This document shows, in pieces, positions 1 through 64,000 of a DNA stretch of 64,000 bases (position 1 is its first letter; the number at the start of each line of letters is the position of its first letter). Source of the stretch: Actinopolyspora biskrensis (lineage in GTDB: Bacteria > Actinomycetota > Actinomycetes > Mycobacteriales > Pseudonocardiaceae); assembly GCF_013408175.1 (NCBI RefSeq), contig NZ_JACBYW010000004.1, positions 71,583 to 135,582 on the forward strand. The letters are read 5' to 3'. The notes beneath the pieces are model-generated. The model saw nothing but the letters and a program-made list of their open reading frames with translations, searched no databases and was not told the origin of the DNA. The position numbers and the translations under genes were made by a program.

Positions 1-7
1 CCTCGAC

Positions 8-582
8 GTGCTCCCCGCAGGTGCGGGGATGATCCGGTCCGGCTCAGCAACCTCGCCGGGGAGTGGGGGTGCTCCCCGCAGGTGCGGGGATGATCCCTCC
101 ACGTCCATCAGCAGCCGGTCGCCCTCGACGTGCTCCCCGCAGGTGCGGGGATGATCCGGTCCGGCTCAGCAACCTCGCCGGGGAGTGGGGGTGCTCCCCG
201 CAGGTGCGGGGATGATCCCGCGGCCCACTGCTCGTGCCCCCCGTTCAACATGTGCTCCCCGCAGGTGCGGGGATGATCCGAGCCGGTGGGTCGAAGTTCC
301 CTCGGCCGCTGAGTGCTCCCCGCAGGTGCGGGGATGATCCCGCGCGCCGGTAGGCCGCATCGGGGTCGGCTTCGTGCTCCCCGCAGGTGCGGGGATGATC
401 CGTCTCAGAGCACGGGCAGGAGTGAGACGAGTTCGTGCTCCCCGCAGGTGCGGGGATGATCCTTCCGGCGACTTTGAGCCTGAATCCAGCGCGGAGTGCT
501 CCCCGCAGGTGTGGGGATGAGCCATCTCGGTATCACCGCGCAGGTACGCCTGCCGTGCTCCCCGCTTGTGCAGGGGCGCCCC
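8..582 (+). CRISPR. CRISPR array 1, type I-E (right part; continues off the left edge)
   Basis: Ten repeats of 28 nt start at 8, 69, 130, 191, 252, 313, 374, 435, 496 and 555. Spacers are 33 nt, except the last at 31 nt. Each repeat has a 6-bp stem (CCCCGC/GCGGGG) around the loop AGGT and ends in GATGATCC. The last two repeats are degenerate: 496 has a T in the right stem arm and GAGCC at the end, and 555 is strongly mutated. Decay at the right end marks the trailer, so the leader lies left of the window and transcription runs on the plus strand. Spacers at 36-68 and 158-190 are identical, and bases 1-7 match the end of the spacer at 97-129, so two repeat-spacer units (122 bp) are tandemly duplicated. 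Confidence 0.98.
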
Positions 583-773
583 GTGCGTCTGAGCTCCAGT
601 TCGGTGTCCTCGGCGATGCGTTGTGAGCGATGATGCGCATCGATTTTTGTGACTTGCAACACGAATCTCTCTTTGATTGGGCGAACGAGTCCGTGTCTGT
701 CAGTGGTCCGTGCTTGACTCCCCGTGAATGGCGAAGGCCTGTCTAAGGGGGAGCTCGTGATCGGATGGGGTAG

Positions 774-3626
774 TTGGAAGAGCTGGAACTGAGCAGGTCG
801 GCTCGTGCGGTGTGGGCGAAGTCGACCAATGGAGAAGGGGACTGGCTGCCGCTGTGGCGGCACATGGACGATGCGGCCGATGTCGCGGCCTGGCTGTTCG
901 ACCACTGGTTGGCGTCCAGTGTGGTCCGGTTGCTGGCGGCGGAGTTCGGTGGTGATGTGGTCGCCGCTCGTTGCGCGGTGATGTTTCTGGCCGGTGCGCA
1001 CGATGTCGGCAAGGCGACACCGGCCTTCGCGGTGCAGGACACGGGACTCGCGCAGCGGATGCGCGAGTTGGGGCTGTACATGCCGACGGAGAAGCGGGAC
1101 CTTCCCGACCGGAATCTCGCCCACCACACGGTCACCGGGCACCACCTGCTGATCGGATGGCTCGTCGACAAGGGGTGGCGCAAGAGCTCCGCGAGGACGT
1201 GGGGCATCGTGCTGGGCAGCCACCACGGTGTTCCGCTCGACTCCGATTCCGAGAACACGCCGACGTTTTTTCCGTGCCTCTACGGCACTGGAACCTGGGA
1301 GACGGTCCAGCGGGAGCTGCTCGAGCGCGTGGCGGTCCGTTCCGGAGCTGCCGAACGGCTCGACCAGTGGAGGGAGCTCAAGCTCTCGGCGGCGTTCCAG
1401 GTGCTGGTCACCGGCCTGGTGATCGTCTCGGACTGGATCGCCAGCAACGAGGACCTGCTGCCGTTCCTGAGCGGTGAGCTGCCGGAGGTTCACGAGGAGC
1501 CCCGACGTGTCTCGCGGGCGTTGGAGGAGTTGCGGCTACCGGGGGCGTGGCGTCCGTCCGGTGGACCGGACAGCGTGGCGGAGCTGTTCCGCACGCGGTT
1601 TCAGCTTCCCGACGATGCCCAGCCGCGCCCGGTGCAGCACGCTGCCTGCGAGCTCGCTCGAACCGCCTCCGAGCCCGGGCTGATCATCGTCGAGGCCCCG
1701 ATGGGGGAGGGCAAGACCGAGGCGGCGCTCGCGGCCTCGGAGATCATGGCGGCGCGCTGGGGGCTGGGAGGACTGCTCGTCGCGCTGCCGACCCAGGCCA
1801 CCAGTGACGCCATGTTCGACCGCGTGGTCGACTGGCTGGATGCGATGGGAGCCGAAGACCAGCAGGTCGGCGGCGCTGTCACCCTCAGCCACGGCAAGGC
1901 CAGGTTCAACCGGCTGTTCCAGGGGCTGGTCCGCCAGGGGAGGCGTCCCTCCCAGGTCGGCAGCGACGAGGAGCGGCACCGCACCTCACACGCGGTCGTG
2001 GCGCACTCCTGGCTGTCGGGCCGCAAGAAGTCCCAGCTGGCCAACTTCATGGTCGGCACCATCGACCAGTTGTTGTTCGCAGGTCTGAAGTCGCGGCATC
2101 TGATGCTGCGCCACCTGGGGCTGGCCGGGAAGGTGGTCGTCCTCGACGAGGTTCACGCCTACGACGTCTACATGAACTCGTACCTGACCAAGGTGCTGAC
2201 CTGGCTGGGTGCCTATCGGGTTCCGGTGCTCGCGTTGTCGGCCACCCTGCCCGCCGACCGGCGTCGTGCCCTGCTGGAGGCCTACCAGCAAGGCCGCGAG
2301 TACGGGTCGGGTGGCGCGAGCGGTCAGGAACCGGCGGCGATACCGGACGAGGTGGACGGTGATCCCGGGTATCCGCTGCTCAGCTGGAGTGACGGAAACC
2401 GGGTCGATACGAAGCACGTCGGACCGTCGGGGAGGCGCACCGAGGTAGCGCTCGACTCCCTCGGTGGGGGTGTCGACGAGGATCTCGACGCGCTGGTTTC
2501 GTTGCTGCGGGACTCGCTGTCCGACGGGGGTTGTGCCGTCGTCGTTCGGAACACGGTCGGCCGGGTGCTGGAGACGGCCAGGCGGTTGGAGCGGGAGTTT
2601 CCCGGCGAGATCACGGTGGCCCATTCCCGGTTCATCACGGCTGACCGGATGCGCAAGGACAGCGAGCTGCTCGACCGGTTCGGTGCTCCGGACAGGGCCG
2701 TACGGCGCCCCCAGCGGCACATCGTCGTCGCCTCGCAGGTGATCGAGCAGTCCCTCGACGTCGATTTCGACCTGCTGGTCACCGATCTCGCTCCGGTCGA
2801 CCTCGTGCTGCAGCGGATGGGGCGACTGCACCGGCATCAGCGCGGTGTCGAGCAGCGCGACCGCCCGGCGAAGCTGCGTTCGGCGCGCGCCTACCTCGCC
2901 GGTGTGGATCTCACGCAGGGGCCGCCGGCTCTCGAGGAAGCAGCCGCCCGCCACATCTACGGCACGTACTGGTTGCTCCGCTCTGCAGCGGTGCTCCAGC
3001 CGCGTCTCGGTGGCGAGGTCGTGCTTCCGGAGGACATCGCCACCCTCGTGCAGCGCGCCTACGGTCCCGACCAGGTCGAGCCCGCCGACTGGCAGGAAGT
3101 CGTCTCCGATGCCTGGAAAAAGTGGCAGGAGTCCTCGGAAGAACGCGAGTGCAGGGCTCGTGATTTTCAGGTCGCGGCGCCGACCAAGCCCGGCAAGGCC
3201 ATCATCGGGTGGATCTCGGCCAACGTGGGCGAAGCCGACGACGGTTCGCAGGGGCAGGGGCAGGTCCGCGACGGTGCGCCCAGCCTCGAGGTGATCCTGC
3301 TCCAGCACGACGAGACCGGGAACTGGTTCACCCCCGAGTGGTTGTCACAAGGAACCGGGAAACTCCCTGTGCCCCGGGAGGAGACTCCCGCCGACGACCT
3401 CGCACAGGTCATGGCCTCGTGCTCGCTGCGCCTGCCGCTGGCGTTCAGCAACGCCGAGGCCGAAGAGGAACTCTGGCAGGCCACTCCCGTGGCATGGGAG
3501 GACTCCCCGCTCATCTACCGCCTGCCCGTCCTGTTGGTCGACCAGCACGGCTGGGCACGCATCGCCGACCGACAGATCCGCTACACCCCCGACACGGGGC
3601 TGGAGGTCTACGACAGTGCCAACTGA
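774..3626 (+). CDS. cas3: CRISPR-associated nuclease-helicase Cas3 (type I-E)
   Basis: Degrades target DNA after recruitment by Cascade. The 950-residue protein has an N-terminal HD nuclease domain, with His76-Asp77 in GAHDVGK, His117-His118 and His150-His151. The superfamily 2 helicase follows, with Walker A around Lys314 (PMGEGKT), a DEVH box at 458-461 and SATLP just after it. The full set of motifs suggests an active enzyme. An in-frame TAG sits directly before the TTG at 774, which is preceded by the Shine-Dalgarno-like GGATGGGG, so TTG is the only sensible start. It is the first gene of the cas operon. The 190 bp between array 1 and this gene should hold the operon promoter, but I cannot assign boxes with confidence. 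Confidence 0.97.
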   Translation: MEELELSRSARAVWAKSTNGEGDWLPLWRHMDDAADVAAWLFDHWLASSVVRLLAAEFGGDVVAARCAVMFLAGAHDVGKATPAFAVQDTGLAQRMRELGLYMPTEKRDLPDRNLAHHTVTGHHLLIGWLVDKGWRKSSARTWGIVLGSHHGVPLDSDSENTPTFFPCLYGTGTWETVQRELLERVAVRSGAAERLDQWRELKLSAAFQVLVTGLVIVSDWIASNEDLLPFLSGELPEVHEEPRRVSRALEELRLPGAWRPSGGPDSVAELFRTRFQLPDDAQPRPVQHAACELARTASEPGLIIVEAPMGEGKTEAALAASEIMAARWGLGGLLVALPTQATSDAMFDRVVDWLDAMGAEDQQVGGAVTLSHGKARFNRLFQGLVRQGRRPSQVGSDEERHRTSHAVVAHSWLSGRKKSQLANFMVGTIDQLLFAGLKSRHLMLRHLGLAGKVVVLDEVHAYDVYMNSYLTKVLTWLGAYRVPVLALSATLPADRRRALLEAYQQGREYGSGGASGQEPAAIPDEVDGDPGYPLLSWSDGNRVDTKHVGPSGRRTEVALDSLGGGVDEDLDALVSLLRDSLSDGGCAVVVRNTVGRVLETARRLEREFPGEITVAHSRFITADRMRKDSELLDRFGAPDRAVRRPQRHIVVASQVIEQSLDVDFDLLVTDLAPVDLVLQRMGRLHRHQRGVEQRDRPAKLRSARAYLAGVDLTQGPPALEEAAARHIYGTYWLLRSAAVLQPRLGGEVVLPEDIATLVQRAYGPDQVEPADWQEVVSDAWKKWQESSEERECRARDFQVAAPTKPGKAIIGWISANVGEADDGSQGQGQVRDGAPSLEVILLQHDETGNWFTPEWLSQGTGKLPVPREETPADDLAQVMASCSLRLPLAFSNAEAEEELWQATPVAWEDSPLIYRLPVLLVDQHGWARIADRQIRYTPDTGLEVYDSAN

Positions 3627-5262
3627 CACAGGATTCAACCTGCTCGACGAGCCGTGGATCACCGTTCTCGGTTCGGATGGTTGTGAGCGGCAGGTCTCGA
3701 TCCTCGACGCCTTCGAGCAGGCTCCGCACCTCGGGATGATCGACGGGGAGGTTCCCACCCAGGGCTTCGCGATCACACGACTGCTGCTGGCCTTCCTGCA
3801 CCGCGCGATCAACGGTCCGCGGGACCAGGACGAGTGGGAGGAGCTCTGGCAAGCCGACGAACTGCCGCTGGAGCGAATCCACGACTACGCCCAGCGGGTG
3901 CGGCACCGCTTCGACCTGTTCGACACCGAAGCCCCGTTCTTCCAGGTGGCATCGCTGCACACTGCGAAGAACGAGGTCTCGGGGCTGGAGAAGATCGTGG
4001 CGGACGTGCCTAACGGGGAGCCGTACTTCACCACCCGGTCAGCGGCCAGTCTGCGGCGCATCGACGCGGCCGAGGCCGCCCGCTGGCTCGTGCACGCCCA
4101 CGCCTTCGACCCTTCCGGGATCAAGTCCGGTGCCGTGGGGGACCCGAAGGTCAAAGGTGGCCGGGGGTATCCGATCGGCACCGGCTGGGCGGGCCAGCTC
4201 GGCGGTCTGCTGCCGCAGGGCGCGAACCTGCGGGAGACGCTGCTGCTCAACCTCGTCTCCCGGGATCTCGAGACATTCGTCCGCATCGGAGGGCCGGACG
4301 ACATGCCGCCGTGGGAGCGCGATCCGGACGGTCCGGAACACCAGGACGATCGACCGCCTCGCGGGGCGATCGACCTGTACACGTGGCAGACCCGCCGGGT
4401 CCGGCTGGCCGGTGACCGCGACGGTGTCACCGGGGTGCTGCTGGCCAACGGCGACAAGATCCAGCCGCAGAACCGCCAAACCCTCGATCCGCACACCGCC
4501 TGGCGCTACAGCGAGCCCCAGTCCAAGAAGTTCAAGAAGATCGTCCACATGCCGCAGACGCACGACCCCAACCGGTCGGTGTGGCGCGGAATCGCGGCCA
4601 TGCTGCCCTCGATCTCCGGACGTCGAAGCGGCAACGGCGATTCCCAGCCGTACCTGGCCCCCGGTGTGCTGCAGTGGCTCGGCGACCTGACCTCCGAAGG
4701 CAAACTTCCGGAGACGTACGTACCCCGCGTTCGGGTGATGGGGGTGGAGTACGGCCCTCAGAGCGCCACCTACAGCGAGATCATCGACGACGTCCTGCCG
4801 CTGTCGGTGGTGCTGCTGCGCCAGGACCGCCCCGCAGCGGGGAAGCAGGCCACGGAAGCGGTTTCCGATGCCGAGAAGGCCGGGAAGGCGATCTGGAGCT
4901 TCGCCGAGAACATCGCCCGGGCCGCCGGGGCGGAACCCAAGTCCGGTGTGGGCGACCGGGCACGCGAGCAGCTCTACGCGGCTCTCGAAACGTCCTACCG
5001 CTCCTGGCTGGCCGGGTTCGGACCGAACACGGACCTGTCCGAGGCCCGCGCCGAGTGGCAGCGAACCGTCGAGCTTGCCACCACTCCGATCGTCGACGAA
5101 CTGATCGAGGGGGCTTCTCCGGCGGCGTGGCGCGGGCGAACCATCCAGAACCGCCTGGTGAACGTCGCGCTGGCGGACGTGTGGTTCAAAGCCGCCCTGC
5201 GGAAGGCGCTTCCCCTGGTACGCACCGATTCGAAGAACACAACACTGGAGGAAGCGGTATGA
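3616..5262 (+). CDS. casA: Cascade large subunit Cse1 (Cas8e/CasA)
   Basis: The 548-residue large subunit of the type I-E Cascade complex, which recognises the PAM and recruits Cas3. The N-terminus reads FNLLDEPWI, the usual opening of this family, and the length is normal (about 500-560). The GTG start at 3616 lies 11 nt inside the end of cas3, so the two genes are translationally coupled. A second, short, inverted copy of this start region (about 55 bp, covering the cas3 end and the first codons of cse1) occurs at 11706-11760. Confidence 0.95.
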   Translation: MPTDTGFNLLDEPWITVLGSDGCERQVSILDAFEQAPHLGMIDGEVPTQGFAITRLLLAFLHRAINGPRDQDEWEELWQADELPLERIHDYAQRVRHRFDLFDTEAPFFQVASLHTAKNEVSGLEKIVADVPNGEPYFTTRSAASLRRIDAAEAARWLVHAHAFDPSGIKSGAVGDPKVKGGRGYPIGTGWAGQLGGLLPQGANLRETLLLNLVSRDLETFVRIGGPDDMPPWERDPDGPEHQDDRPPRGAIDLYTWQTRRVRLAGDRDGVTGVLLANGDKIQPQNRQTLDPHTAWRYSEPQSKKFKKIVHMPQTHDPNRSVWRGIAAMLPSISGRRSGNGDSQPYLAPGVLQWLGDLTSEGKLPETYVPRVRVMGVEYGPQSATYSEIIDDVLPLSVVLLRQDRPAAGKQATEAVSDAEKAGKAIWSFAENIARAAGAEPKSGVGDRAREQLYAALETSYRSWLAGFGPNTDLSEARAEWQRTVELATTPIVDELIEGASPAAWRGRTIQNRLVNVALADVWFKAALRKALPLVRTDSKNTTLEEAV

Positions 5263-5918
5263 CCTCAACGGGGGCCGCGCCCAAAGCCGGTCCACATCGG
5301 AAGCTGGGCGTCCTCGGAAACGCGCTGGACCGGCGGTTTTCCCGACTGCAGCAGGAGTACCTGCGGGAGGAGTCGGCGGCGAAGGCCGACCTCGCCCGGC
5401 TGCGCCGCGGCCTGGGGAAACCGGCGGGCAGCGTTCCGGAGATCTGGGAGCTGACCATCGGCTCGGTTCCGGACTCGCTGAGCTGGGACCGGGACGAGCC
5501 GAGCAGGGCCGAGCAGGCGTCCCACGCCGCCTTCACCCTGTTCGCGCTGCACCAGCAGTCCCTGAACGTGGCGGTGCACGAGCCCGGAACCTCGTTCGGG
5601 CACGCCGTGGGGAAACTGCGCTCCAAATCCACCCGCAGCCCGGAAGCCGTGACCAACAGGTTCATGGCGGTCTCCACGGCCGAGTCCGTCGACGAGGCGC
5701 TCGTCCACATGCGGGGGCTCATCACGCAGCTCCGCTCGGAGCACGAGGGCTTCGACTACGCCCGGCTGGCCGATGACCTCACCGGTCTGCTGACTCCCGC
5801 CCGAGCCGCGCGAGTACGGCTCGCCTGGGGGAGGGACTTCTACCGCACGAGCGCCGACACCGCCGAAAGCGGTGACAGCGGTGAAAACGACTCCACCGAC
5901 GAGAACACCGAGGAGTGA
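5259..5918 (+). CDS. casB: Cascade small subunit Cse2 (Cas11/CasB)
   Basis: A 219-residue protein in the Cse2 position of a type I-E operon. In the family two copies line the belly of Cascade and stabilise the crRNA and target strand. The ATG at 5259 overlaps the cse1 stop as ATGA. The helical, charged sequence includes an Arg-rich N-terminal third (residues about 20-60, with LDRRF and LRRGL segments), as expected for a nucleic-acid-binding small subunit. An acidic tail rich in Ser, Glu and Asp fills the last 20 residues. Confidence 0.92.
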   Translation: MTSTGAAPKAGPHRKLGVLGNALDRRFSRLQQEYLREESAAKADLARLRRGLGKPAGSVPEIWELTIGSVPDSLSWDRDEPSRAEQASHAAFTLFALHQQSLNVAVHEPGTSFGHAVGKLRSKSTRSPEAVTNRFMAVSTAESVDEALVHMRGLITQLRSEHEGFDYARLADDLTGLLTPARAARVRLAWGRDFYRTSADTAESGDSGENDSTDENTEE

Positions 5919-5923
5919 GACCC

Positions 5924-7045
5924 ATGAGTCGAACCATGATCGACATCCACGTGCTGCAGACCGTCCCCCCGAGCAACCTCAACCGCGACGACACGGGAAG
6001 CCCGAAAACGGCCGTCTACGGCGGAGTGCGCCGGTCGCGGGTCTCCAGCCAGGCGTGGAAGCGCGCTACGCGGGTGGACTTCGAGTCCCACCTCGACAGC
6101 TCCGAGCTGGGCACGCGCACCAAGCGCGTCGTGGAGTGGCTGGCCGAGGAGATCACCGCACAGGCACCTGAACTCGAGAGCAGGGCGACGGAGCTGGCTA
6201 CCGAGACCATCAAGGCCGTCGGCATCGAGGTCAAAGCACCGGAGAAGGAAACGAGCCCGCAGTCCGGTTACCTGCTCTTCCTCAGCCGGCGGCAGATCCA
6301 GAACCTCGCCGGGGCCGCGATCGAGGCGGCCGAGGCCGACGACGTGAATAAGGCGCTCAAGGAAGCCAAGGTCAAGGACCTGGCCGACCGGGAGCACTCC
6401 GTCGACATCGCGTTGTTCGGCCGCATGGTGGCCGACCAGGCCGACATCAACGTCGACGCCGCGGCCCAGGTGGCGCACGCGATCAGCGTGCACCCGGTGG
6501 AGACCGAGTTCGACTACTACACCGCTGTGGACGACCGGAACCAGGACCACGAGACCGGTGCAGGAATGATCGGCACCGTCGAGTTCAACTCCTCCACCCT
6601 CTACCGCTACGCCACGCTCGACGTGAACCGACTCGCCGACAACCTCGGGGATGCGACGGCGGTCCGTCGAGCGGTGGAGGCCTTCCTCGAATCGTTCGTG
6701 CGGTCGATGCCCTCCGGCAAGCAGAACACCTTCGCCAACCGGACGCTGCCGGAGGCGGTGGTGGTGCTGGCACGCGAGTCCCAGCCCATCAATCTCGTGG
6801 GGGCCTTCGAGAACCCGGTGTGGGAATCGGTTCACTCCGGTCGGGTCAAGCGCGCGGCCGACGCGTTGCTCGAGGAGGCCCAGGAGATCGAGCGGGCCTA
6901 CGGTGAGCAGCCGATCGACAGCTGGGTCACCCGGGTCGGAGAGGACACGGCAAGCCTCGACGAGCTGGGCTCGAACGTGTCGCTGAACGAGATGGTGACG
7001 CAGCTCGGCGAGCTGGTCGGAACGCGTGCCGAGGAGCGCTCATGA
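5924..7045 (+). CDS. casC: Cascade backbone subunit Cas7e (Cse4/CasC)
   Basis: The six-copy backbone of Cascade that wraps the crRNA. The 373-residue protein starts IDIHVLQ and carries PPSNLNRDDTG and SRVSSQAWKRATR, both typical of Cas7e N-termini. ATG 5924 is chosen because AGGAG lies about 8 nt upstream. A second ATG at 5936 is less well placed, and a GTG at 5915 overlaps the cse2 stop. The stop overlaps the next start as ATGA. Confidence 0.95.
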   Translation: MSRTMIDIHVLQTVPPSNLNRDDTGSPKTAVYGGVRRSRVSSQAWKRATRVDFESHLDSSELGTRTKRVVEWLAEEITAQAPELESRATELATETIKAVGIEVKAPEKETSPQSGYLLFLSRRQIQNLAGAAIEAAEADDVNKALKEAKVKDLADREHSVDIALFGRMVADQADINVDAAAQVAHAISVHPVETEFDYYTAVDDRNQDHETGAGMIGTVEFNSSTLYRYATLDVNRLADNLGDATAVRRAVEAFLESFVRSMPSGKQNTFANRTLPEAVVVLARESQPINLVGAFENPVWESVHSGRVKRAADALLEEAQEIERAYGEQPIDSWVTRVGEDTASLDELGSNVSLNEMVTQLGELVGTRAEERS

Positions 7046-7767
7046 CCGTGGTCGCGCTCAGACTGGCCGGGCCGCTGCAGGCGTGGGGATCCCGCAGCCG
7101 GTTCGTGCGCCGGGAGACGGAGAAAGCCCCCACCAAGAGCGGGGTGATCGGCATGGTCGCGGCCGCGAAGGGCATCCGGCGTGCCGATCCGCTGGAGGGG
7201 TTGCCGGAACTGCGGTTCGGGGTACGCGTCGACCAGCCCGGGCAGCTGGTTCGGGACTTCCAGACCGCGCAACGCCCCAAGAAGGAGAAGGACGGCACCA
7301 CCAGCTGGTCGTCCCTGCCGCTGTCGCAGCGCTACTACGTCTCCGACGCCGTGTTCCTGGCCGTGCTCGAAGGTGATCGCGAGCTCGTCGAGGGCGTCGA
7401 CGAGGCTGTCCGCAGCCCGGAGTTCCCCCTGTACCTCGGTCGGCGCTCCTGCCCGCCGGCAGGTCCGGTGGCACTGGGAGTCTTCGACAGCGGGCTCGAG
7501 GAGGCGCTGGCGACCCTGCCCTGGATGGCCGGGACGCGCCGGCAACAGCGGCACCGCGCCAACACCGTGTGCCTGACCACCGTTCGGGACGCGCTCCCGG
7601 ACGAGTCCGGTGGCGAGCTGATCCAGGACACACCGGTCAGTTTCGATCCGAACCGACGGCAGCACGCCTGGCGCACCGTCACGCGCGGGACCGTCGAGAT
7701 CGACAACCCGCACGGCACCGCCGAGAAGGGTGCGGAGCACGACCCCATGGCGAGTCTGGGAGGTTGA
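7042..7767 (+). CDS. casD: Cascade subunit Cas5e (CasD)
   Basis: Caps the 5' handle of the crRNA in Cascade. The 241-residue protein begins with the RAMP-type strand VALRLAGPLQAWGSRSRF and the following arginine-rich, pathogenicity-independent Cas5 signature (RRETEKAPTKSGVIG). The length matches the family (about 220-250). ATG 7042 overlaps the cas7e stop (ATGA), and the gene ends one base before the cas6e start, so the set is read as one polycistron. Confidence 0.95.
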   Translation: MTVVALRLAGPLQAWGSRSRFVRRETEKAPTKSGVIGMVAAAKGIRRADPLEGLPELRFGVRVDQPGQLVRDFQTAQRPKKEKDGTTSWSSLPLSQRYYVSDAVFLAVLEGDRELVEGVDEAVRSPEFPLYLGRRSCPPAGPVALGVFDSGLEEALATLPWMAGTRRQQRHRANTVCLTTVRDALPDESGGELIQDTPVSFDPNRRQHAWRTVTRGTVEIDNPHGTAEKGAEHDPMASLGG

Positions 7768-7768
7768 G

Positions 7769-8455
7769 GTGTTTCTGACGAAGATGCCGCTCAATCCGAG
7801 ACGGCGCGGCGCGCGGAAGTTGCTGGGCTCACCGCAGGCACTGCACGCCGCCGTGCAGGCGGGATTCGCCGACCCCAGCCCGACCGAGGAGGGACGAGTC
7901 CTGTGGCGGTTGGACACCTACGGCCAGCACCGGGTCGTGCTCTACACCGCCACTCCGGAGAAACCCGACTTCACCCATGTCGTCGAACAGGTGGGATGGC
8001 CGACCACCGAGGCCTGGCAGACCCGTGACTACGACGACCTGCTGGACTCGCTGCGTCCGGGGCAGCACTGGCAGTTCCGGCTCACGGCGAACCCGGTCCG
8101 CTCCGGGCGCCGGGAGGGCTGGGAAACCACGAAACCTCTCGGACACGTCACGGTCAAGCAGCAGGAGCAGTGGTTGCTCGACCGGGCCTCGCGGCTGGGA
8201 TTCCGGCTGCTCACCACCGAGGGCGACACCGAGGGGGACGCGGAACCCGAGCTCGCGGTCGTCGACAGGAGCACCCGTCGTTTCGAGCGGAAGGGCAACC
8301 AGGTCACCGTCTCCACGGCCACCTTCGAGGGGCACCTGGAGGTCACCGACACCGCGGCGCTGCGCCACTCCCTCACCTTCGGGATAGGTCGGGCCAAGGC
8401 GTACGGCTGCGGCCTGCTCACCCTGGCTCCGCCGTCGAAGAAGGGGACGGCATGA
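7769..8455 (+). CDS. casE: CRISPR RNA endonuclease Cas6e (CasE/Cse3)
   Basis: Cuts pre-crRNA at the base of the repeat hairpin and stays on the 3' end in Cascade. The 228-residue protein opens FLTKMPLNP, the standard first ferredoxin strand. It has the family catalytic histidine at residue 26 (QALHAAV), although position 23, a tyrosine in the Thermus enzyme, is glutamine here. A glycine-rich loop GIGRAKAYGCG lies near the C-terminus. GTG 7769 is preferred over upstream in-frame starts because it gives this canonical N-terminus and lies one base after the cas5e stop. The same enzyme must process repeats with two different loop sequences. Confidence 0.95.
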   Translation: MFLTKMPLNPRRRGARKLLGSPQALHAAVQAGFADPSPTEEGRVLWRLDTYGQHRVVLYTATPEKPDFTHVVEQVGWPTTEAWQTRDYDDLLDSLRPGQHWQFRLTANPVRSGRREGWETTKPLGHVTVKQQEQWLLDRASRLGFRLLTTEGDTEGDAEPELAVVDRSTRRFERKGNQVTVSTATFEGHLEVTDTAALRHSLTFGIGRAKAYGCGLLTLAPPSKKGTA

Positions 8456-9402
8456 CCTCGCTGGGGAAACGACCGACTCAACCGCGGGAACTCGTTCGAG
8501 CGGTGGACAGAGTCTCGTTTCTCCACCTGGAGCGGTGCGTCGTCAACCGCGACAGCAACGCGATCACCGCGACCGATGAGCGGGGCACGGTACACGTGCC
8601 GGCCGCGTCGGTGGGGGTGTTGCTGCTGGGGCCGGGAACGACGATCACGCACCAGGCGATCGCGCTCATGTCGGACAGCGGATCGACCGTGGTGTGGGTC
8701 GGTGAGCAGGGTGTGCGCTACTACGCGCACGGTGTTTCACCGGCCCGCACCTCCCGTCTGGTGGAAGCGCAGGCCGAAGCGGTCTCGAACCGCAGATCAC
8801 GGCTGCGCGTGGCCCGTGCGATGTACGAGATGCGCTTCCCCGCGGAGGACGTCTCGAGCCTGACGATGCAGCAGCTCCGGGGCAGGGAAGGGGCACGAGT
8901 TCGCCGGATCTACCGGAAGCATTCCGAGCGCACCGGGGTTCCGTGGTCGAAACGCGACTACGACGTGGACGACTGGGAAGCGGGTGATCCGGTCAACCAG
9001 GCTCTCTCCGCGGCGAACTCAGCGCTGTACGGAGTGGTGCACTCGGTGATCGTCGCGCTCGGGTGCTCACCGGCGCTGGGCTTCGTCCACACCGGGCACC
9101 ACCGGTCGTTCGTCTACGACATCGCCGACCTGTACAAGACGGAGCTGACGATCCCGGTGGCTTTCGACGTGGCGGCCGAGACGGCCGTGGACGTGGGAGC
9201 GGAGACCCGCCGATTTCTCCGCGATTCCCTGCACGGCGGCAAGCTGTTGGAACGATGTGCACGGGACATCCAGCGGTTGCTGCTCAACCCCGACGAGAAC
9301 GAGGAACCACCCGAGGGGTACCTCGATTTCGACGTCATCTCGCTGTGGGACGAGCACGGGAACGCCGTACAAGGGGGAGTATCCTACGGAGGTGCGTCAT
9401 AA
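8452..9402 (+). CDS. cas1: CRISPR integrase Cas1 (type I-E)
   Basis: The catalytic subunit of the spacer-acquisition complex. The 316-residue protein has the expected metal-binding acidic and histidine residues in RGREGARVRRIY, LGFVHTGHH and the YDIADLYK segment, so it looks active. The ATG at 8452 overlaps the cas6e stop (ATGA). The gene ends in TAA at 9400-9402, inside the start region of cas2. At this junction related operons usually show an ATGA overlap, whereas here it reads ATAA. Confidence 0.96.
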   Translation: MTSLGKRPTQPRELVRAVDRVSFLHLERCVVNRDSNAITATDERGTVHVPAASVGVLLLGPGTTITHQAIALMSDSGSTVVWVGEQGVRYYAHGVSPARTSRLVEAQAEAVSNRRSRLRVARAMYEMRFPAEDVSSLTMQQLRGREGARVRRIYRKHSERTGVPWSKRDYDVDDWEAGDPVNQALSAANSALYGVVHSVIVALGCSPALGFVHTGHHRSFVYDIADLYKTELTIPVAFDVAAETAVDVGAETRRFLRDSLHGGKLLERCARDIQRLLLNPDENEEPPEGYLDFDVISLWDEHGNAVQGGVSYGGAS

Positions 9403-9818
9403 CCGTCGTCGTACTGACCGCTGTACCTCCCGGTTTGCGGGGCCATCTGACCCGGTGGCTGCTGGAGATCAGCCCCGGGGTGTTCGTCGGGCACGTCTCG
9501 GCACGCGTCCGCGAGGAGCTGTGGGAACGCATCCTCGAGTTCGCGGCGGACGGTCGGGCACTCATGGTCTACTCGACCCAGGGCGAGCAGCGCTTGTCCT
9601 TCAAGGTGCACGGGCACGATTGGACTCCGGTCGATCACGACGGGCTCATGCTGATGCGTCGGCAAACCGTCCCGGACTACGTACAGGCCGACCACGAGGT
9701 CGTGGACGGGGCCGTGGCACAGCAGAAGAACCCCTCCCGCTCCGAGCCTTCGTCGACGGTCAACTCCGAGACCGTGTGGAAGCGCCGGGAGAAACGCAGG
9801 AAGTTCAAAAGGAAGTAG
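9399..9818 (+). CDS. cas2: CRISPR adaptation protein Cas2 (type I-E), apparently starting at ATA
   Basis: The structural partner of Cas1 in spacer integration. The reading frame TVVVLTAVPPGLRGHLTRW is textbook Cas2e and continues intact for 139 codons. About 40 extra basic residues (ending KRREKRRKFKRK) extend beyond the usual core. No ATG, GTG or TTG lies at the expected start; the codon there is ATA (9399-9401), six bases after a perfect GGAGG. The nearest upstream in-frame ATG (about 9255) would add roughly 48 residues that are only a shadow of cas1. A G-to-A change at 9401 in an ancestral ATGA overlap would explain both this ATA and the cas1 TAA stop. Confidence 0.9.
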   Translation: MTVVVLTAVPPGLRGHLTRWLLEISPGVFVGHVSARVREELWERILEFAADGRALMVYSTQGEQRLSFKVHGHDWTPVDHDGLMLMRRQTVPDYVQADHEVVDGAVAQQKNPSRSEPSSTVNSETVWKRREKRRKFKRK

Positions 9819-9896
9819 CTTGGAGAGCGATCGAACTGCCCGACAAAACTGAAGCTATTTTGCCGATAGCCGCTGCATAATGCCTGGTCATCAAGT
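9819..9896 (+). promoter_or_regulatory. Leader of CRISPR array 2
   Basis: The 78 bp between cas2 and the first array-2 repeat is clearly richer in A and T than its surroundings (AAAACTGAAGCTATTTTG, then GCATAATGCC just upstream of the repeat). It lies at the 5' end of the array in the orientation set by the repeats. In type I-E systems this position holds the array promoter and the Cas1-Cas2 integration site. CATAAT at about 9876-9881 could be a -10 box. Confidence 0.7.
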
Positions 9897-11022
9897 GTGC
9901 TCCCCGCGCCTGCGGGGATGATCCGATGTGCACCGGTCCGACGTGCTTCCGCAGCGGGTGCTCCCCGCGCCTGCGGGGATGATCCCATGCCGTGCTGAAG
10001 TAGTTCGGCGTCGATGCGGTGCTCCCCGCGCCTGCGGGGATGATCCTTCACAATGGGTCATAGACCATTGTCTCCGGTAGTGCTCCCCGCGCCTGCGGGG
10101 ATGATCCGCTCCGAGGTACGCTCGACATGCCACCCCGGTAGTGCTCCCCGCGCCTGCGGGGATGATCCGGACCGGCTGGACAAGCTGGCGGATGAGATCG
10201 GGTGCTCCCCGCGCCTGCGGGGATGATCCCGGGGCCACCGTGGACCGGCACGTGCTCGACAAGTGCTCCCCGCGCCTGCGGGGATGATCCTGTGTACTCT
10301 ATCCTGCTTCGGGCTTCGCCTGTGTGCTCCCCGCGCCTGCGGGGATGATCCGCCTCCGGATAGGTCCCTGTAGCGCTTTGCGCCGTGCTCCCCGCGCCTG
10401 CGGGGATGATCCGCTGACGAAGTTCGAGCGTGGGGACCTGACTGCGTGCTCCCCGCGCCTGCGGGGATGATCCCAATAGGCGGTGTGGCAGGCGTTGTAC
10501 TCCTCCGTGCTCCCCGCGCCTGCGGGGATGATCCTCGATCCTTGACCTTCGAGACTCCAAGCACTCCGTGCTCCCCGCGCCTGCGGGGATGATCCGTTCG
10601 GCCGGGTCGATGCCGAGCATGTCGAGCAGTGCTCCCCGCGCCTGCGGGGATGATCCCAGCTACTCCGGGGCCGACTGTTGCCGAGTGGTGTGCTCCCCGC
10701 GCCTGCGGGGATGATCCGCAGCTTCCCCGCGATCTCCATCACCCCGTGGTGGTGCTCCCCGCGCCTGCGGGGATGATCCTTCCCCCGAATTCAGCTGTCG
10801 CTGTGTCGCCCGGTGCTCCCCGCGCCTGCGGGGATGATCCGGCAGCGCGGATCAAGCGCCAGAAGGATCAGGCGTGCTCCCCGCGCCTGCGGGGATGATC
10901 CCGCGAGCGGGACGAACTGAGGCAACAGCTCGACGTGCTCCCCGCAGGCGCGGGGATGATTCGACTTCATCGACCTGGTAAAAGTCGTCATCAGGGTGCT
11001 CCTCGTAGCTGCGGGGTGATCC
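9897..11022 (+). CRISPR. CRISPR array 2, type I-E (19 repeats, 18 spacers)
   Basis: Repeats of 28 nt begin at 9897 and recur every 61 bp to 10690, then at 10752, 10813, 10874, 10935 and 10996. The spacer before 10752 is 34 nt and the others 33. The repeat has the same CCCCGC/GCGGGG stem as array 1 but the loop GCCT instead of AGGT. The last two copies are degenerate: 10935 has the loop AGGC and ends GATTC, and 10996 has lost a base and several stem positions. Decay at the right end and the leader at the left agree with plus-strand transcription. All spacers differ from one another. Confidence 0.99.
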
Positions 11023-11123
11023 GCCCGGTGAGCATCGCGTGAATAGTCTGATCTGTTAGTAGAGCAAGCTTGGACCGCAAGTACTTTCCTGCATAGCTAG
11101 TACTGGCCAAAGCCTTTTAGGTC

Positions 11124-11402
11124 TCACCCAACGAGGCGATGCAGTACCCCAGCAACGCTCAGCGTCACCAAAGACCAAGCTGTGAGCCACGCAAACACCG
11201 CAACAACCAACGCCCCAGAGTTGCCTAGCTCCTCGTGTAGCTTGAGCCAAGCTTCGATTGCAGTCACAGCACCTGCTAGGACCCCCACAGCCCCAGATGC
11301 TAGGAGGATCACGAGGAGGCGGGTCGAGACAAGGGGGCGCTCTGGCTCCGGTTCCTGCCCACTCTGCGCTGTCTCTATACTAGGCACCAGCTTCCCTTTC
11401 AC
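11124..11402 (-). CDS. Small two-helix membrane protein, function unknown
   Basis: A 92-residue frame starting at GTG 11402. After a polar N-terminus (QSGQEPEPERP) come two hydrophobic stretches, about residues 28-49 (LLVILLASGAVGVLAGAV) and 64-85 (ALVVAVFAWLTAWSLVTL), separated by a short charged loop. There is no clear Shine-Dalgarno sequence. The frame stays open upstream as far as 11735, but that part covers the cas relic and hairpins and does not look coded. The base composition is less GC-rich than in neighbouring genes, suggesting foreign origin. I do not recognise the family. Confidence 0.5.
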   Translation of the reverse strand: MKGKLVPSIETAQSGQEPEPERPLVSTRLLVILLASGAVGVLAGAVTAIEAWLKLHEELGNSGALVVAVFAWLTAWSLVTLSVAGVLHRLVG

Positions 11403-11424
11403 TATGGTCTGATTTTGGGAAGAA

Positions 11425-11454
11425 GGGCGGCTCCCGTGGCAGCGGGAGCCGCCC
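11425..11454. terminator. Strong hairpin, possible bidirectional terminator
   Basis: A perfect 12-bp inverted repeat, GGGCGGCTCCCG and CGGGAGCCGCCC, with a 6-nt loop, lies just upstream of the small membrane-protein gene. There is no long T run on either side (CTTTC on the plus strand, TTCTTCCC on the minus strand), so the terminator call rests on stem strength alone. Confidence 0.45.
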
Positions 11455-11566
11455 GCTTTCTGCGGTCGGCACGCCGCCCTTCTCGAACCACTGGAAGCTC
11501 TGTCCAGCCTCCAGCTATTCATCCCTGCAACGTGCAGGGAGCACTTGGTGTGCTGCACTTGCACAA

Positions 11567-11648
11567 CCTGTTGATCTGGATCAACCCTGTACGAACAGGG
11601 ATCAACACCGTATGTGGTTATGTTGTAGTCGACAGTACCTGTTGATCC
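11567..11648. repeat. Cluster of palindromes around CCTGTTGATC
   Basis: CCTGTTGATC occurs at 11567-11576 and again at 11638-11647. GTTGATC-TG-GATCAAC forms a perfect inverted repeat at 11570-11585, directly followed by CCCTGT-ACGA-ACAGGG at 11585-11600 and another GATCAACA at 11600-11607. Such iterated palindromes fit an operator array, a recombinase site or an iteron-type origin. Nothing nearby identifies the binding protein. Confidence 0.6.
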
Positions 11649-11705
11649 TTCACTAAATTTAGAGCCCCTCGCTATGTAGCTCAGGAGAAGTCTTCTACCT
11701 GCCCT

Positions 11706-11760
11706 GAGCAGGTTGAGTCCTGTGTCAGTTGGCACTGTCGTAGATCTCCAGACCCGGATC
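11706..11760 (-). pseudogene. Inverted relic of the cas3/cse1 junction
   Basis: Read on the minus strand, these 55 bp match the cas3 end and cse1 start at about 3593-3647. Both copies share GACAGTGCCAACTGACACAG and nearly all flanking bases, with only a handful of substitutions. The fragment keeps the cas3 stop and the first codons of cse1 (PTDTG then NLL), then breaks off. Its other end abuts a decayed CRISPR repeat at 11761. It is too long for a spacer and has no repeat on its other side, so I read it as debris of a second or rearranged cas locus. Confidence 0.85.
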
Positions 11761-11845
11761 GTGCTCCCCGCAGGTGCGGGGGTGCTCCCGAGGCCGAACG
11801 GGTCGCTACCGCGATACTCAAGTGCTCCCGCACGCGCGGGAGCAC
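11761..11845 (+). CRISPR. Remnant CRISPR unit: two decayed repeats, one spacer
   Basis: A repeat-like sequence at 11761-11788 begins GTGCTCCCCGCAGGTGCGGG, identical to array-1 repeats for its first 20 bases, then diverges (GGTGCTCC). Exactly 61 bp later, at 11822, a second copy has become a perfect hairpin, GTGCTCCCGC and GCGGGAGCAC around ACGC. The 61-bp spacing equals that of the live arrays, so this is an old repeat-spacer unit of the array-1 (AGGT loop) type, now separated from both arrays. Confidence 0.8.
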
Positions 11846-12020
11846 ACTGTCCTTATCGGTCTCTTGGCCGTGGGCATGCTTCTCGTATGAGCATGTTTCA
11901 CCTCGGATCTCGTGACCCACGCAGTGACCCGAACAGGGGTTAACCGGTGTGGTCACAGTCCACCACCGGGACCGGCTGTGTGGCTGTCGTTGCTGGTCGT
12001 GGTGGGTGTTTGTGCAGCTC

Positions 12021-12070
12021 AAGCGCCTTGTAAGCGGAAGGTCAGGGGTTCGAGTCCCCTCAGCGGCTCC
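12021..12070 (+). other. 3' fragment of a tRNA-Thr(TGT) gene, likely attachment-site scar
   Basis: The stretch contains the anticodon loop CTTGTAA (anticodon TGT), a variable region, a complete T arm (AGGGGTTCGAGTCCCCT) and the 3' acceptor strand CAGCGGC followed by TCC. The anticodon stem pairs at only three positions, and the 5' acceptor strand GCCGCTG is absent upstream, so this is not a functional tRNA. Integrases commonly use the 3' half of tRNA genes as attachment sites. The fragment therefore probably marks the right edge of a mobile island carrying the CRISPR debris. Confidence 0.75.
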
Positions 12071-12392
12071 GGTTCTCACCTGGGGAAACGCCCCAGATCG
12101 CTCACGAGCGGCGTTTCGGTGGGCGGCGGGGCTCGGTTCTGATCGCAACTCCACCCCCAGGGCGGACAACGTGATTCCGCTCCCCTCTCGAGCCTTCGTC
12201 GAACCCCGCGCGAAGTGGGTGAGGCCACTCCGGCGGAGCCTCCGCGAGCCCCTCCGGGGAAGAGACACCACCGCCGTGTCGAGCTGTCCCGACACACGGC
12301 CCCCTCCTGATCGAGGTCACCTACACTCGGAGATCGTGACCTGTCGCCTCGTGCCCGGTTGAGTGGATCCAACTCGCCGCTGGGGGTTCTGT
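12071..12392 (+). other. Intergenic region upstream of the nuclease gene
   Basis: These 322 bp separate the tRNA fragment from the nuclease gene. They hold no convincing gene. Open frames in both directions have no start signals and no protein-like composition. The promoter of the nuclease-helicase pair must lie here, but I cannot point to clear -10 or -35 boxes. Confidence 0.5.
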
Positions 12393-15125
12393 ATGGCGGA
12401 CAAATCGCTCGGAGGGGGGACGAGCGCCGTCGCCGCCTCCGCGCACGCCGCTTGTGCGCGCTTCCGTGGAACCGACCCGCTCGTGGTCGGACGCACGCGC
12501 AGACAGCTCGCGGCGGACATCGGTTTCCCGGACGAGTCGGGCCGCATCCCCCACGCCCGGTGGATGCGGGCGATGACCTTCGAGCACCTGGTGCGGGAGG
12601 AGAGGTTCGCCGCCGAAGTGGCCACGACCACAGTGGGCAGACTCGGGCTGAACCGTCCCGACGGGATCGTGACGTCCGACGCGCACGCGGACGTGGGCAG
12701 GACGGCCGGTCTGCTCGCGGACGCACATGCCGGAGCCGTGTCGAACGGCTCGGTCACGCTGATCCACGGGGCCGCGTTGCCCTTCGTCGGCTTCGAGGAC
12801 CAGGACGCCACCGAGGTCAAGCCCGATTTCGTCGTCATCGCTCCCGAAGCTGACCGGAATGGTGGATCCTGGCTGGTCGTCGGTGACGCCAAGGACTACG
12901 AACGGGTGAGGTCCCGGATCGAGGACACCAGATTGCTGAAAGGCTTTCTGCAAGTGGCCCTGGGAGCGGAATCCGCCGAATCCTGGTCATGCGTGCCCAC
13001 CGGCATGTCGGTCCACTCCCACGGCGTGCTGGCCGTCCCCCGCAACGCCTTCCTGCAGCCCGAGGCCCTGGTGGAATCGCTCGACGACCACCGGGCCGAG
13101 GTGCGGATGCGCGTGGCGGAGCGGCGGCGTGAGGCCGAGCGGCCGCCATCGGTCGAACCGGAAGACCTCTCGAAGTACGTCGCTCATCTGCGGGCGACGT
13201 TCGACCCGGCCACGTGCACCACTTGCACCCTGTTCTCCTACTGCCGGAACGAGCTCAGGACGTCGACCGACCCGACCGACCTGCTCGTCGAGCTGGGAAT
13301 ACCGAGCGACACGAGACCCCACGTCGTGGGTCTGGTGGACGGAACGGGCGCGCTCGGCAAGGCGCCGGCATCGGTGGCCGCCAACGTGACGGCGACCCTG
13401 GAGGGAATCGGGCAGTCCACCGGCCAACGACGCATCGACCAGGCGGGACGCGCGGGCACCGTCAACGTCGTGCTCGCCAAATCGGACTCCGCGGCGCTCG
13501 GTGTTCACGGGATCGCCTCGCAGCGCGTCACCGCCGCGGGCCGTGAGTCGTGGCGGGTCACCGTCTTCGACGATCCGCAGTCCGCGCGCTGCCGCCGCGA
13601 GGTGATGCGCCTGCTCGGGCGGGAACTGTCCGAGGCGATGACCGAAGGGCGCGCGGCCGACGAGGACTCGCCGGGCCCTGTTCACCTCGTCGTTCCGGAC
13701 CAGCCGACGGCCGACGTCCTCGTCTCGATCGCCGACAACCTGGCCGGCATCGAGCTCAGCAGGCTGCGCTGGGAACGGGACGCGCGAATGGGGCGTGAGC
13801 CCTTGACGTTCGACGGAGAACCGGCCGAGATCCCCTCCCCGCTGCAGGAGCCCGAGCGTACCGCCGTCTCGTTCCTGCTGGAGGAGGATCGCGCCAGGGC
13901 GCTCACTCTCCGGTCCCCGACCGTCGATCTCCGGGAATCGCTCGCGCGGCACGTGGTGGCCGGGGGTCCCCCGGTCGCCTCCTACCGCCTGGACTACCTG
14001 TTGGCCTGGGCCGAGTCCATGACCGACGGCCCCGTGGAACCACGCAGGCTGGAGGACGAGATCGAAGCCGCCTTCCACACCCCCGGTGCCCGGCTGACGA
14101 GCCGGACCTCCGATGTCCTCCACGAGGCCCTGACCGCACCGGAACCCCGGAGGCACGGTGTCGGGACGCGGCCTTCGGAGGCGAGCGGACACGCGGCGCT
14201 GGTGACCGAGGAGCTCGACTACAAGCGCGGGGTCGTCGAACGTGCCCTGAACGCGTTGGAGGCCGTTCCGGACTCACGGCTGCGCGAGGTGCACCGGGAG
14301 ATCGAGGGCGATGCCCAGGCGGTCTGGCGGCGGCGGTTGTCGTTGCGCGCTTCCGACCTGGTGCGGTTCGGCCGAACACACCGTTACTGGCGCAACGCGC
14401 TAGTGTCCGTCATCGAAAGTGACGACAAGTGCCGGAACCAGCTCCTGGCGCTGACGAATCCGCAGACCGCCGACGACCTCGCCGTCGACGCCGGCATGAG
14501 AGAGGTCGCCGTCGCGACCGTGGTGTCGGCCCGCCCACTGGTGCTGGACGTGGACTCCCGCCGGATCGGCGCGGGGACCAGGATCGTGTCGCTGCGGGTC
14601 AACGGCGACATGTGCGTCGAACATCCGAACGTCGGCCTCACGGTCCAGAAGAGCAGTTTCAAGTTCTCGGGGATGTCGATCGGGCCGCTGAGCGGTGTCG
14701 GCGGCGAAATGCCTCGTCGCTTCGAGTGGGAACCGGAGAACGTTCCCGAGCTGTCGGTCGGGGACCGGCTGGTCGTCGCCGATTTCGCGTGGTTCTCGAC
14801 GAACAAGGGCAACGCGTTCCTCAACGTCGCCAGACCGCGGGTCGACGAGGTCTCGGCGCCGAAACCGACGTGCGAGCCGGGCTCCTACGCCGAGGATCCC
14901 GAGAGTCACGAGCGCTGCTGCCGTCCGCACGAGGCCGCCGAGGCCGAGCGGTCCGACCGGATCGCCGAACGCCGCGCTCGCGGCGAGCTCAACCCGGAGG
15001 TGTGGCCGCCGGTCGTGGACTCCGACGCGTTCGAGGTGGCTCCGGCGGGCGCACCCGTCGCCGACGTGACGGCAGGACCGATGACGAGTCCGCCTGACGA
15101 CATGACGATGGACGACCTGGAGTGA
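12393..15125 (+). CDS. Large PD-(D/E)XK nuclease with Dna2/AddB/Cas4-type Fe-S cysteines
   Basis: A 910-residue protein with a RecB-like nuclease fold in its first third: Asp145 in KPDFVVI, then Asp165-Ala-Lys167 in VVGDAKDY. Cysteines at 275, 278 and 284 (C-x2-C-x5-C) plus an early one at 21 reproduce the iron-sulfur pattern of AddB, Dna2 and Cas4. The middle (about 300-650) is helical and unrecognised. Residues about 680-830 look strand-rich, with a region like the beta-barrel that precedes the helicase core in Dna2-type proteins. ATG 12393 has GGGGG upstream; a GTG at 12363 is possible. Its stop overlaps the next gene. Inferred role: nucleic-acid cleavage, probably in phage or plasmid defence. 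Confidence 0.8.
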   Translation: MADKSLGGGTSAVAASAHAACARFRGTDPLVVGRTRRQLAADIGFPDESGRIPHARWMRAMTFEHLVREERFAAEVATTTVGRLGLNRPDGIVTSDAHADVGRTAGLLADAHAGAVSNGSVTLIHGAALPFVGFEDQDATEVKPDFVVIAPEADRNGGSWLVVGDAKDYERVRSRIEDTRLLKGFLQVALGAESAESWSCVPTGMSVHSHGVLAVPRNAFLQPEALVESLDDHRAEVRMRVAERRREAERPPSVEPEDLSKYVAHLRATFDPATCTTCTLFSYCRNELRTSTDPTDLLVELGIPSDTRPHVVGLVDGTGALGKAPASVAANVTATLEGIGQSTGQRRIDQAGRAGTVNVVLAKSDSAALGVHGIASQRVTAAGRESWRVTVFDDPQSARCRREVMRLLGRELSEAMTEGRAADEDSPGPVHLVVPDQPTADVLVSIADNLAGIELSRLRWERDARMGREPLTFDGEPAEIPSPLQEPERTAVSFLLEEDRARALTLRSPTVDLRESLARHVVAGGPPVASYRLDYLLAWAESMTDGPVEPRRLEDEIEAAFHTPGARLTSRTSDVLHEALTAPEPRRHGVGTRPSEASGHAALVTEELDYKRGVVERALNALEAVPDSRLREVHREIEGDAQAVWRRRLSLRASDLVRFGRTHRYWRNALVSVIESDDKCRNQLLALTNPQTADDLAVDAGMREVAVATVVSARPLVLDVDSRRIGAGTRIVSLRVNGDMCVEHPNVGLTVQKSSFKFSGMSIGPLSGVGGEMPRRFEWEPENVPELSVGDRLVVADFAWFSTNKGNAFLNVARPRVDEVSAPKPTCEPGSYAEDPESHERCCRPHEAAEAERSDRIAERRARGELNPEVWPPVVDSDAFEVAPAGAPVADVTAGPMTSPPDDMTMDDLE

Positions 15126-16633
15126 TGGTGACGGTCGAGTTCTCCCAGCCGGAGCCGCGGGACGCCGACCGCGTCCACCACGACCGGGCGGCGGCGGGCA
15201 ACGCCGCGGTGGCCGACGAGGCGGTCGGGGTGCTGCGCGGCGCGCTGTCCGGTATCGCGCCGCTGGACCGGCTCCTGCTCAGGGCCGCGGCCGGTGCCGG
15301 GAAGTCCCACGTCCTGAAGAAGCTGGTGGCCGATGCCGTGGAGCACCCCGAGTGCTCGCGAGTGGCGATCATCGCCTTCACGAACAAGCAGATACACCCG
15401 CTCGCGGCTTCGCTGGGGCGGTTGCTCGGGCGGGAACGAGTGTGTCTGTCCGTCGGCAAGGCTCGGCACGAGGAGGTACCCGAGGAGGCACGGTCGAACT
15501 CGACCGTGGTCACCACCGCCTCGGCCGTTCCGCCCGAGTGCGAGGTGATCGTCGCGACCTCCCACAAGCTCGGCGCCATCGGCGAACTCGACCGGTTGGC
15601 CGAACAGCTCGGTGCCGGCCACAACGGTGAGTCCACGTTCGACGCGCTGTTCGTCGACGAGGCGTGGCAGCTCCCGCACCACCTGTTCGACAGGGTCGTC
15701 GAGGCGGCGCCGATCACGGTCGGAGTCGGTGACGTCGGACAGCTTCCCCCGCTGGAGGTGGGCGCGAACCCGTGGCGGGGCGATCCGGGTTTCAACCCGT
15801 ACCGCGCGTGGCCGACCGACTTCGACGGTGACGAACGGACCTGGTCCGTCGAGCTGCCCGCGGTCTGGCGGCCCGCGGCGGGGCACCTGGACCTGTGGCG
15901 GGCCTTCTACCCCGAGTGGCGCGAACTCGACTGCGTGGCGGCGCCGGGGGACAGGGCACTGGTCGCCGAGGGGCTTTCCGGGGAGACCGCCGCGATCTGG
16001 AACCAGGTCGGTACCGGTGTGCCGACGCTGCTCGAGGTCGAGGGGTTGTCGGAGCCCGAGAGCGCGGACGTCGACCTGCCGCTGATGGGGACGGTCGAGT
16101 CCCTGCTCGACGAGCTGCTGTCCTCGGGCTTCGCGCTCGAGCACGCGGAGTACGACGACAAGGGGTCCCCGACGGGCGAAACGAGCGCTTCGCGTCCCGG
16201 TGACGACTCCGGCGATCCGCTGGTGGTGATCCTGGCGACGCGCAACCAGGCCGTGGACGACGCGGCCGACGTCGCCGAGCGGTTGCGAGCGAAGTACTCG
16301 CTGGCCGAGACCGAAGTCGTGGCTTCCACGGTCGACTCCTGGCAGGGCCAGACGAACCGCATCACGGTCGCGATTCACCCGTTGAGCGGTGCCACGCAAC
16401 TCGACGAGTTCAACTCGGCTTTCGGCAGGCTGGCCGTGACCTGCACGCGCGCCACCCACGGGCTTCTGATGGTCACCCGTCCCGGGATCGATCGGCTTCT
16501 CGGCGAGGCCCCCGCTCGGCCGGGAACCCCGTTCGGGGAGCCGGGCAACCGGCAGTTGCCGCGGCAGACCCACCAGCGCATCCTCGACACGTTCGCCAGG
16601 GGCAAGCTCACGGCAGGGGACGAGCACCGGTAG
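15125..16633 (+). CDS. Superfamily 1 (Upf1/Dna2-like) helicase, partner of the nuclease
   Basis: A 502-residue protein with all SF1 motifs: Walker A with Lys60 (AAGAGKS), motif II DEAW at 178-181, motif III GDVGQLPP, a motif-V-like VDSWQGQ and motif VI VTCTRATHG. The two RecA domains are complete but the protein is short, with no separate accessory domain. The ATG at 15125 shares its A with the nuclease stop; a GTG at 15122 gives a 4-nt overlap. Either way translation is coupled. Together the two genes could form a split Dna2-like nuclease-helicase. Neighbours are CRISPR debris on the left and unrelated metabolic genes on the right. Confidence 0.88.
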   Translation: MVTVEFSQPEPRDADRVHHDRAAAGNAAVADEAVGVLRGALSGIAPLDRLLLRAAAGAGKSHVLKKLVADAVEHPECSRVAIIAFTNKQIHPLAASLGRLLGRERVCLSVGKARHEEVPEEARSNSTVVTTASAVPPECEVIVATSHKLGAIGELDRLAEQLGAGHNGESTFDALFVDEAWQLPHHLFDRVVEAAPITVGVGDVGQLPPLEVGANPWRGDPGFNPYRAWPTDFDGDERTWSVELPAVWRPAAGHLDLWRAFYPEWRELDCVAAPGDRALVAEGLSGETAAIWNQVGTGVPTLLEVEGLSEPESADVDLPLMGTVESLLDELLSSGFALEHAEYDDKGSPTGETSASRPGDDSGDPLVVILATRNQAVDDAADVAERLRAKYSLAETEVVASTVDSWQGQTNRITVAIHPLSGATQLDEFNSAFGRLAVTCTRATHGLLMVTRPGIDRLLGEAPARPGTPFGEPGNRQLPRQTHQRILDTFARGKLTAGDEHR

Positions 16634-16780
16634 GGGAGTGGTGGTCCCGACGTGCTGCGGCCGACACGGACGGAAGCGCGCTCGGTTCGTCGTCTCGTCG
16701 GTGGCGCTGCTCGTGGTCGTCGGGTTCTGCGGGCCCCGACGACGTGCTCCGGACCGCCCCGCTTGGCTAACCTGTGCCGC

Positions 16781-17284
16781 ATGGTCGACGCGCTTCCTCG
16801 CCGGGTCGGGACCGCCACACCCGATCAGGTGCCTTCGATCCACCGGCTGCGCAGGGATCTCGAGGAGTGGCTGCACGCGAAGGGGGTCCGGCAGTGGCCG
16901 CGCGGTGAGGTGAGCCGGGAGGACGTGGCCGTCCAGGTCGGTCGCGGCGAGTGGCGCTGCGCGTACATGCCGGGCGTCGGCCTGGCCGCGGCGATGCGGC
17001 TGTTGTGGTCCGACCCCGAGTTCTGGGGCGCGGACGCCACGCCCGCGGTGTACGTGCACGGGCTCATGGTCGACCGCCGCGCCGCAGGAACGGGACTGGG
17101 AGAGTACATGTTGGACTGTGCTGCTGAGATCGGACGTGCCGCGGGAGCGGAGGTCCTCCGGCTCGACTGCGTCGAGTCCAACCACGTGCTGCGCGCGTTC
17201 TACACCGGCCAGGGCCTCAGCGAGGTCGGTCGGTGCGACTTCCGGAACCTCTTCAGCGTGACCCTGTTCGAGAAGGAGCTCTGA
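16781..17284 (+). CDS. GNAT family N-acetyltransferase
   Basis: A 167-residue acetyltransferase with a clear acetyl-CoA pyrophosphate loop, RRAAGTGLGEYML, in the GNAT motif A region (about residues 95-107). The substrate cannot be told from the sequence. TAACCT at 16768-16773 lies seven bases before ATG 16781, the classic spacing for a leaderless actinobacterial transcript, which decides this start over longer upstream frames. Confidence 0.85.
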   Translation: MVDALPRRVGTATPDQVPSIHRLRRDLEEWLHAKGVRQWPRGEVSREDVAVQVGRGEWRCAYMPGVGLAAAMRLLWSDPEFWGADATPAVYVHGLMVDRRAAGTGLGEYMLDCAAEIGRAAGAEVLRLDCVESNHVLRAFYTGQGLSEVGRCDFRNLFSVTLFEKEL

Positions 17285-17383
17285 CCGCACCGGGTGGCGG
17301 TCCTGCCGCACCCGGTGGGAAAAGGTCCCGGGCGGTGGTGGAACCGTTGGCGCGGGCGCGCTCGAGCCGGGCAGACTGGCCGC

Positions 17384-18325
17384 ATGGTCACTCGTTCCGA
17401 TGTCGAAGCTGCGCAGCAGCGCATCTCCGGCCACATCAGGCGTACCCCGGTGCTCGAACTCCCTCCGGGAACCGTCGCCGGGGCGGCGAAGGTCTGGCTG
17501 AAGCTGGAGCAGTTGCAGCTCACCGGCTCGTTCAAGGCCCGGGGTGCGTTCAACCGCGTCGTGTCCGGGATCGCCGCCGGACAAGCCGACGATGTCGGTG
17601 TGGTGGCGGCCTCCGGTGGCAACGCCGGGCTGGCCGTGGCGTGCGCGGCCACGCGGTGGAACCTGCCCGCGCGGGTGTACGTGCCGGAGACCGCCCCCGA
17701 GGTGAAGGTGGCCAAGCTGGAGAAGCTCGGTGCGGAGGTGGTGCGCACCGGCCGGAAGTACGCGGAGGCCTACGAGGCCGCGGTGGCCGACGCGTCCGAG
17801 TCGGGCGCGCTGTTCTGCCACGCCTACGACCAGCCCGAGATCTGCGCGGGCCAGGGCACGCTGGGCACGGAACTTCTCGAGCAGACCGGTGGGGAGCTGG
17901 ACACGATCCTGCTCGCCGTCGGAGGGGGCGGTTTGATGGCCGGTGTCGCCGCAGCCACCGAGTCGTCCGCCCGGGTGGTGGGCGTCGAGCCCCGCACCAT
18001 CCCGACCCTCGGTTCCGCCCTGGAAGCGGGCGGACCGGTCGAAGTGGACGTTTCCGGGGTGGCCGCCGACTCGCTCGGTGCTTCCCGGATCGGCGGGATC
18101 GCCCACGAGGTGGCCGTGCGCACCGGGGTGGAGTCGGTGCTGGTCGAGGACTCCGACATCGTCGCGGCCCGCGAGCACCTGTGGAGCGAGTACCGCCTCG
18201 TGGTCGAACACGGCACGGCGTCGGCGATGGCGGCGCTGCTGTCCGGTGCCTACCGGCCGTCCGAGGGCGAGCGGGTGGCCGTGGTGCTGTGCGGGGCCAA
18301 CACCGACCTCGCCGACCTGGGGTGA
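17384..18325 (+). CDS. PLP-dependent threonine/serine dehydratase-like protein
   Basis: A 313-residue fold-type II PLP enzyme. Lys51 in TGSFKARGAF is the Schiff-base lysine, and the glycine loop AVGGGGLMAG binds the cofactor phosphate. The catalytic core is complete and it lacks the regulatory C-terminal domain of biosynthetic IlvA, so a catabolic or promiscuous L-threonine/serine dehydratase is most likely. ATG 17384 gives the usual N-terminus, with RSDVEAAQQRI preceding the first core strand. A second member of the family lies at 48243-49223. Confidence 0.85.
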   Translation: MVTRSDVEAAQQRISGHIRRTPVLELPPGTVAGAAKVWLKLEQLQLTGSFKARGAFNRVVSGIAAGQADDVGVVAASGGNAGLAVACAATRWNLPARVYVPETAPEVKVAKLEKLGAEVVRTGRKYAEAYEAAVADASESGALFCHAYDQPEICAGQGTLGTELLEQTGGELDTILLAVGGGGLMAGVAAATESSARVVGVEPRTIPTLGSALEAGGPVEVDVSGVAADSLGASRIGGIAHEVAVRTGVESVLVEDSDIVAAREHLWSEYRLVVEHGTASAMAALLSGAYRPSEGERVAVVLCGANTDLADLG

Positions 18326-18480
18326 TCCGCGCGGGAGCCGCTCCCCGCTGTACGTCTCCTGAGCGCACCGACTACGGTTCCCGGCTGCCTCGACAACGTC
18401 GGTGCCGGGATCGGAGCCGGTCACCGCACCGGTGCCGGGGCCGGGGGAACGGCAGCCGATGACCGGGGGGGAGCGCACCC

Positions 18481-18960
18481 GTGACACAACGAACGGACTC
18501 CTGGGAGCACGGAGCCGGGTCCTCCGTCCTCGCGGCGCTGCTCGCGGTCCCCGGAATCATCGCCCACGGGGCCTGGATGCTCGCGTCGTTCGAGGAGTGG
18601 CACTACGGCGTCGAACCGCTCGAGGCGATCGGGGGCCTCGGCAACCTCCTGGTCGTGGTGCTTCTCGGGGCGGGCACGGTCGTGCTGCTGCTGCGCCGTC
18701 GCATCGGACGCTGGATGGTGACCGCGGGCGCGGCAGGGGGCCTCGTGATGATAGTCGGGGGTATCGCGCTCATGCTGGTGATCCTCGTGCGGACCGAGGA
18801 CGGTTCCACCGCGGGATTCCTGAAGCTGGGGATCACCTTCTTGTCCCCCGCGCTGTGCGGTCCGGTCCTCGCGCTCGTGCTCGTGCTGTCGCCGAGAACG
18901 GGTGAGTGGCTCCGCCGGAGAAACGGCGTTCCCGCCGAAGCGGAGCACGGCCGGGGCTGA
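18481..18960 (+). CDS. Membrane protein, four predicted helices, unknown function
   Basis: A 159-residue protein with hydrophobic segments at about residues 17-37, 52-72, 78-102 and 112-136, and basic residues at the ends. The GTG start at 18481 is preceded by GGGGGGAG. No enzymatic motif is visible and I do not recognise the family. It follows the dehydratase gene by about 150 bp and may or may not share its transcript. Confidence 0.7.
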   Translation: MTQRTDSWEHGAGSSVLAALLAVPGIIAHGAWMLASFEEWHYGVEPLEAIGGLGNLLVVVLLGAGTVVLLLRRRIGRWMVTAGAAGGLVMIVGGIALMLVILVRTEDGSTAGFLKLGITFLSPALCGPVLALVLVLSPRTGEWLRRRNGVPAEAEHGRG

Positions 18961-19057
18961 CGCCGCTCGGGAAGGCCGGTGCCGGGCGGGCGCCGCTCGG
19001 GGCCCGCGGTCGACGGCGCTCACATCGCCCGCCCCGGCGGTCGTACCCGGCAGCTCA

Positions 19058-19999
19058 TCAGGAGTCCTGCCCGGTGAGGTGCCCGTCGACGGTCTCGGCG
19101 ATGTAGTCCAACCCCGCCGCGCTTCCGGGCAGCACGCCGATCATGGGCAGGAATCCGTGGGTCTGCCCCTCGAAGCGGCGCTCGTGCACGCGAACCCCGG
19201 CCGCGCGGAGTCGTTCCGCGTAGGCTTCACCCTCGTCGCGCAGCACGTCGTGCTCGGCGGTCAGCACCACGGTTTCGGGCAGCCCGGACAGGTCGTCGGC
19301 ACGCAGCGGGGACGCTTCCGGGGCGAGCCGGTCCTGCGGTTCGGGGACGTAGTGGTCCCAGAACCAGGTCATGCCTTCCCTGGTCAGCACCAGTTGGTTG
19401 CGTGGGTCGGTGTAGGAGCCGGTGTCGAAGTCGCAGTCGGTGACCGGGTAGATCAGGATCTGCATGGAAGGCAGGGGGCCACCACTGGCCGCCGCCCGCC
19501 GACTGATCACGGCGGCCAGGTTTCCGCCCGCGCTGTCGCCGGCCACCAGCAGCGGAACCGGGCCGCCGGGAAGCTCCTCCCGCTCGCGGTCCGCCCAGCG
19601 CAGCGCGGCCCAGCAGTCCTCGACGGCGGCCGGGTGGCGGTGTTCCGGGGCGAGCCGGTACTCCACCATGGCCACCGAGCATCCGGTGCGCGCGGCCAGC
19701 GTGCGTCCGAGCTCGTCGAACTCGGCTGTGCTTCCGAGCACCCAGCCGCCGCCGTGGTAGTAGACGAGGACGCCGCGTGGTGACCCGGTGGGATGCAGCA
19801 TCCGCACCGGGATCGTGCCGTCGTCGGTGGGCACGTCGACCAGATCCACCCGGTGCATCTCCGGGGGCGGGGGGTCGGTCGAGGCGAGCTGTCCGCTCAT
19901 GGCCTCGCGCGCTTCGGTAGCGGTCAACTCCTGCAGCGGTTTCGCGTCGCTCGCGGCCATCCGGGTCAGCAGCGCGCTGGTCGCTTCGTCGAGAGCCAA
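19058..19999 (-). CDS. Alpha/beta-hydrolase, hormone-sensitive-lipase-type esterase
   Basis: A carboxylesterase of the HSL family (313 residues). The oxyanion motif HGGGW, the nucleophile elbow GDSAGG, the acidic residue in EHDVLRDEGEAY and the final histidine in GQTHGF form a complete active site. The family start normally lies about 15 residues before the conserved LLTRMAAS segment. TTG 19999, with GAGGAG nine bases upstream, fits this. The frame is open further upstream to 20149, but that extension is unlike the family. Confidence 0.88.
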   Translation of the reverse strand: MALDEATSALLTRMAASDAKPLQELTATEAREAMSGQLASTDPPPPEMHRVDLVDVPTDDGTIPVRMLHPTGSPRGVLVYYHGGGWVLGSTAEFDELGRTLAARTGCSVAMVEYRLAPEHRHPAAVEDCWAALRWADREREELPGGPVPLLVAGDSAGGNLAAVISRRAAASGGPLPSMQILIYPVTDCDFDTGSYTDPRNQLVLTREGMTWFWDHYVPEPQDRLAPEASPLRADDLSGLPETVVLTAEHDVLRDEGEAYAERLRAAGVRVHERRFEGQTHGFLPMIGVLPGSAAGLDYIAETVDGHLTGQDS

Positions 20000-20278
20000 G
20001 GCGAACAACTCCTCGGTGAGGGAAGGTCCGGACAGGACTGTCCACCGTGCTTCGAACAGCACGGGGTGCTTCGAGCAACGGTCGGTGCCGGGGAGGTATT
20101 CCGCGGCGGGGCGCGTTGTTCGTCCGGGGAGCCGGGGCAGCGCATCCACGACCGTGTGGAGCCCTTCCGGCGGAGCGGGGACCGGCCGCCGTTACCCGAT
20201 GTCGGGGCACCCGCTCACGATCCCGTGAGAGGTTCCGCTCGGCCACCACACACGACCGAGGGAGAGCGGAAGAATCAG

Positions 20279-20848
20279 TCAGACCCCGCGCGGGGCCTTG
20301 TCCGCGGCGAGCCGGATCTCGGCGGCGAGCTGCGGCACCGGCATGGCCACCGTGGTCTGCGAGATGTTGACCGGCGTTCCGGTCATCCTGGTGCTGGTGC
20401 GCAGCAGCAGGCCCTTGAAACCGGTCATGCGGCCCAGCACCTTGCCGGGGTCGACGAGCACGACGCTCAGCACGCGCTGCGTGCCGTCGGTGTCGGCCAC
20501 GGCTCCGGCGACGTCGTGCCAGCCGATGAAGCCGACGCTGGTCAGCGAGGCGTGATCGCGCAGCCCGGCGTTGTCCAGCAGCACCACCGGTTTCGGCCTG
20601 AACAGTCGTAACGCGCCGTAGACCAGGAACGTCCCGAAGAACACGATTCCCGCGGCACCGAGCGCCAGGAAAAGCCCCGCTCGAGGGGCCGAGCGCATCG
20701 CGGTGACGGCCTCGTAGCACATGATCAGGCCGAACAGGATGAACACCAGCGCGCCCAGCGTCATCAGCACCAGGCGGGTCCGGTTCGGATAGACCGCCAG
20801 CAGGTATCCCGGTTCTCCGGGACGTCCGGTTCGCTGGACCGTGCTCAT
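20279..20848 (-). CDS. STM3941-like membrane protein
   Basis: A 189-residue protein with two transmembrane helices (about residues 25-46 and 58-80) followed by a soluble domain. The PVVLLDNAGLRDHASLTSVG then GFIGWHDV pattern is the signature I associate with the STM3941 family, whose function is unknown. ATG 20848 is preceded by GAGGAGGAA. The gap towards the esterase gene (20150-20278) contains a copy of the short motif GCGGAACCTC in inverse orientation near 20230. Confidence 0.75.
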   Translation of the reverse strand: MSTVQRTGRPGEPGYLLAVYPNRTRLVLMTLGALVFILFGLIMCYEAVTAMRSAPRAGLFLALGAAGIVFFGTFLVYGALRLFRPKPVVLLDNAGLRDHASLTSVGFIGWHDVAGAVADTDGTQRVLSVVLVDPGKVLGRMTGFKGLLLRTSTRMTGTPVNISQTTVAMPVPQLAAEIRLAADKAPRGV

Positions 20849-21146
20849 CTGTTCCTCCTCGTCCGCCGTTTCTCGAGCCGGGAACCGGCATGCGGCTCGG
20901 CACTTCCGAGGCGCTGAGCCTGCCACCCCCGGAAGTGGGACGTTTCGGCCGGGAGCGTGAAACGCGTTTTCACCCGGTCGTGTCCGAAGACACTCCGGTG
21001 ATCCCCGGGGCGGGGAGGTGAGGTCCGGTCGCGGGGGCGGTTCGGGTGGTGTCGGTGCCTGCTTCAGCGTGGCCGGGAGCGGAAGTGTCCCACCAGTAGT
21101 CGACACGGCGGGAAAGCATCGGTCCGGTCACGCCGAGGGGGGAGCG

Positions 21147-21812
21147 CTACCCGGAACGCGGCTGTGCCAGGGTTTCTTCGGTGAACCGGGTTCCCGTGAT
21201 GCTGTTGAACATCCGGAGGAACGTCTCGAAGAGGTGGGTCTCCTCCTCGGCGTCGTGGTCGCGGCTGAAAAGCATGTAGCAGGACCGCTCCATCATCCAG
21301 CACAGGGCCAGCAGTTCCGCGCGGGGATCGTCCTCGCGCACGGGCAATCCGCTCCGGCGGTCCCGCTCCAGCGCCGAGGCCTGCAGCTCGACGCTGTGCT
21401 CCATGTACTCCCGCCACACGCGCCGGTAGTACGAGTTGTGGGTGACCAGCTCCATGACGCCGGACAGCACTCCGCTGTGGGTGCTCCAGGTCGCGAACAG
21501 TATGCGCAGGACGCTGGGCAAGGCCGCCGTGAACCCGTTCTCGGCCAGCAGCTGCTCGTGCTCGCGCATCATGGGCCCGACCACGATCTCGACCGTGGCG
21601 GCGATGAGGGATTCCTTGCTGTCGAAGTAGAAGTACACGGTGGACCGGGACAAACCGGCCTCGGCCGCGATCGCTCCGACGGTCAGCTGCGAGGGCAGTT
21701 TGTGCTGGAGCAGGCGCCGGGCCGACTCCAGCAGCTCGTGTTCCTGCCTCTCACCGCGGCTGACGCGCGGACGGTTCCGGGAACGAGGCGACGGCCACTC
21801 GGTGTAGTTCAT
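21147..21812 (-). CDS. TetR family transcriptional regulator
   Basis: A 221-residue repressor. The N-terminal helix-turn-helix (LTVGAIAAEAGLSRSTVYFYF, about residues 43-63) is typical, and the C-terminal ligand domain is unlike any I can name. ATG 21812 starts the protein about 40 residues before the HTH. Upstream, two palindromic sites share CGACAC/GTGT (21862-21874 and 21881-21899). They probably bind this regulator and control its own promoter and perhaps the rightward transcript. Confidence 0.88.
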   Translation of the reverse strand: MNYTEWPSPRSRNRPRVSRGERQEHELLESARRLLQHKLPSQLTVGAIAAEAGLSRSTVYFYFDSKESLIAATVEIVVGPMMREHEQLLAENGFTAALPSVLRILFATWSTHSGVLSGVMELVTHNSYYRRVWREYMEHSVELQASALERDRRSGLPVREDDPRAELLALCWMMERSCYMLFSRDHDAEEETHLFETFLRMFNSITGTRFTEETLAQPRSG

Positions 21813-21861
21813 GCCCGCAAGCGTATGAGATTCCCGCCGGAACACATGAACCCTATTGCAC

Positions 21862-21899
21862 TCGACACTGTGTTTAGTATGATCGACACGGTGTCGATC
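21862..21899. promoter_or_regulatory. Probable TetR operators and promoter
   Basis: GATCGACACGGTGTCGATC (21881-21899) is a perfect 19-bp palindrome. TCGACACTGTGTT just to the left is a shorter version of the same core. TATGAT between and overlapping them (about 21879-21884) resembles a -10 box for rightward transcription. The location 50-90 bp upstream of the TetR gene start supports autoregulation. Confidence 0.7.
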
Positions 21900-22163
21900 A
21901 ACTGGCGGGGAAGCAGGGAGTAGCCGTGTAAAACCTGGAGTCGGATGCTTTTTCTCGGTGCGTTTGTGCGCGCGCTTCGGTGTTTGTTTCCGCGCCGGTC
22001 GGGTCACGTCGATGCGCGGTGATAGAGTGCCGTGTTTCACGGCTGGTTGGATATCGTCAAGGGGGACAGCCGTGTTCGTCGCTCAGGGGCGCCGATCCGT
22101 GTCCGAAATTCGACCGGGAAAATGGGTACAAACTCGTCCTCGCGTTTCGGCACGGGCTAAGAG

Positions 22164-22180
22164 CTCCATTGACAATGGAG
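22164..22180. promoter_or_regulatory. 17-bp palindrome upstream of the secreted-protein gene
   Basis: CTCCATTGACAATGGAG is a perfect 8+1+8 inverted repeat about 30 bp before the GTG start at 22209. It could be an operator or form a small hairpin in the 5' untranslated region. No regulator can be named. Confidence 0.5.
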
Positions 22181-22208
22181 ACATCCTCGGGTTCGGAAAG
22201 GTGTTATC

Positions 22209-22583
22209 GTGAGACTGAGGGCTTTTTTGATTTCCGCGCTGAGCGTTCTGGGGCTCTTCGCGGCTGCCTTGCCCGCCCAGGCTAGTACCCAAATATGTAC
22301 AGACGAAGCATACTGTGCCGGGCAGGCGAAGTTCGTTTCGAAGGGCGAGCACCTGAAGGCGAACGACAACCGCGGAGATGGGCACGGCGTCTACGTGAAA
22401 TACTACAGATGGGACGTCGACACCTGGGGGGAATTCACCCAGAGGGGTGGGTCCAACTCCGGTTGGAAAGACCACAACATGAGCATGAAGGAAGGGGCGA
22501 AGATCAAGTACAGAGTATGTCTCATCGACGGTAGCGATGTGAAGTACTTCACCTGTAGCGACTACGTTGTCGACTATGCCTGA
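22209..22583 (+). CDS. Small secreted protein with conserved cysteines
   Basis: A 124-residue protein with a clear Sec signal peptide (RLRAFLISALSVLGLFAAAL, cut after AQA at about residue 26). The mature part is about 98 residues, rich in Lys, Asp, Gly and Tyr, with Cys residues near 30, 37, 108 and 117 that could form two disulfides. The GTG start is preceded by GGAAAGG. A strong hairpin follows the gene. It resembles the many uncharacterised small secreted proteins of filamentous actinomycetes; I do not recognise a function. Confidence 0.8.
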   Translation: MRLRAFLISALSVLGLFAAALPAQASTQICTDEAYCAGQAKFVSKGEHLKANDNRGDGHGVYVKYYRWDVDTWGEFTQRGGSNSGWKDHNMSMKEGAKIKYRVCLIDGSDVKYFTCSDYVVDYA

Positions 22584-22606
22584 TCTCGAGAAATAAAACA
22601 AAAAGT

Positions 22607-22645
22607 GCGTGCCCGGTTTTCGGCGTCGGCGAAAACCGGGCACGC
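22607..22645 (+). terminator. Strong terminator-like hairpin
   Basis: GCGTGCCCGGTTTTCG pairs perfectly with CGAAAACCGGGCACGC around a short loop, 24 bp after the stop of the secreted-protein gene. An A-rich stretch (AAATAAAACAAAAAG) precedes it, so it may also terminate leftward transcription, where that stretch is read as U-rich. Confidence 0.75.
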
Positions 22646-22708
22646 CTTCATCTCTGTTCGAGGTGCTCGCGGTCGAATCGTGGAAGCGTGTTTCCGGGGG
22701 AGGACGGT

Positions 22709-23839
22709 GTGATCAGACGGCGGCGGACGGAACGGCGCGTGCGGGGGGTGGCCGGACATGCTCGGCGTTCCGCGAGGGAATCGCCGACAGCGGGCGCGGG
22801 GGGATCCTCTCCGGAGGGTGATCGCCCGACGGTGTGGTGGCGGCTGCGGCGGGTGTGGGTCGCGATCGGCTCGATCCTGGCCGCAGCGGGCGCGCTGGCC
22901 GGGATCCTGTCGCTGGTCGAGGCTCGGCAGGCCAACGAGGTGGCCACCACCCCGGATCTGCGGGTTGCCGAACACCGGGTGACGACCAAGGGTGATGTGG
23001 AGAGAACTCGGGAAAACCCCGAGACCGGTATGCATGAGACGGACCGCGTCGATGCCGCCGCGGTCGACGTGGTGCTGGAGAACCGGGGCGAGCAGCCCGC
23101 GCTGGTCACCGAGATCGAACTCGTGGTCCACTCCGCACAACGGCTGCACGCGTGCCAAGCCTCCGGACCGATCAACGTGACCACCGCCTATGACATCCGC
23201 GTTCCGCGTGAGCTGCAGTCCCGGACGGTGCGCAAGTCCGTGCTGTACAACCTCGACGGCAAATCCAAGGAGCGCGTGCTGCTCAGCATCGGTCCCGGCG
23301 GAGATGAAGGAACGACCGGCTGGGGGACGATTTACACCGTCGATGTGCGGCTGAAGCAGGACTCCGGAAACGTGTTGACCATCCCGGACCTGGTGCTGAT
23401 GCAACCTTGGCGGAATTCCGGCACCGTCAGCGATGTCGTCTCGGCAACTCTCGGCGAGTCCGGGTATTCGGGGTACGAGGAGTGCGCGGCCGAGAACATG
23501 CGCACCCTCGAACGAGCCGTCGAGCGGCCGGGCACCCACTCGCCGAAGATGATCGAACTCTACGACCGGTTGCGTGCGGCCGGTGCGGCCGGAGCCGTCG
23601 ACGGGATCTGGGGCGCCGCATTGAGCACGTTGCCCGCCGACGTTCCGAGCTACCGGTATGTCCGGCGCCTCGAGGAGAAGCTCGACGCCACGGTGTCACA
23701 ACGATCCACCGCCCGCGGCACCATTCTGTACCACCCCGGCCCGTTCGATGGTCCCGAGCAGGCCCGCGCCTGGTGCCGCGAGCACGGGCTCGCCGACTCC
23801 GAGATGTGCCGACCCCGGTATTTCACCCCCGCCGAGTGA
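22709..23839 (+). CDS. Single-pass membrane protein with large extracytoplasmic domain, unknown
   Basis: A 376-residue protein. An arginine-rich N-terminus (about 45 residues) is followed by one membrane helix (about 50-70, VWVAIGSILAAAGALAGIL) and a soluble domain that starts with strand-like segments (VDVVLENRGEQPALVTEIEL) resembling a small beta-sandwich. The last 60 residues contain CREHGLADSEMC. GTG 22709 is preferred over an upstream frame because GGGGGAGGA lies just before it. No family recognised. Confidence 0.7.
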   Translation: MIRRRRTERRVRGVAGHARRSARESPTAGAGGSSPEGDRPTVWWRLRRVWVAIGSILAAAGALAGILSLVEARQANEVATTPDLRVAEHRVTTKGDVERTRENPETGMHETDRVDAAAVDVVLENRGEQPALVTEIELVVHSAQRLHACQASGPINVTTAYDIRVPRELQSRTVRKSVLYNLDGKSKERVLLSIGPGGDEGTTGWGTIYTVDVRLKQDSGNVLTIPDLVLMQPWRNSGTVSDVVSATLGESGYSGYEECAAENMRTLERAVERPGTHSPKMIELYDRLRAAGAAGAVDGIWGAALSTLPADVPSYRYVRRLEEKLDATVSQRSTARGTILYHPGPFDGPEQARAWCREHGLADSEMCRPRYFTPAE

Positions 23840-24072
23840 GCTCGTGCTATGTCGCCCCAGTTCCGCGACGGTGTGGAGACTGCCCGATGCTCCAGCGCGA
23901 GCTACGCGGAGAATTATTACCCGGTAAAAGGAGGCCGATGCGCGCCATGCTCACCGGTGGGGCGGCGGACTGGACGAGCCCCGGGGGCGCAGTTTTGCCC
24001 ATAACCGGAAGGGGAGCGCGACGTGACGCTCCGGCCGCACGGGCCGGGAAAAGCGTCGGCTGCGACGCCGGT

Positions 24073-24708
24073 TCACCACGGCCCCGGGGTGGCGTTGCCG
24101 ATCAACAGCGCGAAGCACCCGCCACCGACGAGCGCTCCGGTCAGCGCGCCGCCCACGACCTGCGCGGGGGTGTGGTCCCGGACGGCCACCCGGGACCAGG
24201 AGACGGCTGCCACCGCGACCACCAGCAGCCACCAGAGCACTCCGTAGGTCAGGGCCAGCACGACCGTGGCTCCGGCGGCCACGGCCGAGTGCACGGAGAC
24301 CTTCCAGAAGATCGTGATCGCTCCGGTGACGAACAGGCTCAGGATCATGCCGAGGTCCAGTGCGACCAGTGGCCACGGAGCGCCTGCTGAGATCAGTACG
24401 GCCAGCCCGAGCAGGCTGAGCACGATCAGCGTGAGGAAGGGGACGAGCCGCCCGCGGCGGTCCCGCACGTGATGCCCGTCCCACCGCCCGGTCCGGCTGC
24501 CCCAGACGATGACCCCCATCGGCAGCACGCTGCTGGTCAGCGCGACCACCGAGCTCCACAGGACGGTCGGGAGCACCGCCCCGGTGGCCTGCCAGGCCAC
24601 CGCCAGCGGCAGCACGACGACGATCACCGAGGGTGCCAGCGCCTCGTTCAGCAGGCGGGCCGTCGCCGTTCTCCAGTCCCGTCGCGGGGTCGAGGTGCGG
24701 GTGCTCAT
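24073..24708 (-). CDS. PAP2-superfamily membrane protein
   Basis: A 211-residue integral membrane protein with about six helices. SRVAVRDHTPAQVVGG corresponds to the last PAP2 phosphatase motif (SR-x5-H-x3-D), but glutamine stands where the final aspartate is expected. HSAVAAG resembles the central PSGH motif without the proline. The first motif (K-x6-RP) is not obvious. It may be a divergent lipid-phosphate phosphatase or an inactive relative. ATG 24708 gives a polar 18-residue N-terminus before the first helix. Confidence 0.7.
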   Translation of the reverse strand: MSTRTSTPRRDWRTATARLLNEALAPSVIVVVLPLAVAWQATGAVLPTVLWSSVVALTSSVLPMGVIVWGSRTGRWDGHHVRDRRGRLVPFLTLIVLSLLGLAVLISAGAPWPLVALDLGMILSLFVTGAITIFWKVSVHSAVAAGATVVLALTYGVLWWLLVVAVAAVSWSRVAVRDHTPAQVVGGALTGALVGGGCFALLIGNATPGPW

Positions 24709-24798
24709 GGCTCTCTTCCGTCGGACCGGTGCTCTTTCGGACGTGGAACGTCGAACCCTACCGGAGAACCGGGGCGGGACCGTCCGCTGCGGGAGTGG

Positions 24799-24996
24799 TC
24801 AGTCGAAGCGGTCAGCCTCGAGAGCTGGCACGGAGGTCCGCCACTGCCGCTCGGTGGTGGTGAGGTAACCGGCCGCGCGGTCCTTGGTGTCACGCACGGC
24901 CGCTCCGTCGCAGATCCGGCCGACCTCGACGCGGGTGCTCGTGTTCGCGCTTCGATCGGATTTGCGCCAACCGTGGGGATTCTGCGGTGGTGTCAC
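24799..24996 (-). CDS. DUF397 protein without an adjacent XRE partner
   Basis: A 65-residue DUF397 domain: WRKSDRSANTSTRVEV, then AAVRDTKDRAAGYLTTTERQW, the usual two-part signature. Family members normally sit directly behind an XRE-DUF5753 regulator gene and are thought to antagonise it. Here no such gene is found. Instead a 21-codon frame ends in a GTGA overlap with this start. GTG 24996 has no strong Shine-Dalgarno sequence of its own, so translation may depend on that upstream frame. A complete pair exists at 58390-59517. Confidence 0.75.
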   Translation of the reverse strand: MTPPQNPHGWRKSDRSANTSTRVEVGRICDGAAVRDTKDRAAGYLTTTERQWRTSVPALEADRFD

Positions 24997-25058
24997 GAGG
25001 ATGGATCCAGCTCCTTGGCGGCCTCTGCGATGGGCCTCTGCGACTCCTGCGGACTCAT
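24993..25058 (-). CDS. 21-codon leader ORF overlapping the DUF397 gene
   Basis: ATG 25058 with GGAAG about six bases upstream opens a 21-codon frame (SPQESQRPIAEAAKELDPSS). Its TGA overlaps the GTG of the DUF397 gene by four bases. It could be a leader peptide for translational coupling or the last scrap of a lost partner gene. It is too short for any family call. Confidence 0.35.
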   Translation of the reverse strand: MSPQESQRPIAEAAKELDPSS

Positions 25059-25418
25059 GGCTGCTTCCGGTCGGCGCGTGTCGGCTTCGCCCGCACCGGG
25101 CTCCGGTGCCTGCCCAACCCGGTTCCCTCCGTTCCGCCTTCGCCGTGGTGCGATCACGCCCGGCAGGGGCACGCGCACATCGGCCGCACGGTCCCGGGCG
25201 CGTCCACGGACGCGGACCAGGACGCACCCCCGGAGCGAGCGGTCGAGCGAGCTGCCCCGAGTCGCCGCGCACCACCAAAAGTCGTTGCTAGTGTCCTCGC
25301 CCGTGGCACAGCGGAACAGCCGACCGGCCGAGGGAACACTCCACTCCGGACGAACGATCGTGACGGGCTCCGAGCCCGGCGGCGATTCCGGCGGCGAACC
25401 GAATGGGCGGGCTGCGTC
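25059..25418. other. Gene-free stretch
   Basis: About 360 bp between the 21-codon frame and the next plus-strand gene contain several open frames but none with a start signal or protein-like sequence. This is where an XRE-DUF5753 gene would be expected if the DUF397 pair were complete, and none is visible. Confidence 0.5.
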
Positions 25419-26471
25419 GTGAAACCGGCCGACCGGTCCTTCCTGCTGCGCTTCCGCGAAGCCCCGGCCTCGCTGGAACACGAGATCCGCACCACCGCCC
25501 GAGCGCTCGGAGCGATCTCGGTGTTGCTGGCCGTGCTCACGGGAATTCTCGTCCCCGTGCTGTGGGGCACGGCCAACTTCGTGCTGATGGTGGAAAGTCT
25601 GGGCGCCCTGGTACTGCTCCTCTCCGGGAGCGTGCTGCTGGGAGCGCCGTCATGCCTGGCGCGTGGGTACCTGACCCTCGCGCTGACCGAGCGGATCCGG
25701 CGGATCACGCTGTTCTGCTGGATCCTGACCGTCGTGCTCGCGGTGCTCGTCCTGACCGTCGTCCTCGGTCGGCCGGCCCCGCCGGCGGAGAGCTCGCCCG
25801 CGGCTCTGGTCCTCGTCCTGCTGCTCGCCGCGGCCGCGCCGGTGTCGGCCGGTTTCGGCCACTTCGGGACACGACGGCTGTTCCCGCACCACCGGAACGC
25901 TTCAGCGCCACCGCACGCACCGGCGAGCTCCGGCACGGTGCCCGGGAAAGTCGTCGAGTTCCCGAACTTCGTCAGCCTGTCCGCGCGGGAGACGCGCCGG
26001 TTGCGCAAGGCTTCCACCTGGCTGGGCGGCGTTTCCGTCGTGCTGTCCGGTGCGAACGCGCTCGCGCTGCCGGTGCTGGCCTACTGGCTGCCCACCGGCC
26101 CCTACGCGTTCACCTCCAGCGCGGTGCTCTACGCGGTCATGACGGCGATGATGGCGCTGTACAGCGCGATCATGGTGCTGACCGGGCGCGGCTGCGTGGC
26201 CACCGGTCGGCTGGACGTGCCGAGATCCACCGTCAGACGAGGGATCCTGCTGACCCCGCTGATCTTAACCGCGATCATGGCGTCGTCCTGCTACGCGATG
26301 CTGACGGCGAACGTGGATCCGCCCTCGCAGGCCGTGTTCGGCTACACCGCGCTGCTGTTCGTGGCGGTGCTCCTCGCGGGGGTCGACTACTTCGTGGGCC
26401 GTGCGCTGTTCCCATCCGCCGCCACTCTGCTGCGCAGGTTCGGTCCGCCGCCGCACTGGCCCCGGCGGTGA
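25419..26471 (+). CDS. Polytopic membrane protein, unknown function
   Basis: A 350-residue protein with about eight hydrophobic segments in two halves, separated by a polar loop (about 155-185). The second half begins FPNFVSLSARETRRLRKAST. No transporter or enzyme signature is seen. GTG 25419 is chosen because the protein sequence becomes coherent there (KPADRSFLLRFREAP); the frame is open far upstream without support. Confidence 0.65.
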   Translation: MKPADRSFLLRFREAPASLEHEIRTTARALGAISVLLAVLTGILVPVLWGTANFVLMVESLGALVLLLSGSVLLGAPSCLARGYLTLALTERIRRITLFCWILTVVLAVLVLTVVLGRPAPPAESSPAALVLVLLLAAAAPVSAGFGHFGTRRLFPHHRNASAPPHAPASSGTVPGKVVEFPNFVSLSARETRRLRKASTWLGGVSVVLSGANALALPVLAYWLPTGPYAFTSSAVLYAVMTAMMALYSAIMVLTGRGCVATGRLDVPRSTVRRGILLTPLILTAIMASSCYAMLTANVDPPSQAVFGYTALLFVAVLLAGVDYFVGRALFPSAATLLRRFGPPPHWPRR

Positions 26472-26517
26472 GCCGCCCGAGGGGCACGTCCGACACGCCG
26501 GTATGACGAGGATCTCC

Positions 26518-26543
26518 GTTTGAAACGCCGCTCTCTGGGGTAA
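26518..26543 (+). promoter_or_regulatory. Sigma-B/F-type promoter
   Basis: GTTT at 26518-26521 and GGGTAA at 26538-26543, spaced by 16 bp, match the actinobacterial general-stress sigma factor consensus. The gene 45 bp downstream encodes a GlsB/YeaQ stress membrane protein, which fits such control. Confidence 0.7.
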
Positions 26544-26587
26544 AAGTCGTTCAGGTAGTAGAGCCGACCCACGAAACGGAGTTCACG

Positions 26588-26851
26588 GTGGGCATTCTCA
26601 GCTGGATCCTGTTCGGTTTGATCGCGGGAGCCGTGGCCAAGCTGATCCTGCCGGGCAAAGATCCGGGCGGAATCATCGTCACCATCATCATCGGCATACT
26701 CGGCGGGCTGCTCGGCGGCTGGATCGGCAGTTCCTTCTTCGGCTCGGGCGGTGTGTCCGGTTTCAACCTCGCCAGCTTCATCTGGGCCGTGATCGGCTCG
26801 CTGATACTGCTGCTGATCTACCGGCTGGTCTTCCACCGCAGCCGGTCCTAG
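26588..26851 (+). CDS. GlsB/YeaQ/YmgE family stress-response membrane protein
   Basis: An 87-residue protein made of three hydrophobic glycine-rich helices (GILSWILFGLIAGAVAKLIL, then IIVTIIIGILGGLLGGWIG, then FIWAVIGSLILLLIY), the usual transglycosylase-associated family layout. GTG 26588 has weak ribosome-binding signals. The sigma-B-like promoter upstream supports a role in envelope or osmotic stress. Confidence 0.88.
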   Translation: MGILSWILFGLIAGAVAKLILPGKDPGGIIVTIIIGILGGLLGGWIGSSFFGSGGVSGFNLASFIWAVIGSLILLLIYRLVFHRSRS

Positions 26852-26859
26852 CAGGACCC

Positions 26860-26889
26860 GGCCGGGGCGGGGCGCTCCCCGCCCCGGCC
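26860..26889. terminator. Bidirectional terminator-like hairpin
   Basis: GGCCGGGGCGGGG and CCCCGCCCCGGCC form a perfect 13-bp stem around CGCT, exactly between two converging genes (stops at 26851 and 26901). No T run follows, but the position and stem strength support termination in both directions. Confidence 0.7.
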
Positions 26890-26900
26890 GTCAGCGATCG

Positions 26901-27782
26901 TCAGCGCAGGGCCAACGGTGGGTACGTGGCCCCGCGCAGCTCCGCGGCGTCGATGGTTCGCGGCGCGCGGGCGAGTTCGGGCAGCCGTTCCCGCATCAGC
27001 CGAACCGGTTCGTCGAGTTCGGCGGGCGTGGCGAGCATGATCGCCGCCCAGGGGTGTTCGGTGGAACGGAAGAAGACCCTGGTTCCGAAGGTGTTCCCGA
27101 GCTGTGTCCACGGGCGACGCAGGCTCTCCGCGGTTTCGGCCGTGGGGAAGCTCAGGTGGGACCTGCTGACGTGGGTGCTGAGCACCCCGCCCGGCGTCAG
27201 CAGTTTCCGGTAGGTGGTGAAGAACCCCTGCCCGTACATCGCGTTGTGGCCCGCGGCCGGGTTCTCGTCCTCCTCCGGCAGGTCGAGCACGATCACGTCG
27301 TAGCGGTCGCCCCGGCGCAGCGCCTCTGTGACGAAGTCGGCCCCGTCGGCGTAGTGCAGTCGAACGACGCCTTCGCCGCGCTCGGCTCTCTTCAAGTCCT
27401 CGGGGGTGTAGCCGTAGGGCAGGTGGTCCGCGCACAGGCGCACGCACTCGGGGTCGATGTCCACGTGGTCGACGTGCTCGGTGCCGAGCTCGGCCGCTAT
27501 GAGCGGGACGGTGCCCTCGCTGCACCCGATGACCAGAATGCTGCGCACGTGCTCGGCCAGCAGCACGGCGGGGATCAACTCGGCCTCGTGGAAGATCAGC
27601 TGGCCGTTCTCGGCGCTCTGCGGGTTGTCGTCGCAGAACAGTGTGACGCCGAGACGGGTGTTCGCGATGAGGACCCGTTGGAAGTCGGTGTCGACCGTGC
27701 AGTGGACCTCGTGCAGGCGCCACATGTCCACGAGGTCGTCGCGTATGGGCTCACGCAGCCAGGAATCAGTCGTGTTCGCCAT
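26901..27782 (-). CDS. Spermidine synthase-like protein
   Basis: A 293-residue Rossmann-fold aminopropyltransferase/methyltransferase. Residues about 80-90 carry the nucleotide loop (ILVIGCSEGTVPL), VDIDPECV holds the acidic residue that binds the ribose, and IVLDLPEE marks the catalytic loop. The family normally has an N-terminal beta domain with the substrate gate; here it is short (LIFHEAELIPAVLL). It may make spermidine or be one of the orphan homologues common in actinomycetes. Starts at ATG 27782. Confidence 0.82.
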   Translation of the reverse strand: MANTTDSWLREPIRDDLVDMWRLHEVHCTVDTDFQRVLIANTRLGVTLFCDDNPQSAENGQLIFHEAELIPAVLLAEHVRSILVIGCSEGTVPLIAAELGTEHVDHVDIDPECVRLCADHLPYGYTPEDLKRAERGEGVVRLHYADGADFVTEALRRGDRYDVIVLDLPEEDENPAAGHNAMYGQGFFTTYRKLLTPGGVLSTHVSRSHLSFPTAETAESLRRPWTQLGNTFGTRVFFRSTEHPWAAIMLATPAELDEPVRLMRERLPELARAPRTIDAAELRGATYPPLALR

Positions 27783-28057
27783 TTCACCGCCGTCCGCTCG
27801 TCACTACTCGTAGCCGAAAGTCGGTTCGGGGTTACGCCGAGTACAAGCTTACGAGCGTCCGGAAAGGGGGTTGACGGGTGGTTGGCGTTTCCGCGGCCTG
27901 CGGGTGAATCGTGTGAGAACCGTTCAACTGTTGCTACTCGCCAGTAGGTGGGGTTTACTGGCTCCCCTGTGTTCTGGATCACTGAACGGCGGGTTTTTCC
28001 CGGGGTGCGATCCCGGAGCGGAGCGACCCGCCGCTCCTGCGGAAGGGAGTCGCAACG

Positions 28058-29653
28058 GTGCGCCGATTACCCGCGCTCGTCACGACCGCGATCACCGCGG
28101 TCCTCTGTGGTCAACTGGTGGCTCCCGCGGCCTCGGCCGAGGAGGGCTTCACCGTCCGCGAGGCGAAGATAGCCGGATCGGGTGGAGTTTCGCTGGCCGC
28201 CAAGGTCGTCGAACCGGAAGGCGCGGCTCGGGGATCCCGCCCGTTGCTGGTCATGCCGGCCAGCTGGGCGGTGCCGAACATCGAGTACGTGGGTGCGGCC
28301 GCCAGGCTGGCCCACGAGTCGGGATACGTGGTCGTCAGCTACACGGCCCGTGGCTTCTACGGCTCCGGAGGAGAGGTCGAGGTCGCGGGCCCCGAGGACG
28401 TCGCCGACGCGCGGCGGGTGATCGACTGGGCGGTGGAGCACACCTCGGCGGGGGACGAACACGTCGGCATGGCCGGGATTTCCTACGGTGCAGGGATCAG
28501 CGCCCTCACCGCGGCGGAGGACTCCAGAGTGGACGCGGTAGCGGCCATGAGCGGTTGGGCCGACCTCGTCGCCTCGCTCTATCCGAACGAGACCGTCAGC
28601 TCTGCGGCCGCCGAGCTGCTGCTCGGCAGCGGGAAGGTCACGGGGCGTCTCGGCACCGACCTGCGTGAACTGGAGCGTGCCTACCGGGAGCACCGCGTCG
28701 AGGACGAGCTGCACATGGCCCGCGAGCGGTCCCCGAAGAACCGGATCGACCAGCTCAACGCCAACGGAACCGCGGTGCTGCTGGCCAATGCCTGGCAGGA
28801 CTCGTTGTTCCCGCCCGGACAGATCACCGACATGTTCGGGCGCTTGAACGGGCCCAAGAGGCTGATGCTCTCCCCGGGGGACCACGCGACCCCCGAACTG
28901 TTCGGGGCGGCCGGACTGCCCAACCGCGTCTGGGAGAGGGCGGCTGACTGGTTCGACCAGCACCTGCGTGGAATCGACCGGGGGGTGCCCGACAGCGGGG
29001 TGGAGCTCCAACCGCTCAACAGTTCCGAGTGGCACTCGTATTCGAGCTGGGACGCGGCAAGCCGCCGTACCGCGACCCACTACCTGGCCGAACCCCGGAA
29101 ACGGCATCCCCTCGCCCCCGAAACGGGTGGGCTGCCCACGGGGAAGCAGCCGGCCTGGCAACACCGGATCGAGGCGGGCGACCCGACTCTGGCCAACAGC
29201 GGAGTCGTCCTGGTCAGCGGGGCGCTGCAGGGGTTCACCCGGATGCCGGTGGGCGTCGCGACGCCACTGGTGGACCGCGAGGACGCGGCGGTCTGGGCCA
29301 CCAGGCCCTACTCCGAGGAAGTCGTGGTCAGCGGAACCCCACGGCTGAGCGTGACGGCCACTCCCAGCGCGGAGAGCGTCTCGCTGTTCGCCCACCTCTA
29401 CGATGTGGGCCCGGCGGGCAGAGGCAGCCTCATAAGCCGTAAGCCGGTTACGTTGCGCAACGGGCAGCCCGGGGTTCAGCGGCTCGTCGAAGTGTCGCTG
29501 CGCCCCACTGCCTGGGAGGTTCCGGCCGGGCACCGGCTGGCGCTGGTGATCGACACCGTCGACACCCGGTACCGGGACGAGAGCTCCACGGGTACCGTCA
29601 CGTTCGGGTCGCCGGAGGGGAGCCCGGCCAGTTTGCGAGTTCCTTTCGGTTGA
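28058..29653 (+). CDS. Secreted S15-type (CocE/NonD, X-Pro dipeptidyl-peptidase-like) hydrolase
   Basis: A 531-residue exported serine hydrolase. The signal peptide ends near residue 27 (PAASA). The catalytic serine is Ser142 in GISYGAG, an aspartate follows in NAWQDSLFPPGQ and a histidine in LSPGDHA. The last 230 residues are the jelly-roll domain of the X-Pro dipeptidyl-peptidase C-terminal family. It probably cleaves peptides or esters outside the cell. The GTG start is preceded by GAAGGGAG. The 275 bp upstream contain no gene. Confidence 0.88.
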   Translation: MRRLPALVTTAITAVLCGQLVAPAASAEEGFTVREAKIAGSGGVSLAAKVVEPEGAARGSRPLLVMPASWAVPNIEYVGAAARLAHESGYVVVSYTARGFYGSGGEVEVAGPEDVADARRVIDWAVEHTSAGDEHVGMAGISYGAGISALTAAEDSRVDAVAAMSGWADLVASLYPNETVSSAAAELLLGSGKVTGRLGTDLRELERAYREHRVEDELHMARERSPKNRIDQLNANGTAVLLANAWQDSLFPPGQITDMFGRLNGPKRLMLSPGDHATPELFGAAGLPNRVWERAADWFDQHLRGIDRGVPDSGVELQPLNSSEWHSYSSWDAASRRTATHYLAEPRKRHPLAPETGGLPTGKQPAWQHRIEAGDPTLANSGVVLVSGALQGFTRMPVGVATPLVDREDAAVWATRPYSEEVVVSGTPRLSVTATPSAESVSLFAHLYDVGPAGRGSLISRKPVTLRNGQPGVQRLVEVSLRPTAWEVPAGHRLALVIDTVDTRYRDESSTGTVTFGSPEGSPASLRVPFG

Positions 29654-29876
29654 GGCTTCGGGGCGGCGCCCCCGGCTTTCCCGAAAACAAATCAAGAAAA
29701 CCCGGTGTTCCGGTCGGTTTTCGGGTGCGCCGCCCCCGGATGTCGGGAATGGGATCGACACGAATTGTGCACGATCGAAAACGCAGCGAGTTATTCTGAG
29801 TGGAAGATCGAATTTCTTCTTCCCGTCGGGGTGGCGCTGTTCCGAAATTCCCGTTGTCGGCTGTACCGTGGGCCCC

Positions 29877-30788
29877 ATGACGGATGTTCGTCCTCCCGGG
29901 GTCCGAAGCGGTGGTGCCCAGGACGAGCCGCACGGGCGGCCGCTGAACCGCATATCGGGGGGCCTCCACGGCCGGGGGGTGAACATGCAGTGCCCCAGCG
30001 CCGCACGCATGTTCGATTATTGTTTGGGGGGAACGGCGAATTTCGCCGTGGACAGGCAGGCGGTGGATCGGTTGCTGCCCGAGGTGCCCGAGATTCAGGT
30101 TTATGCCCGCGCCACCCGCGCCTTCCTCGGGCGCGTGATTCGTTTTCTCTGCGACAGGGGAATCGATCAGTTCCTGGATCTGGGGTCGGGAATGCCCACT
30201 GTCGGAAACGTGCACGAAATCGTCCGGCGCCGACGTGCCGACGCCCGGGTGGCCTACGTCGACGTGGAGCCCGAGGTGGTGTCCCACTCCAAGGAGCTGC
30301 TCCGCGGGACCGAGGGGGTCACGGTCACGCACGCGGACATGCGCGAACCGGAGACGGTGCTGGCCGCGCAGGGGGTGGCCGGACTGCTCGACTTCAGTCG
30401 CCCGGTCGCCGTGCTGGCCGTGTCGGTGCTGCCGTACGTCCCCGACGCGGACGACCCGGTGGGGATCATGCGGCGGTACCGGGACAACTGCTCTCCGGGA
30501 AGTTACCTGGCGGTCTCGCACGGAACGCCGCTGACGATGTCCGTGGACCAGGTCCGCAGCAGTGAGTACGTCTACCAGAGCACGCACACCCCGTTGGCCA
30601 TGCGCGGCTCTGAGCGGATCCGCACGTTGCTGCCGGGGTACGAGCTGGTCGATCCGGGGCTGGTTCCGCTGCCGGAGTGGCGGCCGGAACCGGACGTGAA
30701 CGCGGCGCAGGACAGCACGTACTCGGCGAACGGGCTGGCCGCCGTGGGATACCTGCCGAACGAGATGTTGGACGTGCGGAACGGGTGA
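29877..30788 (+). CDS. SAM-dependent methyltransferase (DUF574/Methyltransf_19 type)
   Basis: A 303-residue enzyme of a family expanded in actinomycetes. The opening CPSAARMFDYCLGGTANFAVD and the SAM loop FLDLGSGMPTVGNVHEI are typical. The target is unknown. ATG 29877 is preferred; an in-frame GTG lies nine bases earlier. TGTACC ten bases before the ATG may be the -10 box of a transcript with a very short leader. Confidence 0.88.
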   Translation: MTDVRPPGVRSGGAQDEPHGRPLNRISGGLHGRGVNMQCPSAARMFDYCLGGTANFAVDRQAVDRLLPEVPEIQVYARATRAFLGRVIRFLCDRGIDQFLDLGSGMPTVGNVHEIVRRRRADARVAYVDVEPEVVSHSKELLRGTEGVTVTHADMREPETVLAAQGVAGLLDFSRPVAVLAVSVLPYVPDADDPVGIMRRYRDNCSPGSYLAVSHGTPLTMSVDQVRSSEYVYQSTHTPLAMRGSERIRTLLPGYELVDPGLVPLPEWRPEPDVNAAQDSTYSANGLAAVGYLPNEMLDVRNG

Positions 30789-31198
30789 GTACGGCCCCGG
30801 CCGTGTACTGGCCGCTCGGGAGGACCGGGCGGATGTCTCGGTACCGCCGCGCCGCGGAGACCGTCCCGGAAGTGCCGGACGAGCGCGTCCTGCGGTGTCC
30901 CTCCGAGTCCACTCCGGATGGTCGACGTGCCCGGCCCGCGTCGCGCGGGTGGCCGGCCCCGCCGCGTGCCACCGGGCCCGGAGGCGTTCCGCCGGGCGAT
31001 TCCGGGGCAGTACGCAGTGTTCGCAGTAATCACTCCACAGTGTGCAACCCGATGCCGGGGATGTTCCGTCAGACGGCTTCGTGGCTCCGGTTGGTTGGCG
31101 ACTAGTGACCAAATAGTTGACCTCCCCACTCTTTCGGGTGATCTTTGGATGCGTTCCGATCACGAAGCGACCGAGTCGCTGTCCAAGAAGGAGCCAGC
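30789..31198. other. Gene-free stretch with the protease promoter
   Basis: About 410 bp without a credible gene. The last 130 bp are less GC-rich (CTAGTGACCAAATAGTTGACC, 31100-31120) and presumably hold the promoter of the secreted protease. I cannot assign boxes with certainty. Confidence 0.5.
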
Positions 31199-31939
31199 TT
31201 GTCATTAGCGCGTATCGCGTCCCGGGCCGCCGCAGCGGCTCTGATCGCCGTGGGCATCGCCGCTCCGGCGCAGGTTGCCGCTTCGGCTGAGTCCCCCGCG
31301 CCGGAACCGATGATCATCGACGGTGACTACGCCACCGACGCCCCGTGGGCCGCCCGGATGTTCGCCGACGGACAGCAGGCGTGCTCCGCCAGTGTGATCG
31401 CCCCGAAGTGGGTGCTCACCGCCGAGCACTGCGTCCAGGGGGCCAACCAGGTCAGCTTCCGCGTGGGCAGCCTGGACCAGACCGAGGGCCGTGAGGTCTT
31501 CGCCCAGGACAACGGGGTGCACGTCCACCCGAGCGCGGACATCGCCCTGGTCAACATCGCCAGCGAGGCCGACGTCGAGTACGCCCCGCTGGGCAACCCG
31601 GGCGACGCCCAGCTCTGGGAGACGGTTCAGACCTACGGCTGGGGTGCCACCTGCACCGACCGCCCCGAGATCGAGTGCCAGTCCCAGCGGCTGAAGGTCG
31701 CCGACGTCTCGGTGACCGACACCTCCTGCTCGGACTACCGCGGCGGCACCGCGATCTGCGCCTCCCGCGGTGACGGCATCCCCGCGGGCGGGGACTCCGG
31801 CGGCCCGATGTTCGCCAACTCCGCCGACGGTGAGTACGTGCAGGTCGGTGTGGCCTCCACCAGCGACCGCTCCAGCCGCACCGCCTACGTCAACGTCACC
31901 CAGTACCGCGACTGGATCGAGTCCTACGCGGGAGTGTGA
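31199..31939 (+). CDS. Secreted trypsin-like serine protease (S1)
   Basis: A 246-residue secreted protease. The signal peptide (about residues 1-30, ending VAASA) is followed by a very short propeptide and the chymotrypsin fold with His77 (TAEHC), Asp114 (DIALVNI) and Ser200 (GGDSGGP). Six cysteines allow three disulfides. TTG 31199 is chosen because AAGGAG lies five bases upstream and the signal peptide starts there; the frame is open a further 54 bp. A terminator follows. Confidence 0.92.
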   Translation: MSLARIASRAAAAALIAVGIAAPAQVAASAESPAPEPMIIDGDYATDAPWAARMFADGQQACSASVIAPKWVLTAEHCVQGANQVSFRVGSLDQTEGREVFAQDNGVHVHPSADIALVNIASEADVEYAPLGNPGDAQLWETVQTYGWGATCTDRPEIECQSQRLKVADVSVTDTSCSDYRGGTAICASRGDGIPAGGDSGGPMFANSADGEYVQVGVASTSDRSSRTAYVNVTQYRDWIESYAGV

Positions 31940-32037
31940 GCTCCCGGTCCGGGACACGAGCGCGCTGCCGGCGGTTCCTCGATGAGAGGGGCCGAGGGAC
32001 CGCCGGGCGTGCGGTCCGTCCGGTGCTCCGAACTCCT

Positions 32038-32060
32038 CCGGCATCCGCCGGGGGTTTTTT
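32038..32060 (+). terminator. Rho-independent terminator
   Basis: CCGGC-ATCC-GCCGG followed by GGG and six T residues, about 100 bp after the protease stop. A larger hairpin (CCGGCGGTTCCTCG with CGAGGGACCGCCGG, about 31968-32007) precedes it. Confidence 0.75.
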
Positions 32061-32484
32061 CGCGTTCGGCCCCGTGAAACCCGCCCGGATCCCGTCGAGC
32101 GGAGCCGAAGAACCTTTCGCGCCGGCCGTGGAGGCGTCGTGATCGCGGAGCTGCGAACACCCGGGCGAATCCGGCGGAAAATTGCGAACCGGCTGATTGT
32201 TCACAAAATTCGATATCGGCCGCGCCTTTCTCCCGTGGGCGCGTTTTTGTCGGGGAGTTCGGCCACTGAGCGGGATTGGATCTTCACTCCGGGGTCGTTT
32301 CTCCTGCTCAGAGGCTTGATATTTTTTTCGAGGGCGGCGGTGGAGTCCGGCTAGCGGGACGAAAAATCATCCACAACGAAAATGTTGTCCTCCTCACGTG
32401 TGTTTTTGTTTTCCGCCTGGTTACGGCCCTCGGGGCATTGATTTTCCTGGCGATTTCGCCGGTCCGTGGTTAGTTTGGTGAAAC
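32061..32484 (+). promoter_or_regulatory. Long AT-rich upstream region of ectABC
   Basis: About 420 bp without a gene, unusually AT-rich for this genome, with T runs (GATATTTTTTTCG near 32320; GTGTTTTTGTTTTCC near 32405). TTGATT at about 32437 and TTAGTT at 32469-32474, about 10 bp before the ectA ATG, are possible promoter boxes with a very short leader. Ectoine operons are salt-induced in known organisms; such control here is inference. Confidence 0.5.
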
Positions 32485-33090
32485 ATGACCGGCGAGAAAC
32501 CGAGCCATGGCAGCGACGAGCTCGATGGCACGAGTGGGGCAGCCGGGCGGGTGGAGATCGATGCTCCGGCCGTCTCGGACGGCCAGGAAATGTACCGAAT
32601 CGCCCGTGATTCGGGGGTGCTCGACGTCAACTCCTCCTACGTGTACCTGCTGTGGTGCCGGGACTTCGCGGCTACCTCCCTGGTGGCCCGCTCGGACGGA
32701 CGAGTGGCCGGTTTCGTGACCGGCTACGTCCGCCCGGACGCCCCGGACACCGTCGTGGTGTGGCAGATCGGCGTGGACGCGGTGCAGCGTGGCCGCCGAA
32801 TCGCGGCGAGGCTGCTCGAACGGCTGCTGAACGAGGTCCTGCCACGCGGAGTCCGCTACCTGGAAACCACCATCACCGCGGACAACACCGCTTCGATCAA
32901 CCTCTTCTCGGCGTTGGCACGCGACCGCGGGGCCAGGATCACCACCGGTGAGCTGTTCACCGCGCGGATGTTTCCGGACGCTCACGAAGGAGAGGACCTG
33001 TACCGCATCGGCCCGCTGGGCACGGCCGGTGCTTCGTCTGGCGAGTCTCGCCGGTTCTCGTTCGCGGCGAGCGCGCCCGCGAGCCGGTGA
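32485..33090 (+). CDS. ectA: L-2,4-diaminobutyrate acetyltransferase
   Basis: The second step of ectoine synthesis, making N-gamma-acetyl-diaminobutyrate. The 201-residue GNAT protein has the EctA core RIARDSGVLDVNSSYVYLLW and the acetyl-CoA segment VDAVQRGRRIAARLL. The first 30 residues and the last 20 are low-complexity extensions. It leads the ectABC cluster, 114 bp before ectB. Confidence 0.96.
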   Translation: MTGEKPSHGSDELDGTSGAAGRVEIDAPAVSDGQEMYRIARDSGVLDVNSSYVYLLWCRDFAATSLVARSDGRVAGFVTGYVRPDAPDTVVVWQIGVDAVQRGRRIAARLLERLLNEVLPRGVRYLETTITADNTASINLFSALARDRGARITTGELFTARMFPDAHEGEDLYRIGPLGTAGASSGESRRFSFAASAPASR

Positions 33091-33204
33091 TCGGCCCGGC
33101 CGCGCCGCCGCGAGAACCCAGGCCGCTCGGATGCGGCACTACGCGCACACGACCGGTCCGCGATCGCGTTTCCGAACGCGGGCGGCCGGTTCGAACGGAG
33201 GATC

Positions 33205-34452
33205 GTGAAGGACGTTTTCGCAACCCGGGAGTCCGAGGTACGCAGCTACAGCCGCACCTGGCCCGTGGTGTTCGACAAGGCCCAGGGCAGCTGGTTGTAC
33301 GACGAGCACGGCAAGGGATACCTGGATTTCTTCGCCGGAGCGGGTGCGCTCAACTACGGGCACAACAACCCGCTGCTGAAACGAAAACTGATCGACTACA
33401 TCGAACGCGACGGGGTGCACCACGGACTCGACCAGGCCACCTCGGCCAGGGGCGAGTTCCTGCACGCGCTGGACGAGACCCTGCTCGAGCCGCGGGGACT
33501 CAACTACAAGGTGCAGTTCCCCGGGCCGACGGGGACCAACTCGGTGGAAGCCGCGTTGAAGCTGGCCCGCAAGATCACCGGGCGTGAGTCGATCATCAGT
33601 TTCACCAACGCCTTCCACGGGATGACCCTCGGCTCGCTGTCCGTGACGGGCAACTCGATGAAACGCGGCGGCGCGGGGATCCCCCTGGTGCACGCGACCC
33701 CCATGCCGTACGACAACTACTTCGACGGCCAGGTGGACGACTTCCTGTACTTCGAGCGGTTGCTGGCCGACAGCGGCAGCGGGCTCAACGCGCCCGCCGC
33801 GGTCATCGTCGAGACGCTCCAGGGCGAGGGCGGCATCAACGACTCGCGCGCCGAGTGGCTGCGCAACCTGTCCGAACTGTGCGAGCGGCACGGCATCCTG
33901 CTGATCGTCGACGACGTGCAGATGGGATGCGGCCGGACCGGCCCCTTCTTCAGCTTCGAGCAGGCGGGCATCGAGCCCGACATGGTCTGCCTGTCCAAGT
34001 CGATCGGTGGTTACGGCAGCCCGCTGGCGCTGACGCTGATCAAGCCGGAGCACGACGTGTGGGAGCCGGGCGAGCACAACGGCACCTTCCGGGGGAACAA
34101 CCCGGCCTTCGTCACGGGTGCCGAGGCGCTGCGGCAGTACTGGAGCGACGACGCGCTGCGGGACTCCACGCTGGCCAAGGGTGAGCGGGTCGCCCGCACG
34201 CTCCACGAGCTCGGCGCGGAGTACCCCGGGCTGGTCTCCAAGGGGCGCGGCCTCGCCCGCGGGCTCGGCTTCGCCGAGCCCGAGATGGCGGGCAAGGTCT
34301 CCAAGGCCGCCTTCGACAGGGGAATGATCCTGGAAACCGCAGGTCCGCAGGACGAAGTGGTCAAGATCATGCCGCCGTTGACGGTGACCGACGAGGAGGT
34401 CGAGCAGGGTGTGGAGATCCTGCGGGACTCCGTGCGAGCCGTGTTCGCCTGA
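33205..34452 (+). CDS. ectB: Diaminobutyrate-2-oxoglutarate transaminase
   Basis: The first step of ectoine synthesis, converting aspartate semialdehyde to L-2,4-diaminobutyrate. The 415-residue class III aminotransferase has Lys265 ([10 protein letters not shown]) as the PLP lysine and the [11 protein letters not shown] signature. GTG 33205 follows GGAGGA closely and gives the standard start [16 protein letters not shown]. The length is normal for EctB. Confidence 0.97.
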
Positions 34453-34559
34453 CAGCGCCCTTCCGCTCCGGCGCGGGAGAGCACCGGTGATCGTGCGGAG
34501 GGCGGGCGGCAACGGCTCGCGAGGAGAGACGACGAACGGCGCAACGAAGGGAACAGGCG

Positions 34560-34952
34560 ATGATCATCCGTACGGTTCGGGAGGTCGAGGACACCGAAGC
34601 CGACATCAGGACCGAGAACTGGCGCAGCAAGCGCATCGTTCTGGCGAAGGAGAAGGTGGGGTTCTCGGTCCACGAGACCACGCTGTACGCGGGCACCGTG
34701 AACGATTTCTGGTACGCCAACCACATCGAGGCGGTGTTCGTCTTCGAGGGCGAGGGCGAGATCCTCGATCACGGCACCGGCGAGACGCACCGGCTCGGTC
34801 CCGGCTCGCTGTACCTGCTCGACAACCACGACAAGCACCAGGTGCGCCCCGAGACCGACATGCGCACGGTGTGCGTGTTCAACCCCCCGGTGACCGGCAA
34901 GGAGGTACACGACGAGAACGGGGTGTACCCCCTGGTGATCGAAGACGACTGA
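34560..34952 (+). CDS. ectC: Ectoine synthase
   Basis: The last step, closing the ectoine ring. The 130-residue cupin starts [15 protein letters not shown] and contains the EctC metal-site region ([18 protein letters not shown]) and [10 protein letters not shown]. It is complete. No ectoine hydroxylase gene (ectD) follows; a dispersed repeat element begins directly behind the gene. Confidence 0.97.
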
Positions 34953-34963
34953 ATTCTTGGTCG

Positions 34964-35190
34964 GCGGCTCGGTTTGCTTGGCGGGTCACTTGGCGGAACC
35001 TCGGTCGGGGGCTCGCTGCGGGATCCTCGACATCGGATAGCGGCCTGCACAACGTCGAGGCCGTCCTCGCGAGACCCATGACTGAGAACCCGCGGCGGTG
35101 CCGACTGCTCAGGCGTGGCTACTCAAGAGCGTGCCCAACGCAGCGAGGCGCCGACTCACGTGACGGCCAAGCAACCACGCAAGCAATCGG
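34964..35190 (+). repeat. Dispersed repeat A: module X, then module Y inverted
   Basis: Contains TTGGCGGAACCTCGGTCGG (34990-35008), a hairpin flanked by CGACATCGG-ATAG and AACGTCGAGG, and GAGAACCCGCGGCGGTGCCG (module X). This is followed by the inverse complement of module Y with CCCAACGCAGCGAGGCGCCG and ACTCACGTGACGGC. The same modules occur at 50755-51115 and 60463-60770 in other orders. Confidence 0.85.
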
Positions 35191-35209
35191 CACAGCGGCC
35201 GAACAGCAC

Positions 35210-36244
35210 TCAGCCGAGGCTGAGATACCTGCGGTCGTTGAACTTCTCGCCGACGCAGGAAGCGCCGAGGTCGTGTCCGATGCGCTCGATCACGTCGGCC
35301 AGTTCCAGCCGGTTGAGCCAGGCGCGGGGCAGCGCCCCGGTCCCGTGCCGCGCCCCGAGGATCGCTCCGGTGATGGCCGCGGTCGTGTCGCTGTGCCCCG
35401 AGTGGTTGGCGGCCAGCCGCAGCGCGTCGCAGAACTGTTCCCGCTTGGGCAGGGCCAGCGCGCAGTACACCCCGATGGACAGCGCTTCGGGGCCGACCCA
35501 GCCCTGACCGAGCCGCTGGATGTAGGCGGTGCGCACGTCGACGCGCGCCAGAGTGGCCGCGTCGGCCAGGCCTGCTGCGGTTTCCCCGTCCTCGCGCAGC
35601 GCCCGTCCGGCTGTTTGGTCCACGGCCTGGGGCAGTCGTCTGCCCTGTACCGCCAGCAGGTGTATCAGCGCGGCCATGGCACCGGCCGAGGTCCAGCCTG
35701 CGGGAGCTCCGTGGGTGAGCGCTCCGAACTGGCACCCGAGGGTGTAGGACATCTCGACGGTCGGAGCGAAGCCCGCCGCCGCGGCGCGGTCCACCGCTCC
35801 GCATCCCTTGGAGGTGTTGGTCGGTTGCTCCGGTGTTCCGAGAAGCTCTTCCTGCAGGGCCCGCAGGCTGGTCAGTCCGGGCGAGCGGTTGGCGTAGAGC
35901 TCGTGCTCGGCCATGAGGCCGGTGGCCCCGTAGTGCGGTTTGCTCTCCTGCTGGGTTATCAGCCATCTCCGGTAGGCGGCCGCCGTTGCCTCCACCGGGC
36001 GCCACCGCCCTCCGTTGTTGCCGGTGGCCCAGGCGTGCAGATACCCCTCTCCGGTGAACAGCAACATCTGGGTGGCGTCGCCCAGCAGTGCTTGTGGTGG
36101 TGGCTCGACCACTCCGGCCGGTCCGTAGCGGGCACGTATGTCCCCGTACTCCTCGAACTCGACCGGAACACCGAGGGAGTCGCCAAGCGCCGCACCGAGC
36201 AGACACCCCACGGCACGATCCACCACTGTGGACGATGTCGACAC
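35210..36244 (-). CDS. ADP-ribosylglycohydrolase-like protein with altered metal site
   Basis: A 344-residue all-helical protein of the DraG/ARH fold. Family members remove ADP-ribose from proteins or metabolites using two Mg ions. The N-terminal ligand motif, normally T-D-D-T, reads Gly55-Asp56-Ala57-Thr58 (GDATQM). The C-terminal motif, normally SGDSDST, reads SGHSDTT (about 282-288). Two aspartate ligands are thus lost, so catalysis may be weak or gone. GTG 36244 is chosen because GGAGG lies eight bases upstream; a GTG at 36259 is the alternative. Confidence 0.82.
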   Translation of the reverse strand: MSTSSTVVDRAVGCLLGAALGDSLGVPVEFEEYGDIRARYGPAGVVEPPPQALLGDATQMLLFTGEGYLHAWATGNNGGRWRPVEATAAAYRRWLITQQESKPHYGATGLMAEHELYANRSPGLTSLRALQEELLGTPEQPTNTSKGCGAVDRAAAAGFAPTVEMSYTLGCQFGALTHGAPAGWTSAGAMAALIHLLAVQGRRLPQAVDQTAGRALREDGETAAGLADAATLARVDVRTAYIQRLGQGWVGPEALSIGVYCALALPKREQFCDALRLAANHSGHSDTTAAITGAILGARHGTGALPRAWLNRLELADVIERIGHDLGASCVGEKFNDRRYLSLG

Positions 36245-36554
36245 GCGGGATACCTCCACAGTGCTCTTGCGGGCGTTCGGGCGTGAGTCCCGACTCTACT
36301 GGGCGTCGGAAGAAGCTTGGCAGATAACGGTCCCATTTATATCGCCGAGTTTGCTCACACTTTGTGTCCATGTTCGGGCGTGTCGGCAAAAAGCTCGTCC
36401 GTTGGGGTGAAGCAAAGTGAACTCGAACACGTTCGGTGTGGCCTTCAGTTAACGTGGATCGGTTTCACCAGTGTTCATTCGATGAGGGGGTCTTTCGGCC
36501 ACGGCGGAGAAGTTGGCAAGAATAAGCGAACGTGGGATCGAACTTCGGGGGGTT
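36245..36554 (+). promoter_or_regulatory. Upstream region of the SARP gene
   Basis: 310 bp without a gene. GTTCGGGCGTG occurs twice (about 36263 and 36375). GTTTCAC (36462-36468) and GTTCATT (36473-36479) are spaced by 11 bp, the period of SARP binding sites, so autoregulation is possible. The middle is AT-rich (CCATTTATATCG near 36340), a possible promoter for either direction. Confidence 0.4.
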
Positions 36555-39434
36555 ATGCCACCGGAAGACAGCTCGCCCGGAGGGCCGAGCCGCGGTTACG
36601 AGTTCCGGCTGCTCGGCCCGCTGGAAGTCCTCCACCGCGGTGAGCGGCAGCCACTGGGAAACTCGGGCGTGCGCAGCGCACTGGCGTGTCTGCTGCTCGA
36701 GCCGAACCAAGTCGTGTCCATGGACCGATTGATTGACACTCTTTGGGGGGAGAAGCCGCCGCGCACGGCACGCACGATCATCCACGGCTACGTCTCCCGG
36801 CTGCGCAAGCTGCTGACCCCCGAGGGTGAGGCGTACGGCGAGGAGGGGCCCGAGATAGTCACCCGCTCGCCCGGGTACCTGCTGCGGGTCGACAGCGAGC
36901 GCATCGACGCGCACCGGGCGCGGTCGCTGATCAACCGGGCCGGCAACATGGAACCCGGTGAGCGGTCCCGCGTCCTCGGGGAGGCACTGACCCTGTGGCG
37001 CGGCCCGATCCTGGCCGACATCTCCTCCGGGCGGCTGCATCGCATGGTCGTGCCCAATCTGGACGAGCTGCGGATGATGGCTCTCGAGGAGCGCATAGCG
37101 GCCGATCTGGAGCTGGGCAGGCATCGTCAGCTGGCGGTGGAACTGCCCGCTCTCGTCGAGCAGCACCCGCTGCGCGAGCGACTGGCCGGACAGCTGATGC
37201 TCTCCTACTACCGCTCCGGGCAGCGCGCTCGGGCGCAGGACTGCTATCACTCGCTCCGCGAGCGGCTCTCGGACGAGCTGGGCATCGACCCAGGCCCCGA
37301 TCTGCGGTCGCTGTACGAGCGGATGCTGCGCGACGACGAGAGCCTGCTGACTCCGGCACGGGCGGCTTCGGCCGAAGGAGGGGTTTCCGGGAGCGGCGTC
37401 GTCACGCACCCTGCCGAACTGCCGCCCCGGACGGCCGGGTTCGTCGGCCGGAAGACGGAGCTGGCCTCTCTCGACCGGATGCTGTCCGAAGAGGAGCAGG
37501 GTTCGACCGGCATGCTGGCCGCCGTCACCGGGACGGCCGGTGTCGGCAAGAGCGCCCTGGCCGTGACGTGGGCGCACCGTGTGGCGCACCGTTTCCCGGA
37601 CGGGCAGTTCTACGCCTCCCTGCGCGGGTTCGACTCCGAAAGCCCCCCGCTGTCCCCGGGGGAAGCACTGACCGGGTTCCTCAAGACCCTCGGGATCGCC
37701 GACGACGTCATCCCGATCGACCTGCAGGAGCGCGCCGCGCTCTACCGGTCGCTGCTCGCCGACCGGCGCGTGCTGATACTGCTCGACGACGCGCGGGACG
37801 CCGAACAGATACGTCCGCTGCTTCCGAGCAGCGCGGGATCGCTCGTGCTGGTGACCAGCAGGCGACGGCTCGACGGGCTGGTGGTGCGCAGCGGCGCGCG
37901 GACGCTTCCGCTGGAAACGCTGCCCACCTCCGCGGCCGTGGAGCTGTTGGACCGGGCGGGGGTTCCGGGCAGATCGAGCTCCGAACCGCAGGCCGCGCGT
38001 GAACTGGCCGAGCTGTGCGGCGGGCTTCCCCTGGCGTTGCGGATCGCCGCCGCGAGGCTGGCCGCGAACCCGGGGCGCGCGGTGCGGGAACTCGTCGGCG
38101 AGCTCACCGACGAGCGCGAGCGGCTGACCGCTCTCGACATCGACGACGCGGACACCAGCGTTCGCCGGGCCTTCGACATCTCCTACCGCAACCTGCACCC
38201 GAGTCAGGCCTGGACCTTCCGGCTGTTGGGCATGATCCCGGGCCACACCTTCACCACACACGCGGTGGCGGCCCTGTGCGGCACGGACCCGGAGACAGCG
38301 CGGCGCAGGCTGCGCGCGTTGACGCTGGCCCACCTGGTGAGCGAGCCCAAGCAGGACCGCTTCGCCATGCACGACCTGCTGCGGGTCTACGCGCGGGAGC
38401 TCCGGGCCTCCGAGGGGAGCGGGCAGGACGCGGAGACGACGAACACCGCGTTGCGCGGCCTGTTGGAGCACTATCTGGCCGCGGCCGACCACGCGCGAAG
38501 ATTCCTGCGGCCACCGCGGGACGAGCTGGACTTCTCGGGCTGGAAATGGGCCGTTCCCGCCATATCGGGTCGCGAACAGGCGCTGGAGTGGTTCGACGCG
38601 GAGTGGCCGAACCTGGTGGCGGCCATCGACACGGCCGCCGACGCGGGGTGGAACAGCGTCGTCTGGAAGCTCGTGCGGTTGCAGTTCAACTACCTGATGG
38701 TGCGCTGCCCCTGGGAGGACTGGGTGCGGATCTACTCCAGAGGCCTGGAGTCCGCGCGCCGCGCCGACGAGGAGAGCGGCAGGGTGCTGATGCTGGCCGG
38801 TCTCGGGGTGGTGCACTCCCGCTCGGGCACGCCGGAGGCGGCGTTGAAGTACTACGCCGAGTCGTACTACCTGGCCGAGTCCCTGCCCGATCGGGGGAAA
38901 CTGGCGATGACCCAGGTCAACATGGGCAGTGCGCTGTTCCGCCTGGGCCGTTACCCGGACGCCAGGAGGCATTGCGAGGAGGCGCTGCGTACCTACCGGG
39001 AGCAGAAGGACCGCTACGGCGAGGCGGGGGCGCTGAACAACCTGGCCCAGGTGGAACAGGTGACCGGCAACCTCTCGGCCGCCTTCGGGTACCTCCGAAA
39101 GGCCGAAAAACGCTACCGGGAGGCCGACGATCTCGAAATTCTGGCCATGGTGCTGAACAACTGTGGTGAAGTGAGTGTCGAACTGGACAGGATCGAGAAC
39201 GCGCGGCGCTACTACGGGGAGGCTCTGGACGTGGCACGGCAGTGCGGCTCCACGATGCGGCAGGCGGCCGCTTACATGGGGCTGGGCGACGTCGCCTCGT
39301 TGCGGGAGGACCCCGCTGTGGCCCGACGTCGTTGGGACACGGCGCTGTCCATCTTCGAGGCGGGCGGTTCACCGCGGGCGGCGGAGCCGCGGGCCAGGAT
39401 CGAGCGACTCGAGTCCGAGCGGGACGGCACGTGA
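36555..39434 (+). CDS. AfsR/SARP-family regulator with NB-ARC and TPR domains
   Basis: A 959-residue regulator. The OmpR-type winged helix (about 15-110, EFRLLGPLEVLHRGER) and bacterial transcriptional activation domain (to about 260) make the SARP part. A STAND ATPase follows, with P-loop GTAGVGKSA (about 325-333) and the LILLDDARD Walker B, then tetratricopeptide repeats from about 720 to the end. This is the full AfsR architecture, typical of global or pathway activators of secondary metabolism. ATG 36555 follows GGGGGG; TTG 36513 is an alternative. Three direct repeats fit for such a protein lie just behind the gene. Confidence 0.93.
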   Translation: MPPEDSSPGGPSRGYEFRLLGPLEVLHRGERQPLGNSGVRSALACLLLEPNQVVSMDRLIDTLWGEKPPRTARTIIHGYVSRLRKLLTPEGEAYGEEGPEIVTRSPGYLLRVDSERIDAHRARSLINRAGNMEPGERSRVLGEALTLWRGPILADISSGRLHRMVVPNLDELRMMALEERIAADLELGRHRQLAVELPALVEQHPLRERLAGQLMLSYYRSGQRARAQDCYHSLRERLSDELGIDPGPDLRSLYERMLRDDESLLTPARAASAEGGVSGSGVVTHPAELPPRTAGFVGRKTELASLDRMLSEEEQGSTGMLAAVTGTAGVGKSALAVTWAHRVAHRFPDGQFYASLRGFDSESPPLSPGEALTGFLKTLGIADDVIPIDLQERAALYRSLLADRRVLILLDDARDAEQIRPLLPSSAGSLVLVTSRRRLDGLVVRSGARTLPLETLPTSAAVELLDRAGVPGRSSSEPQAARELAELCGGLPLALRIAAARLAANPGRAVRELVGELTDERERLTALDIDDADTSVRRAFDISYRNLHPSQAWTFRLLGMIPGHTFTTHAVAALCGTDPETARRRLRALTLAHLVSEPKQDRFAMHDLLRVYARELRASEGSGQDAETTNTALRGLLEHYLAAADHARRFLRPPRDELDFSGWKWAVPAISGREQALEWFDAEWPNLVAAIDTAADAGWNSVVWKLVRLQFNYLMVRCPWEDWVRIYSRGLESARRADEESGRVLMLAGLGVVHSRSGTPEAALKYYAESYYLAESLPDRGKLAMTQVNMGSALFRLGRYPDARRHCEEALRTYREQKDRYGEAGALNNLAQVEQVTGNLSAAFGYLRKAEKRYREADDLEILAMVLNNCGEVSVELDRIENARRYYGEALDVARQCGSTMRQAAAYMGLGDVASLREDPAVARRRWDTALSIFEAGGSPRAAEPRARIERLESERDGT

Positions 39435-39575
39435 GGAGGGGCTCGTGCGCCGGACGGTGCTCTCCGGGGCGGAAGCGCGTTGAGCAGCGGTTTCGCCGTG
39501 CGGTGTGTCCGGTTTCGCCGGAGCTCTTCGTGGGTTCGGCCGGGTGGTCGGGCCGGTGTCGTGTCCGGCGGGGGT

Positions 39576-39620
39576 CGTTTAGCCAACGTTTAGCGAGCGG
39601 TTAGTCGGCCCTGCCAATGT
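39576..39620 (+). promoter_or_regulatory. Probable SARP-dependent promoter: three 11-bp direct repeats
   Basis: CGTTTAGCCAA, CGTTTAGCGAG and CGGTTAGTCGG stand directly in tandem (39576-39608). CAATGT at 39615-39620, about nine bases after the last conserved heptamer, could be the -10 box. Heptamers repeated every 11 bp and ending about 8 bp before the -10 are the known architecture of SARP targets. The site lies 140 bp after the SARP gene and faces a region with no annotated gene. Confidence 0.7.
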
Positions 39621-39762
39621 GTGGATCGTGCGATTCGGGCCGTAGCGACGAAGCAGGCCGGAACCGCATCTCGGCAGCTCATCGGGGGAGCGAGCTGGCC
39701 GGTACACGCGGCGTGCGGGTGTGTCCGTTCGGGCACACACTGCTGCCGAAGGGGTCAGGTTA

Positions 39763-39785
39763 TTCCGGCCACGCAGTGGCCGGAA
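39763..39785. terminator. Hairpin behind the SARP-type promoter
   Basis: TTCCGGCCAC and GTGGCCGGAA form a perfect 10-bp stem with loop GCA, about 145 bp downstream of the putative SARP promoter. It could end a short transcript. No T run follows. Confidence 0.4.
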
Positions 39786-39894
39786 GGACGTGGGGGTGAG
39801 TGCGGGCTCCGTGTCCTGGGGGGATTCGATACAGGCACGGAGTCCGCGCTCGTATCGGGGCGCGTTGCCGGAGGGCGACCGCGCCCCGATCGGT

Positions 39895-40746
39895 TCAAGG
39901 GCACGGGACTCGCGACGAGGTGTCGAGGGGGCGCGGCTCGGGGCGTTTCGGTTTCCTGCCGTCCCCGGAGGAGGTTCCGCGGATCCTGCGCCCGATCCAC
40001 GGCCCCAGATGCTGCTTGAGCCAGTGCAGGTCCTCGCCGCGGCGGGCCGCCCACGGGCGGGCACGTTCCGGCGGCCACGGCGTGCGCCAGTCCTGCCCCG
40101 GTTCGAGGCCGAGCGTCTCGGCGGCACGCAGGGCGACGCGACGGTGGCCCTCCGTCGACAGGTGCAGTCGGTCCGCGCTCCAGGCGCGCTGATCGTGCAG
40201 CACCTGCATCGACCAGAGGTCGACGACATAGCACCCGTGTCGCTGTGCGATCGCCCAGAGGTGTGAGTTGTAGGTTCCGACCTTGCCGCGCACCAGCCGC
40301 ATCACCGGATTCCGCCGCGTGTCGAAGCCGGTTCCTATCAGCACATCGGCCCCGGTGGCTCTGATCCGGGCCACGGCGTCGTCGAACCGCTGGGCCAGCT
40401 CGTCGGGGTCGGTGAACGGGCGGATTATGTCGTTGCCCCCGGCGGTGAAGGCGGCCAGGTCCGGTCTCGTCCGCACCACCGCGGGGAGCTGCTCGGCGAG
40501 GATCTGGTCCAGCAGCTTTCCGCGCACCGCGAGGTTGGCGTAGCGCAGTTCCGCGTTCTCCCCGGCCAGGACGCTCGCCAGCCGGTCGGCCCACCCCCGG
40601 AAGGTGTCCTCCTCGGACGCCGGGTCGTTCAGACCTTCGGTGAAGCTGTCGCCGAGGGCCACGAACGTGTTCCAGCGCCGCGCGGCATTCGCGCTCTCCG
40701 AACTCCGCACTTCTTCCCCCGGTGATCGCTGCCGCTCGTAGCTCAT
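39895..40746 (-). CDS. SGNH/GDSL-family hydrolase
   Basis: A 283-residue esterase/lipase-like protein with block I ALGDSFTEG (serine near residue 34), block III AGGNDI and block V WSADRLHLS with the Asp-His pair. There is no signal peptide, so it appears cytoplasmic. The last 70 residues are basic and rich in Pro and Arg. ATG 40746 lies at the natural start. Its end faces the short SARP-type transcript from the opposite strand. Confidence 0.9.
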   Translation of the reverse strand: MSYERQRSPGEEVRSSESANAARRWNTFVALGDSFTEGLNDPASEEDTFRGWADRLASVLAGENAELRYANLAVRGKLLDQILAEQLPAVVRTRPDLAAFTAGGNDIIRPFTDPDELAQRFDDAVARIRATGADVLIGTGFDTRRNPVMRLVRGKVGTYNSHLWAIAQRHGCYVVDLWSMQVLHDQRAWSADRLHLSTEGHRRVALRAAETLGLEPGQDWRTPWPPERARPWAARRGEDLHWLKQHLGPWIGRRIRGTSSGDGRKPKRPEPRPLDTSSRVPCP

Positions 40747-41200
40747 CGCGACTGCCTTTCGTGCTTATGGCGTTTTCCGTCTCGGCTGCGGTGGCTTCGC
40801 CGGAGCGGTGTCTCCCGCCGGTGCTCGTTGGCGGGTCCGACGTCGAGTAGCGACCTACGCGTGGTCGGGGCCCGTCCTCACTGGAGCACGACGCGGGAGG
40901 GGCCGCGGCGGTGCCGATGGGCGGCGTGGTCGCTCCGGCGCCGCCGGAGCCGAAGGAGCACCCCGCCCCAACCGTCGACCCGACCGGAAAGCCTCGGTGA
41001 CCCGTGCTTTCCGCTCGTGAAGCCGTAACCGAGCAACACATTGGACCCGTCGAGTTGACCTACGCCACCGTCGGTGCGTGCGCGGTGATTAACGGCACGT
41101 TCTCCCCGAGGAGATCCTCACTCGTCCGAAGGACCGGATATATCGGCTTGAACACGTGATTTCGTATGGTTGAACCGAGCGTGCCCATGTCGGAGAACGG
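40747..41200. other. Gene-free stretch with a degenerate repeat copy
   Basis: No credible gene in this part. At about 40838-40935, GAGTAGCGACCTACGCG, then a GGGGCC-rich segment and GCGGCGGTGCCGATG, resemble module X of the dispersed repeats, in a more diverged form. The part from 41030 to 41160 is less GC-rich (CCGGATATATCGGCTTG) and may hold the promoter of the following genes. Confidence 0.45.
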
Positions 41201-41398
41201 TTGGTGGAAAAGCCACGCGCACGCGTGCGCGAGCTGCTACTGTTCCGCAGGGGTAACGAGACGATCAAGGGGATGTCGACGATCGGGAGTGGCCGAGCAG
41301 TGCCGCATCGATCACCTGGATGGGGAACGCGAAGCATGTTCGCTGACGTCGGATCGAGTGTGTCTGCCGACAGCATCGAAGCTCTGGGGGAGTCGTGA
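41201..41398 (+). CDS. Small ORF coupled to the proline-rich protein gene
   Basis: A 65-codon frame (TTG 41201) whose TGA overlaps the next GTG as GTGA. A shorter version from ATG 41336 (FADVGSSVSADSIEALGES) has GGGGAAC about nine bases upstream. The 4-nt overlap suggests translational coupling, so at least the end of the frame may be translated. No family recognised. Confidence 0.35.
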   Translation: MVEKPRARVRELLLFRRGNETIKGMSTIGSGRAVPHRSPGWGTRSMFADVGSSVSADSIEALGES

Positions 41399-43158
41399 CG
41401 AGTCCGCGGGATCCGGTGTCCGAAGCGGCCGAGGGGCGAAGGCCGAGCCCGGGACCTCCGCTTCGGCCGCAGCACCCGGGAACACCTCCCGGCGGGGTCG
41501 GGACCGCCTCGCCCGCGTCCGGGCCTTCGACCGGGCCGGGCGGTGGGAATCCCCAGCCGGTGGTTCGCCCGCCGAACGGACAACGAGCGACGGTCGGGCC
41601 GCCGTCCCACCCGGCGGCTCCGCGGGAGCTGGCGGACGGTGCCGCGCGCCCCGCACGCTTCGACTCGCGCGCGGAGTTCGCGGCCGCCGCGGCCCAGTCC
41701 GATCCGCTGGCGCTGTGCGATCGGCTCGAACGGTTACCCGCGCGCTTCGAGCACGAGATGTCGCGCCGGATCACCGAGCAGCAGCCCGGGGAGCACGCCG
41801 GGAACGGGGGCGCCGCGACGATCTCCGGGGACCTGACCGCGGCGCGAGCCCCCGGAAGCGGAACCGAGGAGGAGTTCCCGGCGAGCCGCACGCCGCCGGC
41901 CGGTCCGCAGGCCGAGGAGCGGGGGCAGGGGCCCCGGCCCGCCGCACCCACCCGCACCGCCGAGGCGGCGCACCGCGCGGCTCCGGAAACCTCCGGTCCG
42001 CGGGACGGGGATCCCGGTGAAGCACCGTCCTCCGCGAGCTCTCCGCCGCCCCCGGCGCCGAGCGAGGTGACCGGGTGGGTCGAGCCCCGGGCCGTTCCCG
42101 CCGCTCCCGAGGATCCGCGGGGTGCCCAGAGCTCCCGGCCGCCCGTCGAACTGGTGGGATCGCTGGACGGAGGGGGGCGGATCCCGGACGGGGACGTCGC
42201 CGAGGTCCCTTCCGCGGACGCTCCGGAAGAGGACGAGACCCCGACCGGACCGCTCGGAACGAGCGAGGAGCTGGTCGGCACGGACGACGGTGCGCCCGCG
42301 GGTCCCGCGGAGCCACCTGCCGAGGGGCCGCCCGCGACGAGTCCTCCGAGCCCGGCGCGGGGGGTGCCCGCGCGAACCCGGGTACCCGGTGTCCCTCCTG
42401 TCACCGGTGCTTCCGGCCCCGGGACGGCCCGTGCTCCGCACCCGGATACGGGCGGCGCGGCCGGGCAGCAGCACCCCGCAGCGCCGCCGACGCCTCCGGC
42501 ACCCCAGGGACCTCCGGCACCCCAGGCCCCTCCGGCACCTCAGGGACCTCCGGCCCCGCAACCACCACCTCCCGGCGGGCGATCCGGCGGACAGCCCCCC
42601 GGCCCGCCTCGACCGGTGACCGGTCCGAACCGGACGCCGCCCGCCCCGGCGGGCTCCGGGACACCGACCGGCTCGCCGAGCGGACCCGTTCAGGTTCCGC
42701 AGGGTGGGCGGCTCCCCCGTCCGGACGGGGGAGCCGCCGAACCGGCCGACTCCGCGCATACCGGGAGCTCTCCCGCTGGACGGACGCCCGCGCCCGATCA
42801 GCGTCCGGCCGATTCGGACGCGGCGCAGCGGTCTCGTTCCGCCGTGCGGCCTCCGCAGTACGAGCCCAGGCCGGACGGGGGGTTCGGTCCCATGGGCTCG
42901 GGAGGCTGGGCCGGGGGCGGGCTGAACTCGCGCTACGCCCCGAGGGGCCGGGAGCAGCAGGACGCGGACCAGGAAGAGCAGGAGAAGCCGCGAGTCAACG
43001 AGTGGCGCAGCGGCCAGGGGCTCGCCCCCGACGATTCCGACGATCAGCCGCAGTTCCTGGTGCACACCGAAGAGCCGGGCGGGACGGACTTCGGCGGGGA
43101 CAGGTTGGTCGCTCCACCGGTGATCGGCGAGGGCCCCATGGGCTACGGAGGGTTCTGA
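41395..43158 (+). CDS. Proline-rich protein with a PPE-like C-terminal tail (ESX-associated)
   Basis: A 587-residue, highly Pro/Gly/Ala-rich protein, disordered apart from a short helical piece at about 84-125 (FDSRAEFAAAAAQSDPLALC). Its end (QPQFLVHTEEPGG, then DRLVAPPVIGEGP) resembles the conserved tail I associate with PPE-type ESX substrates of Pseudonocardiaceae, but no N-terminal PPE or WXG100 domain is present. A direct tract of APQGPPAP repeats lies at about 365-385. EspG follows 264 bp downstream. Probably an ESX-related surface or scaffold protein; the GTG start overlaps the small ORF before it. Confidence 0.65.
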   Translation: MTSPRDPVSEAAEGRRPSPGPPLRPQHPGTPPGGVGTASPASGPSTGPGGGNPQPVVRPPNGQRATVGPPSHPAAPRELADGAARPARFDSRAEFAAAAAQSDPLALCDRLERLPARFEHEMSRRITEQQPGEHAGNGGAATISGDLTAARAPGSGTEEEFPASRTPPAGPQAEERGQGPRPAAPTRTAEAAHRAAPETSGPRDGDPGEAPSSASSPPPPAPSEVTGWVEPRAVPAAPEDPRGAQSSRPPVELVGSLDGGGRIPDGDVAEVPSADAPEEDETPTGPLGTSEELVGTDDGAPAGPAEPPAEGPPATSPPSPARGVPARTRVPGVPPVTGASGPGTARAPHPDTGGAAGQQHPAAPPTPPAPQGPPAPQAPPAPQGPPAPQPPPPGGRSGGQPPGPPRPVTGPNRTPPAPAGSGTPTGSPSGPVQVPQGGRLPRPDGGAAEPADSAHTGSSPAGRTPAPDQRPADSDAAQRSRSAVRPPQYEPRPDGGFGPMGSGGWAGGGLNSRYAPRGREQQDADQEEQEKPRVNEWRSGQGLAPDDSDDQPQFLVHTEEPGGTDFGGDRLVAPPVIGEGPMGYGGF

Positions 43159-43422
43159 CTGACCGCTCCTCTCCGTTCGCCCTTGTCGTAGTTGGTCGCT
43201 GAGCGGAACCTCCCGCGGCGGTTCCGGTGGGCAGCGTGGTTCCTTCGGCGCTGCCTGCGGGAAGACCCGACCCGGCCAACAACTCGGCCGGAAGAGCTCT
43301 GTGAGGTTTTCCGGTCCCGCGGAGCGGAATCGGGACCGCCGGGCCGGGTTCTCCGGAGGTCGTCGAGCTCCCAGCGGATGTGAACAGTCGTCGATCCTGC
43401 CAGCCGTCCCGAGAGGCCCCAC

Positions 43423-44166
43423 ATGGTCGAAACGATCACTCTCTCCCTGCCCGCCGTCGACGTGCTCGGAGCGCATCTGAAGCTGGATGTGCGCCGGTAC
43501 CCCTTCGAGATCCCGCCCCCGAGGGAGACCCGGCGGGAGCGGGACGAGCTGGCCCGGCAGGTCTGGGGAGAGCTCGAGTCGACGGGTCTGGCGGTCGCGG
43601 GCAACCCCGAGCCCGAGGTCGCCGACGCGCTGTACCTGATGTGCAGTTCCGAGGTGTCCATCGCCGCCGCGGGCTTGCTGGACGTCCGCAACGGGCAGCG
43701 GCTGGCCGCGCGCGCGGTCTCCACGGGCGAGGTGGGGCTCCTCGGAGTGGTCACGCCGCGGGGGCTGCAACTGGATTTCATGGATCCAGGGGCGCTTCCC
43801 GAGGTGTGTGCCAGGCTGCTTCCGCAGGCACCCCCCGGGAGGGGGAAGCCGGTGCGTGTCCCGGTCGAGCTGCTCCGGGCGCGGGCGCGTGGCTCGGCGG
43901 AGGGACAGCACGCGGATCCCACGGAGCCGGAGCTGTTGGCGCGGGCGTACAAGTACCGCATCGGCCACTTCGTGGTGTCCGGGACGGACGAGCACGGTGG
44001 TCGGCTGCGCACTCCCGGGCTGATGTGGTTCGACACCGACCAGGGGAGGTACCTGATGCGGCACGGGGAGCCGTCCGAGGGCGAGGTGCTCGACTGCACT
44101 CCGCTGGATCACCGTGGGTTGACAGCTCAGCTGGCGAACTCACTCGCCCGTGTGAGGGGTATTTGA
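43423..44166 (+). CDS. ESX secretion-associated protein EspG
   Basis: A 247-residue EspG-family protein, a cytosolic chaperone that binds PE-PPE-type substrates for type VII secretion. The opening LSLPAVDVLGAHLKLDVRRYPFEIP, read with its charged follow-up RRERDEL, and the end GLTAQLANSLARV match the family. No secretion core genes (EccB-E) are in the window, so this is a satellite locus. The 264-bp gap before it contains a strong hairpin (GGTCCCG with CGGGACC, about 43313-43340) and one GAGCGGAACCTC motif. Confidence 0.85.
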   Translation: MVETITLSLPAVDVLGAHLKLDVRRYPFEIPPPRETRRERDELARQVWGELESTGLAVAGNPEPEVADALYLMCSSEVSIAAAGLLDVRNGQRLAARAVSTGEVGLLGVVTPRGLQLDFMDPGALPEVCARLLPQAPPGRGKPVRVPVELLRARARGSAEGQHADPTEPELLARAYKYRIGHFVVSGTDEHGGRLRTPGLMWFDTDQGRYLMRHGEPSEGEVLDCTPLDHRGLTAQLANSLARVRGI

Positions 44167-44248
44167 TTCGAACGGGTGTGTTAGGTGTAGGACACCGCAC
44201 GCTGAATGACAGGTGCATCCCACGGGACGGGTAAGGCAGGCTTAAACC

Positions 44249-44917
44249 GTGAGCCGCGACAGTACCGTTACCGAAACCGAGGACTCCGCCGGACGCGATT
44301 CGCTGATGCGGTTGCTCGGCGGTGGTGCCAGTGCTGTCGACGCCAGTGCCCCTCCGGTCGCCTTCGGGCTGGTTTGGGTGCTCAGCGATCGGTCGATCGC
44401 GGCTTCCGGGATCACCGCGATAGCCGTGGGCGCGCTCATCGGTGTGTGGCGGTTGAGCAGAGGGGCCCGTCCGCTGGCCGTGCTGTTCAGCCTGCTGGCC
44501 GTGCTCGTGGGTGCGCTGATCGCGTTGCGCACCGGCCAGGCGGCCGACTTCTACCTGATCAGGGTGGCTTCGAACGCGGTGAGCGGGCTGGCGTGGATGG
44601 TCAGCATCGCGGTGCGCTGGCCGCTGCTCGGCCTGGTGGTGGGAACCCTGCTCGGCCAGCGGACGAGGTGGCGGCGCGACCCCGAACTGCTGCGTGCCTA
44701 CAGCAGGGCCAGCTGGGTGTGGGTCGGGCAGTACCTCACCAGGCTGGCCGTGTTCGTCCCGCTGTGGGCGGCGAACGCCGTGGTGGCGCTCAGCGTCGCC
44801 CAGGTGGTGCTGACCTGGCCGCTGGTGGTGCTCTGCGTGGCGACGAGTTGGTGGGTGCTGCGGCGCACGCTGCCCGCGGACCACCCGGGCATCCGACACG
44901 CGCGCACGGCGCGGTGA
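44249..44917 (+). CDS. DUF3159 membrane protein
   Basis: A 222-residue protein with about five to six membrane helices in the DUF3159 arrangement: LMRLLGGGASAVDASAPPVA at the N-terminus, AVGALIGVWRLSRG in the middle, then WVWVGQYLTRLAVFVPLW. The function of the family is unknown; it is conserved across actinobacteria. GTG 44249 is 82 bp after the espG stop. Confidence 0.82.
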   Translation: MSRDSTVTETEDSAGRDSLMRLLGGGASAVDASAPPVAFGLVWVLSDRSIAASGITAIAVGALIGVWRLSRGARPLAVLFSLLAVLVGALIALRTGQAADFYLIRVASNAVSGLAWMVSIAVRWPLLGLVVGTLLGQRTRWRRDPELLRAYSRASWVWVGQYLTRLAVFVPLWAANAVVALSVAQVVLTWPLVVLCVATSWWVLRRTLPADHPGIRHARTAR

Positions 44918-44943
44918 ACCCGCGCTCCGCGCCCGGCGGGTGA

Positions 44944-45963
44944 TCACCCGGCGTCCGGGGCCCCGTTCGCGCGCCCGAGCCATTCGGCGTGCAGCTCGCG
45001 GGCGTGCGCCTCGTCGGTCAGTTCCCCCGCCGCCAACCAGGCGGCCCCAAGGGCACCGGAGCGGGCCGTGGGCAGCCGAGTCGCACCGCGTTCGGCGAGC
45101 TCGTTCCGCACGGCGGTGACCAGCGGGTTCGTTCCGGTGAGCAGGCTCCCCGCCAGCACGACGGGGGAGTCGTCCTGCTCGGTACGCACGGACAGCGCCG
45201 CGGAAGCCAGCATCCGCGCGGCCCGGGTGACGATGTCGGTGGCCTTCCCGCCGCTCCCGGCGGCCGTGGCGGTCACGAGCGGAGCCAGTTCGGCCAGCCG
45301 CATCGGCGAGCGGCCCCCGACGATCGAGATGATCCTCCTGCACACCAGCGGGTCCGGCTCTTCGGTCGACGGGGTGCCGAGGAGCTCGTCGAGCACGGAG
45401 GCGACGAGCGGATCGTGCCTGCCCTCGCCGTGGTCCAGGGAGCGCAGCGTCGTGGTGACCGCCTCGCGGCCGAGCCAGAAGGCGGAGCCCTCGTCGCCCA
45501 GCAGCCAGCCGTACCCGCCCACGGTTCGTTCCAGTTCGTGGTTCTCGATCCGGGCGACTATGGATCCGGTGCCCGCGATCAGCGCAGTGCCGCGCGGTTC
45601 GGGGGTACCCGCGGCGAACGCCACCTCGCCGTCGGAGACGGTGCGCATCGCGCAGCGCAATCCCAGGGCCGACCAGGCCTGGTCGAAAAGCCCGGAAACC
45701 GCGGGGTCGCTCATCTTGCTGATGCCCGCCATGCCCAGCGCGGCGGCTCCGACCAGCGAGGGGTCCACTTCGGCCAGTGCGGTGCGGGCGGCGCGGGCCA
45801 CCTGCTCGGTGGCCCGCTCGGGAGGGTGGGAGTTGGGATTTCCGCCTCCGGCTTGGCCCGCGCCCAGCGTGCGCCCGTTCAGGTCGGCCACGACCGCACG
45901 ACTGGACGTCCCACCGACGTCCAATCCGAGGACCAGAGCGCCCTCACCGGTGGTTTCCGTCAT
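44944..45963 (-). CDS. N-acetylglucosamine kinase-like ATPase (BadF/BadG family)
   Basis: A 339-residue ASKHA-fold sugar kinase: LGLDVGGTSSRAVV (phosphate 1), ALIAGTGSIVARI (phosphate 2) and VVLAGSLLTG (adenosine). Family members phosphorylate N-acetylglucosamine. Its neighbours, an SIS isomerase/deaminase and a DasR-like GntR regulator, support amino-sugar use. Starts at ATG 45963. The 242 bp upstream hold a palindrome CTACGCCGATCGGCGTAG (about 45993-46010) and one inverse GGCGGAACCTCTCGCGG motif. Confidence 0.85.
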   Translation of the reverse strand: MTETTGEGALVLGLDVGGTSSRAVVADLNGRTLGAGQAGGGNPNSHPPERATEQVARAARTALAEVDPSLVGAAALGMAGISKMSDPAVSGLFDQAWSALGLRCAMRTVSDGEVAFAAGTPEPRGTALIAGTGSIVARIENHELERTVGGYGWLLGDEGSAFWLGREAVTTTLRSLDHGEGRHDPLVASVLDELLGTPSTEEPDPLVCRRIISIVGGRSPMRLAELAPLVTATAAGSGGKATDIVTRAARMLASAALSVRTEQDDSPVVLAGSLLTGTNPLVTAVRNELAERGATRLPTARSGALGAAWLAAGELTDEAHARELHAEWLGRANGAPDAG

Positions 45964-46205
45964 CCCGTTCCCCCGAACCCCGTGCTCGTCACCTACGCCG
46001 ATCGGCGTAGCCTGGCGGTGCCCGTCTCACCCCGCCCCCTCGGTGAGGCGGGCTCCAACAGCTTCTCCGAACCGCTCGGGCGAGCGTCCGATTCCTGGAG
46101 GCCCTCCGGTGCGGCGGTGCCGGGACGACCCACTGCGAAGTCGGCACCGCCGCGAGAGGTTCCGCCGAGCGACCACCCGAGCGAACCGAGCCGGAGACCT
46201 CCATG

Positions 46206-47276
46206 TCACCGGGTGCGTGTCACCTTGTTCAACCCGCGCGGCCGGTCCGGATCCTCGCCCCGTTCGAGCGCGAGCGCGAGCGCGAGCCGTTGGACGGGGA
46301 GCACTTCGAGGACGGGAGCGACTTCCTCGGCGGATTCCGGCAGGTCGACGGCGTGCGCGCAGGGGACCGTGCTCGCGGCCGAACCGATCGCGCAGATCTC
46401 GGCCCCGCGTTCGTGCACGGTTTCCAGCACCTCCTTCATGGCGGCGCCGCCCTTGCCCGAGCTGCACAGCGCCAGCACGGCGGTTTCGGTGTCGACGGCG
46501 GCCACGGGTCCGTGCAGCAGGTCGGCTCCGCTGTAGGACCTGGCCGAGAGGTAGCTGGTCTCGGCGAGCTTGAGCGCCGCTTCGGAGGCGGTGGCCGAGG
46601 AGTAGCCGCGCCCCGTGGTCAGCACGCGGTCGGCGAACCTGTAGCGCCGCACCGCCTCGTCCAGCTCCTCCGAGGGGGCCAGCGTGCGGTTCGCCAGTTC
46701 GGGCAACCGCAGGGCGTGCTCGGCGGAGCCGCCGCGGATCGCGTCGATCAGCAGGTACAGCGTGAGCAGCGTGGCGCCGTAGGTCTTGGTGGCCGCCACA
46801 GCCTGCTCGGTTCCGGCGCCGATGTCGACCGACATCTCCGCGGCCGTGTTCAGCGCCGATCCGGGGTTGTTGGTCACGGCCACGGTGGTGGCGCCGTTCC
46901 GGCGGGCGGTTTCGGTCACTTCGAGCAGGTCGGGTGATCCGCCGCTCTGACTGACCGAGATCAGCAGCACGTCCGTCAGGTCCGGTTGCGCTCCGTAGAG
47001 CGTGGTGCTCGACGGTGAGACCAGCCCGGCCGGCAGTTGCAGCAGCACTTCGACCAGGTACTTGGCGTAGATCGCCGCGTGGTCGCTGGAGCCGCGCGCG
47101 GCGAGCATCGCGAAACGCGGACCGCGTTCCGCGATGCGCCGGGCGACCTCGGTCAGCGCGGAGCGGTCGGTGAGCAGGCCGTCGAAAACCGCCGGTTGTT
47201 CGGCGATCTCGGCGCTCATGTGTTGGCCGGGATGCTGGGACTGCTCGCCGGCCCCGGCTCCGGGGTGCTCGGTCAT
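46206..47276 (-). CDS. SIS-domain glucosamine-6-phosphate isomerase/deaminase-like protein
   Basis: A 356-residue protein with two SIS domains, equivalent to the isomerase half of GlmS without the glutaminase domain. ARGSSDHAA and [13 protein letters not shown] belong to the first sugar-phosphate site, and the [15 protein letters not shown] segment to the second. Such proteins act as NagB-II-type deaminases, turning glucosamine-6-phosphate into fructose-6-phosphate. ATG 47276 is chosen; a second ATG at 47220 before SAEIAEQP is possible. A dre-like operator lies 30 bp upstream. Confidence 0.85.
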
Positions 47277-47304
47277 GTCGTGGTCCGTCCTTAACCGTGC
47301 GACA

Positions 47305-47321
47305 ATTCGGTCTAGACCAAT
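47305..47321. promoter_or_regulatory. dre-like operator for a DasR-type GntR regulator
   Basis: GGTCTAGACC (47309-47318) is a perfect palindrome within ATTCGGTCTAGACCAATG, close to the DasR-responsive element of streptomycetes. It lies between the SIS-protein gene (leftward) and the GntR gene (rightward), so it probably controls the amino-sugar genes. Confidence 0.75.
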
Positions 47322-47503
47322 GCTACCGGTGCCTCCGGAAGGCCGACAGCCCTGCGCCGTTCCCGTGGCCGTTCCCACCTCCCCGGGGACGCGGGTGCCG
47401 TCGAGTCGGTTGTCACGGGGCCGCCCACGGCGGCTCGTGGCTCCGGCATGCTGGAATCGGTAATACTGATCGCCCCGTTCGAGGCGCGGCGGTAGGAGGA
47501 AGA

Positions 47504-48262
47504 ATGCTCGAAGCGTCGGTGCCCGGCGGGGCCGACACGCCGACAAGAAACCAGCGCGAGCCCAAGTACTGGGGGCTGAAGCAGCATCTGCTGGACATGC
47601 TGCGCTCCATGCCCGCGGGATCGTCCATCCCCACGGAACGGGCGCTGGCGGCCGAGTTCGACGTGTCCCGCACCACGGTGCGACAGGCCCTGGCCGAACT
47701 GACCGTTGAAGGACGTCTGCTGCGTGTCCAGGGCAAGGGGACGTTCGCCGCGCAGCCGAAGGTGGCCCAGCGCCTGCAGCTGAGCAGCTACACGGAGGAC
47801 ATGCGAGCCCAGGGGCGCCAGCCCGACTCCCGCCTGCTCGAGATGAACGAGGAGTCGGCCGAGCGCGAGCTGGCCCATCTGCTCGACGTCCCCTCCGGCA
47901 GCCCGGTGCTGCGGATGCGCAGGCTGCGGCTCGCCGACGAGGAGGCGATGGCCATCGAGACGACCCACCTGCCGTTGAGCCGTTTCAGGGGGCTGACCAA
48001 GCTCATCGAGGAGGGCGGATCCCTCTACCAGGTGCTGCGCGAGGAGTACGGGATCTCGTTCGCCAGCGCCGAGGAGACGATCGAGACCGCGCTGGCCAGC
48101 CCGGAGGAGGCCGAGCTGCTCGGGGCCGACGTCGGGCTGCCGATGCTGCTGCTGTCCAGGCACTCCTTCCACCGGGACGGCACCCCGGTGGAATGGGTGC
48201 GCTCGATCTACCGCGGGGACCGCTACAAGTTCGTCGCGAGCCTCAACCCGCCAGCGAGCTGA
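47504..48262 (+). CDS. GntR-family regulator with UTRA domain (DasR-like)
   Basis: A 252-residue repressor with an N-terminal winged helix ([20 protein letters not shown], about 43-62) and a C-terminal UTRA effector domain. The subfamily senses phosphorylated amino sugars. ATG 47504 follows TAGGAGGAAG. TAATAC near 47461 is a possible -10 box. The 3' end overlaps the converging dehydratase gene by 20 bp. The dre-like site and neighbours make it the local amino-sugar regulator. Confidence 0.9.
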
Positions 48263-49223
48263 TCAGCCGCCCGGGGTCGATGTTGCCGCCGCTGACCACG
48301 GCGACGGTCGTTCCGGCGGGCAACTCCGCGGAGCGGTGGCGGTACGCGGCCGTCGTCACGGCGCCACTCGGTTCCGCGACCAGCCCGCACGTTCCCGCGA
48401 GGTGGCCGATCGCCTCGCCGATCTCCTCCTCGGTGACCGTGACGACGTCGTCGACGAACGTTCGGATGTGCTCGAAGGTGAGCTCGGAGGGCTGGCCCGT
48501 CAGGCCGTCGGCCTCCGTCCTGGTGCGCGCCGAGACCGGCCAGTCCACCCGGCGGCCCGCGTGCAGGCTCTCGCGGGTGTCGGCGGCCAGCAGCGGTTCG
48601 ACGCCGATGAGGCGAGTTCGCGGGGCGGCCTCGGCGAGGGCCGCACCCACTCCCGAGATCAACCCGCCGCCGCTGATCGGGACGAGCACGGTCGCCTCGG
48701 AGACCCCCCGGGCCTCCAGGTCCTCGGCTATTTCCAGCCCCACCGTGGACTGCCCCGCGATCACCGCGGGCGAGTCGAACGGGGGGATCAGGGTGGCTCC
48801 GGTCTCCGCGGCGATCCGTTCGGCGCGCGCCTCCCGCTCGGCCACTTCGACCAGGACGACCTCGGCGTCGAGCGAGCGCGCCGCCGCCACCTTCGTCGCC
48901 GGGGCGGTGTGCGGGACCACCACCGTGGTGGGGATGCCGAAGGTCCTGCCCGCGTAGGCCACGGCGCGCGCGTGGTTGCCGCTGGAGTAGGCCACGATCC
49001 CCCTGGATCGTGTCCGCTCGTCCAGCACGGCCGTGGCGTGCAGGGCACCCCTGATCTTGAACGCGCCGCTCGGCTGCAGGCTTTCCGGTTTGAGCAGCAG
49101 CGGGCGCTCCCGCTCGCTCTCCGGGACGGGGAGCAGCGGTGTGCGCACCGGGCCTGCCGTTCCGAGCAGCCTCGTGAGGGTCTCCCGCGCGGCCAGCGCG
49201 TCGGCGTGGTTGATCAGTTGCAT
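48243..49223 (-). CDS. PLP-dependent threonine dehydratase/serine racemase-like enzyme
   Basis: A 326-residue fold-type II PLP enzyme with Lys56 in SGAFKIRGA, the asparagine loop [10 protein letters not shown] and the phosphate loop [10 protein letters not shown]. There is no C-terminal ACT-like regulatory domain, so it is a catabolic dehydratase or racemase. ATG 49223 has GAGGA upstream and gives the normal N-terminus. It is only distantly similar to the paralogue at 17384-18325. Confidence 0.87.
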
Positions 49224-49597
49224 GGCGGAATCCTCGCCGACCGTTTCCCGTGGCCTTTCGCGGGGTCGGATCCGTGTCCGCGGAGTGGGTGTGCTCACAC
49301 CGCGCGGGACTCTCGGGAGCTGAGCCTTTTCCCGCTTCGTGGGAAAGCGCGGAATCCGAGGTGCGCACGATCTCGGCGGAATTGGACATTTCGCTCGAAT
49401 GAGCGGGCAATGGCGCGCTCGAAGGGAGATCGGTGAATGCGCAAAGTGTCCGAATTGCTACTCGGAGAGTTATTCGAGATTTATAGTCCCGCGACAGGGT
49501 GAAAATCTGCTACTTTGCGCGTCGAACTGGCTAGGTGGGCATTCGACGGAACTCGCCGCCGGTTGGAAACTTGCCCCAGTCCAGGGAGGCCACGTTC
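49224..49597. other. Gene-free stretch upstream of the protease gene
   Basis: 374 bp without a credible gene. The middle part (49430-49540) is AT-rich (CGAGATTTATAGTCCC near 49479) and should contain the promoter of the secreted protease gene. Confidence 0.45.
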
Positions 49598-50746
49598 ATG
49601 AAGCTCCGGCTCGCCGGTCGCCTCGCGGGCACGATGCTCCTCGCGACAGCCACCGCCGCGCTGACAGCCGCCCCGGTGGGCGCGTCCCCCGAGCAGGCTT
49701 CGACCCCCGAACAGTCCTCCGCGGTCGACCAGCAGGACCGCCCCGGCACGCTGCTCGAAGCCATGCAGCGCGACCTCGGGCTCACACTCGCGCAGTCCCG
49801 CCAACGACTGCAGCGGGAGACCATCGCCGAACGGGTGCAGCGAACCGTGCGCGGAAGCCTGGGCACCGCCTACGGCGGCTCCTACTACGACTCGGCGGCC
49901 GGAGAGCTCGTGGTCGGCGTGACGGACCGGGCGAAACTCGACGAGGCCCGCTCCTCCGGCGCGAAGGCCAGGCTGGTCGAGCACAGCTCCGCGGAACTCG
50001 ACGGCATCGCAGACCGGCTCGGCGGGTTGCTGCCCGAAGCACCCCCGTCGGTCACCGGCTACTACGTCGATCCGGCGGACAACTCGGTGGTGCTCACCGC
50101 CGACCGGGGCGGTGCGGGAGCGGCCGAGGACTTCCTCCGCTCCTCCGGCGTGGGTGAGACGGCCGTCCGGGTGGAAACCGAACGCAGTCCGCGGCTCTAC
50201 AACGACATCGTCGGCGGCAACCCGTACTACGTCAACGACGGCGCGCGCTGCTCGGTCGGTTTCGCGGTGCAGGGCGGTTTCGTCAGCGCGGGGCACTGCG
50301 CACGAGAAGGGGACGGCACCAGCAGTCCCCGGGGCACGGTCGCCGGGTCCTCCTTCCCGGAGAACGACTACTCCTACGTCGCCAGCGCCGAACGGGGCAG
50401 GCCCGCGGTCAACGACTACGGCGGCGACACCGTGCCCGTCGCGGGATCGACCGAGGCCCCGGTCGGTTCCTCGGTGTGCCGCTCCGGATCCACCACCGGC
50501 TGGCACTGCGGCACGATCGTCAGCAAGAACCAGGCGGTGCGCTACGACCAGGGCACGGTCCACGGGCTGACCCGCACCGACGTCTGCGCCGAACCGGGCG
50601 ACTCCGGTGGCGCCTTCGTCTCCGGTGACCAGGCCCAGGGCATGACCTCGGGCGGCTGGGGCAACTGCACCGACGGCGGAACCACCTTCTTCCAGCCGGT
50701 CAACGAGGCGCTCGGCGAGTACGGAGTCCGACTCCTCACCGAGTGA
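49598..50746 (+). CDS. Secreted alpha-lytic/streptogrisin-type protease with propeptide
   Basis: A 382-residue preproenzyme: signal peptide (1-30, ending PVGAS), an alpha-lytic-protease prodomain of about 165 residues, then the S1E catalytic domain. The triad is seen in VSAGHC, NDYSYV and PGDSGGAF, with cysteine pairs around the histidine and serine. The prodomain usually acts as a folding catalyst and is cut off. ATG 49598 follows AGGGAGG. A dispersed repeat begins directly after the stop. Confidence 0.93.
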   Translation: MKLRLAGRLAGTMLLATATAALTAAPVGASPEQASTPEQSSAVDQQDRPGTLLEAMQRDLGLTLAQSRQRLQRETIAERVQRTVRGSLGTAYGGSYYDSAAGELVVGVTDRAKLDEARSSGAKARLVEHSSAELDGIADRLGGLLPEAPPSVTGYYVDPADNSVVLTADRGGAGAAEDFLRSSGVGETAVRVETERSPRLYNDIVGGNPYYVNDGARCSVGFAVQGGFVSAGHCAREGDGTSSPRGTVAGSSFPENDYSYVASAERGRPAVNDYGGDTVPVAGSTEAPVGSSVCRSGSTTGWHCGTIVSKNQAVRYDQGTVHGLTRTDVCAEPGDSGGAFVSGDQAQGMTSGGWGNCTDGGTTFFQPVNEALGEYGVRLLTE

Positions 50747-50754
50747 GATGGAGT

Positions 50755-51115
50755 TTTCCTGTGGGGCGGCTTGCTCGGATGGTCGGGTAGCCGTCACGTG
50801 AGTCGGCGCCTTGCTGCGTTGGGCACGCTCTTGAGTAGCCACCTACGCTGCGAGCGACCCGGCCTTGCGATGCATCCGACTCACGCACCGGAGCTCCTCG
50901 TCCTGCGCGGGCTGAAGCACTCAAGCCACGGCGAAGCCTTTTGCTGGAAGTTCTCGGCAGAAATTCGACGGTTCGGGTCGCTAGGCGGAACCTCGGTCGG
51001 CGCCCGGCTCCGGCGAGGCCCGACATCGGGTAGCGACCTACACGACGTCGGGCCTTCCTCGCCGGGCACTCGACTGAGAACCCGCGGCGGTGCCAGCTGC
51101 TTGGGTTCAGAGCAC
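50755..51115 (+). repeat. Dispersed repeat B: module Y, unrelated filler, module X
   Basis: Module Y (50755-50865) contains GGGTAGCCGTCACGTGAGTC and GGCGCCTTGCTGCGTTGGGC, then a hairpin arm pair. Module X (50970-51115) contains GGCGGAACCTCGGTCGG, the hairpin CGAGGCCCGAC with GTCGGGCCTTCCTCG around GGGTAGCGACCTAC, and GAGAACCCGCGGCGGTGCC. The order is opposite to element C. The interval 51116-51195 holds nothing recognisable. Confidence 0.85.
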
Positions 51116-51195
51116 CTGCGTTGAGCGGACCCCTCGATCGGAACTCTCCGTTGGGAGTTCGGTGCCGACTGCTCGGTTGCTCGGGCGGGCCGGGG

Positions 51196-51870
51196 TCAGC
51201 CGACCAGGCGGGAACGCAGTTCGCTCGCCGCGGCACGCGGGTCGGAGGCCTCGGTGACGGCGCGGACCACGACGGCGCGCTCGGCCCCTGCCGCCATCAC
51301 CTCGTCCAGGTTCTCGTGTCCGATACCGCCGATGGCGAACCACGGCCTGCCGTGGCCGTGGTGCTCGGCCGCGTGCCGCACCAGCTCCATCCCGGCGGCC
51401 TCCCTGCCGGGCTTGGTGGGGGTGCTCCAGACCGGCCCGGTGCAGAAGTAGTCCACCCCCCGCTCGGTCGCGGCCGAGTCCGCCTGCACCACGTCGTGCG
51501 TGGAACGCCCGATGATCATCTGATCGCCCACGATGCGGCGGGCCGTGCTCACCGGCAGGTCGTCCTGTCCCAGGTGCAGCACATCGGCGTCGACCGCCAG
51601 CGCGATGTCCGCCCTGTCGTTGACGGCCAGCAGCGCGTCGTGCCGCACGCAGGAATCGGCCAGCACCTCCAGAGCGGCGATCTCCTCCCGGGCGTCCAGC
51701 GGAGCCCCGGACGCGTCCTTGTCACGTAGCTGGATGATGTCCACCCCACCGGCCAGCGCGGCGTCGACGAAGTCGGCGAGATCCCCGCGTTCGCGACGCG
51801 CGTCGGTGCACAGGTACAGCCGTGCCTGTTCGAGGCGGGCGCGCATTCCGTAGCCGTCCATTCCGGGCAT
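51196..51870 (-). CDS. thiE: Thiamine phosphate synthase
   Basis: Joins the pyrimidine and thiazole halves to thiamine phosphate. The 224-residue TIM barrel has [52 protein letters not shown] and AIGGIG, a complete set of ThiE motifs. TACCCT lies six bases before ATG 51870, fitting a leaderless start. It is divergent from the riboswitch-controlled thiOSG operon and has no riboswitch of its own. Confidence 0.96.
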
Positions 51871-52000
51871 GCCCTCAGGGTAGGCCACGTGCGGGCCGCG
51901 AGGGAGTCGTGGAAACCGGAAACCTCGTCATGTCGGGGCGAGGAGTCCGGGAACCCTCGGCTGACGCGGAGCCGAACATCGCCTAGTCTGGCGGTGGGTA

Positions 52001-52086
52001 GGCACGGGAGTCCGGCCGAACGGACTGAGAGGGGGCTGACGCCCCGACCGTCGAACCTGATCCGGATCATGCCGGCGCAGGGAGCG
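52001..52086 (+). ncRNA. TPP riboswitch (THI element) of the thiOSG operon
   Basis: Carries the conserved THI pieces in order: ACGGGAGTCCGG, ACTGAGAGGGGGCTGACGCC, GACCGTCGAACCTGATCCGG, ATCATGCCGGCGCAGGGAG. TAGTCT (51984-51989) is a good -10 box. The end of the element overlaps the thiO ribosome-binding site (GGGAG), so it probably acts by hiding that site when TPP is bound. Confidence 0.96.
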
Positions 52087-52090
52087 AGCA

Positions 52091-54170
<2,080 letters not shown>

Positions 54171-54211
54171 GGTGGAGAGTCCGCGGTGCCGGTTGCTTGG
54201 CGGAACCTCGG

Positions 54212-55414
54212 TCAGGCTCGTCCGCTTGGCTGCGGGCGGGGGTCGCGCCGGAGGGCGACACGTCCTCCGAGGAACGCCCCGAGCGCGGAGCCGACCGCGG
54301 GGGCCAGCGCGATGACCGCGGCCCACAGCGGGTTCGGCAGCATGCTGCCTAGGTGCACTTCCAGCCCCAGGGTTCCCTCGAGAGGCCCCCGCAGGAGCAG
54401 CGCGCCGCCGACGCCGACCGCGCTGCCGAGCACTCCGGCGAGCAGTCCGGTCAGCATCGCCTCACCGAGCAGGACCCGGCGCAGCCCGCTCACCGAGTCG
54501 CCGGTCAGGCGCAGGACCGCGCGCTCGGACAGCCGGTCGCGGACACCGGAGCGGACGTTGAGCGAGCCGGTGAGCACAGCGGTGGCGAGTACGACGAGGA
54601 TGCCGATCCGGTATCCGGGAGCGGCGAATCCGAGCACTCCCCCGTTCATCCGGTCGGTGACCGGTGAGGCGGAGAAGCCGAGCCGTCGCAGCTCGTGCGT
54701 CACCGTGGGCACGTGCCGCTGTTCGGTCACCGAGACCACCGCGGACAGGGCTCCCGTGACGGACCGGTACTGCTCGGGGGAGACTCCCGCTTTGGCGGCT
54801 GCCAGGGCGGCTGCCGTTTCCGGGGCGACGTAGGCGACGTCCGGGCCGTCCAGCTGCCATGCGGGGTCGTAGGTGGCCACCACGGTGAAGTCGGTGTGCG
54901 CCGGGGTTCCCGAGCGCTCTCCGGTCGCCTCGGTGTGGGCGGCGGACAGTTCCCCGCCCACGTACGGGGTGAAGTCGACGTCCCCGCTGCGCGCGGGGAC
55001 CACGAGCTGACCGGGCTGGAGCGGCTGCGGCACTTCGCCTCGAACGATGGAGGGACGTGGCGAGGGGCGCCAGGAATGCGTGGTCAGGTCGAAGGTGGGG
55101 GCCGTGGGATCCGAGCTCCCGGTGTAGATGGTCGAGACGTAGTCGGGTATCACGTTTTCCACGTGCTCGATGCCGCGCGCCCGGTCGAGGCCCTCGGTGT
55201 CGAGATCGCGGACCGACCGCCCGCTTTCGATCGCGGACAGCTCGATCCGAGTCGATCCGCCGGCTCGGAGGACCTCGCGTTCGACGGTTGAGCGAGCTCC
55301 CGATGCCACACCCGCCAGTGCGCTGACCAGAATCGTCAGCACGACCAGCGAACCCAGCGTTCTCCGGATCGAGGAGCCCGAACGTCTTCGGGTCAGTCGT
55401 GCCCACCGCCACAT
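54212..55414 (-). CDS. FtsX/MacB-type ABC transporter permease, orphan
   Basis: A 400-residue permease. One helix at about residues 18-40 precedes a large extracytoplasmic domain, followed by three helices (about 265-285, 310-335 and 365-385), the FtsX layout. No ATPase gene lies next to it, which is unusual. ATG 55414 follows GGGAGGGAAA. The 41-bp gap after thiG contains TTGGCGGAACCTCGGTC (about 54197-54213), a fragment of repeat module X that runs into the end of this gene. Confidence 0.8.
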   Translation of the reverse strand: MWRWARLTRRRSGSSIRRTLGSLVVLTILVSALAGVASGARSTVEREVLRAGGSTRIELSAIESGRSVRDLDTEGLDRARGIEHVENVIPDYVSTIYTGSSDPTAPTFDLTTHSWRPSPRPSIVRGEVPQPLQPGQLVVPARSGDVDFTPYVGGELSAAHTEATGERSGTPAHTDFTVVATYDPAWQLDGPDVAYVAPETAAALAAAKAGVSPEQYRSVTGALSAVVSVTEQRHVPTVTHELRRLGFSASPVTDRMNGGVLGFAAPGYRIGILVVLATAVLTGSLNVRSGVRDRLSERAVLRLTGDSVSGLRRVLLGEAMLTGLLAGVLGSAVGVGGALLLRGPLEGTLGLEVHLGSMLPNPLWAAVIALAPAVGSALGAFLGGRVALRRDPRPQPSGRA

Positions 55415-55706
55415 TCGGTTTCCCTCCCGTGCGAAGTGGTCGTGCCGCGGATTCGTGATGGTGCTTCCCCGGAGCGAACGCGTTTCGCGCGTCACGGCCG
55501 GGTGGGGATTGTCGGGAATTCGCTCCCCGAGGTGACCGGGAGCGGACGGTACCTCCTGCGGTGGAGTGAGGACACCCCCTCGTTCGTGACGCTGATCATT
55601 TTTCTCGGTTCCGGTTTTTCGTCGTACTCGTTATCGGAAATTTGCGAGAAGGTGTTTTCCCCGTTTTGGAATTCCGGGTGCGGACAGGGCGCGGAATCCT
55701 CGCGGC

Positions 55707-57680
55707 TCACCGGATCCGGAGGCGTTCGGGCCGGACGAACGAGACGGTGTAGCTCTTCCACGGCTCGTCGTAGCCGAACGTCTCGTCGATCGCGGAGCGC
55801 GCGTGCAGGCCGTTCTCCAGCAGCGATCCGGCGAGCAGCTCGGTGGCCGGGGCCTGGGACCCGGTGACGTCCGGGATCCGCGCCGTGGTGTTGCCGCCGA
55901 GCAGTTCGTCCACCGCGCGCAGGGCGGGCGCGGCGAGCGCTCGTTCGGAGTCGGGGCGGAAGGCGAGGGTGGCCAGGTCCTGCCGCAGCGCGTCCAGGGC
56001 CACCGCGGCGTTGTTGGTGCCGTGTTCGGTGCGCTGGTCCACCGTTTCCGAACCGTCCAGCATCGCGGGAAGCCCCAGCAGGTCCTGGGTGCGGCGCAGC
56101 GCGAGCACGTGCGCGGAGCGCAGGCCCGCCCGCACCTCGGCACCCCTGCCCGCGGCGCGGACGCTGCGCAGCAGTTCGGACAGGGACCACACCGTGGAGC
56201 GGATGGTTCCGTGCACGTCCGGTCCGAGGCTGCTCGGAAGCACCAGGTAGCTCACGAAACCGACGGCCAGCGCTATCGCGGCCCCGATGGCGGTGTTGGC
56301 CGCGAAACCGATGGTGGAGTCCACCAGGGACTGGCGTTCGCTCTCGTTCACCCGGTCGAGCAGGGTGATCCCGATCAGCGCGGCGAGCAGCAGCCGGTAG
56401 TCGCCGCGCAGCAGTTGCACGCGCAGCAGCATCGCGGCGATCGTCAGCGGGACGAGCAGTACGGCGTAGGGGACGAGCACGATCAGGATCGACAGCAGGA
56501 CGACGCCGAGCACCGCGCCGCCGGTGCGTTCGAGGGCCCCGTTCATGCTGTCCCGCGCGGCCGGTTGCAGCACCACGTAGAGCCCGAGCAGCAGTGTGGA
56601 GGCCGCCGGGGTGCGCAGCAGCAGCACGACCGCCATTCCCGCGGCCACGGCCAGCGCGCAGCGCAGGGCGTGGCGGAACAGCGCGGACCGCAGCGAGAGG
56701 TGCGCGCGCACGGCCCCGAGGGCCTGCTGCCTGCGCCCTCCGCTGGTGGCCGCCGTCGCGGCGCTGGTGTCCCGTTCGAGCACGGCGGCGCGCACCCGGT
56801 CGAGCCCTTCGTTGATCCCGCGCACGGCTTCGGGGATCTCGTGCTGCTCGCTTCCGGACAGTTCCTCGGGGCGTCCGCGGGCCAGCCGGTTCAACCCGGT
56901 GCACACGCGGGAGCGCACGGCCGTGGCCAGCTCGGTCGCGATCTCGTCACCGCGGGCTGCCGTTCTGCGCAGCCACTCGGCTTCGGGGCCGCTGGCCTGC
57001 TGGACCTGGGCGAGCAGCACCTCGCGGGCCGCGCGGAAGCGCGCCGCACCGGCCAGCACCTGCCCCAGCCAGTTCACCCTGCCGTCGGTGCGCCACGCCG
57101 CTGCCGCGTTCGCCACCACACCGGGACCGGGGGTGGTGAGTGTCTGCGCGACGGTCACCCGGATCGTTCTCGTGGGGTCGCCCAGGCCGAGCAGCACGCG
57201 CAGCAGCAGGGCGAACAGGGCGCCGAGAACGGCCCAGAAGGCCAGGGCCGTGACCGGCTGGTCCGTTCCGATGCCGGTGGTGGTGGAGACCAGGGTGGCC
57301 GCGGCGAAGGTTTGCCCGAAGGTCCGGTAGCGCTCTCCGAGCGCGGGCAGCATCCCGGTGCCGAACACCACGAGGGTGACCAGCGTTCCGGCCAGCACCG
57401 GGGTGCGCCCCAGCAGCGGGCCCACGGCCATCACCAGCGTCAGCGCCGGGGCGAAGCGGGCGAACATGCGCAGATCGGCCCGCAGCGAGTGGCCCTCGGA
57501 GGTGATCAGCACGAACACCGTCGTCAGCCCGCCGAGTATCGCCGGGCCCGTGATGTCGAACGTCCAACCGAGCAAGGTGGCCGCCGCGACGGCGAGGAGT
57601 ACCGCCGTGGTGTACTGCCGTTGCCGAGGGTCGGGTGCGCCCGCTTCCGTGGAGAGCTCCGCCTGCAGTCGTTTTAACAC
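55707..57680 (-). CDS. FUSC-family (aromatic acid exporter-like) membrane protein
   Basis: A 657-residue protein with two clusters of about five helices each (about 20-175 and 325-475), each followed by a soluble helical region. The second cluster (AASTLLLGLYVVLQPAARDS, then RTGGAVLGVVLLS) matches the FUSC/YccS signature. A role as proton-driven efflux protein is likely. GTG 57680 is the first start after the frame becomes coherent (LKRLQAELSTEAG); upstream codons are not convincing. Confidence 0.82.
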   Translation of the reverse strand: MLKRLQAELSTEAGAPDPRQRQYTTAVLLAVAAATLLGWTFDITGPAILGGLTTVFVLITSEGHSLRADLRMFARFAPALTLVMAVGPLLGRTPVLAGTLVTLVVFGTGMLPALGERYRTFGQTFAAATLVSTTTGIGTDQPVTALAFWAVLGALFALLLRVLLGLGDPTRTIRVTVAQTLTTPGPGVVANAAAAWRTDGRVNWLGQVLAGAARFRAAREVLLAQVQQASGPEAEWLRRTAARGDEIATELATAVRSRVCTGLNRLARGRPEELSGSEQHEIPEAVRGINEGLDRVRAAVLERDTSAATAATSGGRRQQALGAVRAHLSLRSALFRHALRCALAVAAGMAVVLLLRTPAASTLLLGLYVVLQPAARDSMNGALERTGGAVLGVVLLSILIVLVPYAVLLVPLTIAAMLLRVQLLRGDYRLLLAALIGITLLDRVNESERQSLVDSTIGFAANTAIGAAIALAVGFVSYLVLPSSLGPDVHGTIRSTVWSLSELLRSVRAAGRGAEVRAGLRSAHVLALRRTQDLLGLPAMLDGSETVDQRTEHGTNNAAVALDALRQDLATLAFRPDSERALAAPALRAVDELLGGNTTARIPDVTGSQAPATELLAGSLLENGLHARSAIDETFGYDEPWKSYTVSFVRPERLRIR

Positions 57681-57955
57681 CGAATTCGCCCCACGCTCCG
57701 GCCGATTGGTCGTGCTGATGAACCGTCGGCGCCGACGATCGGGCCACGGTGGTCGTGGCCCGCGAGACCACCCGTCCGTGGTATCCGCGCCTTCGTCGGG
57801 GATGTCGACACACACCACGATCGGGGTTACTGGGTAGCGAGGAAAATCACTCGATGAGGGGCGGTTTCCCGGAGAGGTGGTGTGTCCGGGGAGCGGGTGG
57901 TCATCCGGTCGGTCGTGGTGTTGGTCCGGATCCGGGCGGTGCGCGCTCGTCCGGT

Positions 57956-58258
57956 TCAGCGCTCAGCGCTCATCTCCGGGGGGCGGTCCTGGTGCCGGGG
58001 CCAGACCAGCACGACGTCGCGGATGATGGAGAACATCTCCCAGGCGTCGAGCCCCGATTCGCAGTGGGCCAGGATCCCGCCGTCGGGCCGGAACACGCTG
58101 GCGTGAGCGCCTATCTCCACGCCCCACGCGAACAGCTCCGTTCCGTGCTCCCCGTGGCGCTCCAACAGGGCGAACACCTTGGGGCCGGGGTCGGGAAGCT
58201 CCGGCTCCACCCGTTCTTCCGCTGTGGACAGATCCTGTTCGTCCGATCCTACTGGCAT
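57956..58258 (-). CDS. Conserved-looking small protein, unknown
   Basis: A 100-residue acidic soluble protein (PKVFALLERHGEHGTELFAW and GLDAWEMFSIIRDVVLVW are the best-ordered parts). No motif recognised. It is divergent from the XRE regulator gene and shares a 131-bp region full of palindromes with it, so it may be the target of that regulator. Confidence 0.65.
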   Translation of the reverse strand: MPVGSDEQDLSTAEERVEPELPDPGPKVFALLERHGEHGTELFAWGVEIGAHASVFRPDGGILAHCESGLDAWEMFSIIRDVVLVWPRHQDRPPEMSAER

Positions 58259-58294
58259 CGCCGCCTCCTGCGTTGCGTAGCATTCCGATTGCTT

Positions 58295-58354
58295 GTGGTA
58301 ACCACTATGTTTTGTGGGTACCCACTTTTGGAATGGGTACTCGCATTAACCACT
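58295..58354. promoter_or_regulatory. Palindromic operator cluster between divergent genes
   Basis: GTGGTAACCAC (58295-58305) and GTGGGTACCCAC (58314-58325) are perfect palindromes. AATGGGTACTCGCATT (58332-58347) and TTAACCACT (58346-58354) carry further half-sites. The helix-turn-helix regulator gene begins 36 bp to the right, so autoregulation and control of the leftward gene are likely. Confidence 0.65.
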
Positions 58355-58389
58355 CGGATGGATGACTGGTCGAACAGGAGGACCCAGCG

Positions 58390-59274
58390 ATGACCGCCAC
58401 CGACGGCGACGTCGTAAGCAGCACTGTCCGACGCTGGCAACTGACCGAGAGCCTGCGCCAGCTTCGTGAACAGGCCGGGTTCACGATGGCCGAAGCGGCC
58501 GACGAGCTGCGGAAGCAGCCGGGCAAGTGGTCCCGGTCCAAGCTGCAACGCATCGAGACGCGTGACCAGAAGGTCAAGTACCGCGAAGTCGAACAACTGC
58601 TGGACCTGTACGAGGTCACCGATACCGAGCTGCGCGGATGGTTGCTGGAGCTCGCCACCACCGCGAACGAACGCGGTTACTGGTTGGCGATCCGCAAGGA
58701 ATTTCCCCAGGACTTCCGGGACGTGCTGGCGGTGGAAGGAGCACTGGTCGCCCAGCGACAGCTGGAAACCACGGTGATACCGGGGCTGCTTCAGACCCAG
58801 GACTGGGCGCGTGCCGTGATGACCGGAGGCAGTCCGGGGTTGTCGGAGGAAGCGATCGAGCGCAGAGTCATGGCACGGATGGCGCGTCAGCAGGTGCTCA
58901 CGCGTTCGGAGCCGCTCAAGCTGCACGTGATCATCGACGAGTCGGTGCTGGAACGCCCGGTCGGAAGCGACGCGGTGATGCGGCAGCAACTTCGGGAACT
59001 CGTCGAGCACGCCCGACGCGACCACATCACGATCCAGGTGCTCCCCAAGTCGGCCGGAGCGACCCCGGCCGTCGACGGGCCGTTCTCCATCCTCACCCTG
59101 CCCGACCCGATCCCCGACTTCGGTTACGCCGAAGCGCCCGGCGGCACTCTGTACATAGAGGACAGAGAAGAAGTAAGGAACTACACCCTTCGTTTCGGTA
59201 TCCTCACGGAACGAGCGCTGTCACCCGAGGACTCCACTCGGAGGATCGATGAAGCCGCTCGACTCTACGGATGA
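58390..59274 (+). CDS. XRE-family regulator with DUF5753 domain
   Basis: A 294-residue regulator: a helix-turn-helix in residues about 15-70 (LRQLREQAGFTMAEAADELR) and a C-terminal DUF5753 (TTVIPGLLQTQDWARAV, QVLPKSAGATPAVDGPF). The family works with a DUF397 partner encoded next door, and several members affect differentiation or antibiotic production. ATG 58390 follows AGGAGG. Confidence 0.9.
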   Translation: MTATDGDVVSSTVRRWQLTESLRQLREQAGFTMAEAADELRKQPGKWSRSKLQRIETRDQKVKYREVEQLLDLYEVTDTELRGWLLELATTANERGYWLAIRKEFPQDFRDVLAVEGALVAQRQLETTVIPGLLQTQDWARAVMTGGSPGLSEEAIERRVMARMARQQVLTRSEPLKLHVIIDESVLERPVGSDAVMRQQLRELVEHARRDHITIQVLPKSAGATPAVDGPFSILTLPDPIPDFGYAEAPGGTLYIEDREEVRNYTLRFGILTERALSPEDSTRRIDEAARLYG

Positions 59275-59298
59275 GCCCTGTTGGAGGGAGTGCGTACG

Positions 59299-59517
59299 GT
59301 GAGCAACGAATTCCCCGGAGCTTCGCTGGTGTGGCGCAGGAGCACTCGGTCAGGCGGCGCCGGCAGCGGCAGCGGCAACTGCGTCGAGGTGGCCTTCGGC
59401 GCGGGGTTCGCGGCCGTGCGGGACTCCAAGGCCCCCGAGGACGGTGTGCTCGCGGTCCCTCCGGGAGCCTGGAAGTCCTTCCTCGACGGGGTGCGCGCCG
59501 ATCGCTACCGGAGCTGA
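59299..59517 (+). CDS. DUF397 partner protein
   Basis: A 72-residue DUF397 domain (VWRRSTRSGG, NCVEVAFG, AAVRDSKAPEDGVLAVPPGA), 24 bp after the XRE gene. GTG 59299 is about nine bases after GGAGGGAG; upstream TTG and GTG codons are less well placed. By analogy it binds and antagonises its XRE partner. Confidence 0.88.
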   Translation: MSNEFPGASLVWRRSTRSGGAGSGSGNCVEVAFGAGFAAVRDSKAPEDGVLAVPPGAWKSFLDGVRADRYRS

Positions 59518-59572
59518 CCCGCGGAATCCCTCCGCGTCGCCGAAGCGCTCCGCGGGAGGACGAAAAGCGCGC

Positions 59573-60448
59573 TCAGATCGAGCGGCTGCTGATCCGCCAG
59601 AAGGTCGAGACGGGCCCGACCCCGTCGCCGAGCGGATAGGCGTGCTCCACCGAACGCGTGACGAACCGCTTGCCCAGCCGCACGGCCCGGGACACCGGAG
59701 CGCCCCGCGCGAGAGCCGCCGTGGTGGCCGAGGCGAAGGCGTCCCCGGCCCCGTGGGTGTGCGCGGTGGAGTAGCGCGGTCCCGGCAGCATCGTGGCCTC
59801 GTGCCCGTCGAACAGCAGGTCCACGCACTCGGAGTCCTCCGGCAGGTGTCCGCTCTTGATCAGCACGTAGCTCGGCCCGAAGTCGTAGATCGCCTTCGCC
59901 GCGTCCCACAGCTGCTCCCGGCCACGCACGTCTATCCCGGTGAGCAGCCGCACCTCGTCGAGATTCGGAGTGACCAGGGTCGCGCGCCGGAAGGCCTCGG
60001 TGCGCAGCGCCTCCAACGCGTCGGCGTGCAGCAGCGGTTCACCGCTGCGCGAAGCGGCCACCGGGTCGATCACCAGCGGAGTCCGCCCGGCCCCGCCGAT
60101 GCCGTGCCGGTCGCAGGCCCGCAGCACCGCCTCGATGCACTCGGCGGAAGCCAGCACACCGGTCTTGGCCGCGTGCACACCGATGTCCGAGGCCACGGAG
60201 TCGATCTGGGCCGCCACGGTCTCCGGGGGGATCTCGACCACGTCGGTGACCCCGACCGTGTTCTGCACGGTCACCGCCGTGACCGCGGTCATCCCGTGCA
60301 CCCCGCAGGAGAAGAAGGCGCGCAGGTCGGCGTGCATCCCCGCGCTTCCCCCCGAATCCGAACCGGCGATGGTCAGCGCCGTCGGCGGAGCCGTGTCGTT
60401 GGCGGGGCGGGTGCCGTGGCCCACTGGTGTCGAGTCCATCCCGCTCAT
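59573..60448 (-). CDS. thiD: Hydroxymethylpyrimidine (phosphate) kinase ThiD
   Basis: Phosphorylates hydroxymethylpyrimidine phosphate in thiamine synthesis. The 291-residue ribokinase-fold protein has TIAGSDSGGSAGMHADLRAF, KTGVLAS, VIDPVAASRSGEPLL and the anion-hole THGAGDAFASA. ATG 60448 is taken; ATG 60439 (DSTPVG) is nearly as good. It lies behind thiC on the same strand but is separated by a 354-bp repeat-filled gap. Confidence 0.93.
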   Translation of the reverse strand: MSGMDSTPVGHGTRPANDTAPPTALTIAGSDSGGSAGMHADLRAFFSCGVHGMTAVTAVTVQNTVGVTDVVEIPPETVAAQIDSVASDIGVHAAKTGVLASAECIEAVLRACDRHGIGGAGRTPLVIDPVAASRSGEPLLHADALEALRTEAFRRATLVTPNLDEVRLLTGIDVRGREQLWDAAKAIYDFGPSYVLIKSGHLPEDSECVDLLFDGHEATMLPGPRYSTAHTHGAGDAFASATTAALARGAPVSRAVRLGKRFVTRSVEHAYPLGDGVGPVSTFWRISSRSI

Positions 60449-60462
60449 TTTATTGAAAGTTC

Positions 60463-60770
60463 TCGCCTCGATTTGCTTGGTGGGTTGCGTGGCGGAACCT
60501 CTCGCGGGCTCTCGCTGCGGCGAGGCCCGACATCGGGTAGCGATCCACACAACGTCGGGCCTTCCTCGCGAGAGCACCACGGGAGAACCCGTGGCGGTGC
60601 CGACTGCGCGGACTCGTAAGCACCTGCGTCGGAGTGCAGGATTTTCCGGCGGGCCGGTTCGCGTAGCTGGTCGGGTAGCCGTCACGTGAGTCGGCGCCTT
60701 GCTGCGTTTGGGCCGCTCTCGGGTAGCGACCTACGCGGCGAGCGGCCCGCCTCCGAGCGAGGGCCGCCGA
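60463..60770 (+). repeat. Dispersed repeat C: module X then module Y, between thiC and thiD
   Basis: Module X (60463-60640) holds GTGGCGGAACCTCTCGCGGG, the hairpin CGAGGCCCGAC with GTCGGGCCTTCCTCG around GGGTAGCGATCCAC, and GAGAACCCGTGGCGGTGCCG. Module Y (60641-60770) holds GGGTAGCCGTCACGTGAGTC, GGCGCCTTGCTGCG and the hairpin GGGCCGCTC with GAGCGGCCC around GGTAGCGACCTAC. It could attenuate or process a thiC-thiD transcript. Confidence 0.87.
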
Positions 60771-60802
60771 CCCCGGTGGGACCGGCGGCCGCGGTGCGCT
60801 CG

Positions 60803-62601
<1,799 letters not shown>

Positions 62602-62736
62602 TTTCGGTTGTCGGCGCCAGACCTTAGCCATCGAACGGGGTGTTCGCAACGCGGTGCGAACCGCTGACGGCCGGGCGAGGAGTCGCTACGCTGCCGAGCA
62701 GAGGCGCGGGCACCGGCGCGACAGCGGGAGGATACG

Positions 62737-63348
62737 ATGCGTGACGACCATGACACGGGAGGTGAGCACGCTGTGGCGGCCGCACCGGTACTCTCGCCCG
62801 CGAGTTCGGGGGAGTTGTTCGACACCTGGCGGAACCTGGACGTGCCCGAGGGCTGGCGCGCGGAGATCATCGGGGAGAGGATCGTGATGTCACCGCCGCC
62901 GGGACACGCGCACAACCTGGTTGCTGATCGCCTGCATCGAGCGCTCGTCCGCGGGTCGCCGGACGATTGGGCGATCTTCCAGACCGCGGGGGTTTCCGTG
63001 TCGCCGCACAGCGGGCTGTTCGTGCCGGACCTGCTGGTGATCCCGCGCGACCGCGTTCCGGCGGACACGAGTCCGGACCCGGTCCCCGCCGCGCTCGCCC
63101 TGCTGGTCGTCGAGATCACTTCCCCGAGCAACCCGGACACCGATCGCACCACCAAGCTCGCCGCCTACGCGCGAGCCGAGGTGCCGCTGTACCTGCTGGT
63201 GGATCGGCACGCCCCCGATGAACCGGCCGTGTCGCTGTACTCCGAGCCGAGCGACGGGCACTACCGGCGCCTGGTCCGGGTCCCCTTCGGGGAGTCGCTC
63301 ACCGTTCCGGAACCGTTCGGCCTGGAACTGGACACGAGCGACTTCTGA
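62737..63348 (+). CDS. Uma2-family PD-(D/E)XK protein
   Basis: A 203-residue protein of the Uma2 (DUF820) family, with a restriction-endonuclease-like core: FVPDLLVIP supplies the first aspartate, LLVVEITSPSN the second acidic residue and TTKLAAYARAEVPLYLLVD the lysine region. The usual opening MSPPPGHAHN is present. The biological role of the family is unsettled. ATG 62737 follows GGGAGGA. Confidence 0.88.
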   Translation: MRDDHDTGGEHAVAAAPVLSPASSGELFDTWRNLDVPEGWRAEIIGERIVMSPPPGHAHNLVADRLHRALVRGSPDDWAIFQTAGVSVSPHSGLFVPDLLVIPRDRVPADTSPDPVPAALALLVVEITSPSNPDTDRTTKLAAYARAEVPLYLLVDRHAPDEPAVSLYSEPSDGHYRRLVRVPFGESLTVPEPFGLELDTSDF

Positions 63349-63433
63349 CAGCGGTCCTCCGGCGCTGCCGGCACGCTGCCGACGTGGCTCCGCCGGAGCG
63401 GATCCCGGACGTGTCCGGGGGCCCGCGCGCGGA

Positions 63434-64000
63434 TCAGTCGGCGAAGGGGTCCGGATCGGTGCTGGGGTTCCAGGAATGCCCCGCCTCGGTCCACCCGTTG
63501 CGCTTGAGCATCTTCTTCGCGGCCCGCACGTGCCTGCCCGTCAACCTGCTCAGGTACAGCCTGCCGTCCAGGTGGTCGGTCTCGTGCTGCAGACAACGGG
63601 CGAAGTGACCGGTTCCCTCCACCGCGATCTCCGCGCCGTTGCCGTCGGTTCCACGAACCCTGGCCCAGTCGGCCCGTCCGGTGGGGAAGGACTCACCCGG
63701 CACGGAGAGGCAACCCTCCCAGTCGTCCTCCGGATCGGGCATGGTCAACGGGATCTCCGAGGTCTCCAGGCGCGGGTTGACGACCACCCCGCGGTGGTTG
63801 ACCCCCTCGTCGTCCGGGCAGTCGTAGACGAACAGGCGAAGATCCACACCGATCTGATTGGCCGCGAGCCCCACGCCGTGGGCGGCGTCCATGGTTTCGA
63901 ACATGTCCTCGATGAGGGTGCGCAGCTGCTCGTCGTGAGACGTCACGGGCCGTGTCTCGGTGTACAGCACCGGGTCGCCCGCGATGCGGATCGGGTGGAC
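63434..64000 (-). CDS. def: Peptide deformylase (5' end beyond the window)
   Basis: Removes the formyl group from new proteins. All three motifs are present: [18 protein letters not shown] and HETDHLDG. The frame continues through the right edge with [12 protein letters not shown], the normal N-terminal strand of actinobacterial deformylases, so the start lies just outside. An in-frame GTG at 63970 is internal, not the start. Confidence 0.93.

Follow-up and report, generated by a model that had tools for sequence, protein, structure and literature searches.

Introduction

The closest characterised enzyme to the gene pair described here is Bad, a single-chain bacterial DNA2-like helicase-nuclease of Geobacillus stearothermophilus, as presented in the available part of its description (PMC7430649). 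Bad is a 5'->3' motor with a Fe-S nuclease, and its unwinding is unmasked upon nuclease inactivation: the motif III mutant D150A unwinds only, whereas the wild type also degrades. In Geobacilli the bad gene adjoins a type III-related methyltransferase, and the authors considered a new class of restriction enzyme plausible. The same part of the paper also mentions, without giving detail, a second class found in Mycobacteria and Rhodococcus, which could include relatives of our pair.

Other described systems share some of this make-up. Eukaryotic DNA2 (5eax, 5eaw) resembles the pair in having a Fe-S PD-(D/E)XK nuclease before an SF1B helicase, but it is one chain and, in the available account of PMC7430649, also lacks the central domain of Bad. 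The UvrD-Cas4 fusions, in the available text of PMC5704561, likewise join a Cas4-like nuclease to an SF1 helicase beside type III Mod-Res genes; their helicase is of UvrD type and in one chain, and the gene is separate from the pair. In type III m4C systems a helicase-like ATPase gene stands directly 5' of mod, as the helicase gene of our pair does where it has a Mod partner, but the available part of that report describes the ATPase as SF2 and without a nuclease motif, a contrast that is one of description (PMC8259958). Hachiman HamAB is also a two-gene nuclease-helicase defence complex, its nuclease being a DUF1837 protein in the text available (PMC12278908). No description of the split pair was found in the literature searched by architecture or by restriction-modification (RM) context, or in the available portions of PMC3702460, PMC10853773 and PMC11090510, and papers beyond that set may have one.

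The pair was studied in a stretch of 64,000 nt, here called the window (G000:C4:71583-135582), from the 4.95-Mb, 15-contig genome G000 of Actinopolyspora biskrensis. We consider it probable, though well short of settled, that the pair is a two-subunit DNA2-like nuclease-helicase, which acts as an RM accessory effector in most relatives outside the genus and is an orphan within the genus, mostly nuclease-dead.

The gene pair and its conserved residues

A first-pass annotation, made from the letters of the window, had described a 910-aa nuclease with a PD-(D/E)XK core and four cysteines, translationally coupled to a helicase with complete SF1 motifs. Both genes were recovered with all of these features:

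12393..15125, + strand: P0001, 910 aa, with an N-terminal putative Fe-S PD-(D/E)XK nuclease domain at about residues 1-290
15122..16633, + strand: P0002, SF1B helicase of the Upf1/DNA2 branch, 503 aa with a GTG start or 502 aa with the ATG in the next codon

The two frames overlap by 4 nt with the GTG start or by 1 nt with the ATG start, and in the alignment the P0001 start at 12393 matches the consensus of its relatives. The nuclease residues are C21, D145, D165-A-K167, Q187, C275, C278 and C284; among 50 aligned P0001 sequences, the window included, the four cysteines and K167 are invariant (50/50), while D145 is kept in 49 and D165 in 44. The motif residues of P0002 (G58, G60, K61, D179, E180, Q207, Q408 and R443) are present in all 48 aligned sequences. 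The annotation had named a lack of co-occurrence elsewhere as grounds for abandoning its reading; in fact the two genes are always together, as neighbours on the same strand, in 52/52 loci (the window and 51/51 relatives searched). Among the 51 relative loci, L059 is a deleted remnant, L069 is frameshifted, and L031 and L058 are cut by contig ends. L059, L069 and the two plasmid copies are absent from alignments A1 and A2; L031 and L058, with incomplete helicases, were also excluded from A2, and L030 was excluded also from A4.

Predicted folds and searches for known families

AlphaFold models, built from 38 of the 50 P0001 rows and 35 of the 48 P0002 rows, reached pLDDT 85.7 for P0001 and 85.4 for P0002. 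The best PDB fold matches of P0001 by Foldseek were MGME1 (5zyv, E 0.011, probability 1.00) and Cas4 (8d3l, E 0.028, probability 0.99), with E-values that are weak and with the nuclease part alone aligning to solved structures. The match agrees with D145, D165-A-K167, Q187 and the cysteine pattern, and in the model the N-terminal domain is a Cas4/MGME1-like PD-(D/E)XK domain with a putative Fe-S cluster. DNA2 does not appear among the 50 PDB matches listed for P0001. Fold matches to hexokinase and Hsp70 were dropped (Foldseek probability 0.08 or less), as was an Argonaute match (E 0.70 over 79 columns). Two giant-virus proteins matched P0001 at E 2.4e-8 and 2.9e-4, over 745 columns and with a TM of about 0.33.

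Beyond the nuclease, P0001 has a central domain at 350-520, and the strand-helix order b-b-b-a-b-a of residues 356-465 suggests an RNase H-like fold, going by secondary-structure order only; invariant residues of that region include K363, P435, D436, D441 and D448. Two further regions follow:

P0001 residues 520-700: helical region
P0001 residues 705-815: strand-rich region, plausibly a barrel of the DNA2/Upf1 type in the model

C827, H839, C842, C843 and H846 (each 50/50) form a C-terminal Cys/His cluster at 827-846, which may bind zinc.

P0002 matches IGHMBP2 (7.5e-15), Sen1 (3.1e-13), Upf1 (4.4e-13) and DNA2 (5eax, 7.3e-13) by Foldseek and therefore belongs to SF1B, a class for which 5'->3' polarity is expected. 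The helicase of Hachiman, by comparison, is SF2, and the helicase domains of AddAB and AdnAB are of the UvrD type; P0001 has no UvrD match, and P0002 is Upf1/DNA2-like by fold. Across both genes the order of parts is nuclease, central domain, barrel, helicase, and the earlier idea of a Dna2 split into two proteins is thus backed by the predicted structures of both halves together with this order.

P0001 has no Pfam or NCBIfam match above the cut-off, no PDB sequence match and no PADLOC match, the models for Hachiman and Gabija included. P0002 has weak PADLOC matches to GajB, RTasHel and mad8 only (best 4.7e-4) and a Pfam UvrD-helicase match of 4.2e-4, under the cut-off. The TM0106 family (TIGR03491), a RecB-like nuclease with a Cys cluster, is fused to an SF1 helicase in L077, and that helicase matches P0002 by profile at 2.7e-7; the TM0106 gene is separate from the pair in the same genome. 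P0001 matches TM0106 around the Cys cluster only (E 0.0099), with no TIGR03491 match above the cut-off, and a relation of P0001 to this family proved weak on testing. The annotator had known of no named system with this make-up, and the Pfam and PADLOC results for P0001 are in keeping with that; Bad (PMC7430649) is nonetheless a close precedent, and the statement needs qualifying to that extent.

Position beside the CRISPR element

The annotation had also put the pair at the edge of a CRISPR island, next to a tRNA attachment scar, and took this to be a typical position for a defence module. The neighbouring features are as follows:

774..9818, + strand: type I-E cas operon, complete, lying within the tRNA-Thr element and separate from the pair
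8-575, 9897-10969 and 11761: CRISPR repeats
12024..12070, + strand: attR scar of 47 nt, an exact match to the 3' end of tRNA-Thr(TGT) (G000:C4:47832-47878)

The type I-E locus is indeed complete, with eight genes (cas3, cse1, cse2, cas7, cas5, cas6, cas1 and cas2) and three repeat sites nearby. The scar is real as well, but the tRNA-Leu that ARAGORN predicts there (11986-12070) is a chimera, its last 47 nt coming from tRNA-Thr(TGT) and its upstream part from element sequence. The intact tRNA-Thr(TGT) is at C4:47804-47878 with an integrase (PF00589) adjoining, and the 35.8-kb element between it and the attR scar, which includes a run of 97 N, carries the type I-E locus. The pair starts 322 nt to the right of the scar, on the chromosomal side; it thus lies beyond attR of the tRNA-Thr element, and membership of the CRISPR island is ruled out by the att-site geometry. 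The notion of a defence module draws its support from plasmid carriage and RM adjacency in the relatives, and none from a CRISPR neighbour whose element does not contain the pair.

Distribution

P0001 is present in 10/10 genomes of the window's genus and in none of 27 other genera of the family or 24 further sampled genomes of the order. It was found in 8/394 genomes of a class sample, a count that includes its own genome and one weak fragment (G357), and in 2/396 genomes of a phylum sample, one of them its own; a scan of genome contigs gave 38 loci, in actinobacteria. Across Actinomycetota the pair occurs sporadically. It is also carried, together with Mod-Res, by two Rhodococcus plasmids, of which one was typed as conjugative and the other as mobilizable; the Mod and Res of the two plasmids are 99% identical to each other. 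No P0001 relatives were found in phage records, and viral contigs held no relative of either the P0001 or the P0002 family in scans that both looked for short patterns first.

Restriction-modification neighbours outside the genus

Forty-three places outside the genus were compared: 37 of the 38 genome-contig loci (the remnant L059 being left out), 4 whole-genome loci (L070-L073) and the 2 plasmids. Neighbouring genes were called with a codon-usage script and clustered, and families were checked on one representative per cluster; the script can miss genes, as it did the Mod of L036, which was recovered by tblastn. An RM system lies within 3 kb of the pair in 28 of the 43 places, being a type III Mod-Res in 17, a second and different Mod/Res pair in 2 (L045 and L047) and a type ISP enzyme in 9. 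Mod and then Res follow the pair downstream in 16 places, with the Mod start at -13 to +175 nt from the helicase stop and the gene order constant; in the 17th, L056, the first Mod codons stand at the contig end. The representative Mod (L075) matches PADLOC MTase_III at 3.4e-255, and its Res has a ResIII domain. The type ISP representative (L040) carries Type_ISP_C, ISP_coupler and Mrr_cat_2. Eight of these enzymes are 4-150 nt from the pair and one (L072) is at 2.7 kb, mostly in divergent orientation; those of L055 and L072, two of the nine, seem to be interrupted. Near the pair in 12 loci, all with RM partners, is a gene of a UvrD-PDDEXK cluster (Pfam UvrD and PDDEXK_1 on L060), which fits the UvrD-Cas4 fusions in the available text of PMC5704561.

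The association with this Mod can also be approached from the side of Mod. In the class sample (n=388), 6 genomes have a strong match to it, where strong means E below 1e-90, a line that was drawn after the list was seen and that leaves 34 weaker matches uncounted. Three of the six have the pair directly upstream, and the other three have no P0002 in the 1.5 kb upstream of Mod; by comparison, the pair occurs anywhere in 4 of the 382 class genomes without a strong Mod, its own genome included (Fisher p 7e-5 against 3/6). Type ISP enzymes are common anyway (72/388 class genomes) and occur in 13 of the 37 searched pair-bearing genomes outside the genus, that of L045 left out.

The remaining 15 of the 43 places lack a type III or ISP neighbour within the DNA covered, which for one of them is a 3.5-kb contig. 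Among these 15, L043 and L048 have a gene of a GmrSD cluster, at 24 and 401 nt (family checked on L057), and L042 has a type I HsdR-like gene at 1.1 kb, assigned by size and clustering. The nuclease residues are intact in all 15, and the pair may therefore work alone. These places suit a different explanation, namely a self-sufficient sensor of DNA damage or phage in the manner of Hachiman, whose helicase patrols DNA and sets the nuclease loose where the DNA is aberrant, with the RM genes as mere fellow residents of a defence island. The two-gene make-up recalls HamAB as it appears in the available text of PMC12278908, and the repeated nuclease loss in one genus, described below, fits relief from toxicity. 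We nevertheless judge this explanation unlikely: a Mod at -13 to +175 nt in constant order, in 16 places and at one contig end, is too regular for mere company, the fold of P0002 is SF1B, and P0001 drew no PADLOC match.

The orphan pair of the genus and its catalytic losses

In 9 of the 10 genus genomes the pair can be assigned a place downstream of one and the same tRNA-Thr(TGT); the distance is 145 nt in G001 and larger in the genomes where elements intervene, and downstream gene families link these nine as well. In G007 the tRNA-Thr is on another contig and the downstream genes differ, while the upstream families are common to the others. The Mod described above and type ISP (PF18135, Type_ISP_C) are each found in 0/10 genus genomes, and no Mod or Res cluster stands beside the window pair. 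The tree built from both proteins (48 rows) groups the genus as a single clade with support 1.00, near other orphan pairs, and the nearest outgroups of this assemblage are type III-associated pairs; because of this placement the partner was likely lost before the genus arose.

All 41 aligned rows from outside the genus retain D145, D165 and K167. Within it, a catalytic aspartate is lost in 8 of the 10 species, the copies of the window (G000) and of G005 being intact:

G001: D165G
G003, G004, G007 and G009: D165A
G006: D165V
G002 and G008: D145A, the G008 copy being frameshifted as well

P144S and Q187R are common to G002, G003, G004, G007, G009 and the G008 piece. On the tree the losses amount to four events; were the weakest node (0.13) mistaken, three would suffice, and the count depends on weak nodes within the genus (0.13, 0.66 and 0.69). 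The idea that loss of the RM system causes loss of the nuclease was not adopted: orphan pairs outside the genus keep the acids and an intact site, so that losing the partner does not suffice as a cause.

Constraint persisted on the helicase and on the remainder of P0001 while the catalytic acid was lost in 8/10. Full-length open frames are kept in 9/10 genus copies. In 13 pairs chosen from 36, P0001 dN/dS is 0.28-0.43 in the ten nuclease-dead pairs, against 0.34 between the two intact copies, and P0002 dN/dS is 0.15-0.35 over all 13. Over nine genus rows (G008 left out), columns that are invariant outside the genus changed within it at 18/68 positions of the nuclease domain, against 4/87 elsewhere in P0001 (Fisher p 1.3e-4), and at 1/117 in P0002. 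That nuclease-domain invariants change more than the rest, that the G008 copy is frameshifted and that a deleted remnant exists in Nocardia elegans (L059) could be taken to mean ordinary decay, with the genus pair on its way out and drift beginning at the catalytic residues. Such decay is very improbable in view of the nine full-length frames, the dN/dS range between nuclease-dead copies and the 116 of 117 helicase columns kept.

A further reading makes the pair a DNA-repair or replication enzyme of the genus, with DNA2-like end or flap processing, outside defence. Presence in 10/10 genomes, a single clade, one place in 9/10 and dN/dS below 1 all agree with this. The annotation had regarded a repair pair conserved at the same place in all relatives as what would overturn its proposal, and within the genus such conservation is nearly complete, at the tRNA-Thr in 9/10; across the other 27 genera of the family it vanishes. 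That absence, the equal absence from the 24 genomes sampled elsewhere in the order, the travel of the pair on plasmids and the missing catalytic acid in 8/10 species make such a role quite unlikely.

Relation to Bad and a possible three-gene variant

Judged against the available part of PMC7430649, the pair resembles Bad in having a Fe-S RecB-family nuclease first, a large central region without known homology and an SF1B helicase last; in four cysteines across the nuclease domain (C21, C275, C278 and C284, 50/50), the cluster being predicted from sequence; and in its sporadic occurrence and a motif III aspartate as catalytic acid. A type III-related methyltransferase neighbour, as in Bad, is found in 17 + 2 of the 43 non-genus places and is absent in the window and the genus. 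Unlike Bad, which is one chain, the pair is two genes in 52/52 loci, and it also has type ISP partners, orphans and natural motif III mutants. Because the single chain is lacking and the likeness drawn here is one of described features, we class the pair as DNA2-like, a variant in two chains, and not as a member of Bad.

A P0002-homologous helicase (26%, E 3e-20) occurs on two Streptomyces plasmids and in Nonomuraea, each time accompanied by a 379-aa-type nuclease gene. In the two regions opened (L155 and L156) the helicase comes after that nuclease and a 475-502-aa protein. The nuclease has a C...PD...EIK...C-C-C pattern and aligns with P0001 by profile over 250 columns (E 0.0017, probability 15%); the 475-502-aa protein stands where the central and barrel part would be and matches P0001 at E 0.11 only. 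On Streptomyces p1 the variant genes lie directly before a Wadjet system. In L155 and L156 nuclease, 475-502-aa protein and P0002-like helicase are separate genes. These loci suggest a modular family whose members may come as one, two or three chains.

Discussion

Type III and type ISP RM enzymes cleave only after long-distance communication along DNA, according to the available parts of PMC7049714 and PMC11142916. On the reading that we favour, a two-subunit DNA2-like nuclease-helicase, we infer complex formation, polarity, substrate, a role after restriction and the present function in the genus as follows. P0002 is predicted to translocate 5'->3' along single-stranded DNA, and P0001 to hold it through the barrel and the central domain while its Fe-S nuclease would cut the strand. 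Outside the genus the pair would be an accessory effector of long-distance restriction systems, type III and type ISP, probably loading on ends or flaps opened by the RM enzymes and degrading the invader before repair. In the genus it would have become a vertically inherited orphan, and in 8/10 species it probably acts by unwinding or binding and not as a nuclease.

A bolder proposal, which we put forward tentatively as possible, has two parts. The pair would be the split form within a new class of restriction effectors, linking type III and type ISP enzymes to a degrading motor of DNA2 type. In the genus, three or four independent losses of a catalytic acid would have produced a natural nuclease-dead DNA2, an unmasked 5'->3' unwinder kept by selection for a new task. 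If this is true, the genus would have undergone the kind of change by which the hidden helicase of Bad is exposed in the laboratory. The pair family, in one operon order with type III Mod-Res and elsewhere beside type ISP, lends independent support to the restriction-enzyme idea of Bad's authors. The genus also provides a set of naturally nuclease-dead variants, with two intact species to serve as controls, and makes the question of what a DNA2-like motor does without its nuclease directly testable in bacteria.

Surroundings of the pair in the window

The nuclease-helicase pair (P0001, P0002) lies just outside an element at tRNA-Thr, whose cargo includes the type I-E CRISPR locus:

G000:C4:47804-83652 (own genome and contig), tRNA-Thr element, 35.8 kb
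L152:1469-3322, integrase of this element

The tRNA-Leu(CAG) that ARAGORN predicted at window 11986-12070 is a chimeric attR. In several members of the genus the tRNA-Thr and the pair are separated by other DNA. The repeats of the window's two CRISPR arrays differ slightly (GCAGGTGCGGGG versus GCGCCTGCGGGG), and one spacer occurs twice in the array preceding cas3 (window 8-96 and 130-218).

Cousins, remnants and neighbors in relatives

Related loci include a three-gene cousin of the pair, followed immediately by Wadjet on a Streptomyces plasmid, and a remnant:

L155:3212-7207, three-gene cousin
L156:4906-8915, three-gene cousin
L059:9972-10863, pair remnant with a large internal deletion, Nocardia elegans

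Over the whole length of P0001, 745 columns align with predicted structures of uncharacterized giant-virus proteins (Yasminevirus A0A5K0U8I2 and Faunusvirus A0A3G4ZWN9).

Among the genes neighboring the pair are the following:

L061:4088-8809, 1573-aa protein upstream of the pair in G005 (same genus), sacsin-like at its N-terminus and with an SF2 helicase at its C-terminus
L049:16602-22201, two side-by-side genes of the same cluster near the pair, Acidimicrobiia MAG

The former is a partial PADLOC match to TmtA, and the first gene of the latter carries GTPase and dynamin-like domains. At 12 loci (L032-L037, L045-L047, L054, L057 and L060), a UvrD-PDDEXK cluster gene lies close to a restriction-modification-associated pair; judging polarity from family, this arrangement may set a 3′-to-5′ helicase-nuclease next to a 5′-to-3′ one.
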